A stretch of DNA of 64,000 bases from an uncultured Lachnospiraceae bacterium (GTDB lineage: Bacteria; Bacillota; Clostridia; Lachnospirales; Lachnospiraceae). This document shows, one piece after another, positions 1 through 64,000 of the stretch. Made by a program: the position numbers and the translations under genes. A model generated the notes under the pieces. That model was given only the letters and a program-made list of their open reading frames with translations. It was not told the origin of the DNA and did no database searches. The stretch is taken from contig CANPXP010000001.1 in the NCBI GenBank assembly GCA_947586255.1, positions 1-64,000 on the forward strand, in the 5' to 3' direction. Each line of letters opens with the position of its first letter. The stretch's first letter is position 1.

Positions 1-104
1 CAGACAGCATGAATTTATGCTGATGTTTATACCAAACAACAGCGCGGGGAATTTAGTGTGTTGTTAAGCAGTCATTAATTATACCGACATACAATAGAGA
101 AAAA

Positions 105-974
105 TTGATTTCACGTGCAATTGACAGTGCGCTTTCCCAGTCTTTTTCAGATCTTGAATTGATTATTGTTGATGACGGCTCTCAAGACAACACCAAAACC
201 GTGGTTGAAAAATATAAACTCGTTGACAAGAGAGTCATATATATCTATAAAGAAAATGGCGGGCAAAATTCGGCTCTGAATGTCGGGTTGAAATGTGCGC
301 GGGGAAAGTATATCGCTTTTTTGGATTCGGATGATTTTTGGCTGAGTGGGAAATTGGAAAAAGTTTATAATAAGTTTCAGGAAGATCAGGAGTTTGGCTT
401 GGTTTATCATCAAACGGGAATTATAAAACGAGGAGGAATCAAGCCAGGTAAGACCGCTTGTCTGGAAGGATATATTTATGGAAAGGTATTAAGACAAGAA
501 TTTTTGTCAGCGCCGACATCTTTGGCAGTGAAAAAAGAATGTATGGAGGAAGTACATGGATTTGATGAATGCTTTGTAATGTTTCAGGACGACGATATCT
601 GTTTTACTTTAACCAAAAGATATAAGGTGGGACTTGTTAAAGAAATTTTAAGTATTGTCGGTAGAGAGGCCGATCAGCGGGTTACCGGTGATTATTTAAA
701 AGCAGCACAGGATTATATGAAGCTAATTGATAAGTATCAGTATGATGTTGTGGAATACTGTGGAGAAGAAAAACTGGCTCAGATGTATTATAAAGCGGCA
801 ATTCGATGGGCGAAGGTGGGAAGAAAGGAGGAGGCGCGCAGCGCTTACCACAGTTATTCTACATATCAGAAGAGTGAAAAGAAATGGCATTTTCAGTGCT
901 TATATTACTGTTCACGCACATATATGACTTTAAAAAAAATAAAAAAGCATGTAGAAAAATTTATTTTTCATTAG
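105..974 (+). CDS. GT2 family glycosyltransferase, 5' end defective or unusual
   Basis: This is a GT-A fold family 2 glycosyltransferase, expected to move a sugar from a nucleotide donor onto a growing glycan in the cytoplasm. The donor-site motifs VDDGSQD and LDSDD are present, followed by FQDDD in the acceptor half. The frame is open from base 57 and still encodes the family's first beta strand (LIIPTYNRE). However, between the TAG at 54-56 and the TTG at 105 there is no ATG, GTG or TTG in this frame. Starting at TTG 105 would delete that strand. A GGGGA sequence near 46-50 precedes a GTG at 58 that lies in another frame, so a one-base deletion or loss of the start codon is plausible. The gene is clearly more A+T-rich than its neighbours. 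It may be a recent import and may be inactive. Confidence 0.7.
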   Translation: MISRAIDSALSQSFSDLELIIVDDGSQDNTKTVVEKYKLVDKRVIYIYKENGGQNSALNVGLKCARGKYIAFLDSDDFWLSGKLEKVYNKFQEDQEFGLVYHQTGIIKRGGIKPGKTACLEGYIYGKVLRQEFLSAPTSLAVKKECMEEVHGFDECFVMFQDDDICFTLTKRYKVGLVKEILSIVGREADQRVTGDYLKAAQDYMKLIDKYQYDVVEYCGEEKLAQMYYKAAIRWAKVGRKEEARSAYHSYSTYQKSEKKWHFQCLYYCSRTYMTLKKIKKHVEKFIFH

Positions 975-1010
975 AAAATAAGACGAGAGAGTAAAGGTGA
1001 AAGAAAACGT

Positions 1011-1769
1011 ATGGAGACATTTCAGGATTATGCATACTACTATAATCTGATATATAGCGATAAAGACTATGCGAAAGAGGCTGAAACGGTTCGAAGAATT
1101 ATTGGCAGGCATCAAGCGGCGCCGGTTAAAAAAGTATTGGATATCGGCTGCGGTACGGGGAAGCATGACGTCTGTCTGCATAAGCTGGGGTATCAGGTCA
1201 AGGGCATAGATCTGAGTACGCAGATGGTAGAAATAGCCCGGCAAAACGCTGAGGGAATAGATGGCCTCGAATTTGAAGTCGGCAACGCGCAGGAATACAA
1301 AACGGATATAAAATATGACGCAGTGCTGTCGCTGTTTCATGTTATGAGTTATCAGAACGATAACGAACAGATTCTGGCTGCTTTTCAGACAGCGCATGAT
1401 GCTCTTGTGGGGGGAGGTATTTTCCTGTTCGATACGTGGTATGGTCCCGGAGTGTTGACTGACAGGCCGGCTGTGCGGGTAAAACGAGTGGAAGATGATC
1501 GCGTCAGCGTGGTCAGATATGCGTCTCCGGTTATGGAGCCTAACAGAAATATAGTGAATGTGAATTATGATATTCTGGTGATTGATAAGACAGACAGAAC
1601 GGTTAGAGAGATTAAGGAAGAACATAGAATGCGTTATTTTTTCCTGCCGGAAATCACCTTTTTTCTGCAATGTTCAGGCTTTGAACTGTTGGAATGTCTG
1701 GATGAATGTACGCTGGGAGAGACGGGATTTGAGTCGTGGACAAGCTATTTTGTCGCACGCAGAAAGTGA
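1011..1769 (+). CDS. Class I SAM-dependent methyltransferase
   Basis: A 252-residue soluble methyltransferase. SAM motif I is clear (VLDIGCGTGKH near residue 44), followed by the acidic ribose-binding loop (GIDLS) and a motif IV region (YDAVLSLFHVMSY). The start ATG has an AAAGGTG sequence about ten bases upstream. It sits six bases before a DegT aminotransferase gene and within a glycosyltransferase operon. The substrate is therefore probably a sugar, perhaps N- or C-methylation of an amino-sugar nucleotide or O-methylation of a glycan. Sequence alone does not decide the acceptor. Confidence 0.85.
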   Translation: METFQDYAYYYNLIYSDKDYAKEAETVRRIIGRHQAAPVKKVLDIGCGTGKHDVCLHKLGYQVKGIDLSTQMVEIARQNAEGIDGLEFEVGNAQEYKTDIKYDAVLSLFHVMSYQNDNEQILAAFQTAHDALVGGGIFLFDTWYGPGVLTDRPAVRVKRVEDDRVSVVRYASPVMEPNRNIVNVNYDILVIDKTDRTVREIKEEHRMRYFFLPEITFFLQCSGFELLECLDECTLGETGFESWTSYFVARRK

Positions 1770-1774
1770 GAGAG

Positions 1775-2893
1775 ATGGAATTTATACCGGTAAACGAACC
1801 GCTGCTGAACGGCAATGAAAAGAAATATCTGAACGAGTGCATAGATACAGGCTGGATTTCTTCGGAGGGACCGTTTGTAAAACGGCTGGAAGAGGGAATG
1901 GCCGCCTATGTCGGGAGAAAGTATGCGAGCGCGGTCTGCAACGGGACGGCGGCGCTGGATCTGGCGGTAGAGGCGTTAGGACTGCAGCCGGGAGATGAAG
2001 TCGTCATGCCGGCGTTTACAATCATTTCCTGTGTTTTGTGCCTGGTCAGACGCGGGATCAAACCTGTGCTGGTGGATGCGGATGCCAATACCTGGAATAT
2101 GGATGTCAATCAGATTGAGTCGAAGATTACTCCCAAAACCAGGGCAATCATGGTTGTCCATATTTATGGGCTCCCGGTTGATATGGACGCGGTCATGCAG
2201 ATTGCAGAGAATCATGGGCTCATGGTAATTGAGGATGCTGCGGAGGCACACGGATTGGCATATCGGGGGAAAAAGTGCGGCAGTTTCGGCGATATCAGTA
2301 TCATGAGTTTCTATCCCAACAAGCATGTGACGACGGGAGAAGGCGGCATGGTTCTTACGGACGATGCAGGGCTGGCGGAGAGATGCGATTCCTTCAAGAA
2401 TCTTTGCCACAAACAGGGATATCGGTTCGTCCATGAAGAGCTGGGTTTCAATTATCGAATGTCTAATATCCAGGCGGCCGTGGGAGTGGCACAGCTGGAG
2501 AAGATAGAGGAGCATCTTGCCAGAAAGCGGGAAATCGGACATTTTTACCAGCAGGCATTCAGAGAGAATACAAGGTTTCAGAAGCCTTTAGAGGCCACGG
2601 AATATGCCAATAATATATACTGGGTATTTGGGTTGGTGATGCGGCCGGAAGACAAGAAGTCGGCGCGGGAGATTATGGCGGAGCTGGCTGATCAGGGTAT
2701 CGGCTGCAGACCGTTTTTTTACCCGATGCATCTGCAACCGGCTCTCCAAAAACTGGGTTTGTTTGCGGGAGAGCATTATCCGGTGGCGGAATGGCTGTAT
2801 GATAAGGGATTCTATATACCAAGCGGCTTGGCGCTGACGGACGAACAGATGGAGTACATAGCGAAAAAGGTGAACGAACTGGGAGAAAAATAA
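1775..2893 (+). CDS. DegT/DnrJ/EryC1/StrS sugar aminotransferase
   Basis: A PLP-dependent aminotransferase of 372 residues that converts a keto-sugar nucleotide to an amino sugar. The family hallmarks are visible: N-terminal GNEKKYLNECIDTGWISS, the cofactor region EDAAEAHG, and the PLP lysine in PNKHVTTGEGG (about residue 183). The ORF-track start at 1736 lies inside the preceding gene. ATG 1775 follows an AGAGAG sequence and matches the family N terminus. The closest recalled relatives are perosamine and LegC-type 4-aminotransferases. No 4,6-dehydratase for its substrate is adjacent; rmlB is 50 kb away. It may be paired with the methyltransferase just upstream. Confidence 0.88.
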   Translation: MEFIPVNEPLLNGNEKKYLNECIDTGWISSEGPFVKRLEEGMAAYVGRKYASAVCNGTAALDLAVEALGLQPGDEVVMPAFTIISCVLCLVRRGIKPVLVDADANTWNMDVNQIESKITPKTRAIMVVHIYGLPVDMDAVMQIAENHGLMVIEDAAEAHGLAYRGKKCGSFGDISIMSFYPNKHVTTGEGGMVLTDDAGLAERCDSFKNLCHKQGYRFVHEELGFNYRMSNIQAAVGVAQLEKIEEHLARKREIGHFYQQAFRENTRFQKPLEATEYANNIYWVFGLVMRPEDKKSAREIMAELADQGIGCRPFFYPMHLQPALQKLGLFAGEHYPVAEWLYDKGFYIPSGLALTDEQMEYIAKKVNELGEK

Positions 2894-2900
2894 AGCAGAT

Positions 2901-3962
2901 ATGAAGGTAAATATTATTAATACATCTTCGGGTTGGATATTGGAAAAATTTGCGGTAAGACTGCAGGAGGAATTGACCAATTTGGGGGTAGCCGCATCCA
3001 TCAACAGACATAGAGTAGAAAGCGCGGCGATCAATCATCATGTGATGTATGATTTTATTAATTTTGCGGGGCATCCTCATGATACCTTTATGATTACGCA
3101 TGTGGATCAAGACTGGCGCGTGCGGGTCTTACAGGACAGGCTGCGTCAATGTGGTATGGGAATATGTATGTCAGAGGAGACGATGAATACACTCACAACC
3201 TATGGATTGCCGCGCAAGAAATTGTGTTATATCAATCCGGCGCATGATCATGTGATGAAGGCCAAGAAATATGTTGTCGGACTGACACATAGAAGGCACA
3301 GCGAAACTGATTTCAGAAAGCGAGAAGAAATGCTGATTGATATAGCGCAGCAGATTTCGCCGGAACTGTTCAAATTTGTTATTATGGGTGACAGTTGGGA
3401 GAGTATAATCGATGAACTTCGGACATTAGGGTTTGAAGTTGATTATTACAATGAATTTATATATGATAAATACTTGGAAATTATGCCCAGTCTGGATTAC
3501 TATTTTTATTTTGGTATGGACGAAGGCTCTATGGGTTTTCTGGACGCGCTGGCAGCTGGCGTCAAGACGATAGTAACGCCGCAGGGCTATCACCTGGACG
3601 CCAGGGGAGGCATTACCTATGCCGGAGAGACCGTGGATGATTTTGTGCAGATCTTTCATGAGATAGAGGGAGAACGCAGAAAACTGATCGCGTCGGTTGA
3701 GGACTGGACATGGGAGAATTTTGCCAGAAAACACTTGGAGGTATGGCATTATCTGTTGGGGGATGTAGAGATGGCAGAACTGTATAAGAACAAGGGGCGG
3801 TACAAGGACGGTATTTTTTCAGTTTTCCCGGAGGACTATACTGTGCGGCCATACTTGCTTAAGGAACTTCAGAATCATAATTATATAAAGGCTTCTAAAA
3901 TAGCGGTTCAACGAAGCAAAGAGGTTGTGGAGGATTTTAAAAACAGGAAAAAAGGCTTATGA
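2901..3962 (+). CDS. Predicted GT-B fold glycosyltransferase
   Basis: A 353-residue protein with no membrane segments. It has a Rossmann-like N terminus (MKVNIINTSSGW) and a C-terminal half resembling GT4-type enzymes. There the GSMGFLDALAAGVKTIVTP segment corresponds to the nucleotide-sugar binding EAxAxGxPVV region. It lies seven bases after the aminotransferase, and its stop overlaps the start of the next gene (ATGA), so it is translationally coupled to the ABC transporter. This suggests that the sugar it adds is on the lipid-linked glycan that the transporter flips. The family assignment is inferred from motif shape only. Confidence 0.62.
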   Translation: MKVNIINTSSGWILEKFAVRLQEELTNLGVAASINRHRVESAAINHHVMYDFINFAGHPHDTFMITHVDQDWRVRVLQDRLRQCGMGICMSEETMNTLTTYGLPRKKLCYINPAHDHVMKAKKYVVGLTHRRHSETDFRKREEMLIDIAQQISPELFKFVIMGDSWESIIDELRTLGFEVDYYNEFIYDKYLEIMPSLDYYFYFGMDEGSMGFLDALAAGVKTIVTPQGYHLDARGGITYAGETVDDFVQIFHEIEGERRKLIASVEDWTWENFARKHLEVWHYLLGDVEMAELYKNKGRYKDGIFSVFPEDYTVRPYLLKELQNHNYIKASKIAVQRSKEVVEDFKNRKKGL

Positions 3963-5743
3963 ATAATATCAAAGCGCTGAAAAGAGTTGCTCTGCAACTG
4001 AATTATGTGATGAACCGCCGTCAGAAGATTGCGTCTGTCGGTGTGTTCGTCTGTATGTTGGTCGGCGCGGCGCTGGAGTTGCTGGGGGTGTCGGCGATCT
4101 ATCCGTTTTTGCAGACCATGCTGGAAATGGACAGCATACAGGATCAGTGGTACGGTCAGATTTTGCACAGAATAGCTCCTCAGGCGGGGGCGCGGACGAT
4201 ACTGATTGTGATCGGCGTCGGCGTTATGCTGGTTTTTGTCCTGAAAAATATTTTCATGGTTTACAGCGCGTATGTGCAGAATGCTTTTGCGGCCAAGCTG
4301 GAGAGGGAGATCGCGGTTAAACTGATGAACGCTTATCTCAAGCGGCCGTATGAGTTCTTCCTGAATACGAACAGCAGCGTGATTCTGCGAGGGGTAACGC
4401 AGGATGTGACTGGAGTATACAACATTCTTCTGTGCGTATTTACGATATTGGCGGAATCCCTGACAGTCACGGTATTGGGAGTATTTCTGCTCTTTCAGGA
4501 TTGGGCCATAGCGATTGGCGCGATGGCGCTTGCAACAGGAAGCATGTTGCTCATGACGCTTGGCATGAAGGGCAAGATGAAAAGGGCGGGTAAGGAGCAG
4601 AGGAAGGCTTCTGCCTTGAAATACCAGTATGGGAACCAGGCTGTCAATGGCATTAAAGAAATCACTGTTTTGGATCGTAAGGAACGCTTTGCGGGGCAGT
4701 TTGAGCGGGCGGCGCTTCTGGAACAGAGAGCACTCACGGTTTACGGTTTCCTGCACGCCTGCCCGGACCGCATCTTGGAGGGGGTCTGTATCGCGGGATT
4801 TATGGGAATTGTCTGCATCAGGGTGGCGGTGAGCGAGAGTCTGGAAGACTTCGTGCCGGTGTTGGGCGCGTTTGCGATGGGCGCCTTTCGCATACTGCCG
4901 TCGTTTTCAAAGATCGCTGATAGACTGAATACGATGGTCTTTCATCAGGATTCGCTGCAGGAGGTGACTGACAATCTGCGGGCGGTGGAGCGTGATGATT
5001 GGGGCTGGGAGAATGCGGAGACGCCGGCGGACAGAGAAGAACTGAGCTTTCACAAGGAGCTGTCCGTAGATCATGTGGACTGGCGCTATCTGCATGCGAA
5101 GGAGAACGTCCTGAAGGATGTCTCACTGACGATCAGCAAGGGGGAATCAGTGGCGTTTGTCGGCGCATCCGGCGCGGGCAAGACGACGCTAGCGGATATT
5201 ATTATGGGATTGTTGAAGCCGCAGTCGGGCACGGTCCGACTGGATGGTGTCGATATTTTCGGTTGTCCTCATCAGTGGAGCAAAGTTATCGGATACGTGC
5301 CGCAGTCCGTCTTTCTGATCGACGATACGGTCAGAGCCAACGTGGCATTTGGGCTGACGCGGGAAGAGATTCTGGACGACAAGGTGTGGGAGGCCTTGCG
5401 TCAGGCGCAGCTCGAAGAGTTTGTAAAAGGCCTGCCCGACGGGCTTGACACCATAGTGGGCGAGCGGGGCGTGAAGTTCTCTGGCGGACAGAGGCAGCGC
5501 ATCGCGATCGCCAGGGCGCTGTACGAGGATCCGGATATCCTGGTCCTGGACGAGGCGACTTCCGCGCTGGACACGGAGACGGAGACGGCAGTGATGGAGT
5601 CGATCGATATGCTGCGGGGTTCCAAGACGTTGATTATCGTGGCGCACAGATTGTCTACGATCAGGAATTGTGACAGAATCTATGAGATTGTGGACGGCGC
5701 TGCGGTGGAGAGAGATAAACAGGAGGTTCTGAACGGAGATTAA
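3959..5743 (+). CDS. ABC transporter, fused permease-ATPase (PglK/MsbA-like glycan flippase)
   Basis: A 594-residue half-transporter with an N-terminal six-helix exporter domain (about residues 20-320) and a C-terminal ATPase. Walker A is GASGAGKTT, the signature is FSGGQRQR, Walker B is ILVLDEATSALD, and the switch histidine follows in IIVAHRLST. The length and the position among glycosyltransferases match PglK-type lipid-linked oligosaccharide flippases. It would act as a homodimer in the membrane. It overlaps the upstream GT by four bases and is followed after one base by neuA, so it belongs to the same transcript. A peptide or drug exporter is possible but does not fit the context. Confidence 0.85.
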   Translation: MNNIKALKRVALQLNYVMNRRQKIASVGVFVCMLVGAALELLGVSAIYPFLQTMLEMDSIQDQWYGQILHRIAPQAGARTILIVIGVGVMLVFVLKNIFMVYSAYVQNAFAAKLEREIAVKLMNAYLKRPYEFFLNTNSSVILRGVTQDVTGVYNILLCVFTILAESLTVTVLGVFLLFQDWAIAIGAMALATGSMLLMTLGMKGKMKRAGKEQRKASALKYQYGNQAVNGIKEITVLDRKERFAGQFERAALLEQRALTVYGFLHACPDRILEGVCIAGFMGIVCIRVAVSESLEDFVPVLGAFAMGAFRILPSFSKIADRLNTMVFHQDSLQEVTDNLRAVERDDWGWENAETPADREELSFHKELSVDHVDWRYLHAKENVLKDVSLTISKGESVAFVGASGAGKTTLADIIMGLLKPQSGTVRLDGVDIFGCPHQWSKVIGYVPQSVFLIDDTVRANVAFGLTREEILDDKVWEALRQAQLEEFVKGLPDGLDTIVGERGVKFSGGQRQRIAIARALYEDPDILVLDEATSALDTETETAVMESIDMLRGSKTLIIVAHRLSTIRNCDRIYEIVDGAAVERDKQEVLNGD

Positions 5744-5744
5744 C

Positions 5745-6446
5745 ATGAGATATCTGACAGTGATTCCCGCCAGGGGCGGGTCTAAGGGAATTCCCCTGAA
5801 AAACATATATCCGGTGAACGGCAAGCCCTTGCTGCTGTACTCGCTTGAGATGATCACACAGGTGCAGTTCGAAGGGGACGTCGCGGTCAGCACGGATTCG
5901 GAGAAAATTAAGCAGGTCGCGCGGACTGTGCCGGGCATCGAGATTGTGGACAGGCCGGCCGAGATCTCCGGGGACAAGGCCGGAACGGAATCCGCACTGT
6001 TACACGCGCTGGAGGTGATGGAGGCGCGCAGAGGCTACACCTATGACGCGGTTGTCACACTGCAGGCAACTTCGCCGCTTCGGACGCCGCAGATGGTGCG
6101 GGCATGCATGGAGCGGTACGAGGCGGACCGGGACAGATACGATGCGCTGCTCACGCTGACGGAGACGCGGATCGATTATTGGATCAAAGAAGGAGAAGGG
6201 CATTACCGACGGCTCTATCCCAACGCGCCGAGAAGAAGGCAAGACAGAGAGCCGATCTATATAGAGAACAGCGCGGTCTACATTACGGACAAGAACGCTT
6301 TGATTGAGACAAATTCGGTGTTGGGGCATTCGGTGAACGGTTATGTGATACCGGAACGGGAGGGCGTCGACATCAATGAGCCTGTCGATATTCTGCTCGC
6401 GGAGGAGCTGCTGCGGCAGATCGAAGAGGAGACAAGAAAAGGGTAG
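5745..6446 (+). CDS. neuA: CMP-nonulosonic acid cytidylyltransferase
   Basis: A 233-residue acylneuraminate cytidylyltransferase that activates a nine-carbon acidic sugar with CTP. The CTP-binding N terminus (IPARGGSKGIPLKN) is canonical, followed by LQATSPLR and a late PEREGVDINEP region typical of NeuA, PseF and LegF enzymes. The start is one base after the ABC transporter stop, preceded by CGGAGA. The neighbours neuB and neuC complete the pathway. Which nonulosonate is activated (Neu5Ac, legionaminic or pseudaminic acid) cannot be settled from the motifs. Confidence 0.92.
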   Translation: MRYLTVIPARGGSKGIPLKNIYPVNGKPLLLYSLEMITQVQFEGDVAVSTDSEKIKQVARTVPGIEIVDRPAEISGDKAGTESALLHALEVMEARRGYTYDAVVTLQATSPLRTPQMVRACMERYEADRDRYDALLTLTETRIDYWIKEGEGHYRRLYPNAPRRRQDREPIYIENSAVYITDKNALIETNSVLGHSVNGYVIPEREGVDINEPVDILLAEELLRQIEEETRKG

Positions 6447-6459
6447 AGGAGGAACAGAT

Positions 6460-7491
6460 ATGCCGGTAATAACGATTGAAAACAGAAAGATCGGGGACGG
6501 TCAGCCGGTCTTTGTCATCGCCGAGGGGTGTGACAATCATATGGGAGACTTGGGGGCGGCGAAGGAGATGTGCCGTCTGGCGAAGCTGGCGGGAGCCGAC
6601 TGCATCAAGTTCCAGCACCATCTGCCGGACGAGGAGATGCTGCGGGATGTGCCGATGTCCTCCAATTTTGATATGCCGCTGTACGATTTCCTGAAGCTGC
6701 ATGCCCTGACACTGGACCAGCACGTGGAGTTGATGCGCTATTGCAGGGAGATCGGCATCATGTACCTGTGCACACCGTTCAGTCTGAAGGCGGCCTATGA
6801 ACTGAATGAGATCGGCGTGTCCGCCTTTAAGATCGGTTCCGGCGAGATGACGGATATCCCCACTCTGCGCGCTATCGCGAAGCTGGGTAAGCCGATGATT
6901 GTCTCTACGGGCATGTGCACGCTCGACGAAATCCGGAGAACTTATGACGCGCTGACGGAGGAGAAGGCGGAATTTGCCTTTACCAACTGCCTTTCGGAGT
7001 ATCCGCCCAAATACGAGGATGTGAATCTGGGCGTGATCGCCAGAATGAAGGAGGCGTTTCCGCAGGCAGTCATCGGACATTCCGATCATACGCCGGATCT
7101 GTATACATGTTATGCTGCTGCGGCCTTGGGAGCGGCGATCATCGAGAAACATGTGATCCTGAGCAAGCAGACGCCGGGGCCGGATCAGACCGTCTCGATC
7201 GACTTCGACGATCTCTATCATCTGGTGGACGGTATCCGCAAGATTGAGCTGGCCTCCGGTTCGGAGAAGGCGGTGCACAGGAATGAGGAGAGCATCAGAG
7301 AGTGGGCCTTCCGGAGTATTGTATCCCTGCGGGAGATTAGGGCTGGCGAGGTGATCACGCAGGATATGATTTGGTCGAAGCGGCCGGGGACGGGGATACC
7401 CTCTCATCGTATGGGCGAGGTGATCGGCAGGAAGGCGGCCAGAGATATTGCGTGCAACGTACTGATCCGGTGGGAGGATCTGGAAGGATAA
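6460..7491 (+). CDS. neuB: Nonulosonic acid (sialic-type) synthase
   Basis: A 343-residue enzyme that condenses phosphoenolpyruvate with a six-carbon N-acetyl sugar to form a nonulosonic acid. It has the NeuB barrel (FVIAEGCDNHMGD at the N terminus, then FKIGSGEMTDIP, IVSTGMCT and IGHSDHTPD). It ends in an antifreeze-like SAF domain (ITQDMIWSKRPGTGIP). The ORF-track start at 6376 overlaps neuA. ATG 6460 has a strong AGAGGAGG site and matches the family N terminus. It lies between neuA and neuC in one operon. PseI and LegI have the same architecture, so the product is called nonulosonate rather than Neu5Ac. Confidence 0.92.
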   Translation: MPVITIENRKIGDGQPVFVIAEGCDNHMGDLGAAKEMCRLAKLAGADCIKFQHHLPDEEMLRDVPMSSNFDMPLYDFLKLHALTLDQHVELMRYCREIGIMYLCTPFSLKAAYELNEIGVSAFKIGSGEMTDIPTLRAIAKLGKPMIVSTGMCTLDEIRRTYDALTEEKAEFAFTNCLSEYPPKYEDVNLGVIARMKEAFPQAVIGHSDHTPDLYTCYAAAALGAAIIEKHVILSKQTPGPDQTVSIDFDDLYHLVDGIRKIELASGSEKAVHRNEESIREWAFRSIVSLREIRAGEVITQDMIWSKRPGTGIPSHRMGEVIGRKAARDIACNVLIRWEDLEG

Positions 7492-7505
7492 AGGATGGAA
7501 AAGGA

Positions 7506-8654
7506 ATGACTGTGAAAAAGATAATGGTGATCACCGGCTCCAGGGGTGAGTGGGGATATATTCGACCGATTCTGCGACTGATAGACAGGCGGGATGATGT
7601 GAAGGCGGTACTGGTAGTGACCAATATGCACCTTTTGCCAGCTTTCGGGGATTCCTATAAGGAGATTGAGAACGACGGTTTTCACATCGATTACAAGGTG
7701 CACATGTCACTGGACGGATACAGTCACGTGACACAGGCGAAGTCGCTGGGTATCTTCTTAACCTCCCTGCCGGATATCATAGAGAATGAGAAGCCGGATT
7801 GGATTCTCCTTGCGGGAGATCGCGGTGAGCAGTTGATGGGAGCGATTGCGGGCGCATATACATACACGCCGGTCGCCCATATCCAGGCCGGGGAAGTGTC
7901 CGGCAATATCGACAACATGACGAGGCACGCCATAGGTAAGCTGACGCATCTGCATTTTGCGTCCAATCAGGACGCGGCCGACCGTTTGATCAGGCTGGGG
8001 GAGGAGCGGTTCAGAGTACACAATGTGGGTGCGCCGCAGATCGATGAGATGGTAGCGGCGCAGTATACGCCGCTTGAGGAGATCGAGGATAAGCTGTGTG
8101 TCCACCTGCGGGAGGGTTATCTGCTGGGCGTCATGCATCCCGTGACGGAGGAGGCCGATAAGGCGGAAATGCAGGCGGAGGTTTTCATCAGGGCGTTGAA
8201 TCATTTTCCGCTGCCCAAGATCATTATTCTGCCGAACAATGATGCCGGATCCAACGACGTGAAGCGGGCGATTCAGGAGCATCGGCAGGGTGAATATTAT
8301 ATGTACGCGAATCTTAAGCGGGAGGACTATCTGGGGCTCTTGAGAAATGCGAAATGTATCGTGGGCAATTCCAGCTCCGGGCTGTTGGAGGCGCCGACGT
8401 TCAAGGTCCCGGCGGTCAATATCGGAAGAAGGCAGAACCTGCGCTTCAGAGGCGTCAACGTGATCGACGTGCCGTTTGAGACAGACAAGATCATTGCGGC
8501 CATCGAAAAGGCCATGAGCGATGATTTCAGAAGCTATCTGGACAGAGAATGTGTCAATCCCTACGGCGATGGCCATTCCTCAGAGCGTATTCTGGAGCTT
8601 CTGCTCGAGACGCCGATCGATCAGACACTGCTTGTCAAGAAACTGACTTATTAG
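7506..8654 (+). CDS. neuC: Hydrolysing UDP-GlcNAc 2-epimerase family
   Basis: A 382-residue member of the UDP-GlcNAc 2-epimerase fold. It would release ManNAc (NeuC) or a 2,4-diacetamido sugar (LegG) as the substrate of the adjacent NeuB. Typical sequence is seen at the N terminus (ITGSRGEWGYIRPILR), in GEVSGNIDNMTRHAIGKLTHLHF, which is a strong NeuC/LegG signature, and in VGNSSSGLLEAPTFKVP. ATG 7506 is preceded by GGAAAAGG and matches the family start, whereas the tracked start at 7371 lies inside neuB. It is the third enzyme of the nonulosonate set. Confidence 0.9.
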   Translation: MTVKKIMVITGSRGEWGYIRPILRLIDRRDDVKAVLVVTNMHLLPAFGDSYKEIENDGFHIDYKVHMSLDGYSHVTQAKSLGIFLTSLPDIIENEKPDWILLAGDRGEQLMGAIAGAYTYTPVAHIQAGEVSGNIDNMTRHAIGKLTHLHFASNQDAADRLIRLGEERFRVHNVGAPQIDEMVAAQYTPLEEIEDKLCVHLREGYLLGVMHPVTEEADKAEMQAEVFIRALNHFPLPKIIILPNNDAGSNDVKRAIQEHRQGEYYMYANLKREDYLGLLRNAKCIVGNSSSGLLEAPTFKVPAVNIGRRQNLRFRGVNVIDVPFETDKIIAAIEKAMSDDFRSYLDRECVNPYGDGHSSERILELLLETPIDQTLLVKKLTY

Positions 8655-8675
8655 CGGATGAAAAGAGGGTATGTT

Positions 8676-9068
8676 ATGGATCTGGACAGATATTGCGTGA
8701 GAGAACGCTATACGATCAAAGAGGTTCTGGAACAGTTTGAGAGCGACAATCACAGAGTGGCTATCGTGACGACCGACTCCGGGAAGGTGATCGGCGTGGT
8801 CAGCCAGGGGGATATTCTGCGGGCGCTTTCCTCGGGGCGCAGTCTGTATACGCCTGTCAATCAGATTATACGGAATTCTTTTCTGCATCTGTACGAGAGA
8901 GATCTGGCCAAGGCGTATCCGATCTTTCGTAAGACGCAGATCAGCCTCCTGCCGGTGATCGACCAGGGCAGCAAGCTGGTGGATCTGATTACGATAGAGG
9001 ATATTTATGAGTATCTGGAATCGAAGCGGGAGAATATCTGCCGGGATGGAAACGGCGGGCGTAATTGA
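8676..9068 (+). CDS. Stand-alone tandem CBS-domain protein
   Basis: A 130-residue protein consisting of two CBS motifs (YTIKEVLEQF to SQGDILRALSSG, and PIFRKTQISLLPVID to ITIEDIYEYL). These modules bind adenine nucleotides or SAM and regulate partner domains. It follows neuC by 21 bases. The inner ATG at 8676 has AGAGGG six bases upstream, while the tracked ATG at 8658 has no ribosome site. In legionaminic-acid clusters, CBS pairs like this form the N-terminal half of a sugar-1-phosphate nucleotidyltransferase (PtmE type). Here the nucleotidyltransferase half is missing. A regulatory role on a neighbouring enzyme is an inference. Confidence 0.85.
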   Translation: MDLDRYCVRERYTIKEVLEQFESDNHRVAIVTTDSGKVIGVVSQGDILRALSSGRSLYTPVNQIIRNSFLHLYERDLAKAYPIFRKTQISLLPVIDQGSKLVDLITIEDIYEYLESKRENICRDGNGGRN

Positions 9069-9078
9069 GGAGACGAAA

Positions 9079-9762
9079 ATGTATCGGGTTGAGGATAAAT
9101 ATTGCTGCGGGGAGGCCGGGCTGCGGGCCCTGCAGAGCAGAGTGGACGCGGCGCTGCGTCCGGACGCCAACGAGAGCGGCGCGGACGGTTACAGCGTGGT
9201 CAGTCTGTACTTTGACGATCTGGCGGACACCTGTTATCAGGATACGCTGGACGGGAACGAAACGCGTGACAAATTCAGGATTAGGATATATAATAATTCT
9301 TTAGATGAAATCCGGCTGGAGGTCAAGAGGAAGAGAGATTCCAGAATCTATAAGAAATCTCGGCGCATCGATAGGGGAGAGATGGAGCTGCTTCTGAACG
9401 GGCAGTGCATCCCGGATGAAATGTCGGAGCGCGATCCGGCGACGCTGTTTAACCTTGCAATCCGGACACGCGGACTGCGACCTAAGATTATCGTGGCATA
9501 TGAGCGCAAGGCGTATGTGTATGGGCCGGGAAATACGAGAATCACGTTTGACAGACATGTCAGGGCCAGTGATCGCGTGGAGTATTTCGGACGGTCGGAT
9601 ATTGTGTATGATCCCCTGCGGGAGGATGACTGCGTGTTGGAAGTCAAGTATGACGAGTTTATGCCGGATTTTCTGCGGCAGCTGCTGGAGCTGGGAAATA
9701 TGCAGCAGGCGGTTTTCTCCAAGTATCAGCTGTGCAGAGAACTGTATCTGGATAAGGGATAG
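9079..9762 (+). CDS. VTC domain protein (polyphosphate polymerase-like)
   Basis: A 227-residue VTC-fold protein. The N terminus (VEDKYCCG) and later beta strands carry the alternating basic and acidic residues of the triphosphate tunnel, for example KFRIRIYN, LEVKRKRDSRIYKK, YERKAYV and VLEVKYDEFMP. Yeast Vtc4 uses this fold to make polyphosphate. Bacterial members usually sit beside DUF4956 membrane proteins, and that is the next gene here. ATG 9079 has a GAGGAGACG site; the tracked start at 9007 overlaps the CBS gene. It is embedded in a glycan operon, so polyphosphate or a phosphate-rich surface product is a possibility, not a demonstration. Confidence 0.85.
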   Translation: MYRVEDKYCCGEAGLRALQSRVDAALRPDANESGADGYSVVSLYFDDLADTCYQDTLDGNETRDKFRIRIYNNSLDEIRLEVKRKRDSRIYKKSRRIDRGEMELLLNGQCIPDEMSERDPATLFNLAIRTRGLRPKIIVAYERKAYVYGPGNTRITFDRHVRASDRVEYFGRSDIVYDPLREDDCVLEVKYDEFMPDFLRQLLELGNMQQAVFSKYQLCRELYLDKG

Positions 9763-9826
9763 CCTCTGGAGGGAGCCCGGTTTTCGCGGATCGGAGGCAA
9801 TATTACGGAAGAAAGGATAGGAGAAG

Positions 9827-10507
9827 ATGTCATTTAGGGATATTATTAAGAACAGTGTGTATGAGAGTCTGGGAGGCGGCACCAATCTGACGGCGTCCAA
9901 TATAGTGCTGATCATTGCGATCGCCTGTCTGATCGGCGTCTACATTTTTATGGTGTACAAGCTGACAAGCAAATCCGCCTTTTACTCCAGAGACCTGAAT
10001 GTGACGATGGCGGGACTTCCGCTGGTGATAGCGGCTATCATGGTGGCGATGCAGTCCAATCTGCTTGTCTCCCTGGGTATGGTGGGCGCGCTGTCTATCG
10101 TCAGATTCCGTAACGCGGTCAAGAATCCGTTGGATCTGCTGTATATATTCTGGTCGGTCAGCGCCGGAATCATCGTCGGCGTCGGGCTTTATGTGCTGGC
10201 GTTTGTCCTGTGCATCATCATGACGATCCTGCTCCTCGTACTGGAGATGGTTCCCAATGCCAAGGCGCCGGATCTGTTGGTGCTGCGCGGTCCGGAGACA
10301 GAAATGGATTATGAGAAGCTGGAGTCCGTGCTGAAATCAGCCGGCAGATATCACAGAGAAAAATCGAGAACGATCAAAAACGGAGAGACGGAGTTGATCA
10401 TTGAAGTGAGACCGTCCGACAAGGAGGCGCTTCTTGCGGGTCTGTCGGATGCGAAGATGTTCTCGCTGATCAACTGTATCTCTCATGACGGCGAGAGCCG
10501 GATATAG
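9827..10507 (+). CDS. DUF4956 membrane protein
   Basis: A 226-residue protein with about four predicted membrane helices (residues about 25-43, 60-80, 100-120 and 125-145). The conserved segment SLGMVGALSIVRFRNAVKNP is characteristic of DUF4956. A cytoplasmic C-terminal ferredoxin-like region of about 80 residues follows. It is preceded by a strong AGGATAGGAGA ribosome site. Members of this family are repeatedly found next to VTC-domain proteins, as here (64 bases downstream), so the two probably form a membrane-associated unit. The molecular function of the family is not known to me. Confidence 0.85.
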   Translation: MSFRDIIKNSVYESLGGGTNLTASNIVLIIAIACLIGVYIFMVYKLTSKSAFYSRDLNVTMAGLPLVIAAIMVAMQSNLLVSLGMVGALSIVRFRNAVKNPLDLLYIFWSVSAGIIVGVGLYVLAFVLCIIMTILLLVLEMVPNAKAPDLLVLRGPETEMDYEKLESVLKSAGRYHREKSRTIKNGETELIIEVRPSDKEALLAGLSDAKMFSLINCISHDGESRI

Positions 10508-10539
10508 CCGTAACAGTTCGTGCAAAGCGGAGCCGCAGT

Positions 10540-11298
10540 ATGTGGAGAGTATCGTTGTTGGTGACAACCTATAATGTGCGGGGCTGCCTTCCGGCCACGC
10601 TGACCGGTATCGAGAGTCAGAACTACGCGGATGTGGAGGTAGTGATTGTGGACGGCGCTTCCACGGACGGAACGGTGGATATGATCCGGGAATTTGCCGC
10701 GCGGCATGACGGCGCGGAGTCGGACAATATCGTCGTCCGCTGGGTTTCCGAGCCGGACGGCGGACTGTATGACGCGATGAATAAGGCGTGGCGTATGTGT
10801 ACCGGCGATGTCGTGGCGGTGTGCAATGACAGACTGTGCGGGCCGGATGCGGTCACGAAGCTGGTTCGGGCGATCGAGCAAGGCGGGCCGGGGTGCGTAG
10901 GCGCACACGCGGATCTGGTCTATATGGACGGCGAGCGTGTCGTCAGAACTTGGCATATGGGAGAGGGAAAACTTGCACAGGGCTGGATGCCGGGGCATCC
11001 AACCCTTTTTCTGAAACGCGAGGTGTATGAGCGGTACGGCTGCTATGACACCGGTTACCGCTGCGCGGCGGATTACGAATTTATGGTCCGCTTTCTTAAG
11101 GATGAGAATAATCGGCTGGCTTATGTGCCGGAGGTGCTGGTCGCTATGTACTATGGCGGAACAAGCAACGCCGGCCTTCGCAATTATCTGGTTTCTTTTG
11201 CGGAGGGGTACAGGGCGCTTCGTACAAACGGAATCTCGCACCCACTCACGGTTACGGTGAGGAGAACTCTGCGCGTCCTGCGGCAGTTTCGAGAGTGA
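10540..11298 (+). CDS. GT2 family glycosyltransferase (WcaE-like)
   Basis: A 252-residue GT-A enzyme. The donor-binding motif is VDGASTDGT, and the segment VSEPDGGLYDAMNKAW is the signature of the colanic-acid WcaE and PGL-like branch. The usual DxD region reads VAVCNDR, a departure from the common NSGD of this branch. A late YRCAADYEFMVRF segment carries the acceptor-side acidic residue. It follows the DUF4956 gene by 32 bases with a CGGAG site and should be cotranscribed with it. It probably adds a sugar to the lipid-linked repeat unit. Confidence 0.85.
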   Translation: MWRVSLLVTTYNVRGCLPATLTGIESQNYADVEVVIVDGASTDGTVDMIREFAARHDGAESDNIVVRWVSEPDGGLYDAMNKAWRMCTGDVVAVCNDRLCGPDAVTKLVRAIEQGGPGCVGAHADLVYMDGERVVRTWHMGEGKLAQGWMPGHPTLFLKREVYERYGCYDTGYRCAADYEFMVRFLKDENNRLAYVPEVLVAMYYGGTSNAGLRNYLVSFAEGYRALRTNGISHPLTVTVRRTLRVLRQFRE

Positions 11299-11342
11299 GA
11301 GGGATTTGGTTGCCGACTGTGGCAGTTTGAGGAGACAAGGAT

Positions 11343-13598
11343 ATGAAACTGGGAAAATATCTGTATCCGGCAGTGAATGCCGTGATCCGTGTGATGCTGT
11401 TTGCGATTGTGGCTGGCATTTGCCTGCAGAGCATGTTCAGTACGAGTTTTATCGGATATGTGGTCGGAGAGGACGGGCAGAAGCAGGAGAAGACGCTGAA
11501 TATTGCGGATCAACCCTGGAAGCATCTGCTCGCGCTGGCTATTTTCGTCGGTGTGTGCGTTTTGGCATACAGAATTTTCAGGCGATTTGCGGGGAAAGGG
11601 ATTCCAAGGGAGCGGGTGTTTCGGCTGCTGGCCGCCGTGACCTTTGGCCTGGGGATAGTCTGGGTATTGATTACGCAGTTGGAACCCGGTTCCGATCCGA
11701 TGAAGATTTATCAGGTGGCCATGCAGTGGCGGTGGCATGACTTCTCAGCTTATGCGGAGGGCGGCTATATGTTTCGCTATCCGTTTCAGGCAGGGATTGT
11801 CCTGTTCTACTATCTTTGGTCCTTTGTGTTTGGTGTCGGCAATTATGTGGGCGTGCAGTTCGTCAATGTGTGTGCGCTGACGGTAATTTATCTGCTCTTG
11901 GCGAAGCTGACGGCTCTGTTCTGGAGCGAGGACAAAACTGTGCCGGTTCTTGCGTATGCGGCGCTGATTTTGTGGCCTCCGCTCGCTTTCTTTGTCACAT
12001 ATCTGTACGGAATCCTGCCGGGAATGGCGCTGTCGCTGACGGCGGTGTACTGTGCGGCGCGCTATCTCGGCACGGGAAAATACCGCTATATCCTGCCGGC
12101 GGTGCTGTGTATGAGCGTCGCGACGGTTCTCAAGATGAACTGTCTGATTTATCTGATTGCGATCTCATGTTTTCTGCTCTATGACGCGGCGGCTGCCCTG
12201 CTGTCAGGAAAGAAAGAGCAGCTCAGGCGCGCCGCAGTGTCTACGGTATTCGTTCTGCTCCTGGTTCTGGGCACTGCGGCCAGCAACCGCATGTGTGAGA
12301 AATATGTGGAGCGGCTGTCGGGCTATCCCACGCCGGACGGTGAGACGATGCTCTCATGGGTGGTTATGGGGCTTTCGGAGGCTCCTTTCGGGCCCGGCAG
12401 CTATAACGGTTATATCGGGGATATCTTTATCAGATATGAGTATGATACGGAGAAAATCAATGCTGCCGCGAAGGCCGATATCGGGAAGATTGTCCGGCGT
12501 ATGTCGGAGAATTTCCTCGGGGACGGTTATTGCTTTTTCGCGCGCAAGAACGCGTTTCAGTGGAACGATCCTACGTTCATCTGCCTGGAGTGTACCCGGG
12601 GCAGAGGATCGCAGATCGACGTGCCGGACGGCGTGCAAAGTCTGATAGACGGCAGCGGAAGCGTGAAATTTTATCTGGTCATGAACTATGCGCAGACGCT
12701 GATTCTCTTCGGCGTGCTGTTCTATCTGGTTCTGAACCGGAAGAGTAAAAATATCGGGGAACTGATGGGGGCTGTGATCTTTCTGGGCGGTTATCTGTTC
12801 CATTTCGTGTGGGAGTCGGGGGCGTCGTATACGCTGCCCTACTTTGTGATTATTCTGCCGTATGCGGTCAAGGGGTATGCCGATCTGGTGCGCGGTATAG
12901 ACGGGACGCTCGCGGCGGTGCGGCAAAGCGAATCCAAACGGCAGGTTATTGCCGGTATATTCCGCAGATTATGCGGACCGGCTGCGGCTGTTCTGGTGTT
13001 CGCGATCTTGGTCGGTCTGTGCAGTGACAGAAATCTGTTTCGCGATTCCATCGCCTTGGACGACGGGGAGGATGCGGCGCAGCAGTTCTATCACAGAGGC
13101 GAGGATAAGGCGGGGCCGTCCCTGGTTGAGACGCTTGCGTCGTTCGGCGGCGGCTATGGATACCTTGTTCCCAAGCTGGATCAGGAAGCAGCGCTGTCTG
13201 AGTCGGATGGCGGCGTGACACTAGCTCCTGTGCCGGCGCAGACGGCGGATCGGGCACAGACACGGCAGCCGCACGTTCTGTCCGATATTGAAGATATTGA
13301 GCATATGGTGGCTGTCCGGCAGGGAGAAGACGGGGCGACGATACGTTTTCGCAGCAATGAGCAGGTGCTTGCGGCAGATTTGGAGCAGGAGACGCCGCGG
13401 CTTGTGAGCTATCTGGACGACGGCAACAATATGTTCTACGAGTCGTCGGAGCTGTCCTGGGAGTGGGATATCAGCGCGGCAGACGGGGGCGGCTTCTATA
13501 TCACGCTGGGAGAGCGGGCGCTTACCTGCAGAGGCGGCGTGGTTGCGCTGGAAGAGTTGACGCGGGGAGACGAGCAGATCTGGCTTCTGCGGCAGTGA
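11343..13598 (+). CDS. Large polytopic membrane protein, GT-C-like, with C-terminal beta domain
   Basis: A 751-residue protein with about ten or more hydrophobic helices in residues 10-560. A region after the second or third helix (EPGSDPMKIYQVAMQWR) has the acidic loop position expected of GT-C (GT39/ArnT-like) enzymes. These use polyprenyl-phosphate sugars outside the membrane. After the last helix there are about 190 hydrophilic residues. The final 100 (GNNMFYESSELSWEWD to EQIWLLRQ) look like one RICIN-type beta-trefoil, to judge from the regular W and QxW spacing. That would give it an external lectin-like domain. The start has a GAGGAGACAAGG site. It closes the first operon and ends inside a perfect inverted repeat shared with the convergent gene. 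Confidence 0.62.
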   Translation: MKLGKYLYPAVNAVIRVMLFAIVAGICLQSMFSTSFIGYVVGEDGQKQEKTLNIADQPWKHLLALAIFVGVCVLAYRIFRRFAGKGIPRERVFRLLAAVTFGLGIVWVLITQLEPGSDPMKIYQVAMQWRWHDFSAYAEGGYMFRYPFQAGIVLFYYLWSFVFGVGNYVGVQFVNVCALTVIYLLLAKLTALFWSEDKTVPVLAYAALILWPPLAFFVTYLYGILPGMALSLTAVYCAARYLGTGKYRYILPAVLCMSVATVLKMNCLIYLIAISCFLLYDAAAALLSGKKEQLRRAAVSTVFVLLLVLGTAASNRMCEKYVERLSGYPTPDGETMLSWVVMGLSEAPFGPGSYNGYIGDIFIRYEYDTEKINAAAKADIGKIVRRMSENFLGDGYCFFARKNAFQWNDPTFICLECTRGRGSQIDVPDGVQSLIDGSGSVKFYLVMNYAQTLILFGVLFYLVLNRKSKNIGELMGAVIFLGGYLFHFVWESGASYTLPYFVIILPYAVKGYADLVRGIDGTLAAVRQSESKRQVIAGIFRRLCGPAAAVLVFAILVGLCSDRNLFRDSIALDDGEDAAQQFYHRGEDKAGPSLVETLASFGGGYGYLVPKLDQEAALSESDGGVTLAPVPAQTADRAQTRQPHVLSDIEDIEHMVAVRQGEDGATIRFRSNEQVLAADLEQETPRLVSYLDDGNNMFYESSELSWEWDISAADGGGFYITLGERALTCRGGVVALEELTRGDEQIWLLRQ

Positions 13599-13613
13599 TC
13601 AGTGCCGCAGAAG
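13584..13613. terminator. Perfect 11-bp inverted repeat spanning the convergent stop codons
   Basis: The arms CTTCTGCGGCA (13584-13594) and TGCCGCAGAAG (13603-13613) pair perfectly around an eight-base centre that is itself nearly palindromic (gTGATCAg). The stop codon of the plus-strand gene (13596-13598) and the stop of the minus-strand gene (13599-13601) both lie in the loop. Each arm encodes the last residues of one protein (LLRQ and LLRH). There is no T-run on either side, so classical intrinsic termination is uncertain. A bidirectional 3'-end stabilising hairpin or transcription barrier is the natural reading. Confidence 0.6.
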
Positions 13614-14618
13614 AAGACGAAACAGTCCATACAGTCCGTGACGGACGCACAGAGTGTAGAGACGGTTGTGCGTTCCGGTGATGGCGTTTATGGGAACGGA
13701 TCGAAATGCTCGGCGGATTTTTTCGTCGCGGCATTCGTCTGCGAAATATTGACGGAAATCTTCACCGTTCTGCGCCATTTTCCGAAAGACTGCTTCATAG
13801 GCCAGAAGACTCTGGTACACGCAGAAATAGTTGAGCTGTTCGGCCATATAGGGATATCTGGCTGTGTCTATAACCTGCCACAGTGTGTCGAACACTTTGC
13901 GGTTCTGCGGCAGGCGGCTGAGCGGCGCACTGCGGCGGCTCAGCGAGGACGCGTTGCTGCGGTAGTAATAGAGGGGTTCGTCCAGAAAGTACATGGAGGA
14001 GGCTTCCAGCATACAGCTGTAGGATGCGAGGGCGTCCTCTCCCATGACGACGTCGGTGGGAACATGGAACAGATGCCGATCCAGCAGCTCGCGGCGGAAC
14101 AGCTTGTTCCACAGATTGGGCGCGATGCCGTATCTGTAGTAAGTGCCGGAGTAGATCATACGCGGATAGACCTCTTTTTCCAGCCGCTGTTTATCGTAGA
14201 AGCCGGCCGGAAAATCGCTGCGGACGACCTCTTCACGGCTTGCCATGACAGCGGTGTGGCTGCAGATCACAACGTCGGCGCCGGTGTCGTAGACCGCCTG
14301 ACACATCAGACGGTACATGCCCGGGGCGATCCAGTCGTCGCTGTCAGCGAATGCGATGTATCTGCCGCGGCTTGCGCGCAGGCCGTGCTGTCTTGCGGAA
14401 GTATGTCCGCCGTTGGGCTGGTGTAGACTGAGCACACGGGATGAGGCGGCCGCGTAGCGGTCACAGATGACGCCGCTTTGATCCGTGGATCCGTCGTCCA
14501 CCAGAATGATCTCGTAATCGGTGAAATCCTGTGCCAGGAGACTGTCAACGCATTCGCACAAAAAATTTTCGGCATTGTAAACGGGAACAATCACACTCAA
14601 AAACGGTTCTGTATTCAT
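13599..14618 (-). CDS. GT2 family glycosyltransferase
   Basis: A 339-residue GT2 enzyme on the minus strand. The N terminus (LSVIVPVYNAENFLCECVDSLL), VDDGSTDQSG and FADSDDWI motifs are complete. The C-terminal 120 residues are helical and resemble capsular GT2 enzymes of the EpsJ/CpsI kind. The preferred start is ATG at 14618, with AAGGAG six bases before it; the tracked start is ten codons upstream. It is a monocistronic unit facing the first operon tail to tail and diverging from the GT8 gene. The intervening 170 bases carry a clear plus-strand promoter, but I could not find an equally clear minus-strand one. Confidence 0.87.
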   Translation of the reverse strand: MNTEPFLSVIVPVYNAENFLCECVDSLLAQDFTDYEIILVDDGSTDQSGVICDRYAAASSRVLSLHQPNGGHTSARQHGLRASRGRYIAFADSDDWIAPGMYRLMCQAVYDTGADVVICSHTAVMASREEVVRSDFPAGFYDKQRLEKEVYPRMIYSGTYYRYGIAPNLWNKLFRRELLDRHLFHVPTDVVMGEDALASYSCMLEASSMYFLDEPLYYYRSNASSLSRRSAPLSRLPQNRKVFDTLWQVIDTARYPYMAEQLNYFCVYQSLLAYEAVFRKMAQNGEDFRQYFADECRDEKIRRAFRSVPINAITGTHNRLYTLCVRHGLYGLFRLLLRH

Positions 14619-14713
14619 AGGCATCTCCTTCAGGCCGGGCGGTATCAAATCGCGCCGGACTTTTTTATTTTATCTTATTTTGCGTCAAAGCACAACAAGC
14701 GGTCGGACGCGCC

Positions 14714-14742
14714 TTGATTTTTTGGCGCTATCAAGGTAGAAT
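14714..14742 (+). promoter_or_regulatory. Sigma-A type promoter for the GT8 gene
   Basis: A TTGATT hexamer (14714-14719) and a TAGAAT hexamer (14737-14742) are separated by exactly 17 bases. Transcription would begin near 14749. That is too close to the tracked GTG start at 14754 and favours the TTG at 14790 as the real start. Confidence 0.65.
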
Positions 14743-14789
14743 GAAAGAGTGGCGTGGCGGTTTTGGCACGGAGAATAGAGGCATACGGT

Positions 14790-15731
14790 TTGGAACGCAT
14801 CGATATCGCATTTTGTTTTGATGAAAAAATAGCGCGGCAGGTTCAGGTTGCGGTGGCGTCGCTGCTGGATGCCTCCCGGGATTCGCATGTCCACTATCAC
14901 ATTCACTGCGTATGCACGGCGAGGGCCGCATATGTGGAGACGGACCTGCAGCGGATTATCGCGGCGGGAGATGAAGCGTCAGCGCTGACGATGCACCGGG
15001 TAGAAAATCAGTACCGCGACGCCTACAAGGTAAGAGGCATCTCCGCGGGAGCTTATCTCAGACTGATGCTTCACCGGATTTTGCCGGAGCTGGACCGGAT
15101 TATTTATGTGGATGTGGACGTGCTTTTTTGCAGGGATTTGCGCAGTCTGTGGGAAACTTCTCTGGACGGTTGTGTTCTGGGAGCCGTCAGGGCGGCGGTC
15201 AATTTGCGGGAGAAATGGGATTGGAACAGCAGAAGACCGTATTGGAGAAACCTGGAAGGCAGGCGCGGGCTATATATCAATTCCGGCGTGCTGCTTATGG
15301 ATCTGCGGCAGATTCGCGCAAGCGGCCTGGAGGAGCAGTGGAACATCTGGGCGAAGGAAGAACTGTATTATCAGGATCAGGATATCTTGAATCTCACGTG
15401 TATGGGACGGATCCGGTATCTGGCGCCCCGCTACAATATGTTTGCCTACATGGGAGAGACGGGCTATGCAGAGATGGCTGCGGAAGGGATCTATACCGCG
15501 GAGGAAGTCAGGGAGGCGAAGACATCTCCGGTGATTGTTCATTACGCGGGCGAGAAGCCTTGGAGACAGTACGATATACCGTGCGGCAGTCTCTGGTGGG
15601 ACTATGTGAACGGCAGGCCGGATCTGGCGGGCCTTTTCAATGAGAAAAAAGCGCGCCGGTACCACGGGCCGGGCATCTGGACGCGGATATGGCGCAGGCT
15701 GAACCGGCTGGCAGGCAGGGAGATCTGTTAA
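14790..15731 (+). CDS. GT8 family glycosyltransferase
   Basis: A 313-residue family 8 glycosyltransferase (LgtC/GspA-like; retaining, UDP-Glc or UDP-Gal donor). The N-terminal strand IDIAFCFDEK, the YLRLMLHRILPELDRIIYVDVDVLF segment with its DxD, and YINSGVLLMDLRQIR are diagnostic. The late metal-binding HYAGEKPW (HxxGxxKPW type) is present. The start at TTG 14790 is chosen because AGAGG lies eight bases upstream and the predicted transcription start is at about 14749; GTG 14754 is the alternative. It leads a plus-strand run into ugd and the epimerase. Confidence 0.85.
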   Translation: MERIDIAFCFDEKIARQVQVAVASLLDASRDSHVHYHIHCVCTARAAYVETDLQRIIAAGDEASALTMHRVENQYRDAYKVRGISAGAYLRLMLHRILPELDRIIYVDVDVLFCRDLRSLWETSLDGCVLGAVRAAVNLREKWDWNSRRPYWRNLEGRRGLYINSGVLLMDLRQIRASGLEEQWNIWAKEELYYQDQDILNLTCMGRIRYLAPRYNMFAYMGETGYAEMAAEGIYTAEEVREAKTSPVIVHYAGEKPWRQYDIPCGSLWWDYVNGRPDLAGLFNEKKARRYHGPGIWTRIWRRLNRLAGREIC

Positions 15732-15796
15732 ATTTGTTAAAATAGAGGCGGTGAGACATTGGGCTCACGCGATGAGAAAGGGATGGAGGACGAATC

Positions 15797-17107
15797 ATGA
15801 AGATAGCAGTTGCGGGGACGGGATATGTCGGGCTGGTAGCCGGCGTTTGTTTTGCGGAGAAGGGTCACGACGTCATCTGTGTGGATGTGGATGAACAGAA
15901 GGTAAAATTGATGGAATCGGGCGTTTCTCCAATCTATGAGGACGGGCTGGAGGAGCTGATGCGGAAGAACAATGCCACGGGCAGGCTGCATTACACGACC
16001 GATTATCGCAGCGCGTACAGGGACGCGGAGGCGATTTTTATCGGCGTGGGTACGCCGGAGCAGCCGGACGGATCCGCCAACCTGAGCTATATCGCCACAG
16101 TTTCCAGGCAGATCGCGGAGTCGGTTGAGCGGGACTGTCTGGTGGTCGTGAAATCTACCGTGCCGGTCGGGACGAACGACAAGGTGGAGCAGTTTATCAG
16201 AGACTTTCTGAAGCGGGATGTGAAAATAGAAGTCGCGTCCAACCCGGAATTCCTGGCGCAGGGATCGGCGGTGCATGACACGCTCCATGCTGCCAGAATC
16301 ATCATCGGCACAGAGAGTGAGAATGCGGAGAAAGTGCTCCGGAAGATCTATGAGCCGTTTGATCTGCCGATCGTGTCCGTCAACAGGCGCTCCGCGGAGA
16401 TGATCAAATATGCCTGCAACGATTTCCTCGCTCTGAAGATTTCCTATATGAACGATATCGCGAATCTGTGCGAACTGGTGGGCGCGGACATCGGCGCCGT
16501 CGCGGAGGGTATGAGCTATGACGCCCGCATCGGCGCGCGGTTTCTAAACGCCGGCGTGGGGTACGGCGGAAGCTGTTTCCCGAAGGACACGAAGGCGCTC
16601 AAATATCTGGCAAGACAGAACGGGTATACGCTGCGCACCGTGGAGGCGGCGGTGGCCGTGAACGAGGAGCAGAAGACGAAGCTGTTCCACAAGGCGAGCA
16701 ACCGCATGATCACTTTCCAGAACCTGAAGGTGGCGGTGCTGGGACTTGCCTTTAAGGCGGGCACGGACGATCTGCGGGAAGCGCCGTCTCTGGATAATGT
16801 ACAGCTTTTGCTGGAGAGCGGAGCGGATATCTGCGCCTATGATCCCGTTGCTGCGGATAACTTTAAGAAGCGATATCCCGAGGGGCCGTGCTGTAAGGGA
16901 ACGATACAGTATGTGGCTGATCCGGCGGAGGCGCTCCGTGACGCCAACATCTGTTTTATCTTTACGGAGTGGGCGGAGATCAAAGGCATCTCGCCGCAGA
17001 CTTTCAAGGAGCAAATGCAGATACCGCTCGTCTATGACGGCCGCAATCTCTACAATCCGGAGGCAATGCGCGAAGCGGGAATCGAGTATTACAGCATCGG
17101 CCGCTAG
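15797..17107 (+). CDS. ugd: UDP-glucose 6-dehydrogenase
   Basis: A 436-residue enzyme that oxidises UDP-glucose to UDP-glucuronate with two NAD+. It has the N-terminal NAD fold (IAVAGTGYVGLVAGVCFAEKGHDV), VKSTVPVGT, EFLAQGSAV and the catalytic cysteine in GYGGSCFPKD (about residue 260). A C-terminal UDP-binding domain contains VLGLAFKAGTDDLREAPS. A strong GGATGGAGG site precedes the ATG. The next gene is a UDP-glucuronate 4-epimerase, so the pair supplies UDP-GlcA and UDP-GalA for acidic glycan. TuaD and Ugd are family names for the same reaction. Confidence 0.95.
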   Translation: MKIAVAGTGYVGLVAGVCFAEKGHDVICVDVDEQKVKLMESGVSPIYEDGLEELMRKNNATGRLHYTTDYRSAYRDAEAIFIGVGTPEQPDGSANLSYIATVSRQIAESVERDCLVVVKSTVPVGTNDKVEQFIRDFLKRDVKIEVASNPEFLAQGSAVHDTLHAARIIIGTESENAEKVLRKIYEPFDLPIVSVNRRSAEMIKYACNDFLALKISYMNDIANLCELVGADIGAVAEGMSYDARIGARFLNAGVGYGGSCFPKDTKALKYLARQNGYTLRTVEAAVAVNEEQKTKLFHKASNRMITFQNLKVAVLGLAFKAGTDDLREAPSLDNVQLLLESGADICAYDPVAADNFKKRYPEGPCCKGTIQYVADPAEALRDANICFIFTEWAEIKGISPQTFKEQMQIPLVYDGRNLYNPEAMREAGIEYYSIGR

Positions 17108-17158
17108 AGCGCCGGCATATTCGTATCCGGCACGGTGTGCCGGGAAGCAGGAGGAGAC

Positions 17159-18154
17159 ATGAATCCACTGAGTGTTGACAAAACCTATCTCGTGACGGGC
17201 GGCGCCGGCTTTATCGGTTTCCATCTGTCGAAGAGCCTGTTGGAGCGGGGGGCGAAGGTCGTCGGCTTCGACAACCTGAACGGTTATTACGATGTGCGGC
17301 TCAAGGAAGACCGACTGGCGATCCTGAAGAAGTATGAGAATTATACGTTCGTCAAGGGCGATCTGAGCGACAGGGAGAGTGTATTCGGCCTGTTTCGGGA
17401 GTATGCGCCGCAGGTGGCGGTCAATCTCGGCGCGCAGGCGGGCGTGCGCTACAGCATAGACAACCCGGACGCGTACATGCAGTCCAACGTGATTGGCTTC
17501 TTTCATATTCTGGAGGCGTGCCGGCATTTTCCGGTGGAGCATCTCGTCTACGCGTCCTCCAGCTCCGTGTACGGCGGCAACGACAAGGTCCCTTTTTCCA
17601 CGCAGGACAAGGTGGACGAGCCGGTGAGTCTCTATGCCGCCACCAAGAAATCCAATGAACTGATGGCGCACGCCTACAGCAAGCTGTATCATATCCCGGT
17701 GACGGGGCTGCGCTTTTTCACCGTCTACGGTCCCTATGGAAGACCGGACATGGCTTATTACAAGTTTACGCAGAAAATCATGGCGGGCGAGCCCATCCAG
17801 ATTTACAACAACGGCGATATGTACAGGGATTTCACCTACATTGACGATATCGTGCGGGGCGTGGAAAATATCCTCTGTAATCCTCCCGCACAGAACGAAA
17901 AAGGGGTAAGCTATAAGCTGTACAATATCGGCAACAACAAACCCGAAAAGCTGATGGATTATATCGGGACGCTGGAGAAGTGTCTCGGCAAAAAGGCGGT
18001 TAAGGAGTATTTGCCGATGCAGCCGGGAGACGTGTATCAGACCTATGCGGACGTTACGGATCTGATGCGGGATTATCACTTTAAGCCGGATACGACGATC
18101 GAGGAGGGCCTCGCGAAATTCGTGGCATGGTATCGGGAATATTATCAGGTGTAA
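17159..18154 (+). CDS. UDP-glucuronate 4-epimerase
   Basis: A 331-residue extended short-chain dehydrogenase that interconverts UDP-GlcA and UDP-GalA. It has the NAD motif [12 protein letters not shown], the LGAQAGVRYSIDNPDAYMQ segment that marks the GlcA-epimerase branch, the YASSSSVYG serine and the catalytic SLYAATKKSNEL YxxxK. ATG 17159 is preceded by GGAGGAGA. It lies 51 bases after ugd, which makes its substrate. The product, UDP-galacturonate, would be a donor for one of the local GTs. A plain UDP-glucose 4-epimerase is less likely given the motif and its neighbour. Confidence 0.9.
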   Translation: MNPLSVDKTYLVTGGAGFIGFHLSKSLLERGAKVVGFDNLNGYYDVRLKEDRLAILKKYENYTFVKGDLSDRESVFGLFREYAPQVAVNLGAQAGVRYSIDNPDAYMQSNVIGFFHILEACRHFPVEHLVYASSSSVYGGNDKVPFSTQDKVDEPVSLYAATKKSNELMAHAYSKLYHIPVTGLRFFTVYGPYGRPDMAYYKFTQKIMAGEPIQIYNNGDMYRDFTYIDDIVRGVENILCNPPAQNEKGVSYKLYNIGNNKPEKLMDYIGTLEKCLGKKAVKEYLPMQPGDVYQTYADVTDLMRDYHFKPDTTIEEGLAKFVAWYREYYQV

Positions 18155-18212
18155 GGTCGGCGCCGGCAATATGTCTGACGATCAGGAGACAGAGAGGTAC
18201 GATGGAGTGAGT

Positions 18213-19208
18213 ATGAGCGAAAAGGACAGGAATGAGCGCAAAACGCCGGTGTTATATCTGGTGGTGCCCTGCTATAACGAGGAGGAAGTCATAGAGAAAT
18301 CGGCGGTCGTGCTGGGTGAGAAACTGCAAAGACTGCAGCGGGAAGGCAAGATCGCTTCAGGCAGCAAGGTCATGTTTGTCAATGACGGCAGCAAGGACAG
18401 GACGCTTGCGCTTCTGCATCAGATTGCCGCCCGCAACGCGCTGTATTCGGTGGTCAGTCTGTCGGGCAATTATGGGCATCAGAGTGCGATTCTGGCGGGC
18501 ATGATGACGGCGAGGCCGCACGCGGACGCGGTGGTGACGATCGACGCGGATTTACAGCAGGACATCGAGGCGCTGGACAAATTTCTGGAGCGCTATATGG
18601 ATGGCTGCGAGGTGGTGTACGGCGTGCGCAATGACAGGCATTCCGACGGTATTTTCAAGAAGGGCACGGCGACGCTTTACTACGGCCTGATGCATCTTCT
18701 GGGCAGCAAGGTGATCACCAACCACGCGGATTACAGACTGATGTCCAGAAAGGCGCTCGACGCGCTGGCGGAGTACCGGGAGACCAATCTGTTCCTGCGC
18801 GGTCTGATTCCGACGATGGGCTTTGTGTCCGATGTGGTGTATTTTGACGTCAAGGCCAGGGAAGCCGGACATTCCAAGTACACGCTGAGCAAGATGATGA
18901 CGCTGGCGATGGACGGCATCACATCCATGAGCGTCAGGCCGCTCAGGATGATCAGCGCGCTTGGATTTATTGTGTTTGTATTCAGCTTCGTCATGAGCGT
19001 TCTCAGTCTGGTGGACTGGGCAAGGGGCAACAACGTACCCGGTTATACGACGACAATGATTGTCTCTCTTCTGATCGGCGGCGTCACGCTTCTCTCTCTG
19101 GGGATTATCGGGGAATATGTGGGTAAGATTTATATGGAAACCAAGCACAGGCCGCGGTATATCATTGATTCGCTCGTGTGGAGGGAAGAGGCGCAGGAGG
19201 ATAAGTAG
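18213..19208 (+). CDS. GT2 polyprenyl-phosphate glycosyltransferase (GtrB/DPM1-like)
   Basis: A 331-residue enzyme with an N-terminal GT2 domain (LYLVVPCYNEEE, FVNDGSKD, TIDADLQQD) and two C-terminal membrane helices (about residues 245-268 and 280-305). This is the layout of GtrB/CsbB enzymes, which put glucose or a related sugar on undecaprenyl phosphate. The segment TIDADLQQDIEALDKFL is typical. ATG 18213 has GGAG five bases upstream and matches the family length. The tracked ATG at 18171 lacks a good site. Its lipid-sugar product would feed a GT-C membrane enzyme; the next gene encodes a large membrane protein and a GtrA homologue occurs at 34509. Confidence 0.88.
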   Translation: MSEKDRNERKTPVLYLVVPCYNEEEVIEKSAVVLGEKLQRLQREGKIASGSKVMFVNDGSKDRTLALLHQIAARNALYSVVSLSGNYGHQSAILAGMMTARPHADAVVTIDADLQQDIEALDKFLERYMDGCEVVYGVRNDRHSDGIFKKGTATLYYGLMHLLGSKVITNHADYRLMSRKALDALAEYRETNLFLRGLIPTMGFVSDVVYFDVKAREAGHSKYTLSKMMTLAMDGITSMSVRPLRMISALGFIVFVFSFVMSVLSLVDWARGNNVPGYTTTMIVSLLIGGVTLLSLGIIGEYVGKIYMETKHRPRYIIDSLVWREEAQEDK

Positions 19209-19210
19209 GT

Positions 19211-20896
19211 ATGCTTGAAGTGCTTTTGAGCTGGCTGGTGATCGGCGCTGCCGCTTACATCTTCGGCAGGGCTGTCATGGCCGTGCTGTACCGCGGGGAG
19301 CCCGCCTTATCTGCGGCGTCAGACGAAGTGATGATGGCGGGCATGGTTTTTCTGAATGTCTATGCACAGCTTTTCAGTCTTTTCTATAAGGTTGCGGGAA
19401 TTGCCTGCACTGTTCTGGGCGTTACGGGAATCGCCATAGCTTCGGTATATTGTTATAAAATGATCCGCTGTCGGAAAGAGATTATCAAGGTGCGGCCGCT
19501 TTTGCGGCAGCCGTACAGGCTTGCCGTTGCGGTTTTGTGCATATTGGCGGTGGCGCTGTGGACGGCGGCCAGGCCGGGACACTACGATACTGGGCTGTAC
19601 CATGCGCAGGCGATCCGCTGGATTGAGGAGTACGGCGTCGTCCCCGGGCTCGGGAATCTCCATATGCGCCTTGCTTACAACAGCGCGTTTATGTGTCTGC
19701 AGGCGCTCTTCAGCCTGCAGTGGCTGCTGGGGGATTCCCTGCACACGCTCAACGGGTTCTGCTGTGCCTTGTGCCTGTGGTATGCGGTGATGACGGTGCA
19801 TGTGCGCGGCGGTGACGCGTGGAGGACTTCTGACTGGTTCAAATGCGCCACGCTCTTTTATATTGTGATGACACGCTGGGAGATTTCCTCCCCCTCGACG
19901 GATATATGGGCGATGCTTCTGGTGCTGTATATCTGTACCAAGTGGTGCGAATATGCAGAGGGAGGCGTGCAGGGCGCGGCGCCGTGGTGCAGGCTGTGCC
20001 TTCTCGCATTTTACGCGCTGACCCTCAAACTGTCCGCCGCGGTGATCGTGTTCCTGACGGTCTGGCCGCTATATATGCTGCTGCGGGATCGTAAGGGGAA
20101 AGAGATACTGAAAAATGCCGTGTTGGTCATGCTCATCGTATGCCCCTTCCTGATCCGCAATGTGATTATTTCGGGCTATCTGCTCTACCCTTACGAAAGG
20201 CTGGATCTGTTTTCGGTGGACTGGAAGATGAATCCGGCCGTGGCGGCGGAGGACAGTCTGTACATTAAGGTGTATGGACGGGGCTTCAACAATCTGGATG
20301 ACTATCGGAACGCGCCGTTTCTGCGGTGGATCCCCTCGTGGTTTGGCAGACAGGAGACGAAGTATCAGGTTCTCATTCTGCTGGGCGCGCTGTGCGCCGG
20401 GATAGCGCTTGTGCGGCTGTGGCGATATGGCAGGGAAAAGAAGGCGGAGATGGCTGTGCTCGCGGCGACAGTTCTGCTCTGCCTTGGCTTCTGGATGGCA
20501 GCGGCACCGCTGCTCAGGTATGGGGCGGTATGGCTTCTCGTCGTCATGGCTGTGGCGTGCGGAGGCTGCGGGGCGCCCGGAATATTACGCCGAGGGCTTG
20601 GCGTGGTCACGGTGGCGGCGCTGGCAGTCAGGGGTGGACTGTTTGGCTGGGACCTGCGCAATCTGCCTGAACAGATGCCGGATCTTTTCATCAGGCAGAC
20701 GGGATATTACACGTGGGCTGCGACGGCTTATCCGATCAGGGGGCAGGAAGAATTATGTGTCTGGATACCGAATGAAGGAGATCTCAGCGGATACTATTAT
20801 TTTCCGTCCACGCCATACAGCGATCTGCTGAACCACCTCGCACTTCGGGGAGATGGGTACGAGGATGGCTTCAGATATGTGGAAAATATGGAATAA
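19211..20896 (+). CDS. Polytopic membrane protein (LIC_10190-like)
   Basis: A 561-residue protein with about twelve hydrophobic helices and no cytosolic domain. The segment YDTGLYHAQAIRWIEEYGVVPGLGNLH after the fourth helix reminds me of the LIC_10190-type membrane proteins found in polysaccharide loci. The acidic loop and size suggest a GT-C-like transferase or polymerase. It begins two bases after the GtrB-like gene, which supports use of the lipid-linked sugar made there. The C-terminal 90 residues are extracytoplasmic and soluble-looking. The catalytic role is inferred. Confidence 0.55.
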   Translation: MLEVLLSWLVIGAAAYIFGRAVMAVLYRGEPALSAASDEVMMAGMVFLNVYAQLFSLFYKVAGIACTVLGVTGIAIASVYCYKMIRCRKEIIKVRPLLRQPYRLAVAVLCILAVALWTAARPGHYDTGLYHAQAIRWIEEYGVVPGLGNLHMRLAYNSAFMCLQALFSLQWLLGDSLHTLNGFCCALCLWYAVMTVHVRGGDAWRTSDWFKCATLFYIVMTRWEISSPSTDIWAMLLVLYICTKWCEYAEGGVQGAAPWCRLCLLAFYALTLKLSAAVIVFLTVWPLYMLLRDRKGKEILKNAVLVMLIVCPFLIRNVIISGYLLYPYERLDLFSVDWKMNPAVAAEDSLYIKVYGRGFNNLDDYRNAPFLRWIPSWFGRQETKYQVLILLGALCAGIALVRLWRYGREKKAEMAVLAATVLLCLGFWMAAAPLLRYGAVWLLVVMAVACGGCGAPGILRRGLGVVTVAALAVRGGLFGWDLRNLPEQMPDLFIRQTGYYTWAATAYPIRGQEELCVWIPNEGDLSGYYYFPSTPYSDLLNHLALRGDGYEDGFRYVENME

Positions 20897-20931
20897 CGGC
20901 GGCGCGGGCCGCAGACAATGAGGTGATAAGT

Positions 20932-21876
20932 ATGCTGAAAACCGATATCCACGCGGACGATTACGCGCTGACTGTCCACACATCCGAGGATATGCTTGAC
21001 TGCATGAGAAAGGGACAACTCGACAGTATCAGTATAGTGCCCAATATGCCTTGTTTTCAGAAATGTATGGAGATGCTGTACGCGGAGATCCCGAAACTGC
21101 CGTTTCTGCCGAAGCTGTCGGTGCATCTGGACTTCGTGGAAGGCTGCAGTCTGGCGGGAGCGCAGAACGTGCCGCTTCTTGTCAGAGACGGAAGCAATCT
21201 GATGGGTCTCTCCTGGGGCGGCGTATTCTGCCTGTCCTATCTGCCGTGGAAGCGGCGCGAGGCGAAGCGGCAGCTGAAGCTGGAGATCAAAGCGCAGATC
21301 GAGACGGTGCAGGCTGCGGTCGGACGTGCCGCGGACATTGCCGGGGTAAATGGGATTCCCTGTTCGCAGAGCGGTGTGAGGATCGATTCTCATCAGCACG
21401 CGCATATGATTCCCGTGGTCTGGGAGGCGCTGACAGAGGTGATCCGGGAGGAAGGATACGGGACGGAGTACATTCGCAACTCTAAAGAGATGTTGGGACC
21501 CTTTCTCACGGCATTTCCATTGTGGAAGACGTATCGGCCGGTCAATTTCGTCAAGAACCGGCTGCTTGCGCTTTACTCTCAACGGGCGGACCGGTATGCG
21601 AAAGCGCACGGTATGGAGCGCATGTATCTGTGGGGGCTTGTCATGAGCGGCCGCATGGACTATGACAGAATCAGACGTCTGTATGCAGGAATCGCGGCGC
21701 GGGCCGAGGCGCGGGACCGCGTGCTGGAGATCCTTTTCCATCCGGGCATGATGCTCCCTGAAGAGGTGTCGGAGGAGATCGGCAGAAAGGCTGCGGAAGA
21801 TTTTTATCTGAAGCGCGACCGGCATGTGGAGAAGGAAGCGGTCGCGCGCATGAGGGAATTTACGGTGCAGTCCTGA
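20932..21876 (+). CDS. ChbG/YdjC-type carbohydrate deacetylase
   Basis: A 314-residue member of the YdjC/ChbG family, which remove acetyl groups from N-acetylated sugars. The metal site is visible as HADDYALT near the N terminus, HLDF, and DSHQHAHM around residue 155. ATG 20932 has AGGTG six bases upstream; the tracked GTG at 20923 is inside that site. It has no signal peptide, so it should act in the cytoplasm on a nucleotide- or lipid-linked sugar, or on oligosaccharides. It is the last gene of the ugd run and faces the minus-strand SGNH gene. Confidence 0.85.
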   Translation: MLKTDIHADDYALTVHTSEDMLDCMRKGQLDSISIVPNMPCFQKCMEMLYAEIPKLPFLPKLSVHLDFVEGCSLAGAQNVPLLVRDGSNLMGLSWGGVFCLSYLPWKRREAKRQLKLEIKAQIETVQAAVGRAADIAGVNGIPCSQSGVRIDSHQHAHMIPVVWEALTEVIREEGYGTEYIRNSKEMLGPFLTAFPLWKTYRPVNFVKNRLLALYSQRADRYAKAHGMERMYLWGLVMSGRMDYDRIRRLYAGIAARAEARDRVLEILFHPGMMLPEEVSEEIGRKAAEDFYLKRDRHVEKEAVARMREFTVQS

Positions 21877-21905
21877 ATTCCTGCTATACGCTGCTTTTTG
21901 AGAGG

Positions 21906-22865
21906 TCAGTGGAACTGATACAGTTCTTCCACTTCCTCCCAGAGGATGTCCATGAAGTATTTGGCCCCGTCCTCGGCGAGATGATCGGCGTCTGAAAAGC
22001 GATTCAGATTCGCATAGAACCTTTCGTCCCGGGAATAGTCATAATAATTGACGCCCGTATCGTCGGCGATCTTCGTCACGGTCGCCTGAAACTCTTCCGT
22101 GAATTCTGGGGACACCAGATCCAGATAAGGCTTGGAGAAGGGCGGGGTGATCAGAACGGGTATGATATCGTGTTCCTGGCAGTATGCGATGATGTCGTAC
22201 AGTTCCTGAATCCGTTCCGGCAGAAAATATGCCTCTTTGTTGTCAAAGTGTCTGCTGTAGCGGGCCCTTGCCCATTCATTGAAGACCGCTTCGTCCACAC
22301 CGTTGTCGGCGGCATGAACGGTCAGGGCTGTGTTCAGGGACGGAAACAGCTTCAGGATATCTTCTCCGGCGGTCAGGATGGGTACCTTGTGAGTGACCAG
22401 ATCTACGTACGGATCATAGTCGGGGATGTATTCGGGCGGCAGGAACTGATAGTAGCGAACTTTCATTGCTTCCGCTTCTGTGCTGTTGGTAACTTCATTG
22501 TTAAAAGAGAAATAGGATACCGGCACGAAGAGAACGCTGCCCGGCTCCATGTACTGACCGTATGCGTTCAGGATCGCAAGGTCATAGTCATAACTCTGGC
22601 TGGTATTGGCAAAGTTAAAGCAGTAATATCCGCGCTCTTCGAGGTGATCGTAGATAAAATCGCATATGCCGTGGGAGCTTCCGAGATTCCCGATCTGTAT
22701 TTCCCAATACCATGTTCCGAGCATGTTGAATTTGAGGATATCAGAATATCCCTGCTCATGGATTTTTTTGTAGGGTCTGTTCACGCCCAGAATAACGAGA
22801 ACGGCCGCTGCGGGAATGAGAATGCATTTCAGAATAAAGAACAGGATGTCTTTTCTTCTCTTCAT
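21906..22865 (-). CDS. SGNH-type membrane-anchored protein, partner of MBOAT acyltransferase
   Basis: A 319-residue protein with one N-terminal membrane helix (about residues 6-25) and an extracytoplasmic domain. The nucleophile region reads GNLGSSHG, and the Asp-His pair appears as DADHLAEDGA near the C terminus. This resembles DltD/AlgX-type partners that receive or transfer acyl groups moved by MBOAT proteins. ATG 22865 follows AAAGGG at eight bases, while the tracked TTG start has no site. It lies 17 bases after the MBOAT gene in the same transcript. The acyl group and the acceptor are unknown. Confidence 0.72.
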   Translation of the reverse strand: MKRRKDILFFILKCILIPAAAVLVILGVNRPYKKIHEQGYSDILKFNMLGTWYWEIQIGNLGSSHGICDFIYDHLEERGYYCFNFANTSQSYDYDLAILNAYGQYMEPGSVLFVPVSYFSFNNEVTNSTEAEAMKVRYYQFLPPEYIPDYDPYVDLVTHKVPILTAGEDILKLFPSLNTALTVHAADNGVDEAVFNEWARARYSRHFDNKEAYFLPERIQELYDIIAYCQEHDIIPVLITPPFSKPYLDLVSPEFTEEFQATVTKIADDTGVNYYDYSRDERFYANLNRFSDADHLAEDGAKYFMDILWEEVEELYQFH

Positions 22866-22882
22866 GGAGTTATCCCTTTCTG

Positions 22883-24328
22883 TCAAAATTGAAAATAAAT
22901 GAATTCAGTCGCCACGCCCTTGGGGGCAAAAAGCGCGATCACCACAAGGAAGAGCACGTACACGGGCCATCTGATAAACCATTTTCGGCGGGACAGCGCT
23001 TCGATCGGATCGGTCCTTAGCGCGGTCAGATCATAGGCGGTGAGCAGCAGGACGGACAGGCATATGCCGATGGCTGCGGCCGGTGAGACGCCGAGACACA
23101 GGACACAGGTCTGAATATAGTTGAGCGGTCTGGAAGCGTCCCAGAACAGCCTGGAAATGATCCAAACGGCGTCCTGGATGCTGTTCGCGCGGAAGAAGAT
23201 CCATGTGAAGCAGAGCAGAAGGAAGGTGACGGGCAGCTGCCAGAAATGCCGGCGGCGAATGACCTCTGCGCCGTGCCGCTTCTTGGGGAAAAGCAGTGTC
23301 TCCGCAACCTGCAAAAGACCGTGCAGGCCACCCCAGACGATGTAGGTCAGGCTGCTGCCGTGCCAGAAGCCGCTCACCAGAAAGGTGATGAGAAGATTCA
23401 GGCAGTGCCTCCATTTGGGAACTCTGTTGCCGCCCAGCGGAATATAGACGTAGTCGCGGAACCATGTGGAGAGGGAAATGTGCCACCGGCTCCAGAAGTC
23501 TCTGATGGAAAAGGAAAAATAAGGGCTTTTGAAATTAGTCATCAGTCGGATCCCGAACAGTCTGGCGCAGCCGATTGCGATATCTGAATAGCCTGAAAAA
23601 TCACAGTAAATCTCGATGGCGAACATGACTGTGACGACGATAAACACAAGTCCCACATAGGAGGCGGCATGGTCGTAGACCGCGTCGACGACGCCGGCGA
23701 GTACGTCCGCGATCACCAGTTTCTTGAAATATCCCCAGGTCATCAGCTTGAGGCCATAGGTGACGTCCGCATAGACAAAAGGACGTTCTTTCTTATACTG
23801 CGGCAGCAGGCTGTCGGCGCGCCCGATAGGCCCCGCGAGAAGCTGTGGAAAGAAGGAGACAAACAGGGCGTAGTAACCGAAATGGCGCTCCGCTCGGATC
23901 CTGCCGCGGTAGACGTCGACCAGATAGCCTATGGACTGAAAAAAGTAGAAGGAGATACCTGCGGGAAGCAGAATCTTTACCGTGATCGGCTGCAGGTGCA
24001 GACGTCCGCTGTCAATCAGCAGATTCAGCCGGTCGATCGCGGGCCCGGCGGTCTTATAGAAGAGCAGGATCAACAGCAGCGGCAGAATACCGCCGAGCAG
24101 ACAGCGCTTCCTGGCTCTGTCCGTGTCCGCTTTCTCCAGGCGGAGCGCCAGTGCGTAAGTCAGGACAGTAGTCATGAGAAGCAGGACGCCGTAGCCGATA
24201 TGCAGATTCATGTAGAACAGGTAACTTGCCGCCAGCAGGAATCCCCATCTGTACTTATGGGGAACGAGGCAGTACAGAAGGAATACGATAGTGATAAATA
24301 TGCCAAAAGCTATAGAATTAAAAAGCAT
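22883..24328 (-). CDS. MBOAT family O-acyltransferase (AlgI/DltB-like)
   Basis: A 481-residue membrane protein with about eleven helices. It starts with the family hallmark MLFNSIAFGIF and contains the RDFWSRWHISLSTWFRDY segment and the invariant histidine in GFWHGSSLTYIVWGGLHG. MBOAT proteins pass an acyl group from a cytoplasmic thioester donor across the membrane to a glycan. The ATG at 24328 has GGAAGGGAG upstream and a good promoter at 24360-24388. It forms a two-gene operon with the SGNH protein at 21906 and diverges from a second MBOAT gene. Confidence 0.93.
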   Translation of the reverse strand: MLFNSIAFGIFITIVFLLYCLVPHKYRWGFLLAASYLFYMNLHIGYGVLLLMTTVLTYALALRLEKADTDRARKRCLLGGILPLLLILLFYKTAGPAIDRLNLLIDSGRLHLQPITVKILLPAGISFYFFQSIGYLVDVYRGRIRAERHFGYYALFVSFFPQLLAGPIGRADSLLPQYKKERPFVYADVTYGLKLMTWGYFKKLVIADVLAGVVDAVYDHAASYVGLVFIVVTVMFAIEIYCDFSGYSDIAIGCARLFGIRLMTNFKSPYFSFSIRDFWSRWHISLSTWFRDYVYIPLGGNRVPKWRHCLNLLITFLVSGFWHGSSLTYIVWGGLHGLLQVAETLLFPKKRHGAEVIRRRHFWQLPVTFLLLCFTWIFFRANSIQDAVWIISRLFWDASRPLNYIQTCVLCLGVSPAAAIGICLSVLLLTAYDLTALRTDPIEALSRRKWFIRWPVYVLFLVVIALFAPKGVATEFIYFQF

Positions 24329-24359
24329 AAGATGTCTCCCTTCCGAATTCGCTATAGCA

Positions 24360-24388
24360 ATTCTACTCTATTTCAGATAAATATGCAA
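24360..24388 (-). promoter_or_regulatory. Sigma-A type promoter for the MBOAT-SGNH operon
   Basis: Read on the minus strand, TTGCAT (24388-24383) and TAGAAT (24365-24360) are separated by 17 bases. This places the transcript start about 25 bases before the MBOAT ATG at 24328. Confidence 0.6.
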
Positions 24389-24432
24389 ATTATGATTTTG
24401 CGCGCAAAACAGTTTTTTTTGAACGTCATTTA

Positions 24433-24441
24433 TGATAGAAT
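24433..24441 (+). promoter_or_regulatory. Extended -10 promoter preceded by a T8 tract
   Basis: TGATAGAAT is an extended -10 element. The position expected for the -35 box is occupied by a run of eight T (24413-24420), so there is no normal -35 hexamer. A start near 24448 leaves ATG 24461 as the translation start. Confidence 0.45.
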
Positions 24442-24460
24442 GGACGCAGACGAGGCGGAT

Positions 24461-25996
24461 ATGAGTATTACTTCTTTTTATTTTTTATGCTTTTTTGCGG
24501 GAATGTTCATATTGTACTATCTGATTCCGGGAAAGTTCCGGTGGATGCTTTTACTCGCGTGCAGCGCGGCCTACTATCTCATGAGCGGAAACGGCGTGCT
24601 GATCCTGTATCCCATTGCGTCGGTGACGGCCTGCTATGTGGGGACAAGACTGCTTGCCGGGACGCCGGCGGAGGCTGCCGGGCGGCGAAAACTTGTCCTG
24701 GGGCTGACCGTGTTGGCGAACATCGGTATTCTGGCGGTGTTAAAGTATGTGAATTTCGGAATCTACACGATAGACGGGATTGCGGGACTGTTCGGGAGCC
24801 GGGAGCCGCTCATAGAGAGCGTGGATTTTCTGGTGCCTCTCGGTGTGTCGTTCTATACGTTTTCCCTGTTGGGGTATGTGATCGACGTGTATTACGGCAT
24901 TGCCGAACCGCAGTGCAATTATCTCAAGCTGATGCTCTACGGCATGTATTTTCCGACGATCATCTCCGGGCCGATCCTGAAGTATCGGGAGCACGGCGAA
25001 CAGTTCTTTGCGGCGCATGCATTTGACTACCGCCGTGTCACGCGCGGTCTGCAGCGCATGGTGTGGGGATTTTTCAAGAAGCTGGTGATCGCGGAGAGAC
25101 TGGGAACGCTGGTGGATACGGTGTACGGCGGGTATGCCGATTATCCGGGCGCGTTTATATGGGTTGCGACGGCGTGTTATGCATTTCAGCTCTACACGGA
25201 TTTCTCGGGCTGTATGGATATCGTGCTGGGCATGTCGGAGAGTCTGGGGATTATTCTGCCGGAGAATTTTCAGACGCCCTTCTTTGCCAAAAGCATCTCG
25301 GAATATTGGCGCAGATGGCATATCACGCTGGGCGTGTGGATGAAGGAGTATGTCTTTTATCCCGTGCTTCGGACGCGGTTCTTTACCAATCTGAATCAGA
25401 GATGGCGGCAGAAGTTCGGCAAGAAGCGGGGCAAGCAGTATGCCACCTTTGCGGCGATGTTTATTCTGTGGCTGACGGTGGGTGTCTGGCACGGCGGCGA
25501 CTGGAAGTTCGTGATCGGCTCCGGGCTGCTGCACTGGTTCTATATCGTGATGGAAGAATTGCTGGAAGCACCCTGCGCCCGCTTTATGGAGCGATGCCGC
25601 ATCGATGCGAAAGGGCGCCTGGTGAGCGTCGTGCGCATGGTCCGGACATTTATCCTCGTGTGCATCGGCGATCTGTTTTTCCGCGCGGCTTCGGTGGGCG
25701 ACGCCTTCGCGATGTTGGGGAGGGCTGTCTCGGTGTGGAATCCGTCCGTGCTGTGGAACGGCTCGCTTCTTCAGCTTGGGCTTGACGGGATAGAGATTAC
25801 CATTGCGGCAGCGGCGCTCATGCTGCTGTGGGGCGTTTCACTCCTGCAGCGGCGCGGGTCGGTGAGGGATCGGATCGCTGTCCTGCCGCTGCCTGTCCGC
25901 TGGATGATCTGGTACGCATTGCTGTTTGCGGTGATTCTGTTTGGCTGCTATGGGCCGGGATACAGCGCGGGCGAATTTATTTATCAGGGCTTCTAG
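24461..25996 (+). CDS. MBOAT family O-acyltransferase
   Basis: A 511-residue MBOAT protein with an N terminus (MSITSFYFLCFF) matching the usual first helix. The tracked ORF starts 264 codons too early, inside the antisense of the neighbouring gene. Internal features include VPLGVSFYTFSLLGYVIDVYYG, YWRRWHITLGVWMKEYVFYP and the active-site histidine in VGVWHGGDWKFV. It is more divergent than the other two MBOATs of the window, with a second conserved region GSGLLHWF instead of GGLHG. It has no SGNH gene directly beside it; the next genes are a GT2 and, further on, an SGNH protein at 29091. Confidence 0.9.
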   Translation: MSITSFYFLCFFAGMFILYYLIPGKFRWMLLLACSAAYYLMSGNGVLILYPIASVTACYVGTRLLAGTPAEAAGRRKLVLGLTVLANIGILAVLKYVNFGIYTIDGIAGLFGSREPLIESVDFLVPLGVSFYTFSLLGYVIDVYYGIAEPQCNYLKLMLYGMYFPTIISGPILKYREHGEQFFAAHAFDYRRVTRGLQRMVWGFFKKLVIAERLGTLVDTVYGGYADYPGAFIWVATACYAFQLYTDFSGCMDIVLGMSESLGIILPENFQTPFFAKSISEYWRRWHITLGVWMKEYVFYPVLRTRFFTNLNQRWRQKFGKKRGKQYATFAAMFILWLTVGVWHGGDWKFVIGSGLLHWFYIVMEELLEAPCARFMERCRIDAKGRLVSVVRMVRTFILVCIGDLFFRAASVGDAFAMLGRAVSVWNPSVLWNGSLLQLGLDGIEITIAAAALMLLWGVSLLQRRGSVRDRIAVLPLPVRWMIWYALLFAVILFGCYGPGYSAGEFIYQGF

Positions 25997-26022
25997 TAAA
26001 GCGGCCGATTATATGATACAAT
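25994..26022 (+). promoter_or_regulatory. Extended -10 promoter for the GT2 gene
   Basis: TGATACAAT (26014-26022) forms an extended -10 element. A weak TAGTAA (25994-25999) lies 17 bases upstream of TACAAT and overlaps the stop codon of the MBOAT gene. Confidence 0.45.
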
Positions 26023-26063
26023 CAGATTAAACAGGGCAAAATATTTCCGAAAGGTTGCGCAGA

Positions 26064-27002
26064 ATGATGGATAAGATAGCCGTTTTGATTCCATGCTATA
26101 ACGAGGAGAAGACGATCGCAAAGGTGGTGCGGGATGCCAGGGAGGCGCTCCCGGACGCCGTGATTTACGTCTATGACAATAATTCCGCGGATCGGACCGT
26201 GGAGCTTGCCAGGGAGGCCGGAGCGGTCGTACGGTTCGAGCACATGCAGGGCAAGGGCAATGTGATACGCCGGATGTTCCGTGAGATCGAAGCCGAGTGC
26301 TATATCATGGTGGACGGCGACGATACCTATCCGATGGAATATGCGGGCGAGATGGCCGACAAGGTACTCAATCACAATGCGGATATGGTGGTGGGAGATC
26401 GCCTGTCCTCCACTTACTTTACGGAGAATAAGCGCCCTTTTCACAATTTCGGCAACACGATTGTACGCAGTAGCATCAACCAGCTGTTCGACTGTGAGAT
26501 CAAGGATATCATGACCGGATACCGCGCTTTCAGTTACGGTTTTGTCAAGACCTTTCCAGTATTGTCCACAGGCTTTGAGATAGAGACGGAGATGACGATT
26601 CACGCGGTATACAACCATATGCAGATCGAGAATGTGATTGTGAACTATCGCGACAGGCCGGAGGGGAGCGAATCAAAGCTGAACACGTTTTCCGACGGTT
26701 TCAAGGTGCTGCACACGATCGTGAAGCTGTATAGAGATTATAAGCCGATGCGGTTTTTCGGACTCTGTTCTCTGCTGCTTGCAATCATTGCTGTCGCGCT
26801 TTTCATACCGATCCTGATTGCGTATATAGAGACGGGTCTTGTGCTGCGTTTTCCGACGCTGTTTGTGTGCGGATTTATCGGACTGGCCTCGATTCAGTCG
26901 TTGTTTGCCGGTCTGATATTGTCGAATATGGCTCTCAAAAACAGACGGGATTTTGAGTATCGACTGACACTGGTGACGCGTAGGTTGAACCGCGCGGAAT
27001 GA
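26064..27002 (+). CDS. GT2 glycosyltransferase with two C-terminal membrane helices (GtrB/DPM1-like)
   Basis: A 312-residue enzyme with IAVLIPCYNEEKTI, YDNNSADRT and VDGDDTYP motifs, followed by two membrane helices near residues 225-245 and 260-285. The layout is that of polyprenyl-phosphate sugar synthases, and the sequence TGYRAFS and FEIETEMTIHA is typical of that branch. ATG 26064 (or 26067) follows AAAGG. It is the second enzyme of this kind in the window after 18213, so two different lipid-linked sugars may be made. It meets the minus-strand membrane protein tail to tail with one base between the stop codons. Confidence 0.88.
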   Translation: MMDKIAVLIPCYNEEKTIAKVVRDAREALPDAVIYVYDNNSADRTVELAREAGAVVRFEHMQGKGNVIRRMFREIEAECYIMVDGDDTYPMEYAGEMADKVLNHNADMVVGDRLSSTYFTENKRPFHNFGNTIVRSSINQLFDCEIKDIMTGYRAFSYGFVKTFPVLSTGFEIETEMTIHAVYNHMQIENVIVNYRDRPEGSESKLNTFSDGFKVLHTIVKLYRDYKPMRFFGLCSLLLAIIAVALFIPILIAYIETGLVLRFPTLFVCGFIGLASIQSLFAGLILSNMALKNRRDFEYRLTLVTRRLNRAE

Positions 27003-27003
27003 T

Positions 27004-28842
27004 TTACGGTTGCCTGGGACGCAGGCGGTATACCATATAAGTTGTGTCCCCGGCGGTGAAGGTGTCCGCCGTCTCGAGTTCTGCGTCGTATGTGTGGCGG
27101 AAATACATGATCACGGGATGCTCCTCATTGTAAGGCGCTTCCCGCATGACAAAGAAGGTGTGTTCGCTCTCGACAACGTCTTCGGCAAAGTCGGCGACAC
27201 CGTGATTGGCCAGCTTGATCCGGCTGTTGGGATTCAGGATCACTCCCCAGTTTGTGTAGATGAAATTGTTATAAGTATTCAGCGTCATGTCAAAAGGCGA
27301 TTCGCAGTAATTTTCCAATGTTCCGGAGTCATAAGTCCATACGTAGAGGTTGTCCGGGTGGGCGTGGCAGTATGCCTTGAGGTCTTCCCAGGTCTGCCGG
27401 TGTGCGTGGTAGCCGATGTCCACGTTGCTCTTGGTGGCAAAGAGTGACGCGGCGCAGAGGAGGAAGACGGTGGGGAGAAGAAAACGGTATTTTTTGGCCT
27501 GCTCCGCCCGGAGCAGATTGAAGCCCAACAGGATGCCGAAGAGGACGGCGTAATCCACACAGATGAGAGGCTGCAGGATGCGCTTGGGAAACCGGCCCTC
27601 ATACAGCACGTAGACCCAGCTCACCTCGCGGCCGATCAGATAGAAGAGGAAGGCGAGCAGGGCGTTTCGGTTGCGCCGCAGCAGGATGAGCAAAAACGTT
27701 GCCGCCATCAGCGCCAGAGCGAGAAGATTGGCGGGCTGCATACCGTCCTCGTAGAGAAAGGCGACTGCACTCTTGATGACGATATTCCGCAGGCGGATGC
27801 GAAGCGGTGTGCGGCGAAGATAGCAGGCTCTCGCCATGTCGTGCATCTGCTTCCAATCCTCCACGGACATGCCGTAGCCGATATAGGGCGCGCCGTTTCG
27901 GCGGTACATATAAGCTTCTTCCGTAATTCCCAGATCTTCCAGGGTGTCCGCGCACTCTTCGTATTCCGGCCATGTATAGAAATCGCCCACGCGTTCGCGG
28001 TAGTAATTGATCTTGCGAAAGTCGGACCACTCGCCCGGCGCGTATGCGGCCTCGTTCAGACCGTACAGGCAGCCCAGACCCGCGAGGAGAATTAGGGCGA
28101 AGCCGAGCATTTTACGCGCGAGATGTTTATAGCCGGAAAACCGGGCGTTGATCCATTTGGACAGCCAGATCATGCCGGCGACAGGCAGCATGAGATAAAA
28201 AATATTCTGCCGCATGGAATAGGAGATCCACGCAAAGACAAAAGCGGGGGCGCTGCGCCAGAGAAAGCGCCCTGTGGGAAGGTCGGTGTTCGTTGTGGTA
28301 AAACAGAAGATGGCCGCGGCGGCCGCGATTCCCGCGACGGTCGTGTACTGGGCCTCCGTGATCACATTCAGACCGATGATCAGAAAGAGTGTGCTCAGAA
28401 TCAGCAGGGCCGGCTTCCAGGGCGCATTGGGACAGCCGCGCCGTTCCAGGATGCGCATACACCGGCCGTAGACGACATAGAAGCAGGAGATGATCACGCC
28501 GTGGAGAAAGAGTCCGTACCACGGGATGAAATCACACAGCTCATACAGCAGGGCAAGCGTTCGGGACAGCGGGTACAGAAAAAAGAGCACGTGAGCGTCC
28601 GGGTAGCCGAGATATGCGCCGGACAGGGTGCTGTACATACCCCAGTCGTCGTTGATGCCGTCCACGGGTCCGATCCAGAGCAGCTCCACACAGTAGAACA
28701 GGACCGAGAAGACGGAAAAGAAGAGCAGCCGAAAGCCGAAAGGGGACATAGAGATGCCGAAGGCGCGTCTCTTCGGATGGTCAAAGTTCGGGGAAGACGA
28801 TATTTCGGTAACGGGTTGCGCGCCGGAGGAAATGAGCGACAT
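27004..28842 (-). CDS. Polytopic membrane protein, GT-C-like
   Basis: A 612-residue protein with about twelve hydrophobic helices and a C-terminal extracytoplasmic domain of about 130 residues. The first external loop contains GPVDGINDDWGMYSTLSGAY, with several acidic residues where GT-C enzymes keep their catalytic Asp. I do not recognise the family. ATG 28842 is chosen because AAAGGA precedes it by eight bases. A near-consensus promoter drives it alone. It is probably a polyprenyl-phosphate-sugar dependent transferase or a polymerase, by context. Confidence 0.5.
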   Translation of the reverse strand: MSLISSGAQPVTEISSSPNFDHPKRRAFGISMSPFGFRLLFFSVFSVLFYCVELLWIGPVDGINDDWGMYSTLSGAYLGYPDAHVLFFLYPLSRTLALLYELCDFIPWYGLFLHGVIISCFYVVYGRCMRILERRGCPNAPWKPALLILSTLFLIIGLNVITEAQYTTVAGIAAAAAIFCFTTTNTDLPTGRFLWRSAPAFVFAWISYSMRQNIFYLMLPVAGMIWLSKWINARFSGYKHLARKMLGFALILLAGLGCLYGLNEAAYAPGEWSDFRKINYYRERVGDFYTWPEYEECADTLEDLGITEEAYMYRRNGAPYIGYGMSVEDWKQMHDMARACYLRRTPLRIRLRNIVIKSAVAFLYEDGMQPANLLALALMAATFLLILLRRNRNALLAFLFYLIGREVSWVYVLYEGRFPKRILQPLICVDYAVLFGILLGFNLLRAEQAKKYRFLLPTVFLLCAASLFATKSNVDIGYHAHRQTWEDLKAYCHAHPDNLYVWTYDSGTLENYCESPFDMTLNTYNNFIYTNWGVILNPNSRIKLANHGVADFAEDVVESEHTFFVMREAPYNEEHPVIMYFRHTYDAELETADTFTAGDTTYMVYRLRPRQP

Positions 28843-28904
28843 GGGAGGAATCCTTTCTTGACTGATTATAGGAAAACACATAAAACGTATATTTCTGAAT
28901 TTTC

Positions 28905-28933
28905 ATTATATACTATAATAGGTCTGGTTACAA
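28905..28933 (-). promoter_or_regulatory. Sigma-A type promoter
   Basis: Read on the minus strand, TTGTAA (28933-28928) and a perfect TATAAT (28910-28905) are spaced by 17 bases upstream of the membrane-protein gene starting at 28842. Confidence 0.7.
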
Positions 28934-29090
28934 ACAGAAACGGAATGTAATTCTTAAGATTTGCGGAATATTTTTTAAGATCCCGTAAGAAATCTGTTCA
29001 AGCGGTCTGAAAAGTGATATTCTGACAATGAAAAAAGCAATGGTTTCGAGACGGAATAATACATATACGGCAGAAAGGCGGGAGTGAAGG

Positions 29091-30221
29091 ATGGATGGCA
29101 GTCAGCACAACGGGAGAAAGAAAATCAGCGGCAATGTGATTCTCCTGACGGTTCTGATCGGTTTCTGTATTCTGGCGATCATCGAGATCGCATACGGACA
29201 GGCGCAGATTAGGATGGAGAGAGAGAGACTGGCGCTTCAGGAGGCTAATAATCAGGCGGTGCAGGAGCTCAGAGAGGAGTGGGACGGCCTGAAGGGAGAG
29301 CCGGAAGGCGGCGCGGAATCCGCCAAGAGAACGGGCGGAGAGCAGAGCGGCGGCACAGTGACAGAAGTAGAAAAAATGTTGCTCAATACGAGAAGTGAGA
29401 GCGATGCGGACGCCGCGGATGCGCCTTCCGCTATATCGGAAAACAGCAGCGAGGATGAGGGCGACTACGCCATGCAGATCGTCTTTATGGGAGACAGTAT
29501 CCTGGACAACAATCGCGAGCAGGCCGGCGTGGCCTCACTGATCGGTGACGCGTGCAATGCCAGAGTGTACAATATGGCGATAGGCGGCACAACGGCGGCG
29601 GTTCCGTACGATGAGCCCAGAGGATTTGACGATTGGGAGTCTCTGGGGCTTATGGGGATAGTCAATGCCATTGTGGGAAATATCGACGCATCGCTTTTTG
29701 ACGGATACCAGGCGGGAGAAATCCTGAAGAGCTGCGATTTCTATAAGACGGACTACTTTATCATCGAGTACGGCATCAACGACTGTATGAGCGGCAAGAT
29801 ACCCCAGAGCAAGTATATGGCGGACGGCACCGTGGCGGATATCGCGGATATCGCCACGTACGCGGGAGCGCTGGAATCCGCGACGACTCTGCTGCGAAGC
29901 CATTTCCCGGATGCGAAGATTATCATAGTATCGCCGCATTATTGTCAGTTCTTTGAGGATGACAAATATATGGGAGACAGTTACAGCCTCAATTACGGTT
30001 ACGGGACGCTGGTAGAGTTTTTCCGCGTTTCCGCATATGTGGCGGATCAGCACAGAGAGGATGATGTTATGTTCTTCAACGCGATGGATGAGACCGGTAT
30101 CGACGCCTACACGGCGGAGGAGTATCTGGAGGACGGCATACACCTGTCGGAACAGGGCAGGCGGCTGTATGCGGAATGTCTGTCCAGGAGGATCCGGGCG
30201 GATTTCTATCCGGAGGAGTGA
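29091..30221 (+). CDS. Membrane-anchored SGNH/GDSL hydrolase
   Basis: A 376-residue protein with an N-terminal anchor helix (VILLTVLIGFCILAIIEIAY, about residues 14-35). A charged coiled-coil-like stalk follows, then an SGNH domain from about residue 125. All four blocks are visible: FMGDSILDN, the glycine block after it, EYGINDCMSG, and LEDGIHLSEQG with the Asp-His pair. It should act outside the cell on esterified glycans, either removing or transferring O-acyl groups. The ribosome site GGAGTGAAGG is strong. It is monocistronic, with a good intrinsic terminator 25 bases after the stop. Confidence 0.87.
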   Translation: MDGSQHNGRKKISGNVILLTVLIGFCILAIIEIAYGQAQIRMERERLALQEANNQAVQELREEWDGLKGEPEGGAESAKRTGGEQSGGTVTEVEKMLLNTRSESDADAADAPSAISENSSEDEGDYAMQIVFMGDSILDNNREQAGVASLIGDACNARVYNMAIGGTTAAVPYDEPRGFDDWESLGLMGIVNAIVGNIDASLFDGYQAGEILKSCDFYKTDYFIIEYGINDCMSGKIPQSKYMADGTVADIADIATYAGALESATTLLRSHFPDAKIIIVSPHYCQFFEDDKYMGDSYSLNYGYGTLVEFFRVSAYVADQHREDDVMFFNAMDETGIDAYTAEEYLEDGIHLSEQGRRLYAECLSRRIRADFYPEE

Positions 30222-30246
30222 CACGCGGTGCATGGAGAACGGCACA

Positions 30247-30278
30247 GGGCTTACCAGTTGCGGTAGGCCCTTTTTGTT
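30247..30278 (+). terminator. Rho-independent terminator
   Basis: GGGCTTACC and GGTAGGCCC form a nine-pair stem (one G-U) with a six-base loop, followed directly by TTTTTGTT. It ends the SGNH gene transcript. Confidence 0.85.
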
Positions 30279-30306
30279 GCAGTACACTGCATGAATGTGA
30301 TAAGAT
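30277..30306 (+). promoter_or_regulatory. Promoter for the FkbH-like gene
   Basis: TTGCAG (30277-30282) and TAAGAT (30301-30306) are separated by 18 bases, immediately after the terminator hairpin and 24 bases before the ATG at 30330. Confidence 0.5.
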
Positions 30307-30329
30307 AGAGTTCGATAAGGGGGCTTTTC

Positions 30330-32117
30330 ATGAAAGAGTTGGAATATCCTTTTGACAGCGAATATATTCTCAAGAAATCCAAAAAAATCAGGCGACAGCT
30401 TCTGGAGGAGAGATCGGAGTTCCTGCACAGAAAAATCGCTGTCCTGGGCGGCAGCACGACGCACGACATCGTGAGGGTGCTGGAACTTTTCCTGCTGAAT
30501 CAGGGAATACAGCCGGAGTTCTATGAGTCGGAGTATGCGCAGTACTGGCAGGATGTGATGTTTGACAATCCGCAGCTGACCGGGTTCGCGCCGGATCTGA
30601 TTTATATTCATACGTCGAACCGCAATGTTGTGAAGTATCCGTCGGCCGCAAGCAGCGAAGCCGAGATCGACGCCATGCTGGAGGAGCAGTATGGGCATTT
30701 TGCGGCCATGTGGGATAAGATAGCGGACAGGTATCACTGCCCTGTGATCCAGAACAATTTTGAATATCCCTTTTACAGGGTTCTGGGCAATCGGGAGGCG
30801 GTGCTTCCGCAGGGGCGCATCAGTTTTTTGAACAGACTGAACGGGATGTTTTATCAGTATGCGAGAGAGCACGAGGACTTCTATATCAACGACATCAACT
30901 ATATATCCGCGGCGTACGGTCTGGACCGCTGGGCTGACCCGTTCTACTGGCATATGTACAAATATGCCATGTGTATGCAGGCCGTACCGGAATTCGCCTA
31001 CAATCTGTCCAACATTGTGAAGGCTGTGTTCGGCAAAAATAAGAAAGCGCTTGTCCTTGATCTGGACAACACGCTTTGGGGCGGCGTTGTGGGAGACGAC
31101 GGCGTGGAGAACCTGGAGATCGGGCAGGAGACGTCTATGGGGCAGGTCTACTCGGAATTTCAGGGATATCTGAAGGCGCAGAAGGATATCGGGGTCATGC
31201 TCAATGTCAACTCCAAGAACGAGTATGACAATGCAGTCGCAGGGCTGCAGCATCCTGACGGTCTGTTGCGTCCGGACGACTTCCTGGTGATCAAGGCGAA
31301 CTGGGAGCCCAAGAGCGGCAATATGGCGGCGATCGCGCAGGAGCTGAACATCCTGCCGGAGAGCCTTGTGTTTGTGGACGACAATCCCGCGGAGCGCGAT
31401 ATCGTGAGTGTGCAGATGCCGGAGGTGGCCGTGCCGGATATCGGGACGCCGGAGCAGTATATTCGCGTGCTGGATCACGCGGGCTTCTTCGAGGTGACAA
31501 ATCTGTCGGAGGACGACCGCAGGCGCAGTGAGATGTATCGGGCGAATATCGAGCGCGCAAGGCAGCAGCAGAGTTTTGGGGACTACCAGGAATATCTGCG
31601 ATCGCTTGAGATGCGGGGTACAATCAGGGCCTTTGAACCCATCTGCATGGCGAGAATCGCGCAGCTTACCAACAAGAGCAATCAGTTCAATCTGACGACG
31701 AGAAGGTATACGCAGAGTGATATTGAGAGGTTTGCCGCGAGTGAGGAATATATCACAAGATACGGCAGGCTGGAGGACAAGTTCGGCGATAACGGGGTGG
31801 TCTCCGTCGTGATCGGCAGAAAGGATGAGGCGGCGTCAGCGCTGCACCTGGAGCTGTGGCTGATGAGTTGTCGCGTGTTGAAACGCGATATGGAATACGC
31901 TATGCTGGACGGGATGGTGCGCGCGTGCCGCGCGTGCGGCTTAAAAACGCTGTTCGGCTACTATTATCCCACCGCGAAGAACGCTATGGTGAAGGAGTTC
32001 TACGGAGAGATGGGTTTCGTGAAGACACAGGAGGCGGCGGACGGCAGCACCACATGGCGTTTTGATATTCCGGACGACTATGCGGACAGGAATACGGTGA
32101 TCGCTGTGAACGCATAG
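30330..32117 (+). CDS. FkbH-like HAD-IIIC protein (acyl-ACP loading enzyme)
   Basis: A 595-residue protein with the FkbH architecture. The N-terminal SGNH-like domain contains LGGSTTHDI and DLIYIHTSNRN. The central HAD-IIIC domain has the nucleophile motif ALVLDLDNTLWGG (about residue 240), NSKNEYDNA and FVDDNPAERDIV. A C-terminal GNAT-like region follows. Known FkbH proteins take 1,3-bisphosphoglycerate, dephosphorylate it and load a glyceryl group on an acyl carrier protein. A free-standing ACP gene follows after 54 bases. A strong AAGGGGG site precedes the ATG. No polyketide synthase is present, so the product probably serves glycan acylation; this last point is inference. Confidence 0.9.
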   Translation: MKELEYPFDSEYILKKSKKIRRQLLEERSEFLHRKIAVLGGSTTHDIVRVLELFLLNQGIQPEFYESEYAQYWQDVMFDNPQLTGFAPDLIYIHTSNRNVVKYPSAASSEAEIDAMLEEQYGHFAAMWDKIADRYHCPVIQNNFEYPFYRVLGNREAVLPQGRISFLNRLNGMFYQYAREHEDFYINDINYISAAYGLDRWADPFYWHMYKYAMCMQAVPEFAYNLSNIVKAVFGKNKKALVLDLDNTLWGGVVGDDGVENLEIGQETSMGQVYSEFQGYLKAQKDIGVMLNVNSKNEYDNAVAGLQHPDGLLRPDDFLVIKANWEPKSGNMAAIAQELNILPESLVFVDDNPAERDIVSVQMPEVAVPDIGTPEQYIRVLDHAGFFEVTNLSEDDRRRSEMYRANIERARQQQSFGDYQEYLRSLEMRGTIRAFEPICMARIAQLTNKSNQFNLTTRRYTQSDIERFAASEEYITRYGRLEDKFGDNGVVSVVIGRKDEAASALHLELWLMSCRVLKRDMEYAMLDGMVRACRACGLKTLFGYYYPTAKNAMVKEFYGEMGFVKTQEAADGSTTWRFDIPDDYADRNTVIAVNA

Positions 32118-32118
32118 G

Positions 32119-32147
32119 TTGCCAAAACGCGCAAAAACCTTTATAGT
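32119..32147 (+). promoter_or_regulatory. Promoter for the acyl carrier protein gene
   Basis: TTGCCA (32119-32124) and TATAGT (32142-32147) are separated by 17 bases, directly after the fkbH-like stop. The ACP and the following membrane protein could thus be made in excess of the FkbH-like enzyme. Confidence 0.55.
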
Positions 32148-32171
32148 AATACAGAGAATGGAGATGAGCGA

Positions 32172-32417
32172 ATGAGCAGGGAAGAGGTATTTGCAAGATT
32201 GAACGATGTGTTCCGCGATGTGTTCGACGATGACGGCATCACGGTGACGGACGCTACCACGGCGGACGATATCGAGGAGTGGGATTCTCTGGAGCACATC
32301 AATCTGTTGGCGGCGGTGGAGCAGGAGTTCGGCATGAAATTCAACATGGGACAGGTCGTCTCTATGAAGAATGTGGGCGAGATGGCGGATATCATCATCG
32401 CGCAGCTAGGCGCTTAG
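32172..32417 (+). CDS. Acyl carrier protein
   Basis: An 81-residue carrier protein with the phosphopantetheine attachment serine in EEWDSLEHINLL (Ser about 39). It has the four-helix acidic composition of the family. A glycine-free, acidic loop precedes the DSL motif, as in FkbH-partnered carriers rather than fatty-acid AcpP. It lies between the FkbH-like gene and a large membrane protein. It would carry the three-carbon acyl group as a thioester in the cytoplasm and present it to a ketosynthase-free acceptor such as an MBOAT protein. A phosphopantetheinyl transferase would have to be supplied from elsewhere. Confidence 0.92.
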   Translation: MSREEVFARLNDVFRDVFDDDGITVTDATTADDIEEWDSLEHINLLAAVEQEFGMKFNMGQVVSMKNVGEMADIIIAQLGA

Positions 32418-32437
32418 GACGCATGTGGAGGTGCGCG

Positions 32438-33970
32438 ATGCCGAGGCGGATATGGCGGAAATTCCATGACGGCCTGGAGGGGCTTGAAGGCAAAAAAGAG
32501 TGTGCGGCGATCTGGCTTTTTTCGGCGGTTCTGGTGTTCGGCGTGCTGTTGCTGACAGGGACGGTCACGTCCGGCTATCATCTGGTGGACGACTGGGAAT
32601 ACGCCAAGTATGTGGATCTGATGTCGCCCGGGCGGAGCCGCTTCTGGGACTGCATGAGGGATACGCTGGCTTTTGACCTGACGGTGCGGTTCAGACCCCT
32701 GTATTATATCCTCCGCGTCTGCACCGCGGCGGTCTTCGGGGTGAATCTGACGGCCATGTCGGTGTTGAAGGGGATGGAGATTGTGGCTGCGCTGGCGGCG
32801 CTCTACTACTGTGCCAGGCACATGCGCTGCAGTGTTCTGTACTCCCTGCTGTTTTCCCTGACGGTTATGGTGGGATACCAGTCGGCTGTCTGGTGGAAGC
32901 TGGGCCCGCAGGAATCCTTTGGCATGGTGCTTTTTGCGACGGGTTTTTATCTGCTCCTGACATGGCTGGAGGGCGGAAGTAAGTGGCGTGCGGTCGGCTC
33001 CGTGTGCATGTTTTTTCTCATGTCGGTCTACAAGGAATCCTTTATTCTGCTCCTGCCGTTTGTGATGCTCTATGTACTGTATGAACAGCTGCGGGGGTCC
33101 CGGCTTACGGTCAGGGCGGTGTGGGCGGCTGTGCGGGCGAAAATCGGTTATCTGTTCGTTGTCGGACTGATTTTTCTGACGGAGATGTTTCTGTTGGTCT
33201 TCGTGATCGGGACGAACAATTACGAGTATATCGGGCTGGATGGCGGCATGACTTATGAGCAGTACAGGACGGTCTGGCTGAATGCGCTGGGAACGGACCT
33301 GAAATGGTATTTCCGTTTCGGCGTGATCTGCGGCATGATTCTGCTGACCTGGTGGGAACAGCTGCGGCGGCATCTCTGGGAGATAGCGCTGACGGCCATA
33401 CTTCTGCTCCCTCAGATCGTCACCTACAGCAAGACCGGTATCACAGAGCGCTATATTCTGCCGACTTCGTTCGGGATCGCCTTTTTCCTGATTGTCGTCG
33501 GCTGTCACTTGAAGAGCTTTGGCGGAAAGCGAAAAGCGGTTTATATACTGTGCCTGCTTTTGATGCTGGCGGCGCACACCCGCGTTATGTTCAGGGAGGC
33601 GGATTATTTCGCCTACCGGGGCAACAGTGTCCAGACCATGCTGGATACGACGCTGGCTTACACGAGAGAGCATTCCGACGCAAAGGTGCTGTCCTGTCTG
33701 GGGCCGAACGTGGAGGGCAACCGGACGATGTACTACTGGCTGCGGATTCACGGGTATGACGATGTATTTTACTGGGATGAGGACAGGCTTCTGATCTCCA
33801 AGTGGTTCGGGGAGCATGAGGATGACGAGGATGTGCTGGAGCACATGGATGTGGTCGTCATGTACAACAGAGAGGACAGACACTGGTGTTATGACCCGAG
33901 TCTGGATTTGTCGGAGTTTGAGGAGCGCAAATGCGGCACGCTGACCATGTATTTCAGAAAAAATGTCTGA
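32438..33970 (+). CDS. Polytopic membrane protein, unknown function
   Basis: A 510-residue protein with about eleven helices. The first external loop reads GYHLVDDWEYAKYVDLM, an acidic pattern shared in style with the other GT-C-like proteins here. The last 110 residues form a soluble extracytoplasmic tail. The tracked start at 32279 is inside the ACP gene. GTG- and ATG-rich sequence follows, and ATG 32438 has a perfect GGAGGTG site. It lies 20 bases after the ACP stop and should be cotranscribed with it. I cannot name the family with certainty; transferase or polymerase activity is inferred. Confidence 0.5.
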   Translation: MPRRIWRKFHDGLEGLEGKKECAAIWLFSAVLVFGVLLLTGTVTSGYHLVDDWEYAKYVDLMSPGRSRFWDCMRDTLAFDLTVRFRPLYYILRVCTAAVFGVNLTAMSVLKGMEIVAALAALYYCARHMRCSVLYSLLFSLTVMVGYQSAVWWKLGPQESFGMVLFATGFYLLLTWLEGGSKWRAVGSVCMFFLMSVYKESFILLLPFVMLYVLYEQLRGSRLTVRAVWAAVRAKIGYLFVVGLIFLTEMFLLVFVIGTNNYEYIGLDGGMTYEQYRTVWLNALGTDLKWYFRFGVICGMILLTWWEQLRRHLWEIALTAILLLPQIVTYSKTGITERYILPTSFGIAFFLIVVGCHLKSFGGKRKAVYILCLLLMLAAHTRVMFREADYFAYRGNSVQTMLDTTLAYTREHSDAKVLSCLGPNVEGNRTMYYWLRIHGYDDVFYWDEDRLLISKWFGEHEDDEDVLEHMDVVVMYNREDRHWCYDPSLDLSEFEERKCGTLTMYFRKNV

Positions 33971-33995
33971 GCGGGCGACCGCCCGGCGCTTAGAC
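33965..33995. terminator. Inverted repeat containing both convergent stop codons
   Basis: GTCTGAGCG (33965-33973) and CGCTTAGAC (33987-33995) pair with one mismatch around a GC-rich centre that can form a further small stem. The TGA of the membrane-protein gene is in the left arm and the stop of the VOC gene (TAA on the minus strand) is in the right arm. No T-run follows. Confidence 0.5.
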
Positions 33996-34391
33996 GGGGC
34001 GGATCAGCTCGATCATGCCAAGTGACGCGTGTGTCATAAAAACGACCTCACAGCTATCCAGAGCCGGCGCCGGTGTCGGCGTATCGATCGGCAGGAAACC
34101 TTCTTCGCGCAGCGCCGCAAAGTCGCTGTCGAAGTCGGCGGTCTCGTAGCAGATGTGGTACGGGCAGTTTTTGTATTTTTTCAGGAGTCCGTATACGACG
34201 GAAGTCTCCGAATAGGGGGAGATCAGTTCGATGCGGTAACCGTCCTTGCGTACAAAGCAGATATCCGCAAGGCGGATTTCGTCCCGGACGGTGTCACGGT
34301 CGATCTCATAGCCGAGCGCCTCGAAGGTGCGAAGGGCTGGCTCCAGTTTTTTGACGAGATAACCGATGTGATGTACCTTGAGTGTGGTCAT
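33990..34391 (-). CDS. VOC (glyoxalase-fold) protein
   Basis: A 133-residue vicinal-oxygen-chelate protein with two beta-alpha-beta-beta-beta modules. They start at VHHIGYLVKKLEPALRTFEALG and YHICYETADFDSDFAALREEGF. Metal ligands His (HHIG), Glu (IELISP), His (YHIC) and Glu (IELIRP) are all in place. The overall pattern resembles methylmalonyl-CoA epimerase-like proteins. It has its own near-consensus promoter and faces the FkbH-ACP operon. VOC proteins beside FkbH-like genes may epimerise or otherwise process the carrier-bound or CoA-bound acid; this role is inferred from context. Confidence 0.85.
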   Translation of the reverse strand: MTTLKVHHIGYLVKKLEPALRTFEALGYEIDRDTVRDEIRLADICFVRKDGYRIELISPYSETSVVYGLLKKYKNCPYHICYETADFDSDFAALREEGFLPIDTPTPAPALDSCEVVFMTHASLGMIELIRPV

Positions 34392-34429
34392 AGATCTATC
34401 CTTTCCGACCGCGGGTGCGCGTCAAGTTT

Positions 34430-34458
34430 ATTATAGCGGGTGTGCGCGGATTTGTAAA
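34430..34458 (-). promoter_or_regulatory. Sigma-A type promoter for the VOC gene
   Basis: On the minus strand, TTTACA (34458-34453) and TATAAT (34435-34430) are 17 bases apart, about 40 bases before the ATG at 34391. Confidence 0.7.
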
Positions 34459-34508
34459 CGCCGCAGGATCCAGAGCCGGCGCTGCGGCCGGAAATAAGGG
34501 AGCGTGTT

Positions 34509-34973
34509 ATGAGAAAGATCAAAGAGCTGTATGCGCAGTATAAGGATTTTATCATGGAAGTGTTTCACTTCGGCATTGTCGGCGTCGCCAATACCCTGAT
34601 GGGGCTGGCGATCATGGAGGTGCTGTACAATCTGATTCACATGAATTACTGGCTGTCCAGCGGGCTCTCCTACTTTGTCGGCAGCGTCTTCTCCTACCAT
34701 GCCAACGGGAAGCTGACTTTCAAGGTGGAGCAAAAGGACAAGTGGCTGCCGTGGCGGTTTGCGATTAACATCATCGTCTGTTATCTTGTGGCCTTCGGCG
34801 TGGCGCAGCCCCTCGTGCGACATGTGCTGGCGGCGCAGTCCGAGGTGATTGTGGACAACGTGGCGATGATCCTAGGCATGGGACTCTTTATCGTCATGAA
34901 TTTTTTCGGACAGAAACTGCTGGTATTTCGCAAGCGGGATTTTGGCCGTCGGGCGTCGGAGCGGAAGGAGTAG
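34509..34973 (+). CDS. GtrA-like lipid-linked sugar flippase
   Basis: A 154-residue protein with four membrane helices. It shows the family signature FGIVGVANTLMGLAI at the first helix and YFVGSVFSYHANGKLTFK after the second. GtrA proteins are thought to move polyprenyl-phosphate sugars across the membrane for use by an outside transferase. GtrB-like enzymes are encoded at 18213 and 26064, and the next gene (three bases away) is a large membrane protein that could be the transferase. The ATG at 34509 is preceded by AAGGGAGCG. Confidence 0.88.
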   Translation: MRKIKELYAQYKDFIMEVFHFGIVGVANTLMGLAIMEVLYNLIHMNYWLSSGLSYFVGSVFSYHANGKLTFKVEQKDKWLPWRFAINIIVCYLVAFGVAQPLVRHVLAAQSEVIVDNVAMILGMGLFIVMNFFGQKLLVFRKRDFGRRASERKE

Positions 34974-34976
34974 ACA

Positions 34977-36818
34977 GTGCGGGATTTGACTGCAAAGACA
35001 CGGATGAGACGGTTGACTGCGTCGAGGGGTTTTCTGTGGGTGACAAATTATTGGTTTTGTTTTCCGATCACAGGGTTCCTGCTCCTTGCAGCCTGCGTGT
35101 TTTTCGGCTATGGAGAGCGCAGCTATATCGCCGTGCACGACAACATGGACCTCTTTTTGGCGCAGTTCCAGATGCTGAAGAACACGGGAAGTTTCTGGAA
35201 ACACGGCGTGGAAATCCCCTTCCTGGGCGGCGTCACGAGAGACGACCTCCCCTCGGAACTGTCGCTGTACAGCGTGCTGTACATGATATTTCCGACTTAC
35301 ACGGCGTACATTCTGGGCATTCTGGGCAAGATTCTGATCGGTCTGTTCTCCTTCCGCCTGCTGGCGGGAGAGCTGCTTGCGGACAGATATTTGCGGTATC
35401 GGCCGCTTGTGTACATGACGGGCTTCGCCTACGGCGTTCTGTGGGTTTTTCCAGCGTTCGGGTTCGCCTTTGCGTCGATTCCGCTGTGCGTATATCTGCT
35501 GGTGAAGATATACAGAGGTGAGGAAAAACGATGGTATCTGTGGTATCCGGCGCTGTTTGCCTATCCGCTGGTGTCGTATTTCTCTTATCACGGCATCTTT
35601 ATTCTAGGCTATCTCGCGATTGCGGCGGTGGGGCTGTCCGTGCGGGACAGGAAGCCCGCGTGGCGGCTTGCGGTGGCGTTTGTCGTGCTGGCTCTTGGGT
35701 ATGCCGCGTGCGAATACCGGCTGTTTGGCCAGATGCTGTTCAGTGATGAGGTGACAATCCGTTCCACGATGGCCAATTCGAGCCTTTCGGCGGCGGAAAT
35801 TGTGCGGGAGGCCGTTACAGTCTGGCGGGAGGGTATCTTCCACGCGGACAGCGTGCACGAAAAAGTGGTGCTTCCGATCTGCGCGTTGTACTTTCTGATA
35901 CGCAACGGCATGTATTTGCTGCGGCGGCAGCCGCGCGAGATCTTTCGGGATCCGTTTAACCTGGTCATGCTGTTTATCGTGTTCAACTGCGCGGTGTACG
36001 GCCTGTATGACTGCGAACCCGTCCGGTCGCTTGTGGAGACGCTGGTGCCGCCCCTGAAGGGCTGGCAGTTCAACAGGACGGTTTTCTTCAATCCGTTCCT
36101 CTGGTACGCCGCGTTTTTTCTTGTGCTGGCGAAGCTGTATGACAGAGGAATCTGGCCGATGTGGGCGGCGAACGCTGTGGTGTGCGCGGCCGTTCTCGTC
36201 GTCATCCTGACGCCGAACCGGTACAACGATCTGTACGCTACGTGCCGCAACAGGGCGTACGAGTATTTTCACGGCGCCGAGGTGGACGAGCTGGACTATG
36301 AACAGTTCTACGCGCAGGAGCTTTTTGACAGAATCAAGAGTGACATTGGCTATGCGGGCGAGTGGTCTGTGGCTTACGGGCTGCACCCGGCGGTGCTGGA
36401 ATACAACGGAATCGCTACGCTGGACGGCTACCTGGGCTTCTATCCGCAGACTTACAAGGAAGATTTCCGCAGGATTATCGCGCCGGCGCTTGAACGGGTG
36501 GAGGCGTCGCGCGTCTATTACGATGATTGGGGCGCGAGGGCTTATCTGTACTCGGGTACGGATCTGAGTATTGTGAGCGCGACGAAGACCGTGTACGCCA
36601 CAGACAGGGACATCTATATTGACACGACGGCGTTTCGAGAGCTGGGCGGGAGATATCTCTTCTCGCGGATAGAGCTTGCGAACGCCGAAGAGACCGGACT
36701 TGCGCTGTGTGGAAGCTATACGGCGCTGGACGGGAGCATGACGGTCTACGTATATCGCGCGCAGACAGGGGATACTGTGAAAACAGATATGATTTCCGCT
36801 GCCGAAGACAAAAAGTGA
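34977..36818 (+). CDS. Polytopic membrane protein (DUF6044-like)
   Basis: A 613-residue protein with about eleven helices and a soluble extracytoplasmic C-terminal part from about residue 425. The first external loop, YIAVHDNMDLFLAQFQMLKNTGSF, followed by FLGGVTRDDLPSE, matches what I recall of the DUF6044 family. The GTG start at 34977 is supported by AAGGAG six bases upstream; the three bases after the gtrA stop leave no room for another. The acidic first loop and the GtrA neighbour suggest a GT-C-type transferase that uses a lipid-linked sugar outside the cell. Confidence 0.6.
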   Translation: MRDLTAKTRMRRLTASRGFLWVTNYWFCFPITGFLLLAACVFFGYGERSYIAVHDNMDLFLAQFQMLKNTGSFWKHGVEIPFLGGVTRDDLPSELSLYSVLYMIFPTYTAYILGILGKILIGLFSFRLLAGELLADRYLRYRPLVYMTGFAYGVLWVFPAFGFAFASIPLCVYLLVKIYRGEEKRWYLWYPALFAYPLVSYFSYHGIFILGYLAIAAVGLSVRDRKPAWRLAVAFVVLALGYAACEYRLFGQMLFSDEVTIRSTMANSSLSAAEIVREAVTVWREGIFHADSVHEKVVLPICALYFLIRNGMYLLRRQPREIFRDPFNLVMLFIVFNCAVYGLYDCEPVRSLVETLVPPLKGWQFNRTVFFNPFLWYAAFFLVLAKLYDRGIWPMWAANAVVCAAVLVVILTPNRYNDLYATCRNRAYEYFHGAEVDELDYEQFYAQELFDRIKSDIGYAGEWSVAYGLHPAVLEYNGIATLDGYLGFYPQTYKEDFRRIIAPALERVEASRVYYDDWGARAYLYSGTDLSIVSATKTVYATDRDIYIDTTAFRELGGRYLFSRIELANAEETGLALCGSYTALDGSMTVYVYRAQTGDTVKTDMISAAEDKK

Positions 36819-36866
36819 CAGATGTGTCATATAAGTATATGGAAATGAAATAAAAGGAGAGAAATT

Positions 36867-37847
36867 ATGCCGGTCAGGGTACACAATTTTGGAGGCGTGC
36901 TGGGCTGGAACGCCAGAAAATATTTGCCGAGATTGTCTAGCGCGAGTTATCTGTATCTGCATTTTATCATGCGGAGAAGATTGCAGAAAAAATATATTGA
37001 CTATTTCTTTGCGCAGAAGGAGCCGCCGCATCCGCTGGTTGTCAATCTCGAGACGGTGAACCGCTGCAACAGTACCTGTGAGTTTTGTACGGCCAATATT
37101 CACGCGGAAAAACGGCCTTATAGGAAGATGGAGGACGATCTGTACTACTCTGTCATCGATCAGCTGCGGACGTGGAACTACAGAGGGCATCTGACGCTGT
37201 ACGGCAACAATGAGCCCTGGCTGGACAAGCGGATCGTGGAGTTCCACCGATATGCGAGAAGGCAGCTGCCCGGCGCTTTTATTTTCATGTCCACCAACGG
37301 GCTGCTCTTGGATATCGACAAGGTGAAAGCGATCGTGCCCTATGTGAATCAGCTGATTATCAACAATTACTGCCTGGACATGAAGATGCATGACAATGTC
37401 CGGCAGATTTACGATTATGTCAGGGCGCATCCGGATGAATTTAAAGATGTGGATGTCCTCATTCAGATCCGCTATTTGAAGGAAGTGCTCACAAACAGGG
37501 CGGGCAGCGCGCCGAATAAACAGAGCAAGGGGAAAGTGATCCGGGAGACATGCCTGATGCCCTACACAGATATGTGGATCATGCCGAACGGCAAGATGGG
37601 GATTTGCTGCTGCGATAATTTCGAGACCACCGATCTGGCCGATCTGCATGAAGTGTCTGTCCGGGATGGCTGGAACAGCGCCCCCTATCGGGAGCTTCGC
37701 CAGGCCGTCCGGGAGGGCAGGCAGAACTATCCGTTCTGCCGATACTGTGATTTTATCGATGCGGGACTTCGCATGGACGCGGTGAACGATGTGCTGAAGC
37801 ATCATGAAAAACTGCACGGGGCAAGGCAGTCCGTCTTCAAAAAATAG
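36867..37847 (+). CDS. Radical SAM/SPASM domain protein
   Basis: A 326-residue enzyme with the cluster motif NRCNSTCEFC (CxxxCxxC, about residues 67-74) and a SPASM-like C-terminal region. That region contains CLMPYTDMWIMPNGKMGICCCDNF and FCRYCDF. SPASM enzymes carry auxiliary iron-sulfur clusters and modify peptides, tRNA-like substrates or sugars. No small precursor peptide is visible next to it. The genes around it are a membrane protein and an SGNH lipoprotein, so a sugar or glycan substrate is possible. The start has a strong AAAAGGAGAG site. Confidence 0.85.
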   Translation: MPVRVHNFGGVLGWNARKYLPRLSSASYLYLHFIMRRRLQKKYIDYFFAQKEPPHPLVVNLETVNRCNSTCEFCTANIHAEKRPYRKMEDDLYYSVIDQLRTWNYRGHLTLYGNNEPWLDKRIVEFHRYARRQLPGAFIFMSTNGLLLDIDKVKAIVPYVNQLIINNYCLDMKMHDNVRQIYDYVRAHPDEFKDVDVLIQIRYLKEVLTNRAGSAPNKQSKGKVIRETCLMPYTDMWIMPNGKMGICCCDNFETTDLADLHEVSVRDGWNSAPYRELRQAVREGRQNYPFCRYCDFIDAGLRMDAVNDVLKHHEKLHGARQSVFKK

Positions 37848-37874
37848 AAGCAAAGGATAAAGGGTGGGGAAACA

Positions 37875-38870
37875 TTGAAAAGAAAAAGATTTCTGGGGAT
37901 ACTGGCGGGCGCCGGGCTGACGGCGTGCCTGATCGGCTGCGGCGCCGGCGGCGGAACGGACAATGTGGCTGTGGACAGTACTGACAGCGCTGTAGCGGAC
38001 GGAGCCTCGGCAGACAAGACTGCTGCGGTAGGCGGCGGTAATGCGGCGGACGACACATTGCCGGTGAAAGAAGAAAACGGCGAAGCGGCGGCGGAGAATG
38101 CCGTGGTTGCGGATGAGACGGAGAAGATAAATCTGCAGGGGATGGGCATGTCCATTGTGGGTGACAGCCTTTCGGCCTACGATGGTTTCATTCCCAACGG
38201 CTTTAACGTGTTTTATCCCTTCAGCGGAGAACTTACGGATGTATCGCAGACGTGGTGGCGGATGCTGTTGGACGAGACGGGTATGGAACTGTGCGCCAAC
38301 AATTCCAGCGCGGGCAGCACATGCGCGGGCGATTCCATGGCGGAGGATATCCAGTGCGGGTGCAGCAGCTTCCGGCTCTCCTTTACGGCCGGCAAACAGG
38401 GCAAAATGCCGGACATCATCATTGTCTATATGGGAACCAACGATCTGCTCGACGGTATTCCGGTGGGAGATAACGACGGTACGGGGCTGGTGGAGGAAGG
38501 GCCGATTGACAATTTCAGCGATGCTTACTGCATGATGTTAGATAAGCTGGAGAGTGAGTATCCGATTGCGGAAATTTACTGCTGTACGCTTGCGCAGGTC
38601 GGCGACTGGGGAGAGGAACAGCCATTTGTCACGTTTGAGAACAATCTTGGACTGACGGCGGGAGAGTATTCGGAGCGGATCCGGCAGATCGCCGAAAAAA
38701 GAGGTATGCATGTGATCGATCTGTATGACTGTGGCATCGAGATTGATAACCTGCCAGATATGACGTCGGACGGCGTACACCTGACGCCGGAAGGCATGAA
38801 GTGTGTGGAGAACGCAATATTGAAAGCCCTGACCGAACCTGCGGACGGCAGCGCGGCGGCCCGCCCGTAG
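37875..38870 (+). CDS. SGNH/GDSL hydrolase lipoprotein
   Basis: A 331-residue protein with a lipoprotein signal (MKRKRFLGILAG to LIGCG, Cys about residue 22). A low-complexity Ala/Asp/Glu linker of about 65 residues follows, then an SGNH domain. The catalytic blocks are SIVGDSLSAYDGF, YMGTNDLLDG and SDGVHLTPEG. It would be anchored on the outer face of the membrane and act on O-acyl esters of surface glycans. The start codon is TTG at 37875 with GGGTGGGG just upstream. It follows the radical SAM gene by 27 bases. Confidence 0.87.
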   Translation: MKRKRFLGILAGAGLTACLIGCGAGGGTDNVAVDSTDSAVADGASADKTAAVGGGNAADDTLPVKEENGEAAAENAVVADETEKINLQGMGMSIVGDSLSAYDGFIPNGFNVFYPFSGELTDVSQTWWRMLLDETGMELCANNSSAGSTCAGDSMAEDIQCGCSSFRLSFTAGKQGKMPDIIIVYMGTNDLLDGIPVGDNDGTGLVEEGPIDNFSDAYCMMLDKLESEYPIAEIYCCTLAQVGDWGEEQPFVTFENNLGLTAGEYSERIRQIAEKRGMHVIDLYDCGIEIDNLPDMTSDGVHLTPEGMKCVENAILKALTEPADGSAAARP

Positions 38871-38881
38871 ATCCGGCTTTT

Positions 38882-40438
38882 TCAGGCACGTGTCTCGTGA
38901 TATTCCTTCTCCGTGTTGACGTTCCAGATATTGTCCTTGCTGCTGACGCCGTTCACGATGTTCTTTACCGTCTCGAAGGAAGTCATCATGGAGTGGTCAA
39001 TGTTATTGTAGCGGTGCTGGCCGTTGCGCCCCACACAGTACAGGTTGTCAATGCTCTTTAGGTAATCCACCAGCGTGTCGATCTCACTGTAAGTGTCAAA
39101 GTAGGCGGGATAGGCTTTCTTTACGGATTCCGCATGCGTGTCGAGCACATCTGCCGCGCTGTCAATCAGCCCCATTTTGATCATTTCCGAGATGCCGAAG
39201 GAGGAAAATTTGTCTTCCGGCATATTCCAGAGTTCGTCTCCCTCGCTGCAGAAATATTCCAGGCCGACCCACACCGTATGTTCCAGATCCTTCACCATGT
39301 AGGGCGACCAGTTATTGTAGATCTGAAAGCGGCCGACCTGCACCGTGCGGTCATGGACATAGATCCAGTTGTCCGGCACAATGTTGCCGATGGTTTTGAT
39401 CTTCGTCTTATTGGGCAGATTCAGCCTGCGGATCAGAACGCCGAGGGTCCTGTAATCGCGGTAGGGGAGACCGGCGGCAATTTTCGCTTCGCGCGCCGGC
39501 ACATCGTTCATGCCTCCCACCAGATCCTTCAGGGGCATGGAGGAGATAAAGATGTCTCCTTCCACGGTGGTGGCTTGTCCCTGGCTTTCATATGTGAGCG
39601 AGGTGATGTGATTCTGCGCATCCTTGTGCAGATTTGTCACTCTGCAGCCGCACAGAATCGTGCCGCCTGACTTCCGGATTTCCTCTGCGGTTACTTCCCA
39701 GAGCTGGCCGGGGCCAAGCTTCGGATAGCTGAAGGACTCGATCAGGGAAGTTTCCACATGGCGATTTTTCCTGTTCGGCAGCAGCTTGCCGAACATGTCC
39801 TTGATGATGGCAAAGACAGAGAGCCCTTTGGCACGCTGGGCGCCCCAGCTGGGATCGATCTCGCGGGGATGCCTGCCCCACAGATTTTCCGTGTATCGCT
39901 CGAAGAACATGGAGTATAATTTTTTGCCGAAGCGGTTGATATAGAAGTCCTCCAGCGATTTTTCCTCGCGCTTGTGGACTACGGAGGCAAGATAGCTGAA
40001 CACCGCGACGATATCTGTAACCAGCCCCATATTGGCGAAGGTTTCCCATTTCAGGCTGATGGGATAGTCAAAGAATTTCTGATCATAGTAGATGCGGGAG
40101 ACGCGGTTCCGCTTCAGCATGACGCGGTCTTCCCGCTCGGGATCCGGACCGCCCGCGGCAAGTTCGACGTCCCTGGCAAGTTTGATGTCGTCGTAGGCGG
40201 GAGCGCCCTGAAGCGGCAGCATACGGTTCCACCACTCGTTCACCTCGGGTACCTTGGAGAAGAAACGGTGTCCGCCCATATCCATGCGGTTGCCCTTGTA
40301 ATTGACGGTTTTGGAGATGCCTCCCATTGACTCGCTCTCTTCCAGAACGACGACCTCGTAGTCTCCGCTCTGTCTCAACAGCTCATATGCGGCGGTCAGG
40401 CCCGCGGGGCCGGCGCCGATCACATATACTTTTTTCAT
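38882..40438 (-). CDS. NAD(P)/FAD-dependent oxidoreductase (UDP-galactopyranose-mutase-like fold)
   Basis: A 518-residue flavoprotein. The dinucleotide fold [18 protein letters not shown] is followed by [17 protein letters not shown] and GGHRFFSK. The motif [12 protein letters not shown] and the size match the amine-oxidase/protoporphyrinogen-oxidase-like enzymes found in polysaccharide loci. These are distantly related to UDP-galactopyranose mutase. ATG 40438 is preferred because AGGTG precedes it and the predicted transcript starts near 40470. The tracked ATG at 40462 would have an eight-base leader. It stands alone on the minus strand. The substrate, probably a sugar nucleotide, is unknown. 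Confidence 0.8.
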
Positions 40439-40476
40439 ATGCACCTCATTCTGTTTTGTCATGTTTATTCTTTTCT

Positions 40477-40506
40477 ATTATACCCATTTCGAAACATATC
40501 GGTCAA
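40477..40506 (-). promoter_or_regulatory. Sigma-A type promoter for the FAD oxidoreductase
   Basis: On the minus strand, TTGACC (40506-40501) and a perfect TATAAT (40482-40477) are separated by 18 bases. It overlaps the stop codon of the next minus-strand gene upstream. Confidence 0.7.
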
Positions 40507-41852
40507 GCGGCAGTGTGGGATGCGGCTTCCCGGAGAGCCTGTCTTTGTATGCAGCGAATAATATCCTCCAATATGAGAGCGCATCCGAAGTACAAAAACG
40601 GAAGAATATATACTGACAAGCGGGCGAATGCGTTATACGAACCGAGAAATACGGAGGCCTCGATCACGGTTATGGCGCCCCAGACGCCGAGATAGAAATA
40701 GGGACAGCGCTTTGTTCGAATCCATTGATAAAGAGTCAGGAAAAGGCAGAGAGCCATCATGTAAAAGCCGCTTCCGACGGTAAAGACGGGCAGATCTCTC
40801 TGCATAAAAAGGAGAATTTTAAACAGGGGATTAGGCGCGTACTGCAGGATATCGGGGAATATAATACGGGAGTACGGTTTTGACCAATATGTGCTGATAT
40901 TGCCATATTGATAGCGCAGATAGGCCATTGGATCCGTCCTGAGGCAGTAGGAAGTGAATTCGCTTACGTTGATATTCTGTTCCCTGAGATTTGCGCCGAA
41001 GAGCTCCATGACAGGAGTGGTGGTAGCCCAGCCGCGACCGTCGTCTCCGGCGGCGAGGCAGTCGTTAAATACCCGCGTTATTTCTGAAGTGAGCTCCTCG
41101 TCGGGATAATTCAGATAGCAGCCCGTCAGGAGACATGGAACCAGGGAGTGTCTGGGTCCGAGATTCGTCAGGTTGAACGTGCCGGACCATACCCAGTTGT
41201 TATAGGAATATCCCGCGTAGATCAAAATCACTGCGCCGAGTACGGCGGAGAGTTTGCCGATCATGCGGCGGAGGCTTTTTTCCGTAAAAAACTGCAGCAC
41301 AAGAAGGACAAGACAGAGGCCCGAATATACGGCGAGAGTGGGTTTGACGCCGGCGGCGATCAGCGACAGGAGAATAGCGGCCGTTCCGTTTTTGAAGGAA
41401 GGGGACTTTACATACTTTACGATAGCGTACAAAAAGAATACGGTGACGGATATGGAAAGGGATTCCGACCAGATGGCGATATTCCAATTCATGATGCAGC
41501 TGTTGCAGCCATAGAGCACCGCTATGATATCGGAGAGCAGAAGATTGTCTGTCGCCAGGCGAAGCGTTTTATACAGAATGAATACGGAAAGCGCCGAGAT
41601 AAGGATCTGGACACAGGCGGTGAAGAAAAGATACCGGGACTCACCGAATAATATTCTGCAGATCCGGAGAACGAGCGGATAGAGAGGAACACGGGTTCCG
41701 CCGATGCCCTGCAAAGTGAAGGCGTAATCAATATAAGAAGAGGAATCGTCGCCGAGCACGCCGATCTCGGGGCAGCTGCAGTAGAAAGCTAATTGGACGA
41801 GAATAATGATGAGGGGGGGGGTGTAGCGAATGTATTTTTTAATGTGTTTCAC
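40503..41852 (-). CDS. Polytopic membrane protein, GT-C-like, with poly-C tract in codons 11-14
   Basis: A 449-residue protein with about ten helices. The first external loop has GDDSSSYIDYAFTLQG, the acidic motif expected of ArnT/GT39-like enzymes, and RVPLYPLVLRI follows as in that family. It would transfer a sugar from a lipid carrier outside the cell. The fourth to fifth codon block after the start contains nine consecutive C on the coding strand (TPPL). A one-base slip there would close the frame within the first helix, so expression may be switchable. Composition is slightly more A+T-rich than the flanks. Confidence 0.65.
   Translation of the reverse strand: MKHIKKYIRYTPPLIIILVQLAFYCSCPEIGVLGDDSSSYIDYAFTLQGIGGTRVPLYPLVLRICRILFGESRYLFFTACVQILISALSVFILYKTLRLATDNLLLSDIIAVLYGCNSCIMNWNIAIWSESLSISVTVFFLYAIVKYVKSPSFKNGTAAILLSLIAAGVKPTLAVYSGLCLVLLVLQFFTEKSLRRMIGKLSAVLGAVILIYAGYSYNNWVWSGTFNLTNLGPRHSLVPCLLTGCYLNYPDEELTSEITRVFNDCLAAGDDGRGWATTTPVMELFGANLREQNINVSEFTSYCLRTDPMAYLRYQYGNISTYWSKPYSRIIFPDILQYAPNPLFKILLFMQRDLPVFTVGSGFYMMALCLFLTLYQWIRTKRCPYFYLGVWGAITVIEASVFLGSYNAFARLSVYILPFLYFGCALILEDIIRCIQRQALREAASHTAA
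41813..41821 (+). repeat. Homopolymeric G9 tract inside a coding region
   Basis: Nine consecutive G on the plus strand read as nine C in the 5' coding region of the minus-strand membrane-protein gene (41852-40503). It is the longest G/C run I noticed in the window and a candidate slipped-strand contingency site. Confidence 0.85.
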
Positions 41853-41870
41853 CGAACATCTTCCTTCCTG

Positions 41871-41882
41871 GGATAATTATCC
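41871..41882. promoter_or_regulatory. 12-bp perfect palindrome upstream of divergent genes
   Basis: GGATAATTATCC is fully self-complementary. It lies 19 bases before the minus-strand ATG at 41852 and beside the plus-strand promoter at 41897-41925. It could be an operator for a dimeric regulator or part of the minus-strand -10 region. Confidence 0.35.
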
Positions 41883-41896
41883 ACAGTTTATCATAT

Positions 41897-41925
41897 TTGC
41901 GGGAAAATGTACAGTGTGTTATAAT
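41897..41925 (+). promoter_or_regulatory. Sigma-A type promoter
   Basis: TTGCGG (41897-41902) and a perfect TATAAT (41920-41925) are 17 bases apart, 42 bases before the ATG of the split membrane-protein gene at 41968. Confidence 0.7.
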
Positions 41926-41967
41926 GTGCCTTAGCAATGAGCGCGGGCCCGCAGCGAAGGAGTTTCC

Positions 41968-43131
41968 ATGATAAGTTTACTGTTCTGGCTGGTGGTTATA
42001 CCGTACTGTATCGGTCTGATCCCCACCCGTTTGATATCGGAGCATAAGAGAAATCCCGGGTTTACCATCCTGGCCGGCTATTTTGTCATGTGGGCGATCT
42101 TTGAGCTGGTGGCGGTCCCGGCGGTTCTCCTCGTGCAGTATCACAACTTCAGGACAGCCTCGGGCTGGTTCGCGGCTCTCAGTATTCTCTGCGCCGCGGC
42201 GGGGGCGGGTTCGGCGCTTGTGCCGCACATGCGCGCGGCAGGGCGGACAGGCGCAGAACAGGCGCGGCGGGGTATATGGCGCAGGGAAGCGATGTACGTG
42301 AGGAAGCGCGTCGCCGGGGTGCCGGAAGCTCTCCGCGCAATGCCGTGGGCGGAGCGGATCGAGTGGCTGCTTTTTCTGGGATTACTCGGATTTCAGCTCT
42401 ATAAGGCCGCGGCGTACGCTTCCTTCGACGGGGACGACGCTTACTATGTGGTGGAGTCGTTGCTCGCGCAGCAGGCGGACGTCATGTACCGTATTCTGCC
42501 TTATTCCGGCGGTCCTACGAAGCCGGACGTCAGGCATGCGCTGGCGGTCTTTCCGATGTGGGTCGCGTTCATAGCAGCGCGCAGCGGCATTCATGCGACG
42601 ATCGTGTCGCACTTGCTCCTGCCTTTCGTGCTGATTCCGCTGACATACCTTGTATATTATGAGATAGGCAGGCAGCTCTTTGGCCGCATGGAGACCGGCG
42701 GGGTGTTTTGCAGGGAAAATCTGCCAATCTTTATGATTCTCATGGCGATGTTTCAGATGTTCGGCAATGTTTCCATCTACACCAACGAGACATTTTTCCT
42801 GACCAGGACATGGCAGGGAAAATCGGTGGCGGGCAGTCTGGTGATCCCGGCGCTGTTTTGGATATTTCTGCAGATCTATGAGGGCGGAGAGCCGGGAAAC
42901 AGGGTCGGCGCAGGCGTGTGGATGCTCTTTGTCTGCGTCAATATGGCAGCGGGCATCTGCAGCTCGATCGCGGTTTTTCTGATCAGTATGCTGACTGCCG
43001 TGACGGCATTCTGCCTTGCGGTTGTCAGGAGAAGGCTTGGGATACTTCTGAAAATGGGGGCGGCATGTATTCCGAACGTGATTTATATGGCGGTTTATGT
43101 GGTGACGGCGTACAGCTATCTGTGGCGGTAG
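41968..43131 (+). pseudogene. N-terminal part of a membrane protein (DUF6077-like) split by an in-frame TAG
   Basis: This 387-codon frame encodes about nine helices and contains DGDDAYYVVESLLAQQADVMYRILPY and DVRHALAVFPMWVAFIA, which I associate with the DUF6077 membrane-protein family. It ends at a TAG (43129-43131). The same reading frame continues without interruption in the next entry, whose sequence supplies the remaining helices and the external C-terminal domain. Read through, the protein would be 645 residues, a normal size for such proteins. A single nonsense mutation, for instance from CAG, is the simplest explanation. A promoter at 41897-41925 and intact downstream genes suggest the transcript is still made. 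Confidence 0.75.
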
Positions 43132-43140
43132 GAGAAGTCT

Positions 43141-43905
43141 ATGTGGGGTATTTTTCTCGAGAGCGTGGTTATTTTTCAGAATTATATGGGCTTTCATGAG
43201 AACGGCTACCTGGCGGGGCTCTATCTCTTTGCGCTGCTGTACCTGTGGCTGACGGAGAAGGACAAGGGCAGACGGGCTGTTCTGGTCTATGCGCCGACGC
43301 TGCTTCTTGTCATGTTTTTCTGCCCACTGTTCCGCAAGGTTTTCGTGCGGCTGCTGGAGGACTCGGAGACATATTACAGGCTGCTGTGGCTTTTGCAGAT
43401 GAGTGTGGTGACCGCCTACGGGCTGATCAGGCTGTGCGGCAGACACCGCCGGATCGGGCTGGCGGTCATCTGTATCGCGATTGTCGCCTGCGGCAATTAT
43501 GTCTATGACAGTGAAAATATCACAAAGGCGGAGAACGCGTATCATCTTCCGCAGGTGGCCATCGACATTGTGGATCTGATCGAGCCGGAGGAGGGGCGCA
43601 TCACCGTGCTCGTGCCGGCGGATCTGATCTATTTCGTGCGGCAGTACAGCACGAATATAGAACTCCCGTACGGCCGTGAAATGCTGATTGCCCGGTGGGA
43701 TTACTACCATGCCATGTATGAGGCGATGGAGGAGGCCGATATGATCGAGGCGGCGTCTTTTACGGAGCTGGCGAGAGAGTACCCTTGCGCTTATATCGTG
43801 TTAAAAGAGGACCGGCAGATCGACGAGCCGCTGACGGATTACGGTTATGAGCTGTGCGATCGGGTGGGGGAATACCTGATCTATCGAGATACGCAGACGG
43901 AGTGA
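43141..43905 (+). pseudogene. C-terminal part of the split membrane protein
   Basis: A 254-codon frame in the same phase as 41968-43131, separated from it only by TAG GAG AAG TCT. It encodes about four helices and then a soluble domain of about 110 residues. The ATG at 43141 has AGGAG six bases upstream, and that site overlaps the TAG. Ribosomes ending the first half could therefore restart and make the second half as a separate chain. Whether the two chains can assemble into a working protein is unknown; the default reading is a gene disrupted by a nonsense codon. Confidence 0.72.
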
Positions 43906-43909
43906 GACT

Positions 43910-45436
43910 ATGCTTTTCAATTCTTATATTTTTGTGTTTCTTTTTCTGCCCATATGTCTGCTGGGCTTCTACCTTCCGTCGAATCTCGGAGGGCGGGACA
44001 GGGCAGCGGCGGACAAGATCTTTCTGATCTTCATGTCCTTCTGGTTCTATGGATATTTTAACCCCGCTTATCTGCTTATCATGCTGTGCAGCATCGGCGT
44101 GAATTATCTGTTTCACAGGGCGTTGTCCCTCAGACCGCGCAGATCGATGATGCTCTTGGCGGTTGCGGCGAATCTGGGCGTGCTGTTTTACTTCAAGTAT
44201 TATGATTTTTTCGCGGAGATGGTGAACGCCGTGTTCGGCGCATCCATGGAGCTTAAACATGTGTTGCTTCCGCTGGGAATCAGTTTTTTCACATTTCAGC
44301 AGATTTCTTTTGTGATCGATACTTACCGCGGCGAGGTGCGGGACTGTTCGCTCGTCGATTACACACTTTTCGTCTCGCTCTTTCCGCAGCTGATCGCAGG
44401 GCCGATCGTCAACCACGGAGAGATGCTTCCGCAGTTTGCGCAGATCGGACATAGGCCTGTCAGGTGGGAGCGGATCGCGGAAGGGCTCGGACTGTTTGTT
44501 CTCGGACTGGCCAAGAAAGTGCTGCTTGCGGACACGTTTGGAGCGGCCGTGGATTTCGGGTACGCGAATATCGCGACTCTCGGGCGGCCGGACGCGGTGA
44601 TCGTGATGGCGAGCTATTCCCTGCAGCTGTACTTTGATTTCAGCGGGTACTGCGATATGGCGCGGGGGATCGGCAAGATGCTAGGCATAGAGCTCCCGGT
44701 CAACTTTGACTCGCCATACAAGGCGGTGAATATCGTGGATTTCTGGAAGAGATGGCATATCACGCTGAACCGCTTTTTTACGAAATATGTGTATATACCG
44801 CTGGGCGGGAACCGGCGCGGCGCGGCGCGAATGTATCTGAACCTGATGATCGTATTTTTGCTCAGCGGCTTATGGCATGGCGCCGGCTGGAATTACATCG
44901 TCTGGGGCGCCCTGCACGGGGTATTGTATGTGCTGACGCGGTTCTGGCTGAAGAGTGTCAGGCCGGGGCTCGCGGCGCGGCACCGGGCGGAGGGGAGCGC
45001 GGAAGGGGCGTCTGTATCGCGGCTGCGCCGCGCCTTGGGAACGTTTGTGTCGCGGCTTCTGCTGCTTGGCTATGTGAGCATAGCGTGGGTGTATTTCCGC
45101 GCGGCGGATGTCGCGCAGGCGGGACAGCTGCTGGCGGCGGCGTTTGGAGGCCCGTTTCGAAAGGTCTCCGCGGAGCTTGCGGACTGCTTCAGGATGGACG
45201 AATTCTGGTATGTCATCAAAGTGCTGCATTTGGACAACATGGCCTACAGCAGATATATTCTGCCGACGGTTATGCTGGCGGCCGGCATGTATCTGGCCAT
45301 GGCGGGAAGAAACGCGGCCCAGCGCATGGAGAGAGCGCGTTACGGGACGGGATCGGCTATGGCGTTTGCGGCGCTGGCGCTCTGGTGTGTGCTCACCTTC
45401 TCGAAGGTCAGTACTTTCCTGTATTTTAATTTCTGA
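43910..45436 (+). CDS. MBOAT family O-acyltransferase (AlgI/DltB-like)
   Basis: A 508-residue MBOAT protein beginning MLFNSYIFVFLFLPI, with LPLGISFFTFQQISFVIDTYRG, DFWKRWHITLNRFFTKYVYIPLG split over two conserved blocks, and the active-site histidine in SGLWHGAGWNYIVWGALHG. It follows the split membrane protein by four bases and precedes an SGNH/DltD-like gene by 20 bases. It is thus the centre of a three-gene acylation unit. It is closest to the MBOAT at 22883 in its N terminus and its GGNR motif. The acyl donor is not known; the FkbH-ACP pair at 30330-32417 is one candidate. Confidence 0.93.
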   Translation: MLFNSYIFVFLFLPICLLGFYLPSNLGGRDRAAADKIFLIFMSFWFYGYFNPAYLLIMLCSIGVNYLFHRALSLRPRRSMMLLAVAANLGVLFYFKYYDFFAEMVNAVFGASMELKHVLLPLGISFFTFQQISFVIDTYRGEVRDCSLVDYTLFVSLFPQLIAGPIVNHGEMLPQFAQIGHRPVRWERIAEGLGLFVLGLAKKVLLADTFGAAVDFGYANIATLGRPDAVIVMASYSLQLYFDFSGYCDMARGIGKMLGIELPVNFDSPYKAVNIVDFWKRWHITLNRFFTKYVYIPLGGNRRGAARMYLNLMIVFLLSGLWHGAGWNYIVWGALHGVLYVLTRFWLKSVRPGLAARHRAEGSAEGASVSRLRRALGTFVSRLLLLGYVSIAWVYFRAADVAQAGQLLAAAFGGPFRKVSAELADCFRMDEFWYVIKVLHLDNMAYSRYILPTVMLAAGMYLAMAGRNAAQRMERARYGTGSAMAFAALALWCVLTFSKVSTFLYFNF

Positions 45437-45456
45437 GGAGCTGATGAGGAGCGGTT

Positions 45457-46512
45457 ATGAACAAGTGTAAGAGATGGCTGATCGCGGTGGCGGCGACGAT
45501 TTTCATACTGTTGGTGCTGACGGGAGCCCTTGTGATCTTCGTGGACCCTTTTTTTCAGTATCACGCGCCCTTGAAGGGGTTCCCCTATCTGGTGGACAAC
45601 CAGCTCTCTCAGAATCCGGGCATGGCGAAGCACATGGAGTACGACAGCGTGATTCTCGGTTCCTCCATGACGGTCAATTTCGATACGCGCTGGTTTGCGC
45701 AGACGATGGGACTGAATACGATTAAACTCTGCTACAGCGGCGCATACCCGAAGGACCAGGCGAATATTATGGATATCATATTTGACAGCGGACATCAGGT
45801 GAAGACGGTCTTTCTGGGGTTGGATGTGATGACTTACACGGGCGGCGTGGACGAGACAAAATACCCGATTCCGGCTTATCTCTATGATGATAACTATCTC
45901 AACGACGTGCAGTATCTGTACAACAAGGATGTGGTGCTAAACTATATTGTCAGGCAGCTGGCGGATCCGGACAGGACCGAGCTCGCCACGGTCTACCAGA
46001 GCTGGTGGACGGATGAATACTACAATATTCAGTGGGTCATGCACAATTACGAGCCGCCTGAGATCACGGAGAGCGAGACGCCGCCCGACGCATATATCGA
46101 GGGCGCGGACCGCAATCTGCGGGCGAATCTCTGCCCGTATATCGAGGAACATCCGGACACGATGTTCTACATCTTTTTTCCGCCCTACAGCATTCTGTAT
46201 TGGAACGACGTGATGCGGGAGAATCATCTGGAGGCGACGATGGAGGAGTACCGGTATATCGCCGACGCGCTGCTTCCCTACGACAACGTGAGAGTCTTCT
46301 TTTTTCCGGATCAGGAGTGGATCGTGACGGATCTAAACAATTACGCGGACTACACGCATTATCATCCGGATATCAACCGGTACATGACGGAGTGTTTCGC
46401 GGATGGAACATGCGAGATAAAGAGCGCGGAAGAAATGGACGGCGCGCTCGTTCGGATGCGCGCCGTGATCAATGCTTTTGACTTTGAAGAGCTGTTCTCC
46501 CATGAATACTGA
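45457..46512 (+). CDS. SGNH/DltD-like membrane-anchored protein
   Basis: A 351-residue protein with an N-terminal helix (LIAVAATIFILLVLTGALVIF, about residues 8-28) and an extracytoplasmic domain. The nucleophile block is VILGSSMTVNF and the Asp-His pair is in DYTHYHPDIN. The DPFFQYH segment right after the helix is common in MBOAT-linked partners of this type. It begins 20 bases after the MBOAT gene with an AGGAGCGG site. It probably completes acyl transfer to the glycan outside the cell, as DltD does for D-alanine or AlgX for acetyl groups. Confidence 0.78.
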   Translation: MNKCKRWLIAVAATIFILLVLTGALVIFVDPFFQYHAPLKGFPYLVDNQLSQNPGMAKHMEYDSVILGSSMTVNFDTRWFAQTMGLNTIKLCYSGAYPKDQANIMDIIFDSGHQVKTVFLGLDVMTYTGGVDETKYPIPAYLYDDNYLNDVQYLYNKDVVLNYIVRQLADPDRTELATVYQSWWTDEYYNIQWVMHNYEPPEITESETPPDAYIEGADRNLRANLCPYIEEHPDTMFYIFFPPYSILYWNDVMRENHLEATMEEYRYIADALLPYDNVRVFFFPDQEWIVTDLNNYADYTHYHPDINRYMTECFADGTCEIKSAEEMDGALVRMRAVINAFDFEELFSHEY

Positions 46513-46530
46513 CAGCGGCTTTGCCCTCTG

Positions 46531-47556
46531 TTATTCGTCATCCGGATCGGGGAAAATGCACTGGACGAACCGGTTCGCCAGAAGCTCGCGTCCCGCGTCG
46601 TTGAAATGGATGTAGTCTGTCATGTAGTTCAGATAATTGTCCTCATTGACGGAGCCGTAGAAATTGTCGATGAAGGAGACGCCGCAGTCCATCGTCGCAT
46701 CCAACTCCTTCTGCAGATAGTGGCTCAGCGTTCCGTGCCCCAGATCGATGCGGTCGCCGTTTTCAAAGACGCCCTCCTCATTGACATGGTGGCAGAACGT
46801 GTGGGACATCACGACGATGCGTATGTGCGGATAAGCGTCCTGGATCGCCTTGACGCCGGCGCGCAGGGCGCCTGTGTAGGTGATGACATCGTACGGTGCG
46901 TTGGGATCGTCGCAGGGGCGCATGTTGATGTAGTCGCTGGCGTCGTACATGACACAGAGATAGTCCACGCTGTTCATGTCGAGAGAGGCGAGCATCTCGG
47001 TCGTTTTAGGGACGGCTTCGTCGTAGCTGTAGGCGGCCGCGTCGCGCATGTCGTCGAAGTTGCCCGACGCAAGGCTTTGTGCCACGGAGGCGAAGGAAAA
47101 GGCGTCCAGATAATACCAGTTCTGATAGGTCGGATTCTTCATCGCTATCGTAGTGCCTGTGAACGAGCCGTTGTAGACAACGGCGCCTGTCTTTGCGGCG
47201 ATCTGCTCCGCCAGGCCGTTCTCGCCCTGGTTCAGGGAGAAGGGATCGTCCCCGAGGCACAGAATGGTGGTTACGCCGTCATCCACGTATCCCTCCCGCT
47301 TGTCGGGGGCGAGCGGAATGATACTGTCCATCACCTCGATGTCGAAAGCGGTTGTCTGTTCATTGGGATCGTAGTCGGACGGCACGCCCTTGTTCCATCT
47401 ATAGAGGCGGAAAGCGGAGAATGCCACAATCAGTACGATGGCGGCAATCAGAATGACATGAATATTTATGTGAAAGCGTCTGCCGGCTTCCGGCTGTTCA
47501 TCGATTTCCTGTTCGTTTATTTCCTGCTCATTTATTTCCTGTTGGTTTTCGCTCAT
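46531..47556 (-). CDS. Degenerate SGNH-like membrane protein
   Basis: A 341-residue protein with a short acidic cytoplasmic N terminus built from three five-residue repeats (QEINE type). One membrane helix follows (about residues 33-53), then an SGNH-fold domain. The expected nucleophile serine block reads CLGDDPFS, so the GDS serine is replaced by Asp. The later Asp-His block is intact (TDYIHFNDAG). It may be a non-catalytic glycan-binding paralogue or may use another residue. AAGGAGGT precedes the ATG. It converges on the SGNH gene at 45457. Confidence 0.72.
   Translation of the reverse strand: MSENQQEINEQEINEQEIDEQPEAGRRFHINIHVILIAAIVLIVAFSAFRLYRWNKGVPSDYDPNEQTTAFDIEVMDSIIPLAPDKREGYVDDGVTTILCLGDDPFSLNQGENGLAEQIAAKTGAVVYNGSFTGTTIAMKNPTYQNWYYLDAFSFASVAQSLASGNFDDMRDAAAYSYDEAVPKTTEMLASLDMNSVDYLCVMYDASDYINMRPCDDPNAPYDVITYTGALRAGVKAIQDAYPHIRIVVMSHTFCHHVNEEGVFENGDRIDLGHGTLSHYLQKELDATMDCGVSFIDNFYGSVNEDNYLNYMTDYIHFNDAGRELLANRFVQCIFPDPDDE
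47497..47541 (-). repeat. Three 15-bp in-frame tandem repeats
   Basis: Three near-identical 15-base units (consensus TTCATTTATTTCCTG on the plus strand) encode the repeated QEINE/QEIDE block at the N terminus of the 46531-47556 protein. Unit number could vary without changing the frame. Confidence 0.75.
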
Positions 47557-47663
47557 AACGACCTCCTTACATATTCTTTCCCCATTTTACTATGAATATT
47601 TTCAAAAATCCACGCTTTCCGTGCATTTTCATAAAATCTTTTGATTTTCAGGGAGCGTCTGTG

Positions 47664-47707
47664 AAAAATGAGGACGGCGGCAGGGAATCCTGAGATTCCT
47701 GCCGCCG
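47664..47707 (-). terminator. Rho-independent terminator of the zinc-ribbon gene
   Basis: On the minus strand a stem of about fourteen pairs (CGGCGGCAGG/GAATC type arms with one bulged base, loop of four) is followed by ATTTTT. It lies 15 bases after the stop codon at 47722. Confidence 0.75.
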
Positions 47708-47721
47708 CTCTCTGACGAGTG

Positions 47722-48057
47722 TCACACGTTGGTCAGATCGTGGGCACAGCGTTTTTCCATCGGGCTTCTGTCTGTCATGGAACAGGTGATGAGCGCGGTC
47801 TGCGGAAACTGCTTCTGAAGCTCCTTGTACCATTTGCTGTACTTGTACATTCGGTACGTGGTGCTCAGCTTCGGGAGCAGTGTCTCATCGTCGCAGCGCC
47901 TGGTGAATTCCTCCCGCTCCTCAAGATCCATGGCGACATAATCCATGTAAGTGATTTTGAGCTCCGTGATGCGCTCGCGGCACTTCGGACAATGCTGTTT
48001 ATGTCCGTTGAGCATGTAGACCCGATGGCAACGCTTACAATAGTGCATGTACATCAT
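47722..48057 (-). CDS. Zinc-ribbon protein of unknown function
   Basis: A 111-residue protein with an N-terminal four-cysteine zinc ribbon (YCKRCHRVYMLNGHKQHCPKC). A helical, tyrosine-rich segment (MYKYSKWYKELQKQF) and a short C-terminal strand region with two further cysteines follow. No signal or membrane segment is present. It is a separate transcription unit with its own promoter and terminator between two glycan regions. The fold suggests nucleic-acid or protein binding, but I do not recognise the family and no function is claimed. Confidence 0.7.
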   Translation of the reverse strand: MMYMHYCKRCHRVYMLNGHKQHCPKCRERITELKITYMDYVAMDLEEREEFTRRCDDETLLPKLSTTYRMYKYSKWYKELQKQFPQTALITCSMTDRSPMEKRCAHDLTNV

Positions 48058-48114
48058 AGTAAAATCCCCTTTTTCATATAAAGACCATTGTTGAAATTGT
48101 AAGGTTGCACTTGT

Positions 48115-48143
48115 ATTGTGTCAGTTATGGGAGATAAAGTCAA
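48115..48143 (-). promoter_or_regulatory. Candidate promoter of the zinc-ribbon gene
   Basis: On the minus strand, TTGACT (48143-48138) and CACAAT (48120-48115) are 17 bases apart, about 58 bases before the ATG at 48057. Confidence 0.45.
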
Positions 48144-48244
48144 GGCGTTTTAACGGAATTTGGCGGTTTGAGCGATGTAAAATATCGCGCAATGATACAA
48201 ATATTATGTAAATCTTACCAAAATCGGGACAAATGTAAATATCC

Positions 48245-48273
48245 TTGATATTATCGCGCTCCTATGATACAAT
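48245..48273 (+). promoter_or_regulatory. Strong promoter for the giant GH25 gene
   Basis: TTGATA (48245-48250) and TACAAT (48268-48273) are 17 bases apart, and the -10 also has the extended TG motif. The ATG at 48319 follows GGAGG. This is the only clear promoter I see for the rml and export operon downstream. Confidence 0.75.
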
Positions 48274-48318
48274 ATTACAAAATTGTTCAAAAAATAGGGT
48301 TTACATAATGGAGGCGCA

Positions 48319-51300
48319 ATGCAAAACAAAAAGAGCGGCGGAAAGAAACATGCCAAACGGGAGATGGAACTGGAGGAGCTTCTGGCGGAGGATCGCTTCG
48401 ATGAGGAGGATGAGGACAGCGTGACGGATGATACGCTGGAATTTCTGAGCCTTGACGACGAGACGATTGCGTCCTATCAGAGTGAGCACGGGAGCGGACG
48501 CCGGGATTCCCGCAAGCGCGCTGCGCGGTACCGCGACGAAGAAGAGGATGACGAGGAGTACTACGGCGGCGCCGAAGATGATGAGGATGACGATGATGAG
48601 TACTACGCCGAAGATGACGAAGACGATGAAGAGGATGACGACGAGTACTACGGCGAAGACGATGATGAAGACGAGGACGATGAGGACGACGACGGGGAGT
48701 ACTACGGCGACGAAGATGATGACGAAGACGATGAAGAGGATGAGGATGACGAGTACTACGCTGAAGATGATGAAGACGAGGACGACGAATACTACGGCGA
48801 TGAGGACGACGAGTACGACGATGACGAGCGCGAGGGCGTGATCGCGCGCATCGGGTCCTGGCTGGCGGAGATGAGTACGCTCGACATGGTGGTTGCGATG
48901 TTCGGCGTCTTTGTAATTGCCGGAGTGATCGTGACGGGCACGCTGTTTGCCAACGCTAAGACGGTCGAGAAGCAGGTGGAGGCCTTTGCCACGGTCGGCG
49001 AGGAGATAGAAGGGATTTCCGTGATTGGGGAGGGCGGTCTCCTGGCGGTAGCCGAATCCGCCAGACTCTCGGATATGCTGGATGTGGAGGAAGAGGAACA
49101 GCAGGAGGAGGCTGAGGGAGAAGAGAAGGACGGCATTGAAGTAACTTTGAATCTCACCTCGATTCAGTCCGATCTGAAGATTAAATTCGTGAACAAATCG
49201 ACGGGAAAGCTGATTTCCGGCGTGCCCTTCGAGGTGGAGGTGACGGGCGGCGGCAAGTCTTATGAGTGGCAGGACGACGATAAGGACGGCATCATCTATA
49301 AGACGGAGATTGCGGCGGGCACATACAGTGTGAAGGCGAAGCCGCTGAGCGGCGGGGAATATGAGAAGTATAAGCTGCCGTCGGGCGCGGTCAGTGCGAA
49401 GGTTTCGGACAAGATCGCGTACAAGAAGGTGGATGTGGCAGACGAGATCAAAGACGAGTCGCAGATCAACGTGGCGGCTGAGGAGAAGGCCGGCGGCGAC
49501 ATCGCGGTGGAATCTCAGCTGACCGACACGGTGGAGTGGGTGGAGTCCACGAAGACGCCGATCGACTCGGAGGATAATTTCACCGAGATCAAGAAGGATG
49601 ACATTCCCGATCCGTCTAAGAGCGGCAAGGCGCTCAGCGGGTTTGTGAAGACGGCGGAGAAAAGCGGGAATTATGGATTCGCGCTGTTGAGCGAGACGGG
49701 ATTGGAGTGCACGTGCGGAACGAAGTGCAAAGCGGAAGAGCCCAATCAGGACTGCGCCGTATGCAAGACTGATCCGAGTCAGTGCAAGGGAGAGGAAAAG
49801 AAAAAAGAGTGTACCTGTAAGGATCGCAACAAGTGTACATCCAGTGACGACGCCAGAGACTGTCCGGTCTGTCAGGAGGATTATCACAACTGCGAGGGAA
49901 AAGAGGCGGAGCAGCCTAAGGAGTGCATCTGCACCACGCACTGTACGGACGAGGAGAGAAATACCGACTGCCCCGTCTGCAGCGAGAATCCGGGGAAGTG
50001 TAAGATCTCCGCGCCCGCGGGACCTACGGATGCGGAGAAACTGAGCGATATGCGTATCAGCAGCGACAGTCTGAGTCTGAAGGTAAACGATTCGGCGACG
50101 CTCACGGTCAGCGGACAGTACGAATCGGAGGCGTCCGTCGAATGGTCCGGCGCCAACTCGTCGGTGTCGGTGTCGGGGAGCGGCAGGAGCGTGACGGTCA
50201 AGGCGCTGGCGGCCGGGGATGCGACGATCACGGCGACTGTGTCTATAGGCGACAGTCAGTCCAAAAAAACGCTGTCCTGCAAAGTTACGGTGCAGAACAC
50301 GGAGCCGACCGAGCAGCAGAAAGCTGACTCCTTTGCGCTGAATAAGACCTCTCTCGGGCTGGTGCAGGGGGCTTCGGAGACGCTCTCCGTCAGCAGCTCT
50401 GGCAATTATAAGGCGTCCTCCGTGACGTGGAACAGTGACGATAAGAAGGTTGCCACCGTGGACGGCGGCAAGGTTACGGCCGTGGCGGCGGGCAAGACGA
50501 AGATCAAAGCCGAGGTCAAAGTGGGCGATGCGTCCAAAATACTTGAGTGCGATGTCAACGTCACGGCCAAGCACTATAAGATCGCCAGCATCGACGGCAG
50601 CGGCACCCTGACGGTCGGAGAGACGGGTAAAGTCACAGTGAAGCTGGAGCCCGCGGACGGACAGATCACGTGGAAGAGTGAGAATGAAAAGATCGTCAAG
50701 ATAGAGAGTACGGACGGCGACACCGCCAAATTCAAGGCGATAGCCGCGGGCAAGACAAAGATTACCGCAGTCTGCGGCGACGCCAAGGGAGAGTGGAGCG
50801 TAGAGGTCTCCAATGATCTCAAGGGCAACAAGACCAAGCTCAAGGATAAAAACGGCAATCAGGTCTATGTCAAAAAGGACGGTAAGTTTGTAGAGGCGAC
50901 ATATGAGGATTACAATACGGCGGACAAGTTCTATCTCGCTAAGTCCATGTACAGGTATACCGGCTGGCAGACGATAGACGGAAGCGTATATTTCTATGAC
51001 AAAGATGGCAATTACGTCACGGGCGAGCAGGTCATCCAGGGCGCGAAGTACAATTTCGGCAGCGACGGCCGGCTCTCCACCGGCTCCGGTTCCATGGGAA
51101 TCGATGTGTCCAAGCACAACGGAAGCATCGACTGGAGCGCCGTGAAGAATTCCGGCGTGTCCTACGCCATCATACGCTGCGGCTACAGAGGCTACTCGAC
51201 GGGCGTGCTGGTGGAGGATCCCAAGTTCATCAGCAATATCAAGGGCGCGAAGGCGGCCGGACTCAAGGTCGGCGTCTATATTTACAGCCAGGCGGTCAAT

Positions 51301-51684
51301 GAGGTGGAGGCGGTTGAGGAAGCGTCCATGGCGCTGAATCTGGTCAAAGGATACGGTCTGGATTATCCGATCTTTATCGATGTGGAGGCCAGCGGCGGCC
51401 GGGCGGACGGCATCGGCAGCAGCGCGAGGACGGCGGTGTGTCAGGCATTCTGCCAGACGGTGCAGAATTCCGGCTATTCGGCGGGCGTCTACTCCAACAA
51501 GAACTGGCTGTCCGAGCAGATCAATACGGGCAGTCTGACAGGTTATAAGATCTGGCTGGCGCAGTATGCGGCGGCGCCCACCTACACGGCGACCCGCTAT
51601 GATATGTGGCAGTATTCGTCCAAGGGTAAGGTCAGCGGCATCAGCGGCAATGTGGACATGAACATCAGCTACCTGAATTATTAG
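48319..51684 (+). CDS. Membrane-anchored GH25 lysozyme-like wall protein with acidic tail, Cys-rich repeats and Ig-like domains
   Basis: An 1121-residue multidomain protein. Residues 1-185 are hydrophilic, with a polyacidic stretch at about 70-170 punctuated by six EYY motifs. One membrane helix lies near 187-212. Outside come a CnaB-like beta domain (about 280-365), three Cys-rich repeats (about 463-562, CxC...DCxVC pattern) and three bacterial Ig-like (Big_2 type) domains (about 570-835). A wall-binding YTGWQTIDGSVYFYD repeat lies near 880-920, and a GH25 domain follows from 926 with GIDVSKHN and FIDVEA supplying the catalytic acids. The start has a GGAGG site. It could cut or bind peptidoglycan or attach glycan to the wall. 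It has a smaller paralogue at 53725. Confidence 0.85.
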   Translation: MQNKKSGGKKHAKREMELEELLAEDRFDEEDEDSVTDDTLEFLSLDDETIASYQSEHGSGRRDSRKRAARYRDEEEDDEEYYGGAEDDEDDDDEYYAEDDEDDEEDDDEYYGEDDDEDEDDEDDDGEYYGDEDDDEDDEEDEDDEYYAEDDEDEDDEYYGDEDDEYDDDEREGVIARIGSWLAEMSTLDMVVAMFGVFVIAGVIVTGTLFANAKTVEKQVEAFATVGEEIEGISVIGEGGLLAVAESARLSDMLDVEEEEQQEEAEGEEKDGIEVTLNLTSIQSDLKIKFVNKSTGKLISGVPFEVEVTGGGKSYEWQDDDKDGIIYKTEIAAGTYSVKAKPLSGGEYEKYKLPSGAVSAKVSDKIAYKKVDVADEIKDESQINVAAEEKAGGDIAVESQLTDTVEWVESTKTPIDSEDNFTEIKKDDIPDPSKSGKALSGFVKTAEKSGNYGFALLSETGLECTCGTKCKAEEPNQDCAVCKTDPSQCKGEEKKKECTCKDRNKCTSSDDARDCPVCQEDYHNCEGKEAEQPKECICTTHCTDEERNTDCPVCSENPGKCKISAPAGPTDAEKLSDMRISSDSLSLKVNDSATLTVSGQYESEASVEWSGANSSVSVSGSGRSVTVKALAAGDATITATVSIGDSQSKKTLSCKVTVQNTEPTEQQKADSFALNKTSLGLVQGASETLSVSSSGNYKASSVTWNSDDKKVATVDGGKVTAVAAGKTKIKAEVKVGDASKILECDVNVTAKHYKIASIDGSGTLTVGETGKVTVKLEPADGQITWKSENEKIVKIESTDGDTAKFKAIAAGKTKITAVCGDAKGEWSVEVSNDLKGNKTKLKDKNGNQVYVKKDGKFVEATYEDYNTADKFYLAKSMYRYTGWQTIDGSVYFYDKDGNYVTGEQVIQGAKYNFGSDGRLSTGSGSMGIDVSKHNGSIDWSAVKNSGVSYAIIRCGYRGYSTGVLVEDPKFISNIKGAKAAGLKVGVYIYSQAVNEVEAVEEASMALNLVKGYGLDYPIFIDVEASGGRADGIGSSARTAVCQAFCQTVQNSGYSAGVYSNKNWLSEQINTGSLTGYKIWLAQYAAAPTYTATRYDMWQYSSKGKVSGISGNVDMNISYLNY
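48535..48828 (+). repeat. Polyacidic coding repeat with EYY motifs
   Basis: Degenerate GAT/GAC/GAA/GAG runs interrupted by six copies of a GAGTACTACG-like block encode the Asp/Glu-rich tail with EYYG or EYYA motifs of the GH25 protein. Spacing between copies is irregular (about 40-60 bases). Confidence 0.8.
49705..50005 (+). repeat. Three Cys-rich protein repeats
   Basis: Three consecutive modules of about 33 residues share the pattern CxC-x3-C-x(7-8)-DCxVC-x(6)-C. The DNA copies have diverged, so this is an old protein-level duplication rather than a recent tandem repeat. Confidence 0.75.
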
Positions 51685-51750
51685 TCTTGCATTTTCAGGG
51701 CTGCTACCACATAATATACATGAGTGACATAAGGAGGGAGAACTGGGCGC

Positions 51751-52833
51751 ATGAGAACCTATCTGGTGACCGGCGGGGCCGGGTTTATCGGTTCCAACTA
51801 TATACATTATATGTTCCGCAAATATGACAGGGATATCCGCATCATCAACGTGGACGCGCTGACCTATGCGGGTAACCTGGAGAATCTGAAGGATGTTGAA
51901 GGGCGGGACAATTATACCTTTATCAAAGCGGATATCTGCGACAAGGAGGCAATCGCCGGAATTTTTGCGCAGAATGATATCGACAGGGTGGTGCACTTCG
52001 CGGCGGAGAGCCATGTGGACAGAAGCATCAAGGCGCCCGAGGTCTTTGTGCGGACCAATGTGCTGGGCACTGCGGTGATGCTCAACTGCGCCAAGGCGGC
52101 GTGGGAGTTGCCGGAGGGCGGTTTCAAGCCGGACAAGAAATTCCTGCACGTGTCCACGGATGAGGTGTACGGTTCTCTCGAGGAGGACGGTGGCTATTTC
52201 TACGAGACGACGCCCTACGCGCCCCACAGCCCGTACTCGGCCAGCAAGGCCGGATCGGACATGCTGGTGAAGGCATATATGGATACCTACAAATTTCCAG
52301 CCAACATCACCAACTGCTCCAACAATTACGGCCCCTATCAGTTCCCGGAGAAGCTGATTCCGCTGATCATCAACAACGCGCTGCAGGGAAAGAAGCTGCC
52401 TGTCTACGGGGACGGTAAGAACGTTCGGGACTGGCTGTACGTGGAGGATCACGCCAAGGCGATCGACATGGTGCAGGAGAAGGGACGCCTCTTCGAGACA
52501 TACAATATAGGCGGCCACAATGAGAAGCAGAATATCGAGATTATCCATATCATCCTCGACACGCTGCGGGAGATGCTGCCGGACAGCGATCCGCGAAGGG
52601 CGCTTGTGAGCGACGATCTGATCACCTATGTGGAGGACCGCAAAGGGCATGACAGGCGCTATGCCATCGCGCCGGACAAGATTAAGGCGGAGATCGGCTG
52701 GGAGCCCGAGACGATGTTTAAGGACGGCATACGCCGCACGATACAGTGGTTTTTCGAGCATGAGGATTGGATGCGGAACGTGACGAGCGGCGACTATCAG
52801 AAATATTACGAGGATATGTATCGCAACAGATAG
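51751..52833 (+). CDS. rmlB: dTDP-glucose 4,6-dehydratase
   Basis: A 360-residue extended short-chain dehydrogenase, the second step of dTDP-L-rhamnose synthesis. It has [30 protein letters not shown], the [11 protein letters not shown] active-site block with the catalytic Asp-Glu pair, and the YSASKAGSD YxxxK motif. The family C terminus GHDRRYAI is present. A GGAGGGAG sequence precedes the ATG. It lies 66 bases after the GH25 gene and 32 bases before rmlA. RmlC follows further on, but RmlD is not in the window. Confidence 0.96.
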
Positions 52834-52865
52834 AGAAGATTTGCGGAGACGGTACGGAGGAAACT

Positions 52866-53735
52866 ATGAAGGGTATTATTTTGGCAGGAGGCTCGGGCAC
52901 AAGGCTGTACCCGCTGACCAAGGCGATTTCCAAACAGATCATGCCGGTATATGACAAGCCGATGATCTACTATCCGCTGTCAACTCTTATGCTGGCGGGA
53001 ATACGGGATATCCTGATCATCTCCACACCCAGGGATCTGCCGGTGTTCGAGGAACTGTTCGGGGACGGAAGCCAGCTGGGGCTCCGCATGGAATACGCGG
53101 TGCAGGAGCAGCCGAGAGGACTGGCGGACGCCTTCATCATCGGGGCGGAATTTATCGGGGCGGACAATGTGGCCCTGGTGCTGGGGGACAATATCTTCTA
53201 TGGGCAGAGCTTTTCCAGAGTGCTGAGGGAAGTGGCGTCCAGACAGACGGGGGCGACGATCTTCGGCTACTATGTCAGAGACCCGCGGGAGTACGGCGTG
53301 GTAGAGTTTGACGAGGAGGGCAGGGCTCTATCCATCGAGGAAAAACCGGAGCACCCCAAGAGCAATTACGCGGTGCCGGGGCTGTATTTCTACGACAATC
53401 AGGTGGTGGAGATCGCGGCGGCTGTCAAGCCCTCCGCCAGAGGTGAGATTGAGATTACCAGCATCAATAACGAGTATCTGCGCAGGGGTGAGCTCTATGT
53501 GGAGACGCTGGGGAGAGGTTTTGCGTGGCTGGATACGGGAAATCACGATTCACTTCTGGACGCGGCGGATTTTGTGGCAGCTTTCCAGAAGAGACAGGGG
53601 TTGTATATCTCCTGCATAGAGGAGATTGCCTACAAGAGAGGATTCATCACCAGAGAACAGCTGCTGAAGCTGGCTGAGCCGCTGATGAAGACGGCGTACG
53701 GCCAATATATGGTTGAGGTTGCCAATGGACTCTAA
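52866..53735 (+). CDS. rmlA: Glucose-1-phosphate thymidylyltransferase
   Basis: A 289-residue nucleotidyltransferase that makes dTDP-glucose, the first step of rhamnose synthesis. The signature [22 protein letters not shown] is complete, followed by [42 protein letters not shown] and [12 protein letters not shown]. The tracked start at 52767 is inside rmlB; ATG 52866 has a strong GGAGG site. The 3' end overlaps the second GH25 gene by 11 bases, so the two are translationally linked. Confidence 0.96.
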
Positions 53736-55077
53736 GAAAATGCGAAGGACGCTGTATGCCATGATCGCCATGTTTGTGGTTCTGATCGGCGTGATAGCGT
53801 TCGCCAATCTGGATACCGTGCTGGGCAAGCTCGGACTGGCCGATGCAGAGCAGGCCGAAGAGACGGCGGCGACGGTGGAAGATGCGGGCGGTGGACAAAG
53901 AGGAGACGATTTGTCTGCCTTTCTGAATGACGAGACATTTTTTGATCCGGAAGTGAAGTTCAAGAGCATCGAGAGCTATTCGGGCAGAAGGGTGTCGCTC
54001 GTGATGAGCTCCGTGGCGAAGGATCTGCGCGTCATGGTTGTGGACAGCGTCGGCAGGCTGGTTGCGGGAACGCCGTTCAAGATTAACGTGCAGGGCATCG
54101 GGGAGTACACGGACTCCGACGAGGACGGCATTATCTATCTGGACGGGCTGCGCGCAGGGGAGTACAGCGTATCGCTGGAGGAAGCGGAGGGTTTTATCGT
54201 CCCCAATACGATCACGACCATTCAGGTCCGGCAGGAGATTGAGTACCGTGTCATAGACGATATTGAATATCTGATTCTGACGGAGGATGACGTCGATACG
54301 GACGAGGAGGACCGGGCCGTCAACGGCGCGGAGAAGGACGCGGACGGCACCGAGAATACGGATACGGAATTCGCGGCGGGGACGGGAAAACTCGGCATCG
54401 ACGTGTCCCGATGGAACCGGGAGATCGACTGGGAGGCAGTTAAAGAAGACGGTGTGGAATTTGCGATTATCCGCTGCGGGTACCGGGGCGCTTCGAGCGG
54501 AGCGCTGGTGCTGGATTCTATGTTTGAGCAGAATATAGAGGGCGCAATCGAGGCGGGGATTCCCGTGGGTGTCTACTTCTTTACACAGGCGACTAGCGAG
54601 GTGGAGGCCGTCGAGGAAGCCAGTATGGTGATCAGTCTCATAGAAGACTACGATGTGGATTATCCGGTATTTCTTGACAGCGAGAGCGCCGGCGGAGACG
54701 GGCGGGCGGACGACCTGGAGCCGGAGGAGAGAAGCGCTTATCACGAGGCGTTTCTGGAGACGATCGCCTCCGCGGGCTATGAGGCCGGGATCTACGCTTC
54801 CAGGAATTGGCTAGATGATCAGGTAGATATGACAATGTTGTCACAATACAAAACGTGGCTGGCGGAATATGCGGACGTTCCCACCTACGACGACTATTTT
54901 GATATGTGGCAGTACACTTCCAAGGGGACGGTGGAAGGCATCGAGACGAGGGTCGATCTGAACGTGTGCTATATGAATATCGATACGTCGATTAACCATG
55001 CCAGAGGCGCCGCGGGCTATTCCGGTATCATTGACGGGGACAGCGGCAACGTGCCGGTCGGTTCCGACGAAGAGTAG
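53725..55077 (+). CDS. Membrane-anchored GH25 lysozyme-like protein
   Basis: A 450-residue protein with one N-terminal membrane helix (about residues 9-28) and a CnaB-like beta domain (about 85-180, [22 protein letters not shown]). A GH25 domain follows from about 221, with GIDVSRWN and FLDSES carrying the catalytic acids. It shares both external domains with the 1121-residue protein at 48319 but lacks the acidic tail, Cys repeats and Ig domains. ATG 53725 lies inside the end of rmlA and is preceded by GAGGT. Its position between rmlA and rmlC is unusual and suggests a role linking the rhamnose glycan to the cell wall; that role is inferred. Confidence 0.87.
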
Positions 55078-55096
55078 AGAAAGGATTGCGAGGATT

Positions 55097-55660
55097 ATGG
55101 GCAAGATAACGGTAGAGACATGTGAGATAGAGGGCCTGAAGGTGATCACGCCGACCGTGTTCGGGGATGCGCGGGGTTACTTTATGGAGACCTACAATTA
55201 CAACGATTACAGAGAGGCGGGGATCGATCAGGAGTTCGTGCAGGACAATCAGTCCGCGTCGGTGAAAGGCGTGCTGCGCGGGCTGCATTTTCAGATCAAT
55301 TACCCGCAGGACAAGCTGGTGCGCGTTCTGAGCGGCGAGGTGTACGACGTGGCGGTGGATCTGCGTCCCGGTTCCGCGACCTACGGCAAATGGTTCGGCG
55401 TGCTGCTCTCGGCGGAGAACAAGAAACAGTTTTTTGTGCCGAAAAATTTTGCGCACGGCTTCTATGTGCTGTCGGATCATGCGGAGTTTGCGTATAAATG
55501 TACGGATTTCTATCATCCGAACGACGAGGGCGGCATCATCTGGAATGATCCGGCGATCGGCGTCGAGTGGCCGATTCCTGCCGGGACACAGCCGATTCTG
55601 TCCGACAAGGATACGCGCCATGGAGGTCTTGACGCGTTTACGCGGCAGTATCGCAGCTGA
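55097..55660 (+). CDS. rmlC: dTDP-4-dehydrorhamnose 3,5-epimerase
   Basis: A 187-residue cupin epimerase, the third step of dTDP-L-rhamnose synthesis. It has DARGYFMETYN, FVQDNQSASVKGVLRGLHFQ with the catalytic histidine, VYDVAVDLR, and FVPKNFAHGFYVLSD. The last part contains the tyrosine of YKCTDFY. ATG 55097 is the family start; the tracked start is 33 codons upstream inside the GH25 gene. It is followed by the polysaccharide ABC exporter. RmlD is expected downstream or elsewhere on the genome. Confidence 0.95.
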   Translation: MGKITVETCEIEGLKVITPTVFGDARGYFMETYNYNDYREAGIDQEFVQDNQSASVKGVLRGLHFQINYPQDKLVRVLSGEVYDVAVDLRPGSATYGKWFGVLLSAENKKQFFVPKNFAHGFYVLSDHAEFAYKCTDFYHPNDEGGIIWNDPAIGVEWPIPAGTQPILSDKDTRHGGLDAFTRQYRS

Positions 55661-55703
55661 CGGGTCCTGACAGAAGCGTTTGGGACGGGAAAATAAGGGT
55701 GTT

Positions 55704-56729
55704 ATGACGGAGAGTACGCAGCGTGACGAAAAGAGAATAAGGCATTTTGCAAAGCCCGCGGGAATAGCCGTTTTCTGGGGGCTTGGTCTGATTCTGGCGC
55801 TGGTGTTGGTGAGACACCACAATCCGTTGGCGGATCAGGTGACGGAGCGGATGAAGAAGGTGAGCGGCTGCGTGCTCATCGCGTTTACCTGCATCATCTA
55901 TTCTCTGTATTATGAAAGGATCATGACGATTCCGGCGGAACTGTTCCAGAGCAGAAAGCTGATCTGGAAGCTGGCGAAAAATGATTTCAAGAAGCGTTAC
56001 GCCGGTTCTTATCTCGGCATCGTGTGGGCGATGGCGCAGCCGGTGGTGACCGTCGTGATGTACTGGATTGTCTTCGACAAGGTTTTTGACACGCGCAGCC
56101 AGCTGGTGGCCAGCGGTCTCGAAGTGCCCTATGTGCTCTATCTGACGGCGGGGCTTGTCCCGTGGTTCTACTTCTCTGAGGCGATCACGCAGGGCACGAT
56201 GGCGCTGATTGAATATAATTACCTGGTCAAAAAAGTGGTGTTCAATATCAGTATTCTTCCCATCATCAAAGTGATTGCCGCCACCTTTATCCATGTATTC
56301 TTCGTGGGAGTACTGCTGTTGGTGGCCGCCGGATACGGCTATTATCCGAATGTCTACACGCTGCAGCTTGTCTATTACAGCCTCTGTCTGTTCCTGCTTG
56401 TGCTCGGCATGAGTTATCTCACCTGCGCGCTGGTCGTGTTTATCAGGGACTTGCAGCAGATTATCAGCATCGCCCTGCAGATCGGCATGTGGGCGACGCC
56501 TATTTTGTGGAATATCGAGATGCTGACCTATGACAATACCAAAACGCTGTTCAAGCTGAATCCGCTGGTGTATATCGTCAACGGTTACAGAAGCGCGATC
56601 TATGAGAAAGTATGGTTTTGGGAGCATTTCTACTCCTCCACATATTTCTGGATCTTTACAATCAGCCTGTTCTGCATCGGCACGCTGATTTTCAGGAGGC
56701 TACGGGTACACTTTGCGGATGTGCTATGA
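55704..56729 (+). CDS. Polysaccharide ABC exporter permease (Wzm/TagG-like)
   Basis: A 341-residue permease of the ABC-2 polysaccharide export type. The core begins at LIWKLAKNDFKKRYAGSYLGIVWAMAQP and has six helices, with FSEAITQGTMALIEYNYLVKKVVF in the middle as in TagG/Wzm. About 80 extra N-terminal residues add two helices that typical permeases of about 270 residues lack. ATG 55704 follows AAGGG. It overlaps or abuts the Wzt gene (ATGA at 56726). It should export a completed glycan, probably rhamnose-containing, across the membrane. Confidence 0.92.
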   Translation: MTESTQRDEKRIRHFAKPAGIAVFWGLGLILALVLVRHHNPLADQVTERMKKVSGCVLIAFTCIIYSLYYERIMTIPAELFQSRKLIWKLAKNDFKKRYAGSYLGIVWAMAQPVVTVVMYWIVFDKVFDTRSQLVASGLEVPYVLYLTAGLVPWFYFSEAITQGTMALIEYNYLVKKVVFNISILPIIKVIAATFIHVFFVGVLLLVAAGYGYYPNVYTLQLVYYSLCLFLLVLGMSYLTCALVVFIRDLQQIISIALQIGMWATPILWNIEMLTYDNTKTLFKLNPLVYIVNGYRSAIYEKVWFWEHFYSSTYFWIFTISLFCIGTLIFRRLRVHFADVL

Positions 56730-56758
56730 GCCGCAAGCAATTCAATCAGGGTAATATT

Positions 56759-58081
56759 ATGGACAATATCGCGATTCAGGTCACAAATGTAGAAAAAGTA
56801 TATAAGCTGTACGACAAGCCTTCCGACCGGATTGTGGAGGCGCTCGGGTTTGGGCGCGGCAAGCGCCATAAGGAGCATCATGCGCTGAAGGGCGTCAATC
56901 TGACGGTTCGTCAGGGAGAGTGCGTGGGTATCATCGGGACCAACGGCTCCGGCAAATCCACGATCCTGAAGATCATTACCGGCGTCGTCAACCCGACGCG
57001 CGGGGAAGTGACTGTCAACGGGCGCATCTCCGCGCTGCTTGAGTTGGGCGCCGGATTCAATATGGAGTATAATGGCATTGAGAATATCTATCTGAACGGC
57101 ACGATGATCGGCTTCAGCGAGAAGGAGATCGACGAGAAGTTGGACGCGATACTGGAATTCGCGGATATCGGCGCGTACGTGCACCAGCCGGTCAAAACGT
57201 ATTCCAGCGGTATGTTTGTGCGTCTTGCCTTCGCGGTGGCGATCAATATCGAGCCGGAGATTCTGATTGTGGACGAGGCGCTCTCGGTGGGGGACGTCTT
57301 CTTCCAGGCGAAATGCTATCACAAGTTTGAAGAGTTCAAGGAGATGGGCAAAACCATCGTGTTCGTCAGCCACGATCTGAGCAGCATCAGCAAGTACTGC
57401 GACAGGGTAGTGCTGCTCAATCAGGGTGTCAAGCTGGGCGAGGGCGCGCCGAAAAAGATGATCGACATCTACAAACAGGTTCTGGTGGGGCAGTATGCTG
57501 TGCCGGAAGAGGGGGAAAGCCTGCTGGACGACGAGGAGCTGCGCAGGGCGGCGGCCGGAGGGCGCATCACCGCCGCGGAAGGCGCGCCGGAGCGGTCGGC
57601 GGAGAACGGGGAAAAGGTCGGCGCGGCTTCGGAGAATCCGGAACTTCTGGAGTATGGTTCTAAGAAGGCAGTCATTACGGAATACTATATTACGGACGAC
57701 AAGGGGGCGAGGACTTCCGCAATTCTGAAGGGGAATTCTTTTGCCATTCACATGAACGTCCGTATGCAGGAGGATATTCAGGCGCCTATTTTTGCCTTCA
57801 CGATCAAGAATGTGCGCGGAACGGAGATCACGGGAACGAATACAATGTTTGAGAAGGCATTCCTGGAACCCGTGAAGGCCGGTGAAGAGCGGCATGTGAC
57901 TTTCACGCAGAAGATGAGCCTGCAGGGCGGGGACTATCTGCTGTCCCTGGGTGTCACCGGCTATGAGAACGATGATTTTACCGTCTATCACAGGCTGTAT
58001 GACGCGCTGAGCCTGACGGTCATATCCGACAAGGACACGGTGGGATTCTACGATATGGATTCCGCGGTGGAGGTGCGCTGA
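56759..58081 (+). CDS. Polysaccharide ABC exporter ATPase with C-terminal glycan-binding domain (Wzt/TagH-like)
   Basis: A 440-residue ATPase. Walker A is GTNGSGKST, the signature YSSGMFVRLAF and Walker B LIVDEALSVGD. After a linker of about 60 residues there is a Wzt_C-type beta-sandwich (about 305-430, FAIHMNVRMQEDIQAPIFAFTIKN). In O9a-type systems this binds the modified non-reducing end of the chain before export. ATG 56759 follows AGGGT; an alternative ATG at 56726 overlaps the permease stop. The next gene encodes a methyltransferase-kinase protein that could make such a terminal mark. Confidence 0.92.
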   Translation: MDNIAIQVTNVEKVYKLYDKPSDRIVEALGFGRGKRHKEHHALKGVNLTVRQGECVGIIGTNGSGKSTILKIITGVVNPTRGEVTVNGRISALLELGAGFNMEYNGIENIYLNGTMIGFSEKEIDEKLDAILEFADIGAYVHQPVKTYSSGMFVRLAFAVAINIEPEILIVDEALSVGDVFFQAKCYHKFEEFKEMGKTIVFVSHDLSSISKYCDRVVLLNQGVKLGEGAPKKMIDIYKQVLVGQYAVPEEGESLLDDEELRRAAAGGRITAAEGAPERSAENGEKVGAASENPELLEYGSKKAVITEYYITDDKGARTSAILKGNSFAIHMNVRMQEDIQAPIFAFTIKNVRGTEITGTNTMFEKAFLEPVKAGEERHVTFTQKMSLQGGDYLLSLGVTGYENDDFTVYHRLYDALSLTVISDKDTVGFYDMDSAVEVR

Positions 58082-58130
58082 CCCGACCTGCGGAGGCGGA
58101 TGAGACGGAAGATGACAGAGGGACTGTTGA

Positions 58131-60230
58131 ATGGAAGAGATGGAAGAGATCGGTAAAATCAAACTGGATCTGACCCATTATCCGGGGGAAGACTATTACT
58201 GCGACGGCGAGGTGGAGGACGAGCTGTTAGATATCGCGCGAAATTACGCCGCGGTGGAATACCGGCGTATTATCGAGGAGAGAAAGAGCTGGCCCATCCT
58301 GTATCATCTGTCCGAACAGCGGGAAAATATCGTGGAGTGGCTTCCGATTACCGGCGACATGAAGGTGCTGGAGGTCGGAGCGGGCTGCGGCGCGATCACC
58401 GGGGCGCTGGCCAGAAAGGCCGGGGAAGTGACCTGCATCGATCTGTCCCGCAAGCGGAGCCGGATCAACGCCTATCGGCATATGGACGCGGATAACGTAA
58501 CGATTCACGTGGGGAATTTTCAGGATGTGGAGCCTGATCTGCCCTGCGATTTTGATTATATATGCCTGATCGGCGTCTTCGAGTATGCGCAGGCGTATAT
58601 ACAGTCCGAGATGCCCTATGAGGATTTTCTGAAAATTATCCGGAAACATGTGAAAGCGGACGGGCATATCGCAATCGCCATCGAGAACAAATTTGGCCTG
58701 AAATATTGGGCGGGCTGCAAGGAAGACCATCTGGGGACATATTTCAGCAGTCTGGAGAACTATCCGGAAGGTGGCGTGGTGAGGACGTTTACGGCGGACG
58801 GTCTTCGGAAGATCGCGGCCGCGTGCGGCTACGAGAAGGCGCAGATGTATTATCCCTATCCGGATTACAAGTTTATGACATGTCTGTACTCTGACGACAG
58901 ACTGCCCGAGCAGGGGGAGCTGTCCTCTAATTTGCGGAACTTCGACAGAGAGCGACTGCGTCTGTTTGATGAGAAAAGGGTGTTTGACACGATCCTGCAG
59001 GAAGGGCAGTTTTCGCTTTTCTCCAATTCCTATATGATGCTTCTCGGTCCGGAGCTGGAGGAGCGGTATGTGAAGTATTCGGGCGACAGAGCGCCGGAAT
59101 TTCGCATCAAGACGGTTCTTCGGCAGACGCCGGATGGAAAAATTGTAGAAAAACATCCGTTATGCCATGAGGCGCGGCAGCATATCGAGAGGACGGCGCT
59201 GCTGTATGAGCGGCTGAGCGAGCGCTATGCGGGCAGCGGTCTGGCTGTCAACGAGTGCAGCCTGGTGTCCGCGGACGGAGCAAAAAGCCTGCCCTATCTG
59301 CGGCTTGCCTATGTGGAGGGGCGGACGCTGGCAGAACTTATGGACGCATGTCTTGCCCGCGGCGATGCGGAAGGTTTTCGGGACTTGTTTGCGGAATATC
59401 TGAGGAGAATATCTGTCGGCGAGGAGGAGAAGATTGCCGATTACGACCTGATTTTTGCCAATATTATCGTTCCGGACAATAAAAATAACGGGCGATATAG
59501 TAATAACGCATGGAATGTTATAGACTGTGAATGGAGCTTCGAGAGGGTGATTGAAACGAAGCAGATCGCTTTTCGGGCGATCTACTGCTACCTTCTGGAA
59601 GACGAAAAAAGGAACTCATTAAATCTTGATTTAATATTGGAAACGCTACATCTGGACCAGTCTGAGGCGGAGCAGTACCGCAGACAGGAGGCCGCGTTTC
59701 AGAATTATGTGACGGGCAAAGGCATGTCCATGGACCAGCTGCGGGAAGCGATCGGCCAGCCGGTCTATACGGTGGAGGCTTTCTGCGCGGGGCAGGAGTC
59801 GTCCGCCCGGGAGGATCGCATACAGATCTATGAGGATACGGGACGCGGCTTCTCGGAGGAGCAGTCGTTTTTCCCGGAGGATACGGGAGAACAGGTACGC
59901 GTCACGAAAGAGGGCCTGACGGAGCTTGCGGTCACGATTGCCGGGGGCAGGAGCGCTCTGCGGGTGGATCCCTGCGCTTCCCGCTGTCTCGTCTATATCC
60001 GCACAGTCAGCTGGAACGGGACTCCTGTGCCGTGGAAAAACAAGCAGATACAGACCAACGGCTGCAGAGTGGGAGAGGGCGTCTATGTCTTTGCGGAGCC
60101 GGACCCGAATATCACCATCTCGCTGGCCGGACTTATGCAGGAGGAGCGGAATCTTCTGCAGATGCAGATGGAAGTGACCAGGCTGCCGGAGGGAACGGCG
60201 CAGCACATGCGGAAAAGAGGACTGTTTTAG
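58131..60230 (+). CDS. Methyltransferase-kinase fusion, WbdD-like chain terminator candidate
   Basis: A 699-residue protein. Residues about 60-260 form a class I methyltransferase (VLEVGAGCGAITGAL, TCIDLSRKR, YICLIGVFEYAQAY). From about 320 to 500 the sequence looks like a protein-kinase-type fold. It shows an N-lobe lysine region (GKIVEKHP), an EARQHIER helix, a hinge YVEGRTLAELM, DLIFANII in place of the HRDxxxxN loop and VIDCEWSF in place of the DFG region. The last 170 residues are helical and then beta-rich. WbdD of E. coli O9a has the same order and caps the O-antigen with methyl phosphate, which Wzt then recognises. The Wzt gene is immediately upstream. The kinase part is inferred. Confidence 0.72.
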   Translation: MEEMEEIGKIKLDLTHYPGEDYYCDGEVEDELLDIARNYAAVEYRRIIEERKSWPILYHLSEQRENIVEWLPITGDMKVLEVGAGCGAITGALARKAGEVTCIDLSRKRSRINAYRHMDADNVTIHVGNFQDVEPDLPCDFDYICLIGVFEYAQAYIQSEMPYEDFLKIIRKHVKADGHIAIAIENKFGLKYWAGCKEDHLGTYFSSLENYPEGGVVRTFTADGLRKIAAACGYEKAQMYYPYPDYKFMTCLYSDDRLPEQGELSSNLRNFDRERLRLFDEKRVFDTILQEGQFSLFSNSYMMLLGPELEERYVKYSGDRAPEFRIKTVLRQTPDGKIVEKHPLCHEARQHIERTALLYERLSERYAGSGLAVNECSLVSADGAKSLPYLRLAYVEGRTLAELMDACLARGDAEGFRDLFAEYLRRISVGEEEKIADYDLIFANIIVPDNKNNGRYSNNAWNVIDCEWSFERVIETKQIAFRAIYCYLLEDEKRNSLNLDLILETLHLDQSEAEQYRRQEAAFQNYVTGKGMSMDQLREAIGQPVYTVEAFCAGQESSAREDRIQIYEDTGRGFSEEQSFFPEDTGEQVRVTKEGLTELAVTIAGGRSALRVDPCASRCLVYIRTVSWNGTPVPWKNKQIQTNGCRVGEGVYVFAEPDPNITISLAGLMQEERNLLQMQMEVTRLPEGTAQHMRKRGLF

Positions 60231-60233
60231 AAG

Positions 60234-62606
60234 ATGAGAGGACGGACGGAGCGCTATGACTGGGCCGCATACTACGCGGCGGCATACGAGAGCGAGCGAA
60301 AAAAGAATAACGTGCTGGCGGGGCAGATTGCGGATGTCGAGCGCCGGACGGCGGATCTGCGGGACAATCTGAACCGCATTTATGCCAGTCCCTTTTGGCG
60401 CGCGACGGTGCCCTTTCGCAGATTGTACCATAAGCTCATGGACCGCGCGGACAGTCCGGACGCCGGGGAGAGCGGCGCTTCTGCAGATCTGCGCATGCTG
60501 AGCTATCGGGAGGAGCTGCGAAGACAGAGCGATCCCTATACGGAGTGGATCAAAGAAGAGAACGAACGTTATGATAACGTGTGTGACGATAAAGAAATTT
60601 TGGTGGAAGGCTGGCGGTCGATTCGGATTCCGGACTCGGACATCATGCTGCTGACGTACGGAAAAGGTATCGTAGACAGGCGTGCGATTTTCGAGATTAA
60701 ATCTTGTTTTAACAAAAACCACTCCTGTAAAGTCGCCTATGCGGATGAGGATTTTTATTGGGAGGATACTTCCCGACGTATGCATCCATGGTTCAAACCG
60801 TGTTATTCTCCGGACACGCTGCTGGCCTTCAACTATTGGGGACATCTGGTGGCAGTGAGCGCGGAGCTCCTGTCGGAGGCGCTGGCCGGAGAAGAGCCTG
60901 CGGGCAGAAAGGACGGCGCCGCGCAGGCAGTGCGATTCTATGAGTTGTGCCTGCGTCTGGAAGAGGCCGTGCAGCGCAGGTGCAGACTGGACGGTACGGA
61001 CTGGCAGGACGGCATATGTCATATCGACAGTGTCCTCTATCATCAGGCTTATGAACCGACGGGCGAGACTGCCGCTGCCTTGTCAGCTTGCGCGGACCCG
61101 GAAGAGCGATTCGGAATCGCAAGGCGCAGTCTGGCGGCCGAGCTGGAGGAGGGAAAATATCTGTCCGGAGCGGGAGAGGACAGCGCCGCGGTGCGGGAGG
61201 CCGCTCTTGGCAGAAGAGGCGTCAAGGGAGTTCTGGAAAGCGGCCGTGAGCCGGGAATCCTCCATATTGTATATGACACGTCGATATCGGGCAGAGAGCG
61301 GTGCGCCAGAGCGCAGAGCGAAGACCGGCACATACCGCCGCACCATGCCGTGTCCGTCGTGATTCTCTCCAAGGACCATCCGCAGGTGCTGGAGCGCTGT
61401 CTCGCGACGTTCCGTGAGAAGACGGACTACGCCTATTATGAGTGGATCGTCGTGGATAACGGCAGCAGCGCGGCCAACCGCGAAGCGATGGAGAAGCTGC
61501 GGGAGAAATACGGATTTACCTATTTATATGAAGAGATGGACTTCAATTTTTCCAGAATGTGCAATCTGGGGGCCGCCAGGGCGACCGGAGATCTGTTGCT
61601 GTTCATGAATGACGATGTGGAAATCATAGAGCACAGCTGGCTGCGGCGCATGGCGGGACAGGCGCTGCAGCCATACACGGGGGCGGTGGGCGCCAAGCTG
61701 TGGTATGCCGGCACGCAGAAGATCCAGCACGCCGGGATTACCAACATGGAAATTGGTCCGTCCCATAAGCTGATTACCTTTCAGGACGACAGAGATTACT
61801 ATTATGGCCGTAATGAAGTGGCTTATAATATGGTGGGCGTGACGGCGGCGTGCCTGATGGTCGGCAGGGAGAAGTACACGGAGGTGGGCGGTTTCGACGA
61901 GACGATGCCGGTAGCCTACAATGATGTGGACTTCTGCTTTAAGCTGCTGGAGGCAGGGTATTACAATGTGCAGCGAAACGACGCGGTGTTGTATCACCAT
62001 GAGTCCCTCAGCCGCGGTCTGGACGAACAGGATGAGGGCAAGTGGGAGCGCCTGCTGGCGGAGAAGGAAGCGCTGTACGCCAGACATCCGCAGATGCGGG
62101 GCCGGGACGCTTTCTATCACAGGGCGCTGATCGACAACGCCTCCGATTACAGCTGTAATTATAAATTTGACTACGAGGAACATCTGCGGGCCGTGGCGCC
62201 GGAGGCGTTGGATGCGAAGCTTTTCAGAAAGGCGAAGCCGAACCGCCTGCGCCTGACGGTGGATCGGGCCGAGATACAGCACAAGATTCATGCCGACGAG
62301 GAGGACATTCTCTGGATCATGGGCTGGAGCTATGTGCCTTCGGCGGACAACGCCCTCTATGACAGGCGCGTCCTGCTGCAGCGGACGGAGAGTGACGGCG
62401 CGGGCTACACGGCCGTTCCGTTCAACTGGCACCGGGAGGATGTGGAGAAGATTCTCCCGGAGGAGCGGCATATCGGTCTGGCAGGTTTTGTGCTCCGCCT
62501 GTCCCGCGCCGGTCTGACGCCCGGAACATACCGGATCGGTATGCTGTGCACGGACGGGCAGGGCGACAGGTTGATCGCGTGGAGCGGGACGGAGTGTGTG
62601 ATCTAG
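60234..62606 (+). CDS. Large GT2 glycosyltransferase with N- and C-terminal extensions
   Basis: A 790-residue protein. The first 80 residues form a charged coiled coil ending in SPFWRATVPFR. A divergent region of about 260 residues follows, which may be a degenerate GT domain. The clear GT2 domain starts near 370 (VSVVILSKDH, VVDNGSS, FMNDDVEI, GGFDETMPVAYNDVDFC). A beta-rich domain of about 130 residues ends the protein. The FNDVDFC-type block resembles rhamnosyltransferases. It follows the WbdD-like gene by three bases. It may polymerise or extend the rhamnose glycan exported by Wzm/Wzt. Confidence 0.82.
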   Translation: MRGRTERYDWAAYYAAAYESERKKNNVLAGQIADVERRTADLRDNLNRIYASPFWRATVPFRRLYHKLMDRADSPDAGESGASADLRMLSYREELRRQSDPYTEWIKEENERYDNVCDDKEILVEGWRSIRIPDSDIMLLTYGKGIVDRRAIFEIKSCFNKNHSCKVAYADEDFYWEDTSRRMHPWFKPCYSPDTLLAFNYWGHLVAVSAELLSEALAGEEPAGRKDGAAQAVRFYELCLRLEEAVQRRCRLDGTDWQDGICHIDSVLYHQAYEPTGETAAALSACADPEERFGIARRSLAAELEEGKYLSGAGEDSAAVREAALGRRGVKGVLESGREPGILHIVYDTSISGRERCARAQSEDRHIPPHHAVSVVILSKDHPQVLERCLATFREKTDYAYYEWIVVDNGSSAANREAMEKLREKYGFTYLYEEMDFNFSRMCNLGAARATGDLLLFMNDDVEIIEHSWLRRMAGQALQPYTGAVGAKLWYAGTQKIQHAGITNMEIGPSHKLITFQDDRDYYYGRNEVAYNMVGVTAACLMVGREKYTEVGGFDETMPVAYNDVDFCFKLLEAGYYNVQRNDAVLYHHESLSRGLDEQDEGKWERLLAEKEALYARHPQMRGRDAFYHRALIDNASDYSCNYKFDYEEHLRAVAPEALDAKLFRKAKPNRLRLTVDRAEIQHKIHADEEDILWIMGWSYVPSADNALYDRRVLLQRTESDGAGYTAVPFNWHREDVEKILPEERHIGLAGFVLRLSRAGLTPGTYRIGMLCTDGQGDRLIAWSGTECVI

Positions 62607-62645
62607 GCGCGCGGGAGGCTGCGGGCCGGAGAGGGAACCGGATAT

Positions 62646-64000
62646 ATGGAATCGAGAGGGCAGGGACAGATGACGGACGAGGAGAGGCTCCGCTATTATA
62701 GAGAGGCGTACGGACGGGAACGGCTGAAGGGCGAAACCCTTGCGGGCAAGCTCGCCGCCGCGAGACAGGAGGAGGCGCAGCTTGCCGGGCGGCTGGACCG
62801 TATCAAGGGAAGCGCCCTCTGGCGCGTGTCCAAGCCGCTTCGCATGGCGGTGCACTGGGCGAGAAGGACCGGGGAGCGGCTCGGCTATTATGGAAGCGTC
62901 AGGGGCGTTCTGCGCAAGCTGAATGCCAAGAGCATCGAGCGAAAGGCGCGCGCAAGGCACGGAACGGCCAGCTTTCCGGATGCGGAGGAGGCGGCGCGGC
63001 AGGGCAAGGAAGTTTTTGCCAGAAAGATAAAGTTCAGTATCCTGATGCCGCTATACAATACGCCGGAGAAATTCCTGCGGCAGGCCATCGATTCGGTCAG
63101 GGCGCAGACCTATGCGAACTGGCAGTTGTGCATGGCGGACGGCTCGGATGCGCAGCACGCCGCCGTGGGGGCGATCTGCAGGGAATACATGGAGAAGGAC
63201 GCGCGGATTGTTTACCGAAAACTTCCAAAGAATGAAGGGATATCGGGCAATACGAACGCCTGTCTCGCCATGGCCGACGGCGACTATGTCGCCCTCTTTG
63301 ATCATGACGACGTGCTGCATCCCAGCGTGCTGTATGAGTACATGAAAGCGATCTGCGATCAGGGGGCGGACTATATCTACTGTGATGAGGCGACCTTCCG
63401 GGGCAACAAGACGATCGATCACATGATTACGCTGCACTTTAAGCCGGATTTTGCGCCGGACAATCTGCGGGCCAACAACTATATCTGTCATTTCAGCGCG
63501 TTCGACCGCAATCTGGCGGCGGGCGTCAATCTGTTCCGCCCGGAGTTTGACGGCAGTCAGGACCATGACGCGATTCTGCGGCTGACGAGCCGGGCGAAAT
63601 GTATCGTACATGTGCCGAAGCTGCTCTACTACTGGCGCTCCCACGCCGGCAGCGTGGCCGCCGACATCAACGCCAAGAGCTATGCCATCGAGGCGGCCAA
63701 GGGCGCGGTGGCGGCACATCTGCGGGACCAGGGCTTTGAAAATTTCGAGATACTCTCCACCAAGGCGTTTGAGACGATCTTTCAGATTAAGTACGAGATC
63801 AAGGGCGAGCCGCTTGTGAGCATCATTATTCCCAACAAGGACCACAGAGAAGATCTGGAGCGCTGCATCACCTCTATTATGGAAAAGAGCAGTTACGGCC
63901 GCTATGAGATCATCGTGGCGGAGAACAACAGCACGACGGAGGAGATTTTCGACTATTACAGGAAAATACAGGAAAATCCCAATGTCAGAGTGCTGCGGTA
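62646..64000 (+). CDS. Tandem GT2 glycosyltransferase, runs off the window
   Basis: This gene is missing from the ORF track because it has no stop before the window ends. At least 451 residues are present. A charged coiled-coil N terminus ends in SALWRVSKPLR, matching the same element in the preceding protein. A GT2 domain follows from about 128 (FSILMPLYNTPEKFLRQAIDS, FDHDDVLHP, DGSQDHD). A second GT2 domain starts near 388 (VSIIIPNKDH). Such double-domain enzymes are typical of polyrhamnose or similar polymer assembly. ATG 62670 with AGGG just upstream is an alternative start. Confidence 0.85.
   Translation, partial: MESRGQGQMTDEERLRYYREAYGRERLKGETLAGKLAAARQEEAQLAGRLDRIKGSALWRVSKPLRMAVHWARRTGERLGYYGSVRGVLRKLNAKSIERKARARHGTASFPDAEEAARQGKEVFARKIKFSILMPLYNTPEKFLRQAIDSVRAQTYANWQLCMADGSDAQHAAVGAICREYMEKDARIVYRKLPKNEGISGNTNACLAMADGDYVALFDHDDVLHPSVLYEYMKAICDQGADYIYCDEATFRGNKTIDHMITLHFKPDFAPDNLRANNYICHFSAFDRNLAAGVNLFRPEFDGSQDHDAILRLTSRAKCIVHVPKLLYYWRSHAGSVAADINAKSYAIEAAKGAVAAHLRDQGFENFEILSTKAFETIFQIKYEIKGEPLVSIIIPNKDHREDLERCITSIMEKSSYGRYEIIVAENNSTTEEIFDYYRKIQENPNVRVLR

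Follow-up and report, generated by a model that had tools for sequence, protein, structure and literature searches.

A 1121-residue protein encoded in the window (the whole stretch of 64,000 nucleotides analysed here, from an uncultured Lachnospiraceae bacterium) joins an acidic, tyrosine-rich N-terminal tail, a single transmembrane helix, Ig-like domains and a GH25 domain, and its gene opens a conserved polysaccharide locus (Table 1). We suggest that it is a type II membrane-anchored GH25 muramidase that serves a secondary wall polysaccharide containing rhamnose, its tail acting as a cytoplasmic docking strip, a reading to which we give an even chance of being right. The architecture, the catalytic residues, the locus and the recurring composition and motif of the tail are observed, and from them we infer the docking role. 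No description of the protein or of its tail was found in the papers searched.

Table 1. Features of the tailed GH25 gene and its surroundings, in positions of the window, or of L169 for the LCP gene (aa, residues of the 1121-aa protein). Counts out of 70 refer to orthologue loci, and many of them are reduced by contig ends.
Feature	Coordinates	Strand	Basis or occurrence
Whole gene, 1121 aa: tail, TM, Ig-like domain, Cys modules, Big_2 repeats, GH25	48319..51684	+	
Predicted cytoplasmic N-terminal tail, aa 1-185	48319..48873	+	Composition; precedes sole TM helix
Conserved short motif VTDDTLEFLSLDDETIASY, aa 35-53	48421..48477	+	Genus-wide pattern; related forms in other genera
Acidic repeats with six EYYG/EYYA, aa 73-170	48535..48828	+	Repeat composition
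Single transmembrane helix, aa 191-209	48889..48945	+	Hydropathy; helix also in AlphaFold2 model
Ig/FN3-like or prealbumin-like beta domain, about aa 273-362	49135..49404	+	Alignment, AlphaFold2, Foldseek, Pfam
Cys module 1, aa 464-489	49708..49785	+	PF14283 stretch, E 1.5e-4 alone
Cys module 2, aa 498-525	49810..49893	+	PF14283 stretch, E 0.02 alone
Cys module 3, aa 536-561	49924..50001	+	PF14283 stretch, E 6.8e-4 alone
aBig_2 and Big_2 Ig-like repeats, about aa 580-835	50056..50823	+	Pfam
Choline/glucan-binding-like repeat, aa 881-916	50959..51066	+	Pfam, slightly under cut-off
GH25 domain, aa 928-1108	51100..51642	+	Pfam; likely catalytic D929, D1021, E1023
SGNH-type membrane protein, short acidic repeat tail (EINEQEINEQEIDEQPE)	46531-47556	-	Neighbour in 52/70 loci
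Small divergent gene, CxxC...CxxC zinc-ribbon-like start (MMYMHYCKRCHRVYMLNGHKQHCPKC)	47722-48057	-	Upstream in 37/70 loci
rfbB-like dTDP-glucose 4,6-dehydratase	51751..52833	+	Pfam; cluster in 61/70 loci
rfbA-like nucleotidyltransferase	52767..53735	+	Named by sequence; cluster in 63/70 loci
Second GH25 protein, short-tailed paralogue (TM, prealbumin-like, GH25)	53713..55077	+	Pfam; cluster in 47/70 loci
rfbC-like epimerase	54998..55660	+	Named by sequence; cluster in 49/70 loci
ABC-2 permease (Wzm-like)	55680..56729	+	Cluster in 58/70 loci
ABC ATPase with Wzt_C domain	56612..58081	+	Cluster in 45/70 loci
LCP glycopolymer ligase, KKSSGKKSSGKK cytoplasmic tail, start MARYVEDEYEEERPRKK	L169:1102-2298		About 20 kb downstream on the window's contig

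The coordinates and frame of the open reading frame agree exactly with the sequence, and a GGAGG lies directly 5' of its ATG start codon. Pfam returned GH25, aBig_2, three stretches of Big_2 and, weakly, a choline-binding repeat, which together with the reading frame and hydropathy confirmed the layout put forward in the original prediction: acidic EYY tail, one membrane helix, Cys modules, Ig-like domains and GH25. The GH25 domain, likewise foreseen there, scores 121.8 bits against a cut-off of 27 (E 5.4e-35), its likely catalytic residues are intact and invariant among 13 orthologues, and it aligns with solved muramidases, most closely with 2ww5, a 1,4-beta-N-acetylmuramidase whose catalytic motif lines up with its DVE. 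Judged from these matches, a role as a wall enzyme is well supported, and muramidase activity would be its likely form. Since GH25 acts on the wall and so must be outside, topology would place the tail inside the cell. The protein shares its catalytic domain and DxE motif with GH25 muramidases such as 2ww5 and the Cellosyl-type 1jfx, but differs from them in its N-terminal helix anchor, long acidic cytoplasmic tail, Ig-like spacers and location in a polysaccharide locus. An antisense reading frame of 1486 aa (48301-52761, minus strand) overlaps the gene; it is probably not a gene itself but an effect of codon bias and the acidic repeats.

Between the membrane and the enzyme, an AlphaFold2 model of the helix and membrane-proximal region shows a confident beta sandwich (pLDDT 87-94), whose fold resembles FN3/Ig domains according to Foldseek; Pfam added a weak SpaA/prealbumin match, and a profile of the TM/Ig region found no significant match among PDB sequences. 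Beyond it lie three six-Cys modules, starting at aa 464, 498 and 536. Their AlphaFold2 model, with a mean pLDDT of 55.6, was too low in confidence for use. These modules, at first thought unfamiliar, proved in a profile search each to match the Cys-rich stretch of the CD1107-like family PF14283, the three together scoring 32.8 bits and the whole protein 25.1 bits against a cut-off of 26, with matches spanning only profile positions about 71-108 of 158. The rest of that family is unmatched, and here the stretch does the work of a spacer within a wall protein. Because most orthologues are without the modules, which are limited to the species of the window and a small number of relatives, they read as lineage-specific inserts within a variable spacer. 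A stronger PF14283 match (L218, 79.8 bits) occurs elsewhere in the genome of a genus member, G006.

Orthologues are widespread within the family. All 36 same-genus genomes searched hold a full or near-full match, and a scan of genome contigs found relatives in Lachnospiraceae, Butyrivibrio and Parablautia records; a Butyrivibrio strain kept in laboratories also has an orthologue. In an even sample of the family, the TM/Ig profile matched 51 of 299 genomes, some of these matches being the short paralogue only; of about 300 Lachnospiraceae genera sampled, several dozen have the protein. Strong matches in a class-wide sample all fell within Lachnospiraceae, to which the protein family is essentially confined.

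The locus opened by the tailed gene continues with rfbB, rfbA, a second GH25 gene, rfbC and a Wzm/Wzt exporter. The second GH25 protein, conserved beside rfbA/rfbC across genera, has almost no cytoplasmic tail, and its GH25 domain is 52% identical to that of the tailed protein. On the other side, the SGNH-type neighbour also carries a variable tail, acidic in several species, and the small gene with the zinc-ribbon-like start had no match in Pfam. LCP genes occurred in 38 of 38 genomes examined, in about 30 of them on the same contig as the GH25 gene and some 15-40 kb away; on the window's contig the LCP gene adjoins a bacterial sugar transferase, recognised by sequence. Thus dTDP-rhamnose genes (rfbA and rfbC named by sequence), an ABC exporter and an LCP ligase occur together, and by its gene content the locus is built like one for a rhamnose-type wall polysaccharide that an ABC transporter exports and an LCP ligase attaches, the sugar being probably rhamnose. 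The same three elements characterize RhaCWP loci, with RgpC/D-type two-component ABC export and LCP ligation (PMC4931226); the Wzt here differs in having a Wzt_C domain, and the locus in holding two GH25 proteins. Synteny with these genes across genera strengthens the proposed transmembrane link between polysaccharide and wall, although the idea of a tyrosine-kinase substrate put forward beside it is not supported, as discussed below.

The tail is the most unusual part of the protein. Its 185 residues contain 98 D/E, 15 Y and six EYY[GA] units, and its net charge is -82, reaching about -124 in relatives. Across 66 untruncated orthologues of the first set, median tail composition was 46% D/E and 10% Y, compared with 14% and 4.3% in the outside parts; because of this difference the high D+E content is not a matter of chance composition. 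Tyrosine is the preferred aromatic (median 10% versus 2.8% F). The repeat units vary by lineage (YEDED, EEDEYYG, EGEYYADGEEGY, DRYEDDEYPEDD), so it is the composition of the tail that recurs and not its wording. At the DNA level, the EYY pattern of the repeats is unique to this site in the genome, and all 14 Tyr codons between aa 70 and 170 are TAC, as against 15 of 37 elsewhere, beside mixed D and E codons, which suggests that the EYY unit was recently duplicated. An acidic-tyrosine tail is present in nearly all family members, the exceptions being basic tails with no or almost no Y (L068, L145, L153, L160), and in G004 and G019 F substitutes for most Y. Two apparently tail-less orthologues (L146, L157) and two short-tailed ones (L120, L121) could be traced to masked bases or non-ATG starts; runs of N within the acidic repeats of several orthologues (L120, L146, L086) make tail lengths unreliable there.

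Near its N-terminus the tail carries a short motif, with the genus consensus VTxDTLEFLxLDDxxIxxY and the form DTLEFLSLDD in the window's protein. Of 41 genus genomes, 28 contain the DNA pattern of its core, none of them more than once, and the site is nearly always the tailed GH25 gene; in G001, G013 and G062 the match lies on a contig other than the known piece of the gene, or is uninspected. That the DTLEFLxLDD box might be common to other proteins was rejected on this count, which holds for the exact pattern only. Related motifs lie near the N-terminus in other genera (ELEWMDFDDE, DDFVDYDERY, FELIDLDQTAEW), and one falls within the first 60 residues in 21 of 55 tails, as against 5.1 in shuffles (maximum 11 in 500 shuffles). 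Since the shuffles disregard kinship among the tails, this enrichment may be taken as support and not as proof.

We propose the following mechanism. The polymer would be exported by Wzm/Wzt and probably attached by the LCP ligase, while the Ig-like domain and the variable spacer modules would hold GH25 away from the membrane, so placed that it might cut or bind glycan strands at the polymer's exit point. The tail would be disordered and highly negative, with aromatics at regular intervals, to which many members add the N-terminal hydrophobic-acidic motif, and it would most likely position the enzyme through a putative cytoplasmic partner, either the exporter/glycosyltransferase complex or the division machinery. 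Such docking is supported by the persistence of an acidic-aromatic tail in most members despite unlike repeat units, and by the motif enrichment. It fits less well with the basic, Y-poor tails of a few orthologues and with many Butyrivibrio tails, from which the motif is absent, and the fast-changing repeats could also signal weak constraint.

Weak constraint is the core of the main competing view, in which the tail would be an acidic spacer, neutral or under little constraint, that lengthened by repeat slippage and has no specific partner. Units unlike between species, uniform TAC codons that fit recent duplication and unrelated basic tails in a few orthologues all speak for it; however, many genera reach the same composition with unlike units and the N-terminal motif exceeds its shuffles, and we consider the view rather unlikely. 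A net charge of this size would also suit a role in buffering cations or metals, or as a general polyanion platform on the cytoplasmic side of the membrane, but the regular aromatic spacing and the motif would then be left unexplained, and the conserved neighbours include no metal transporter, which makes this improbable. Charge attraction might instead pair the tail with that of the LCP ligase encoded in the locus, which is cytoplasmic and rich in lysine, given that LCP tails are basic (median +13) and GH25 tails acidic (median -53). Yet their charges do not covary significantly (Spearman -0.32, p 0.10), the LCP tail is still basic in genomes whose GH25 tail is itself basic (G136, G259) or close to neutral (G357, G162), and basic LCP tails are general across the family's loci and match the general positive-inside rule; we therefore regard such pairing as quite improbable.

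The original prediction likened the tyrosine clusters to capsule tyrosine kinase substrates, and dense tyrosines in an acidic setting, on a protein encoded in a polysaccharide locus, do look the part of a substrate or docking site through which a CpsD/Wzc-type kinase would couple capsule synthesis to the wall. The kinase itself argues against this. In a search covering TIGR01007 (CpsD/Wzc-type) and Wzz, 17 of the 41 genus genomes had a kinase above the cut-off, and its partner Wzz occurred in those same 17; the window's genome (G000, 84.84% complete) gave a best TIGR01007 score of 57.2 bits against a cut-off of 108.05, and no Wzz/CpsC. Both were also absent from the closest relative, G005 (99% complete), from G013 (100%) and from G018, G032 and G036 (98% each), and near-complete relatives without the kinase keep the tail. 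Tyrosine number is independent of the kinase, and the counts do not differ between genomes with and without it (medians of the two groups 12 and 13.5, p = 0.91; 32 tails, of which two, one per group, are start-codon or masking artefacts). With most Y replaced by F in two orthologues and an exporter of the Wzm/Wzt type, this reading did not survive, and we hold it to be highly improbable. Phosphorylation of the tail as a signalling strip by some other, unrecognised kinase would accord with the preference for Y over F, but orthologues with F for Y, others with acidic tails nearly free of Y, and a locus without a kinase candidate make it improbable as well.

A precedent for docking by way of such a tail is streptococcal MapZ, a single-pass N-in protein whose disordered cytoplasmic tail binds FtsZ via an unfolded, conserved N-terminal stretch and whose ectodomain contacts the wall (PMC7055233). 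In hydropathy and domain order the protein described here has the same plan of a single membrane helix, a C-terminal ectodomain and a tail predicted to be cytoplasmic and disordered, with a short conserved stretch near its N-terminus. MapZ, however, is a beacon with an ectodomain other than GH25, in contrast to the Ig-like, Big_2 and GH25 domains found here, and no MapZ family was among the protein's Pfam matches. We would thus describe the tailed GH25 protein as a bridge that may be MapZ-like in its working, rather than as a member of the MapZ family.

How polysaccharide export is coordinated in space with the opening of peptidoglycan is unclear even in streptococci, where the wall hydrolases PcsB and AtlA, as well as MapZ, are misplaced once the rhamnose polysaccharide or its decoration is lost (PMC4931226, PMC11754754) and hydrolase mislocalisation is the phenotype observed. 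Here a single conserved protein would reach both sides of the membrane and opens the polysaccharide locus, which makes a link between export and wall testable via its tail. We tentatively speculate, regarding it as possible rather than probable, that fast-evolving acidic-aromatic disordered tails with a short linear motif may serve Lachnospiraceae as scaffolds across the membrane, assembling the machinery for wall-polysaccharide export and setting wall-cutting enzymes over it, a MapZ-like logic that would have evolved separately on a muramidase.
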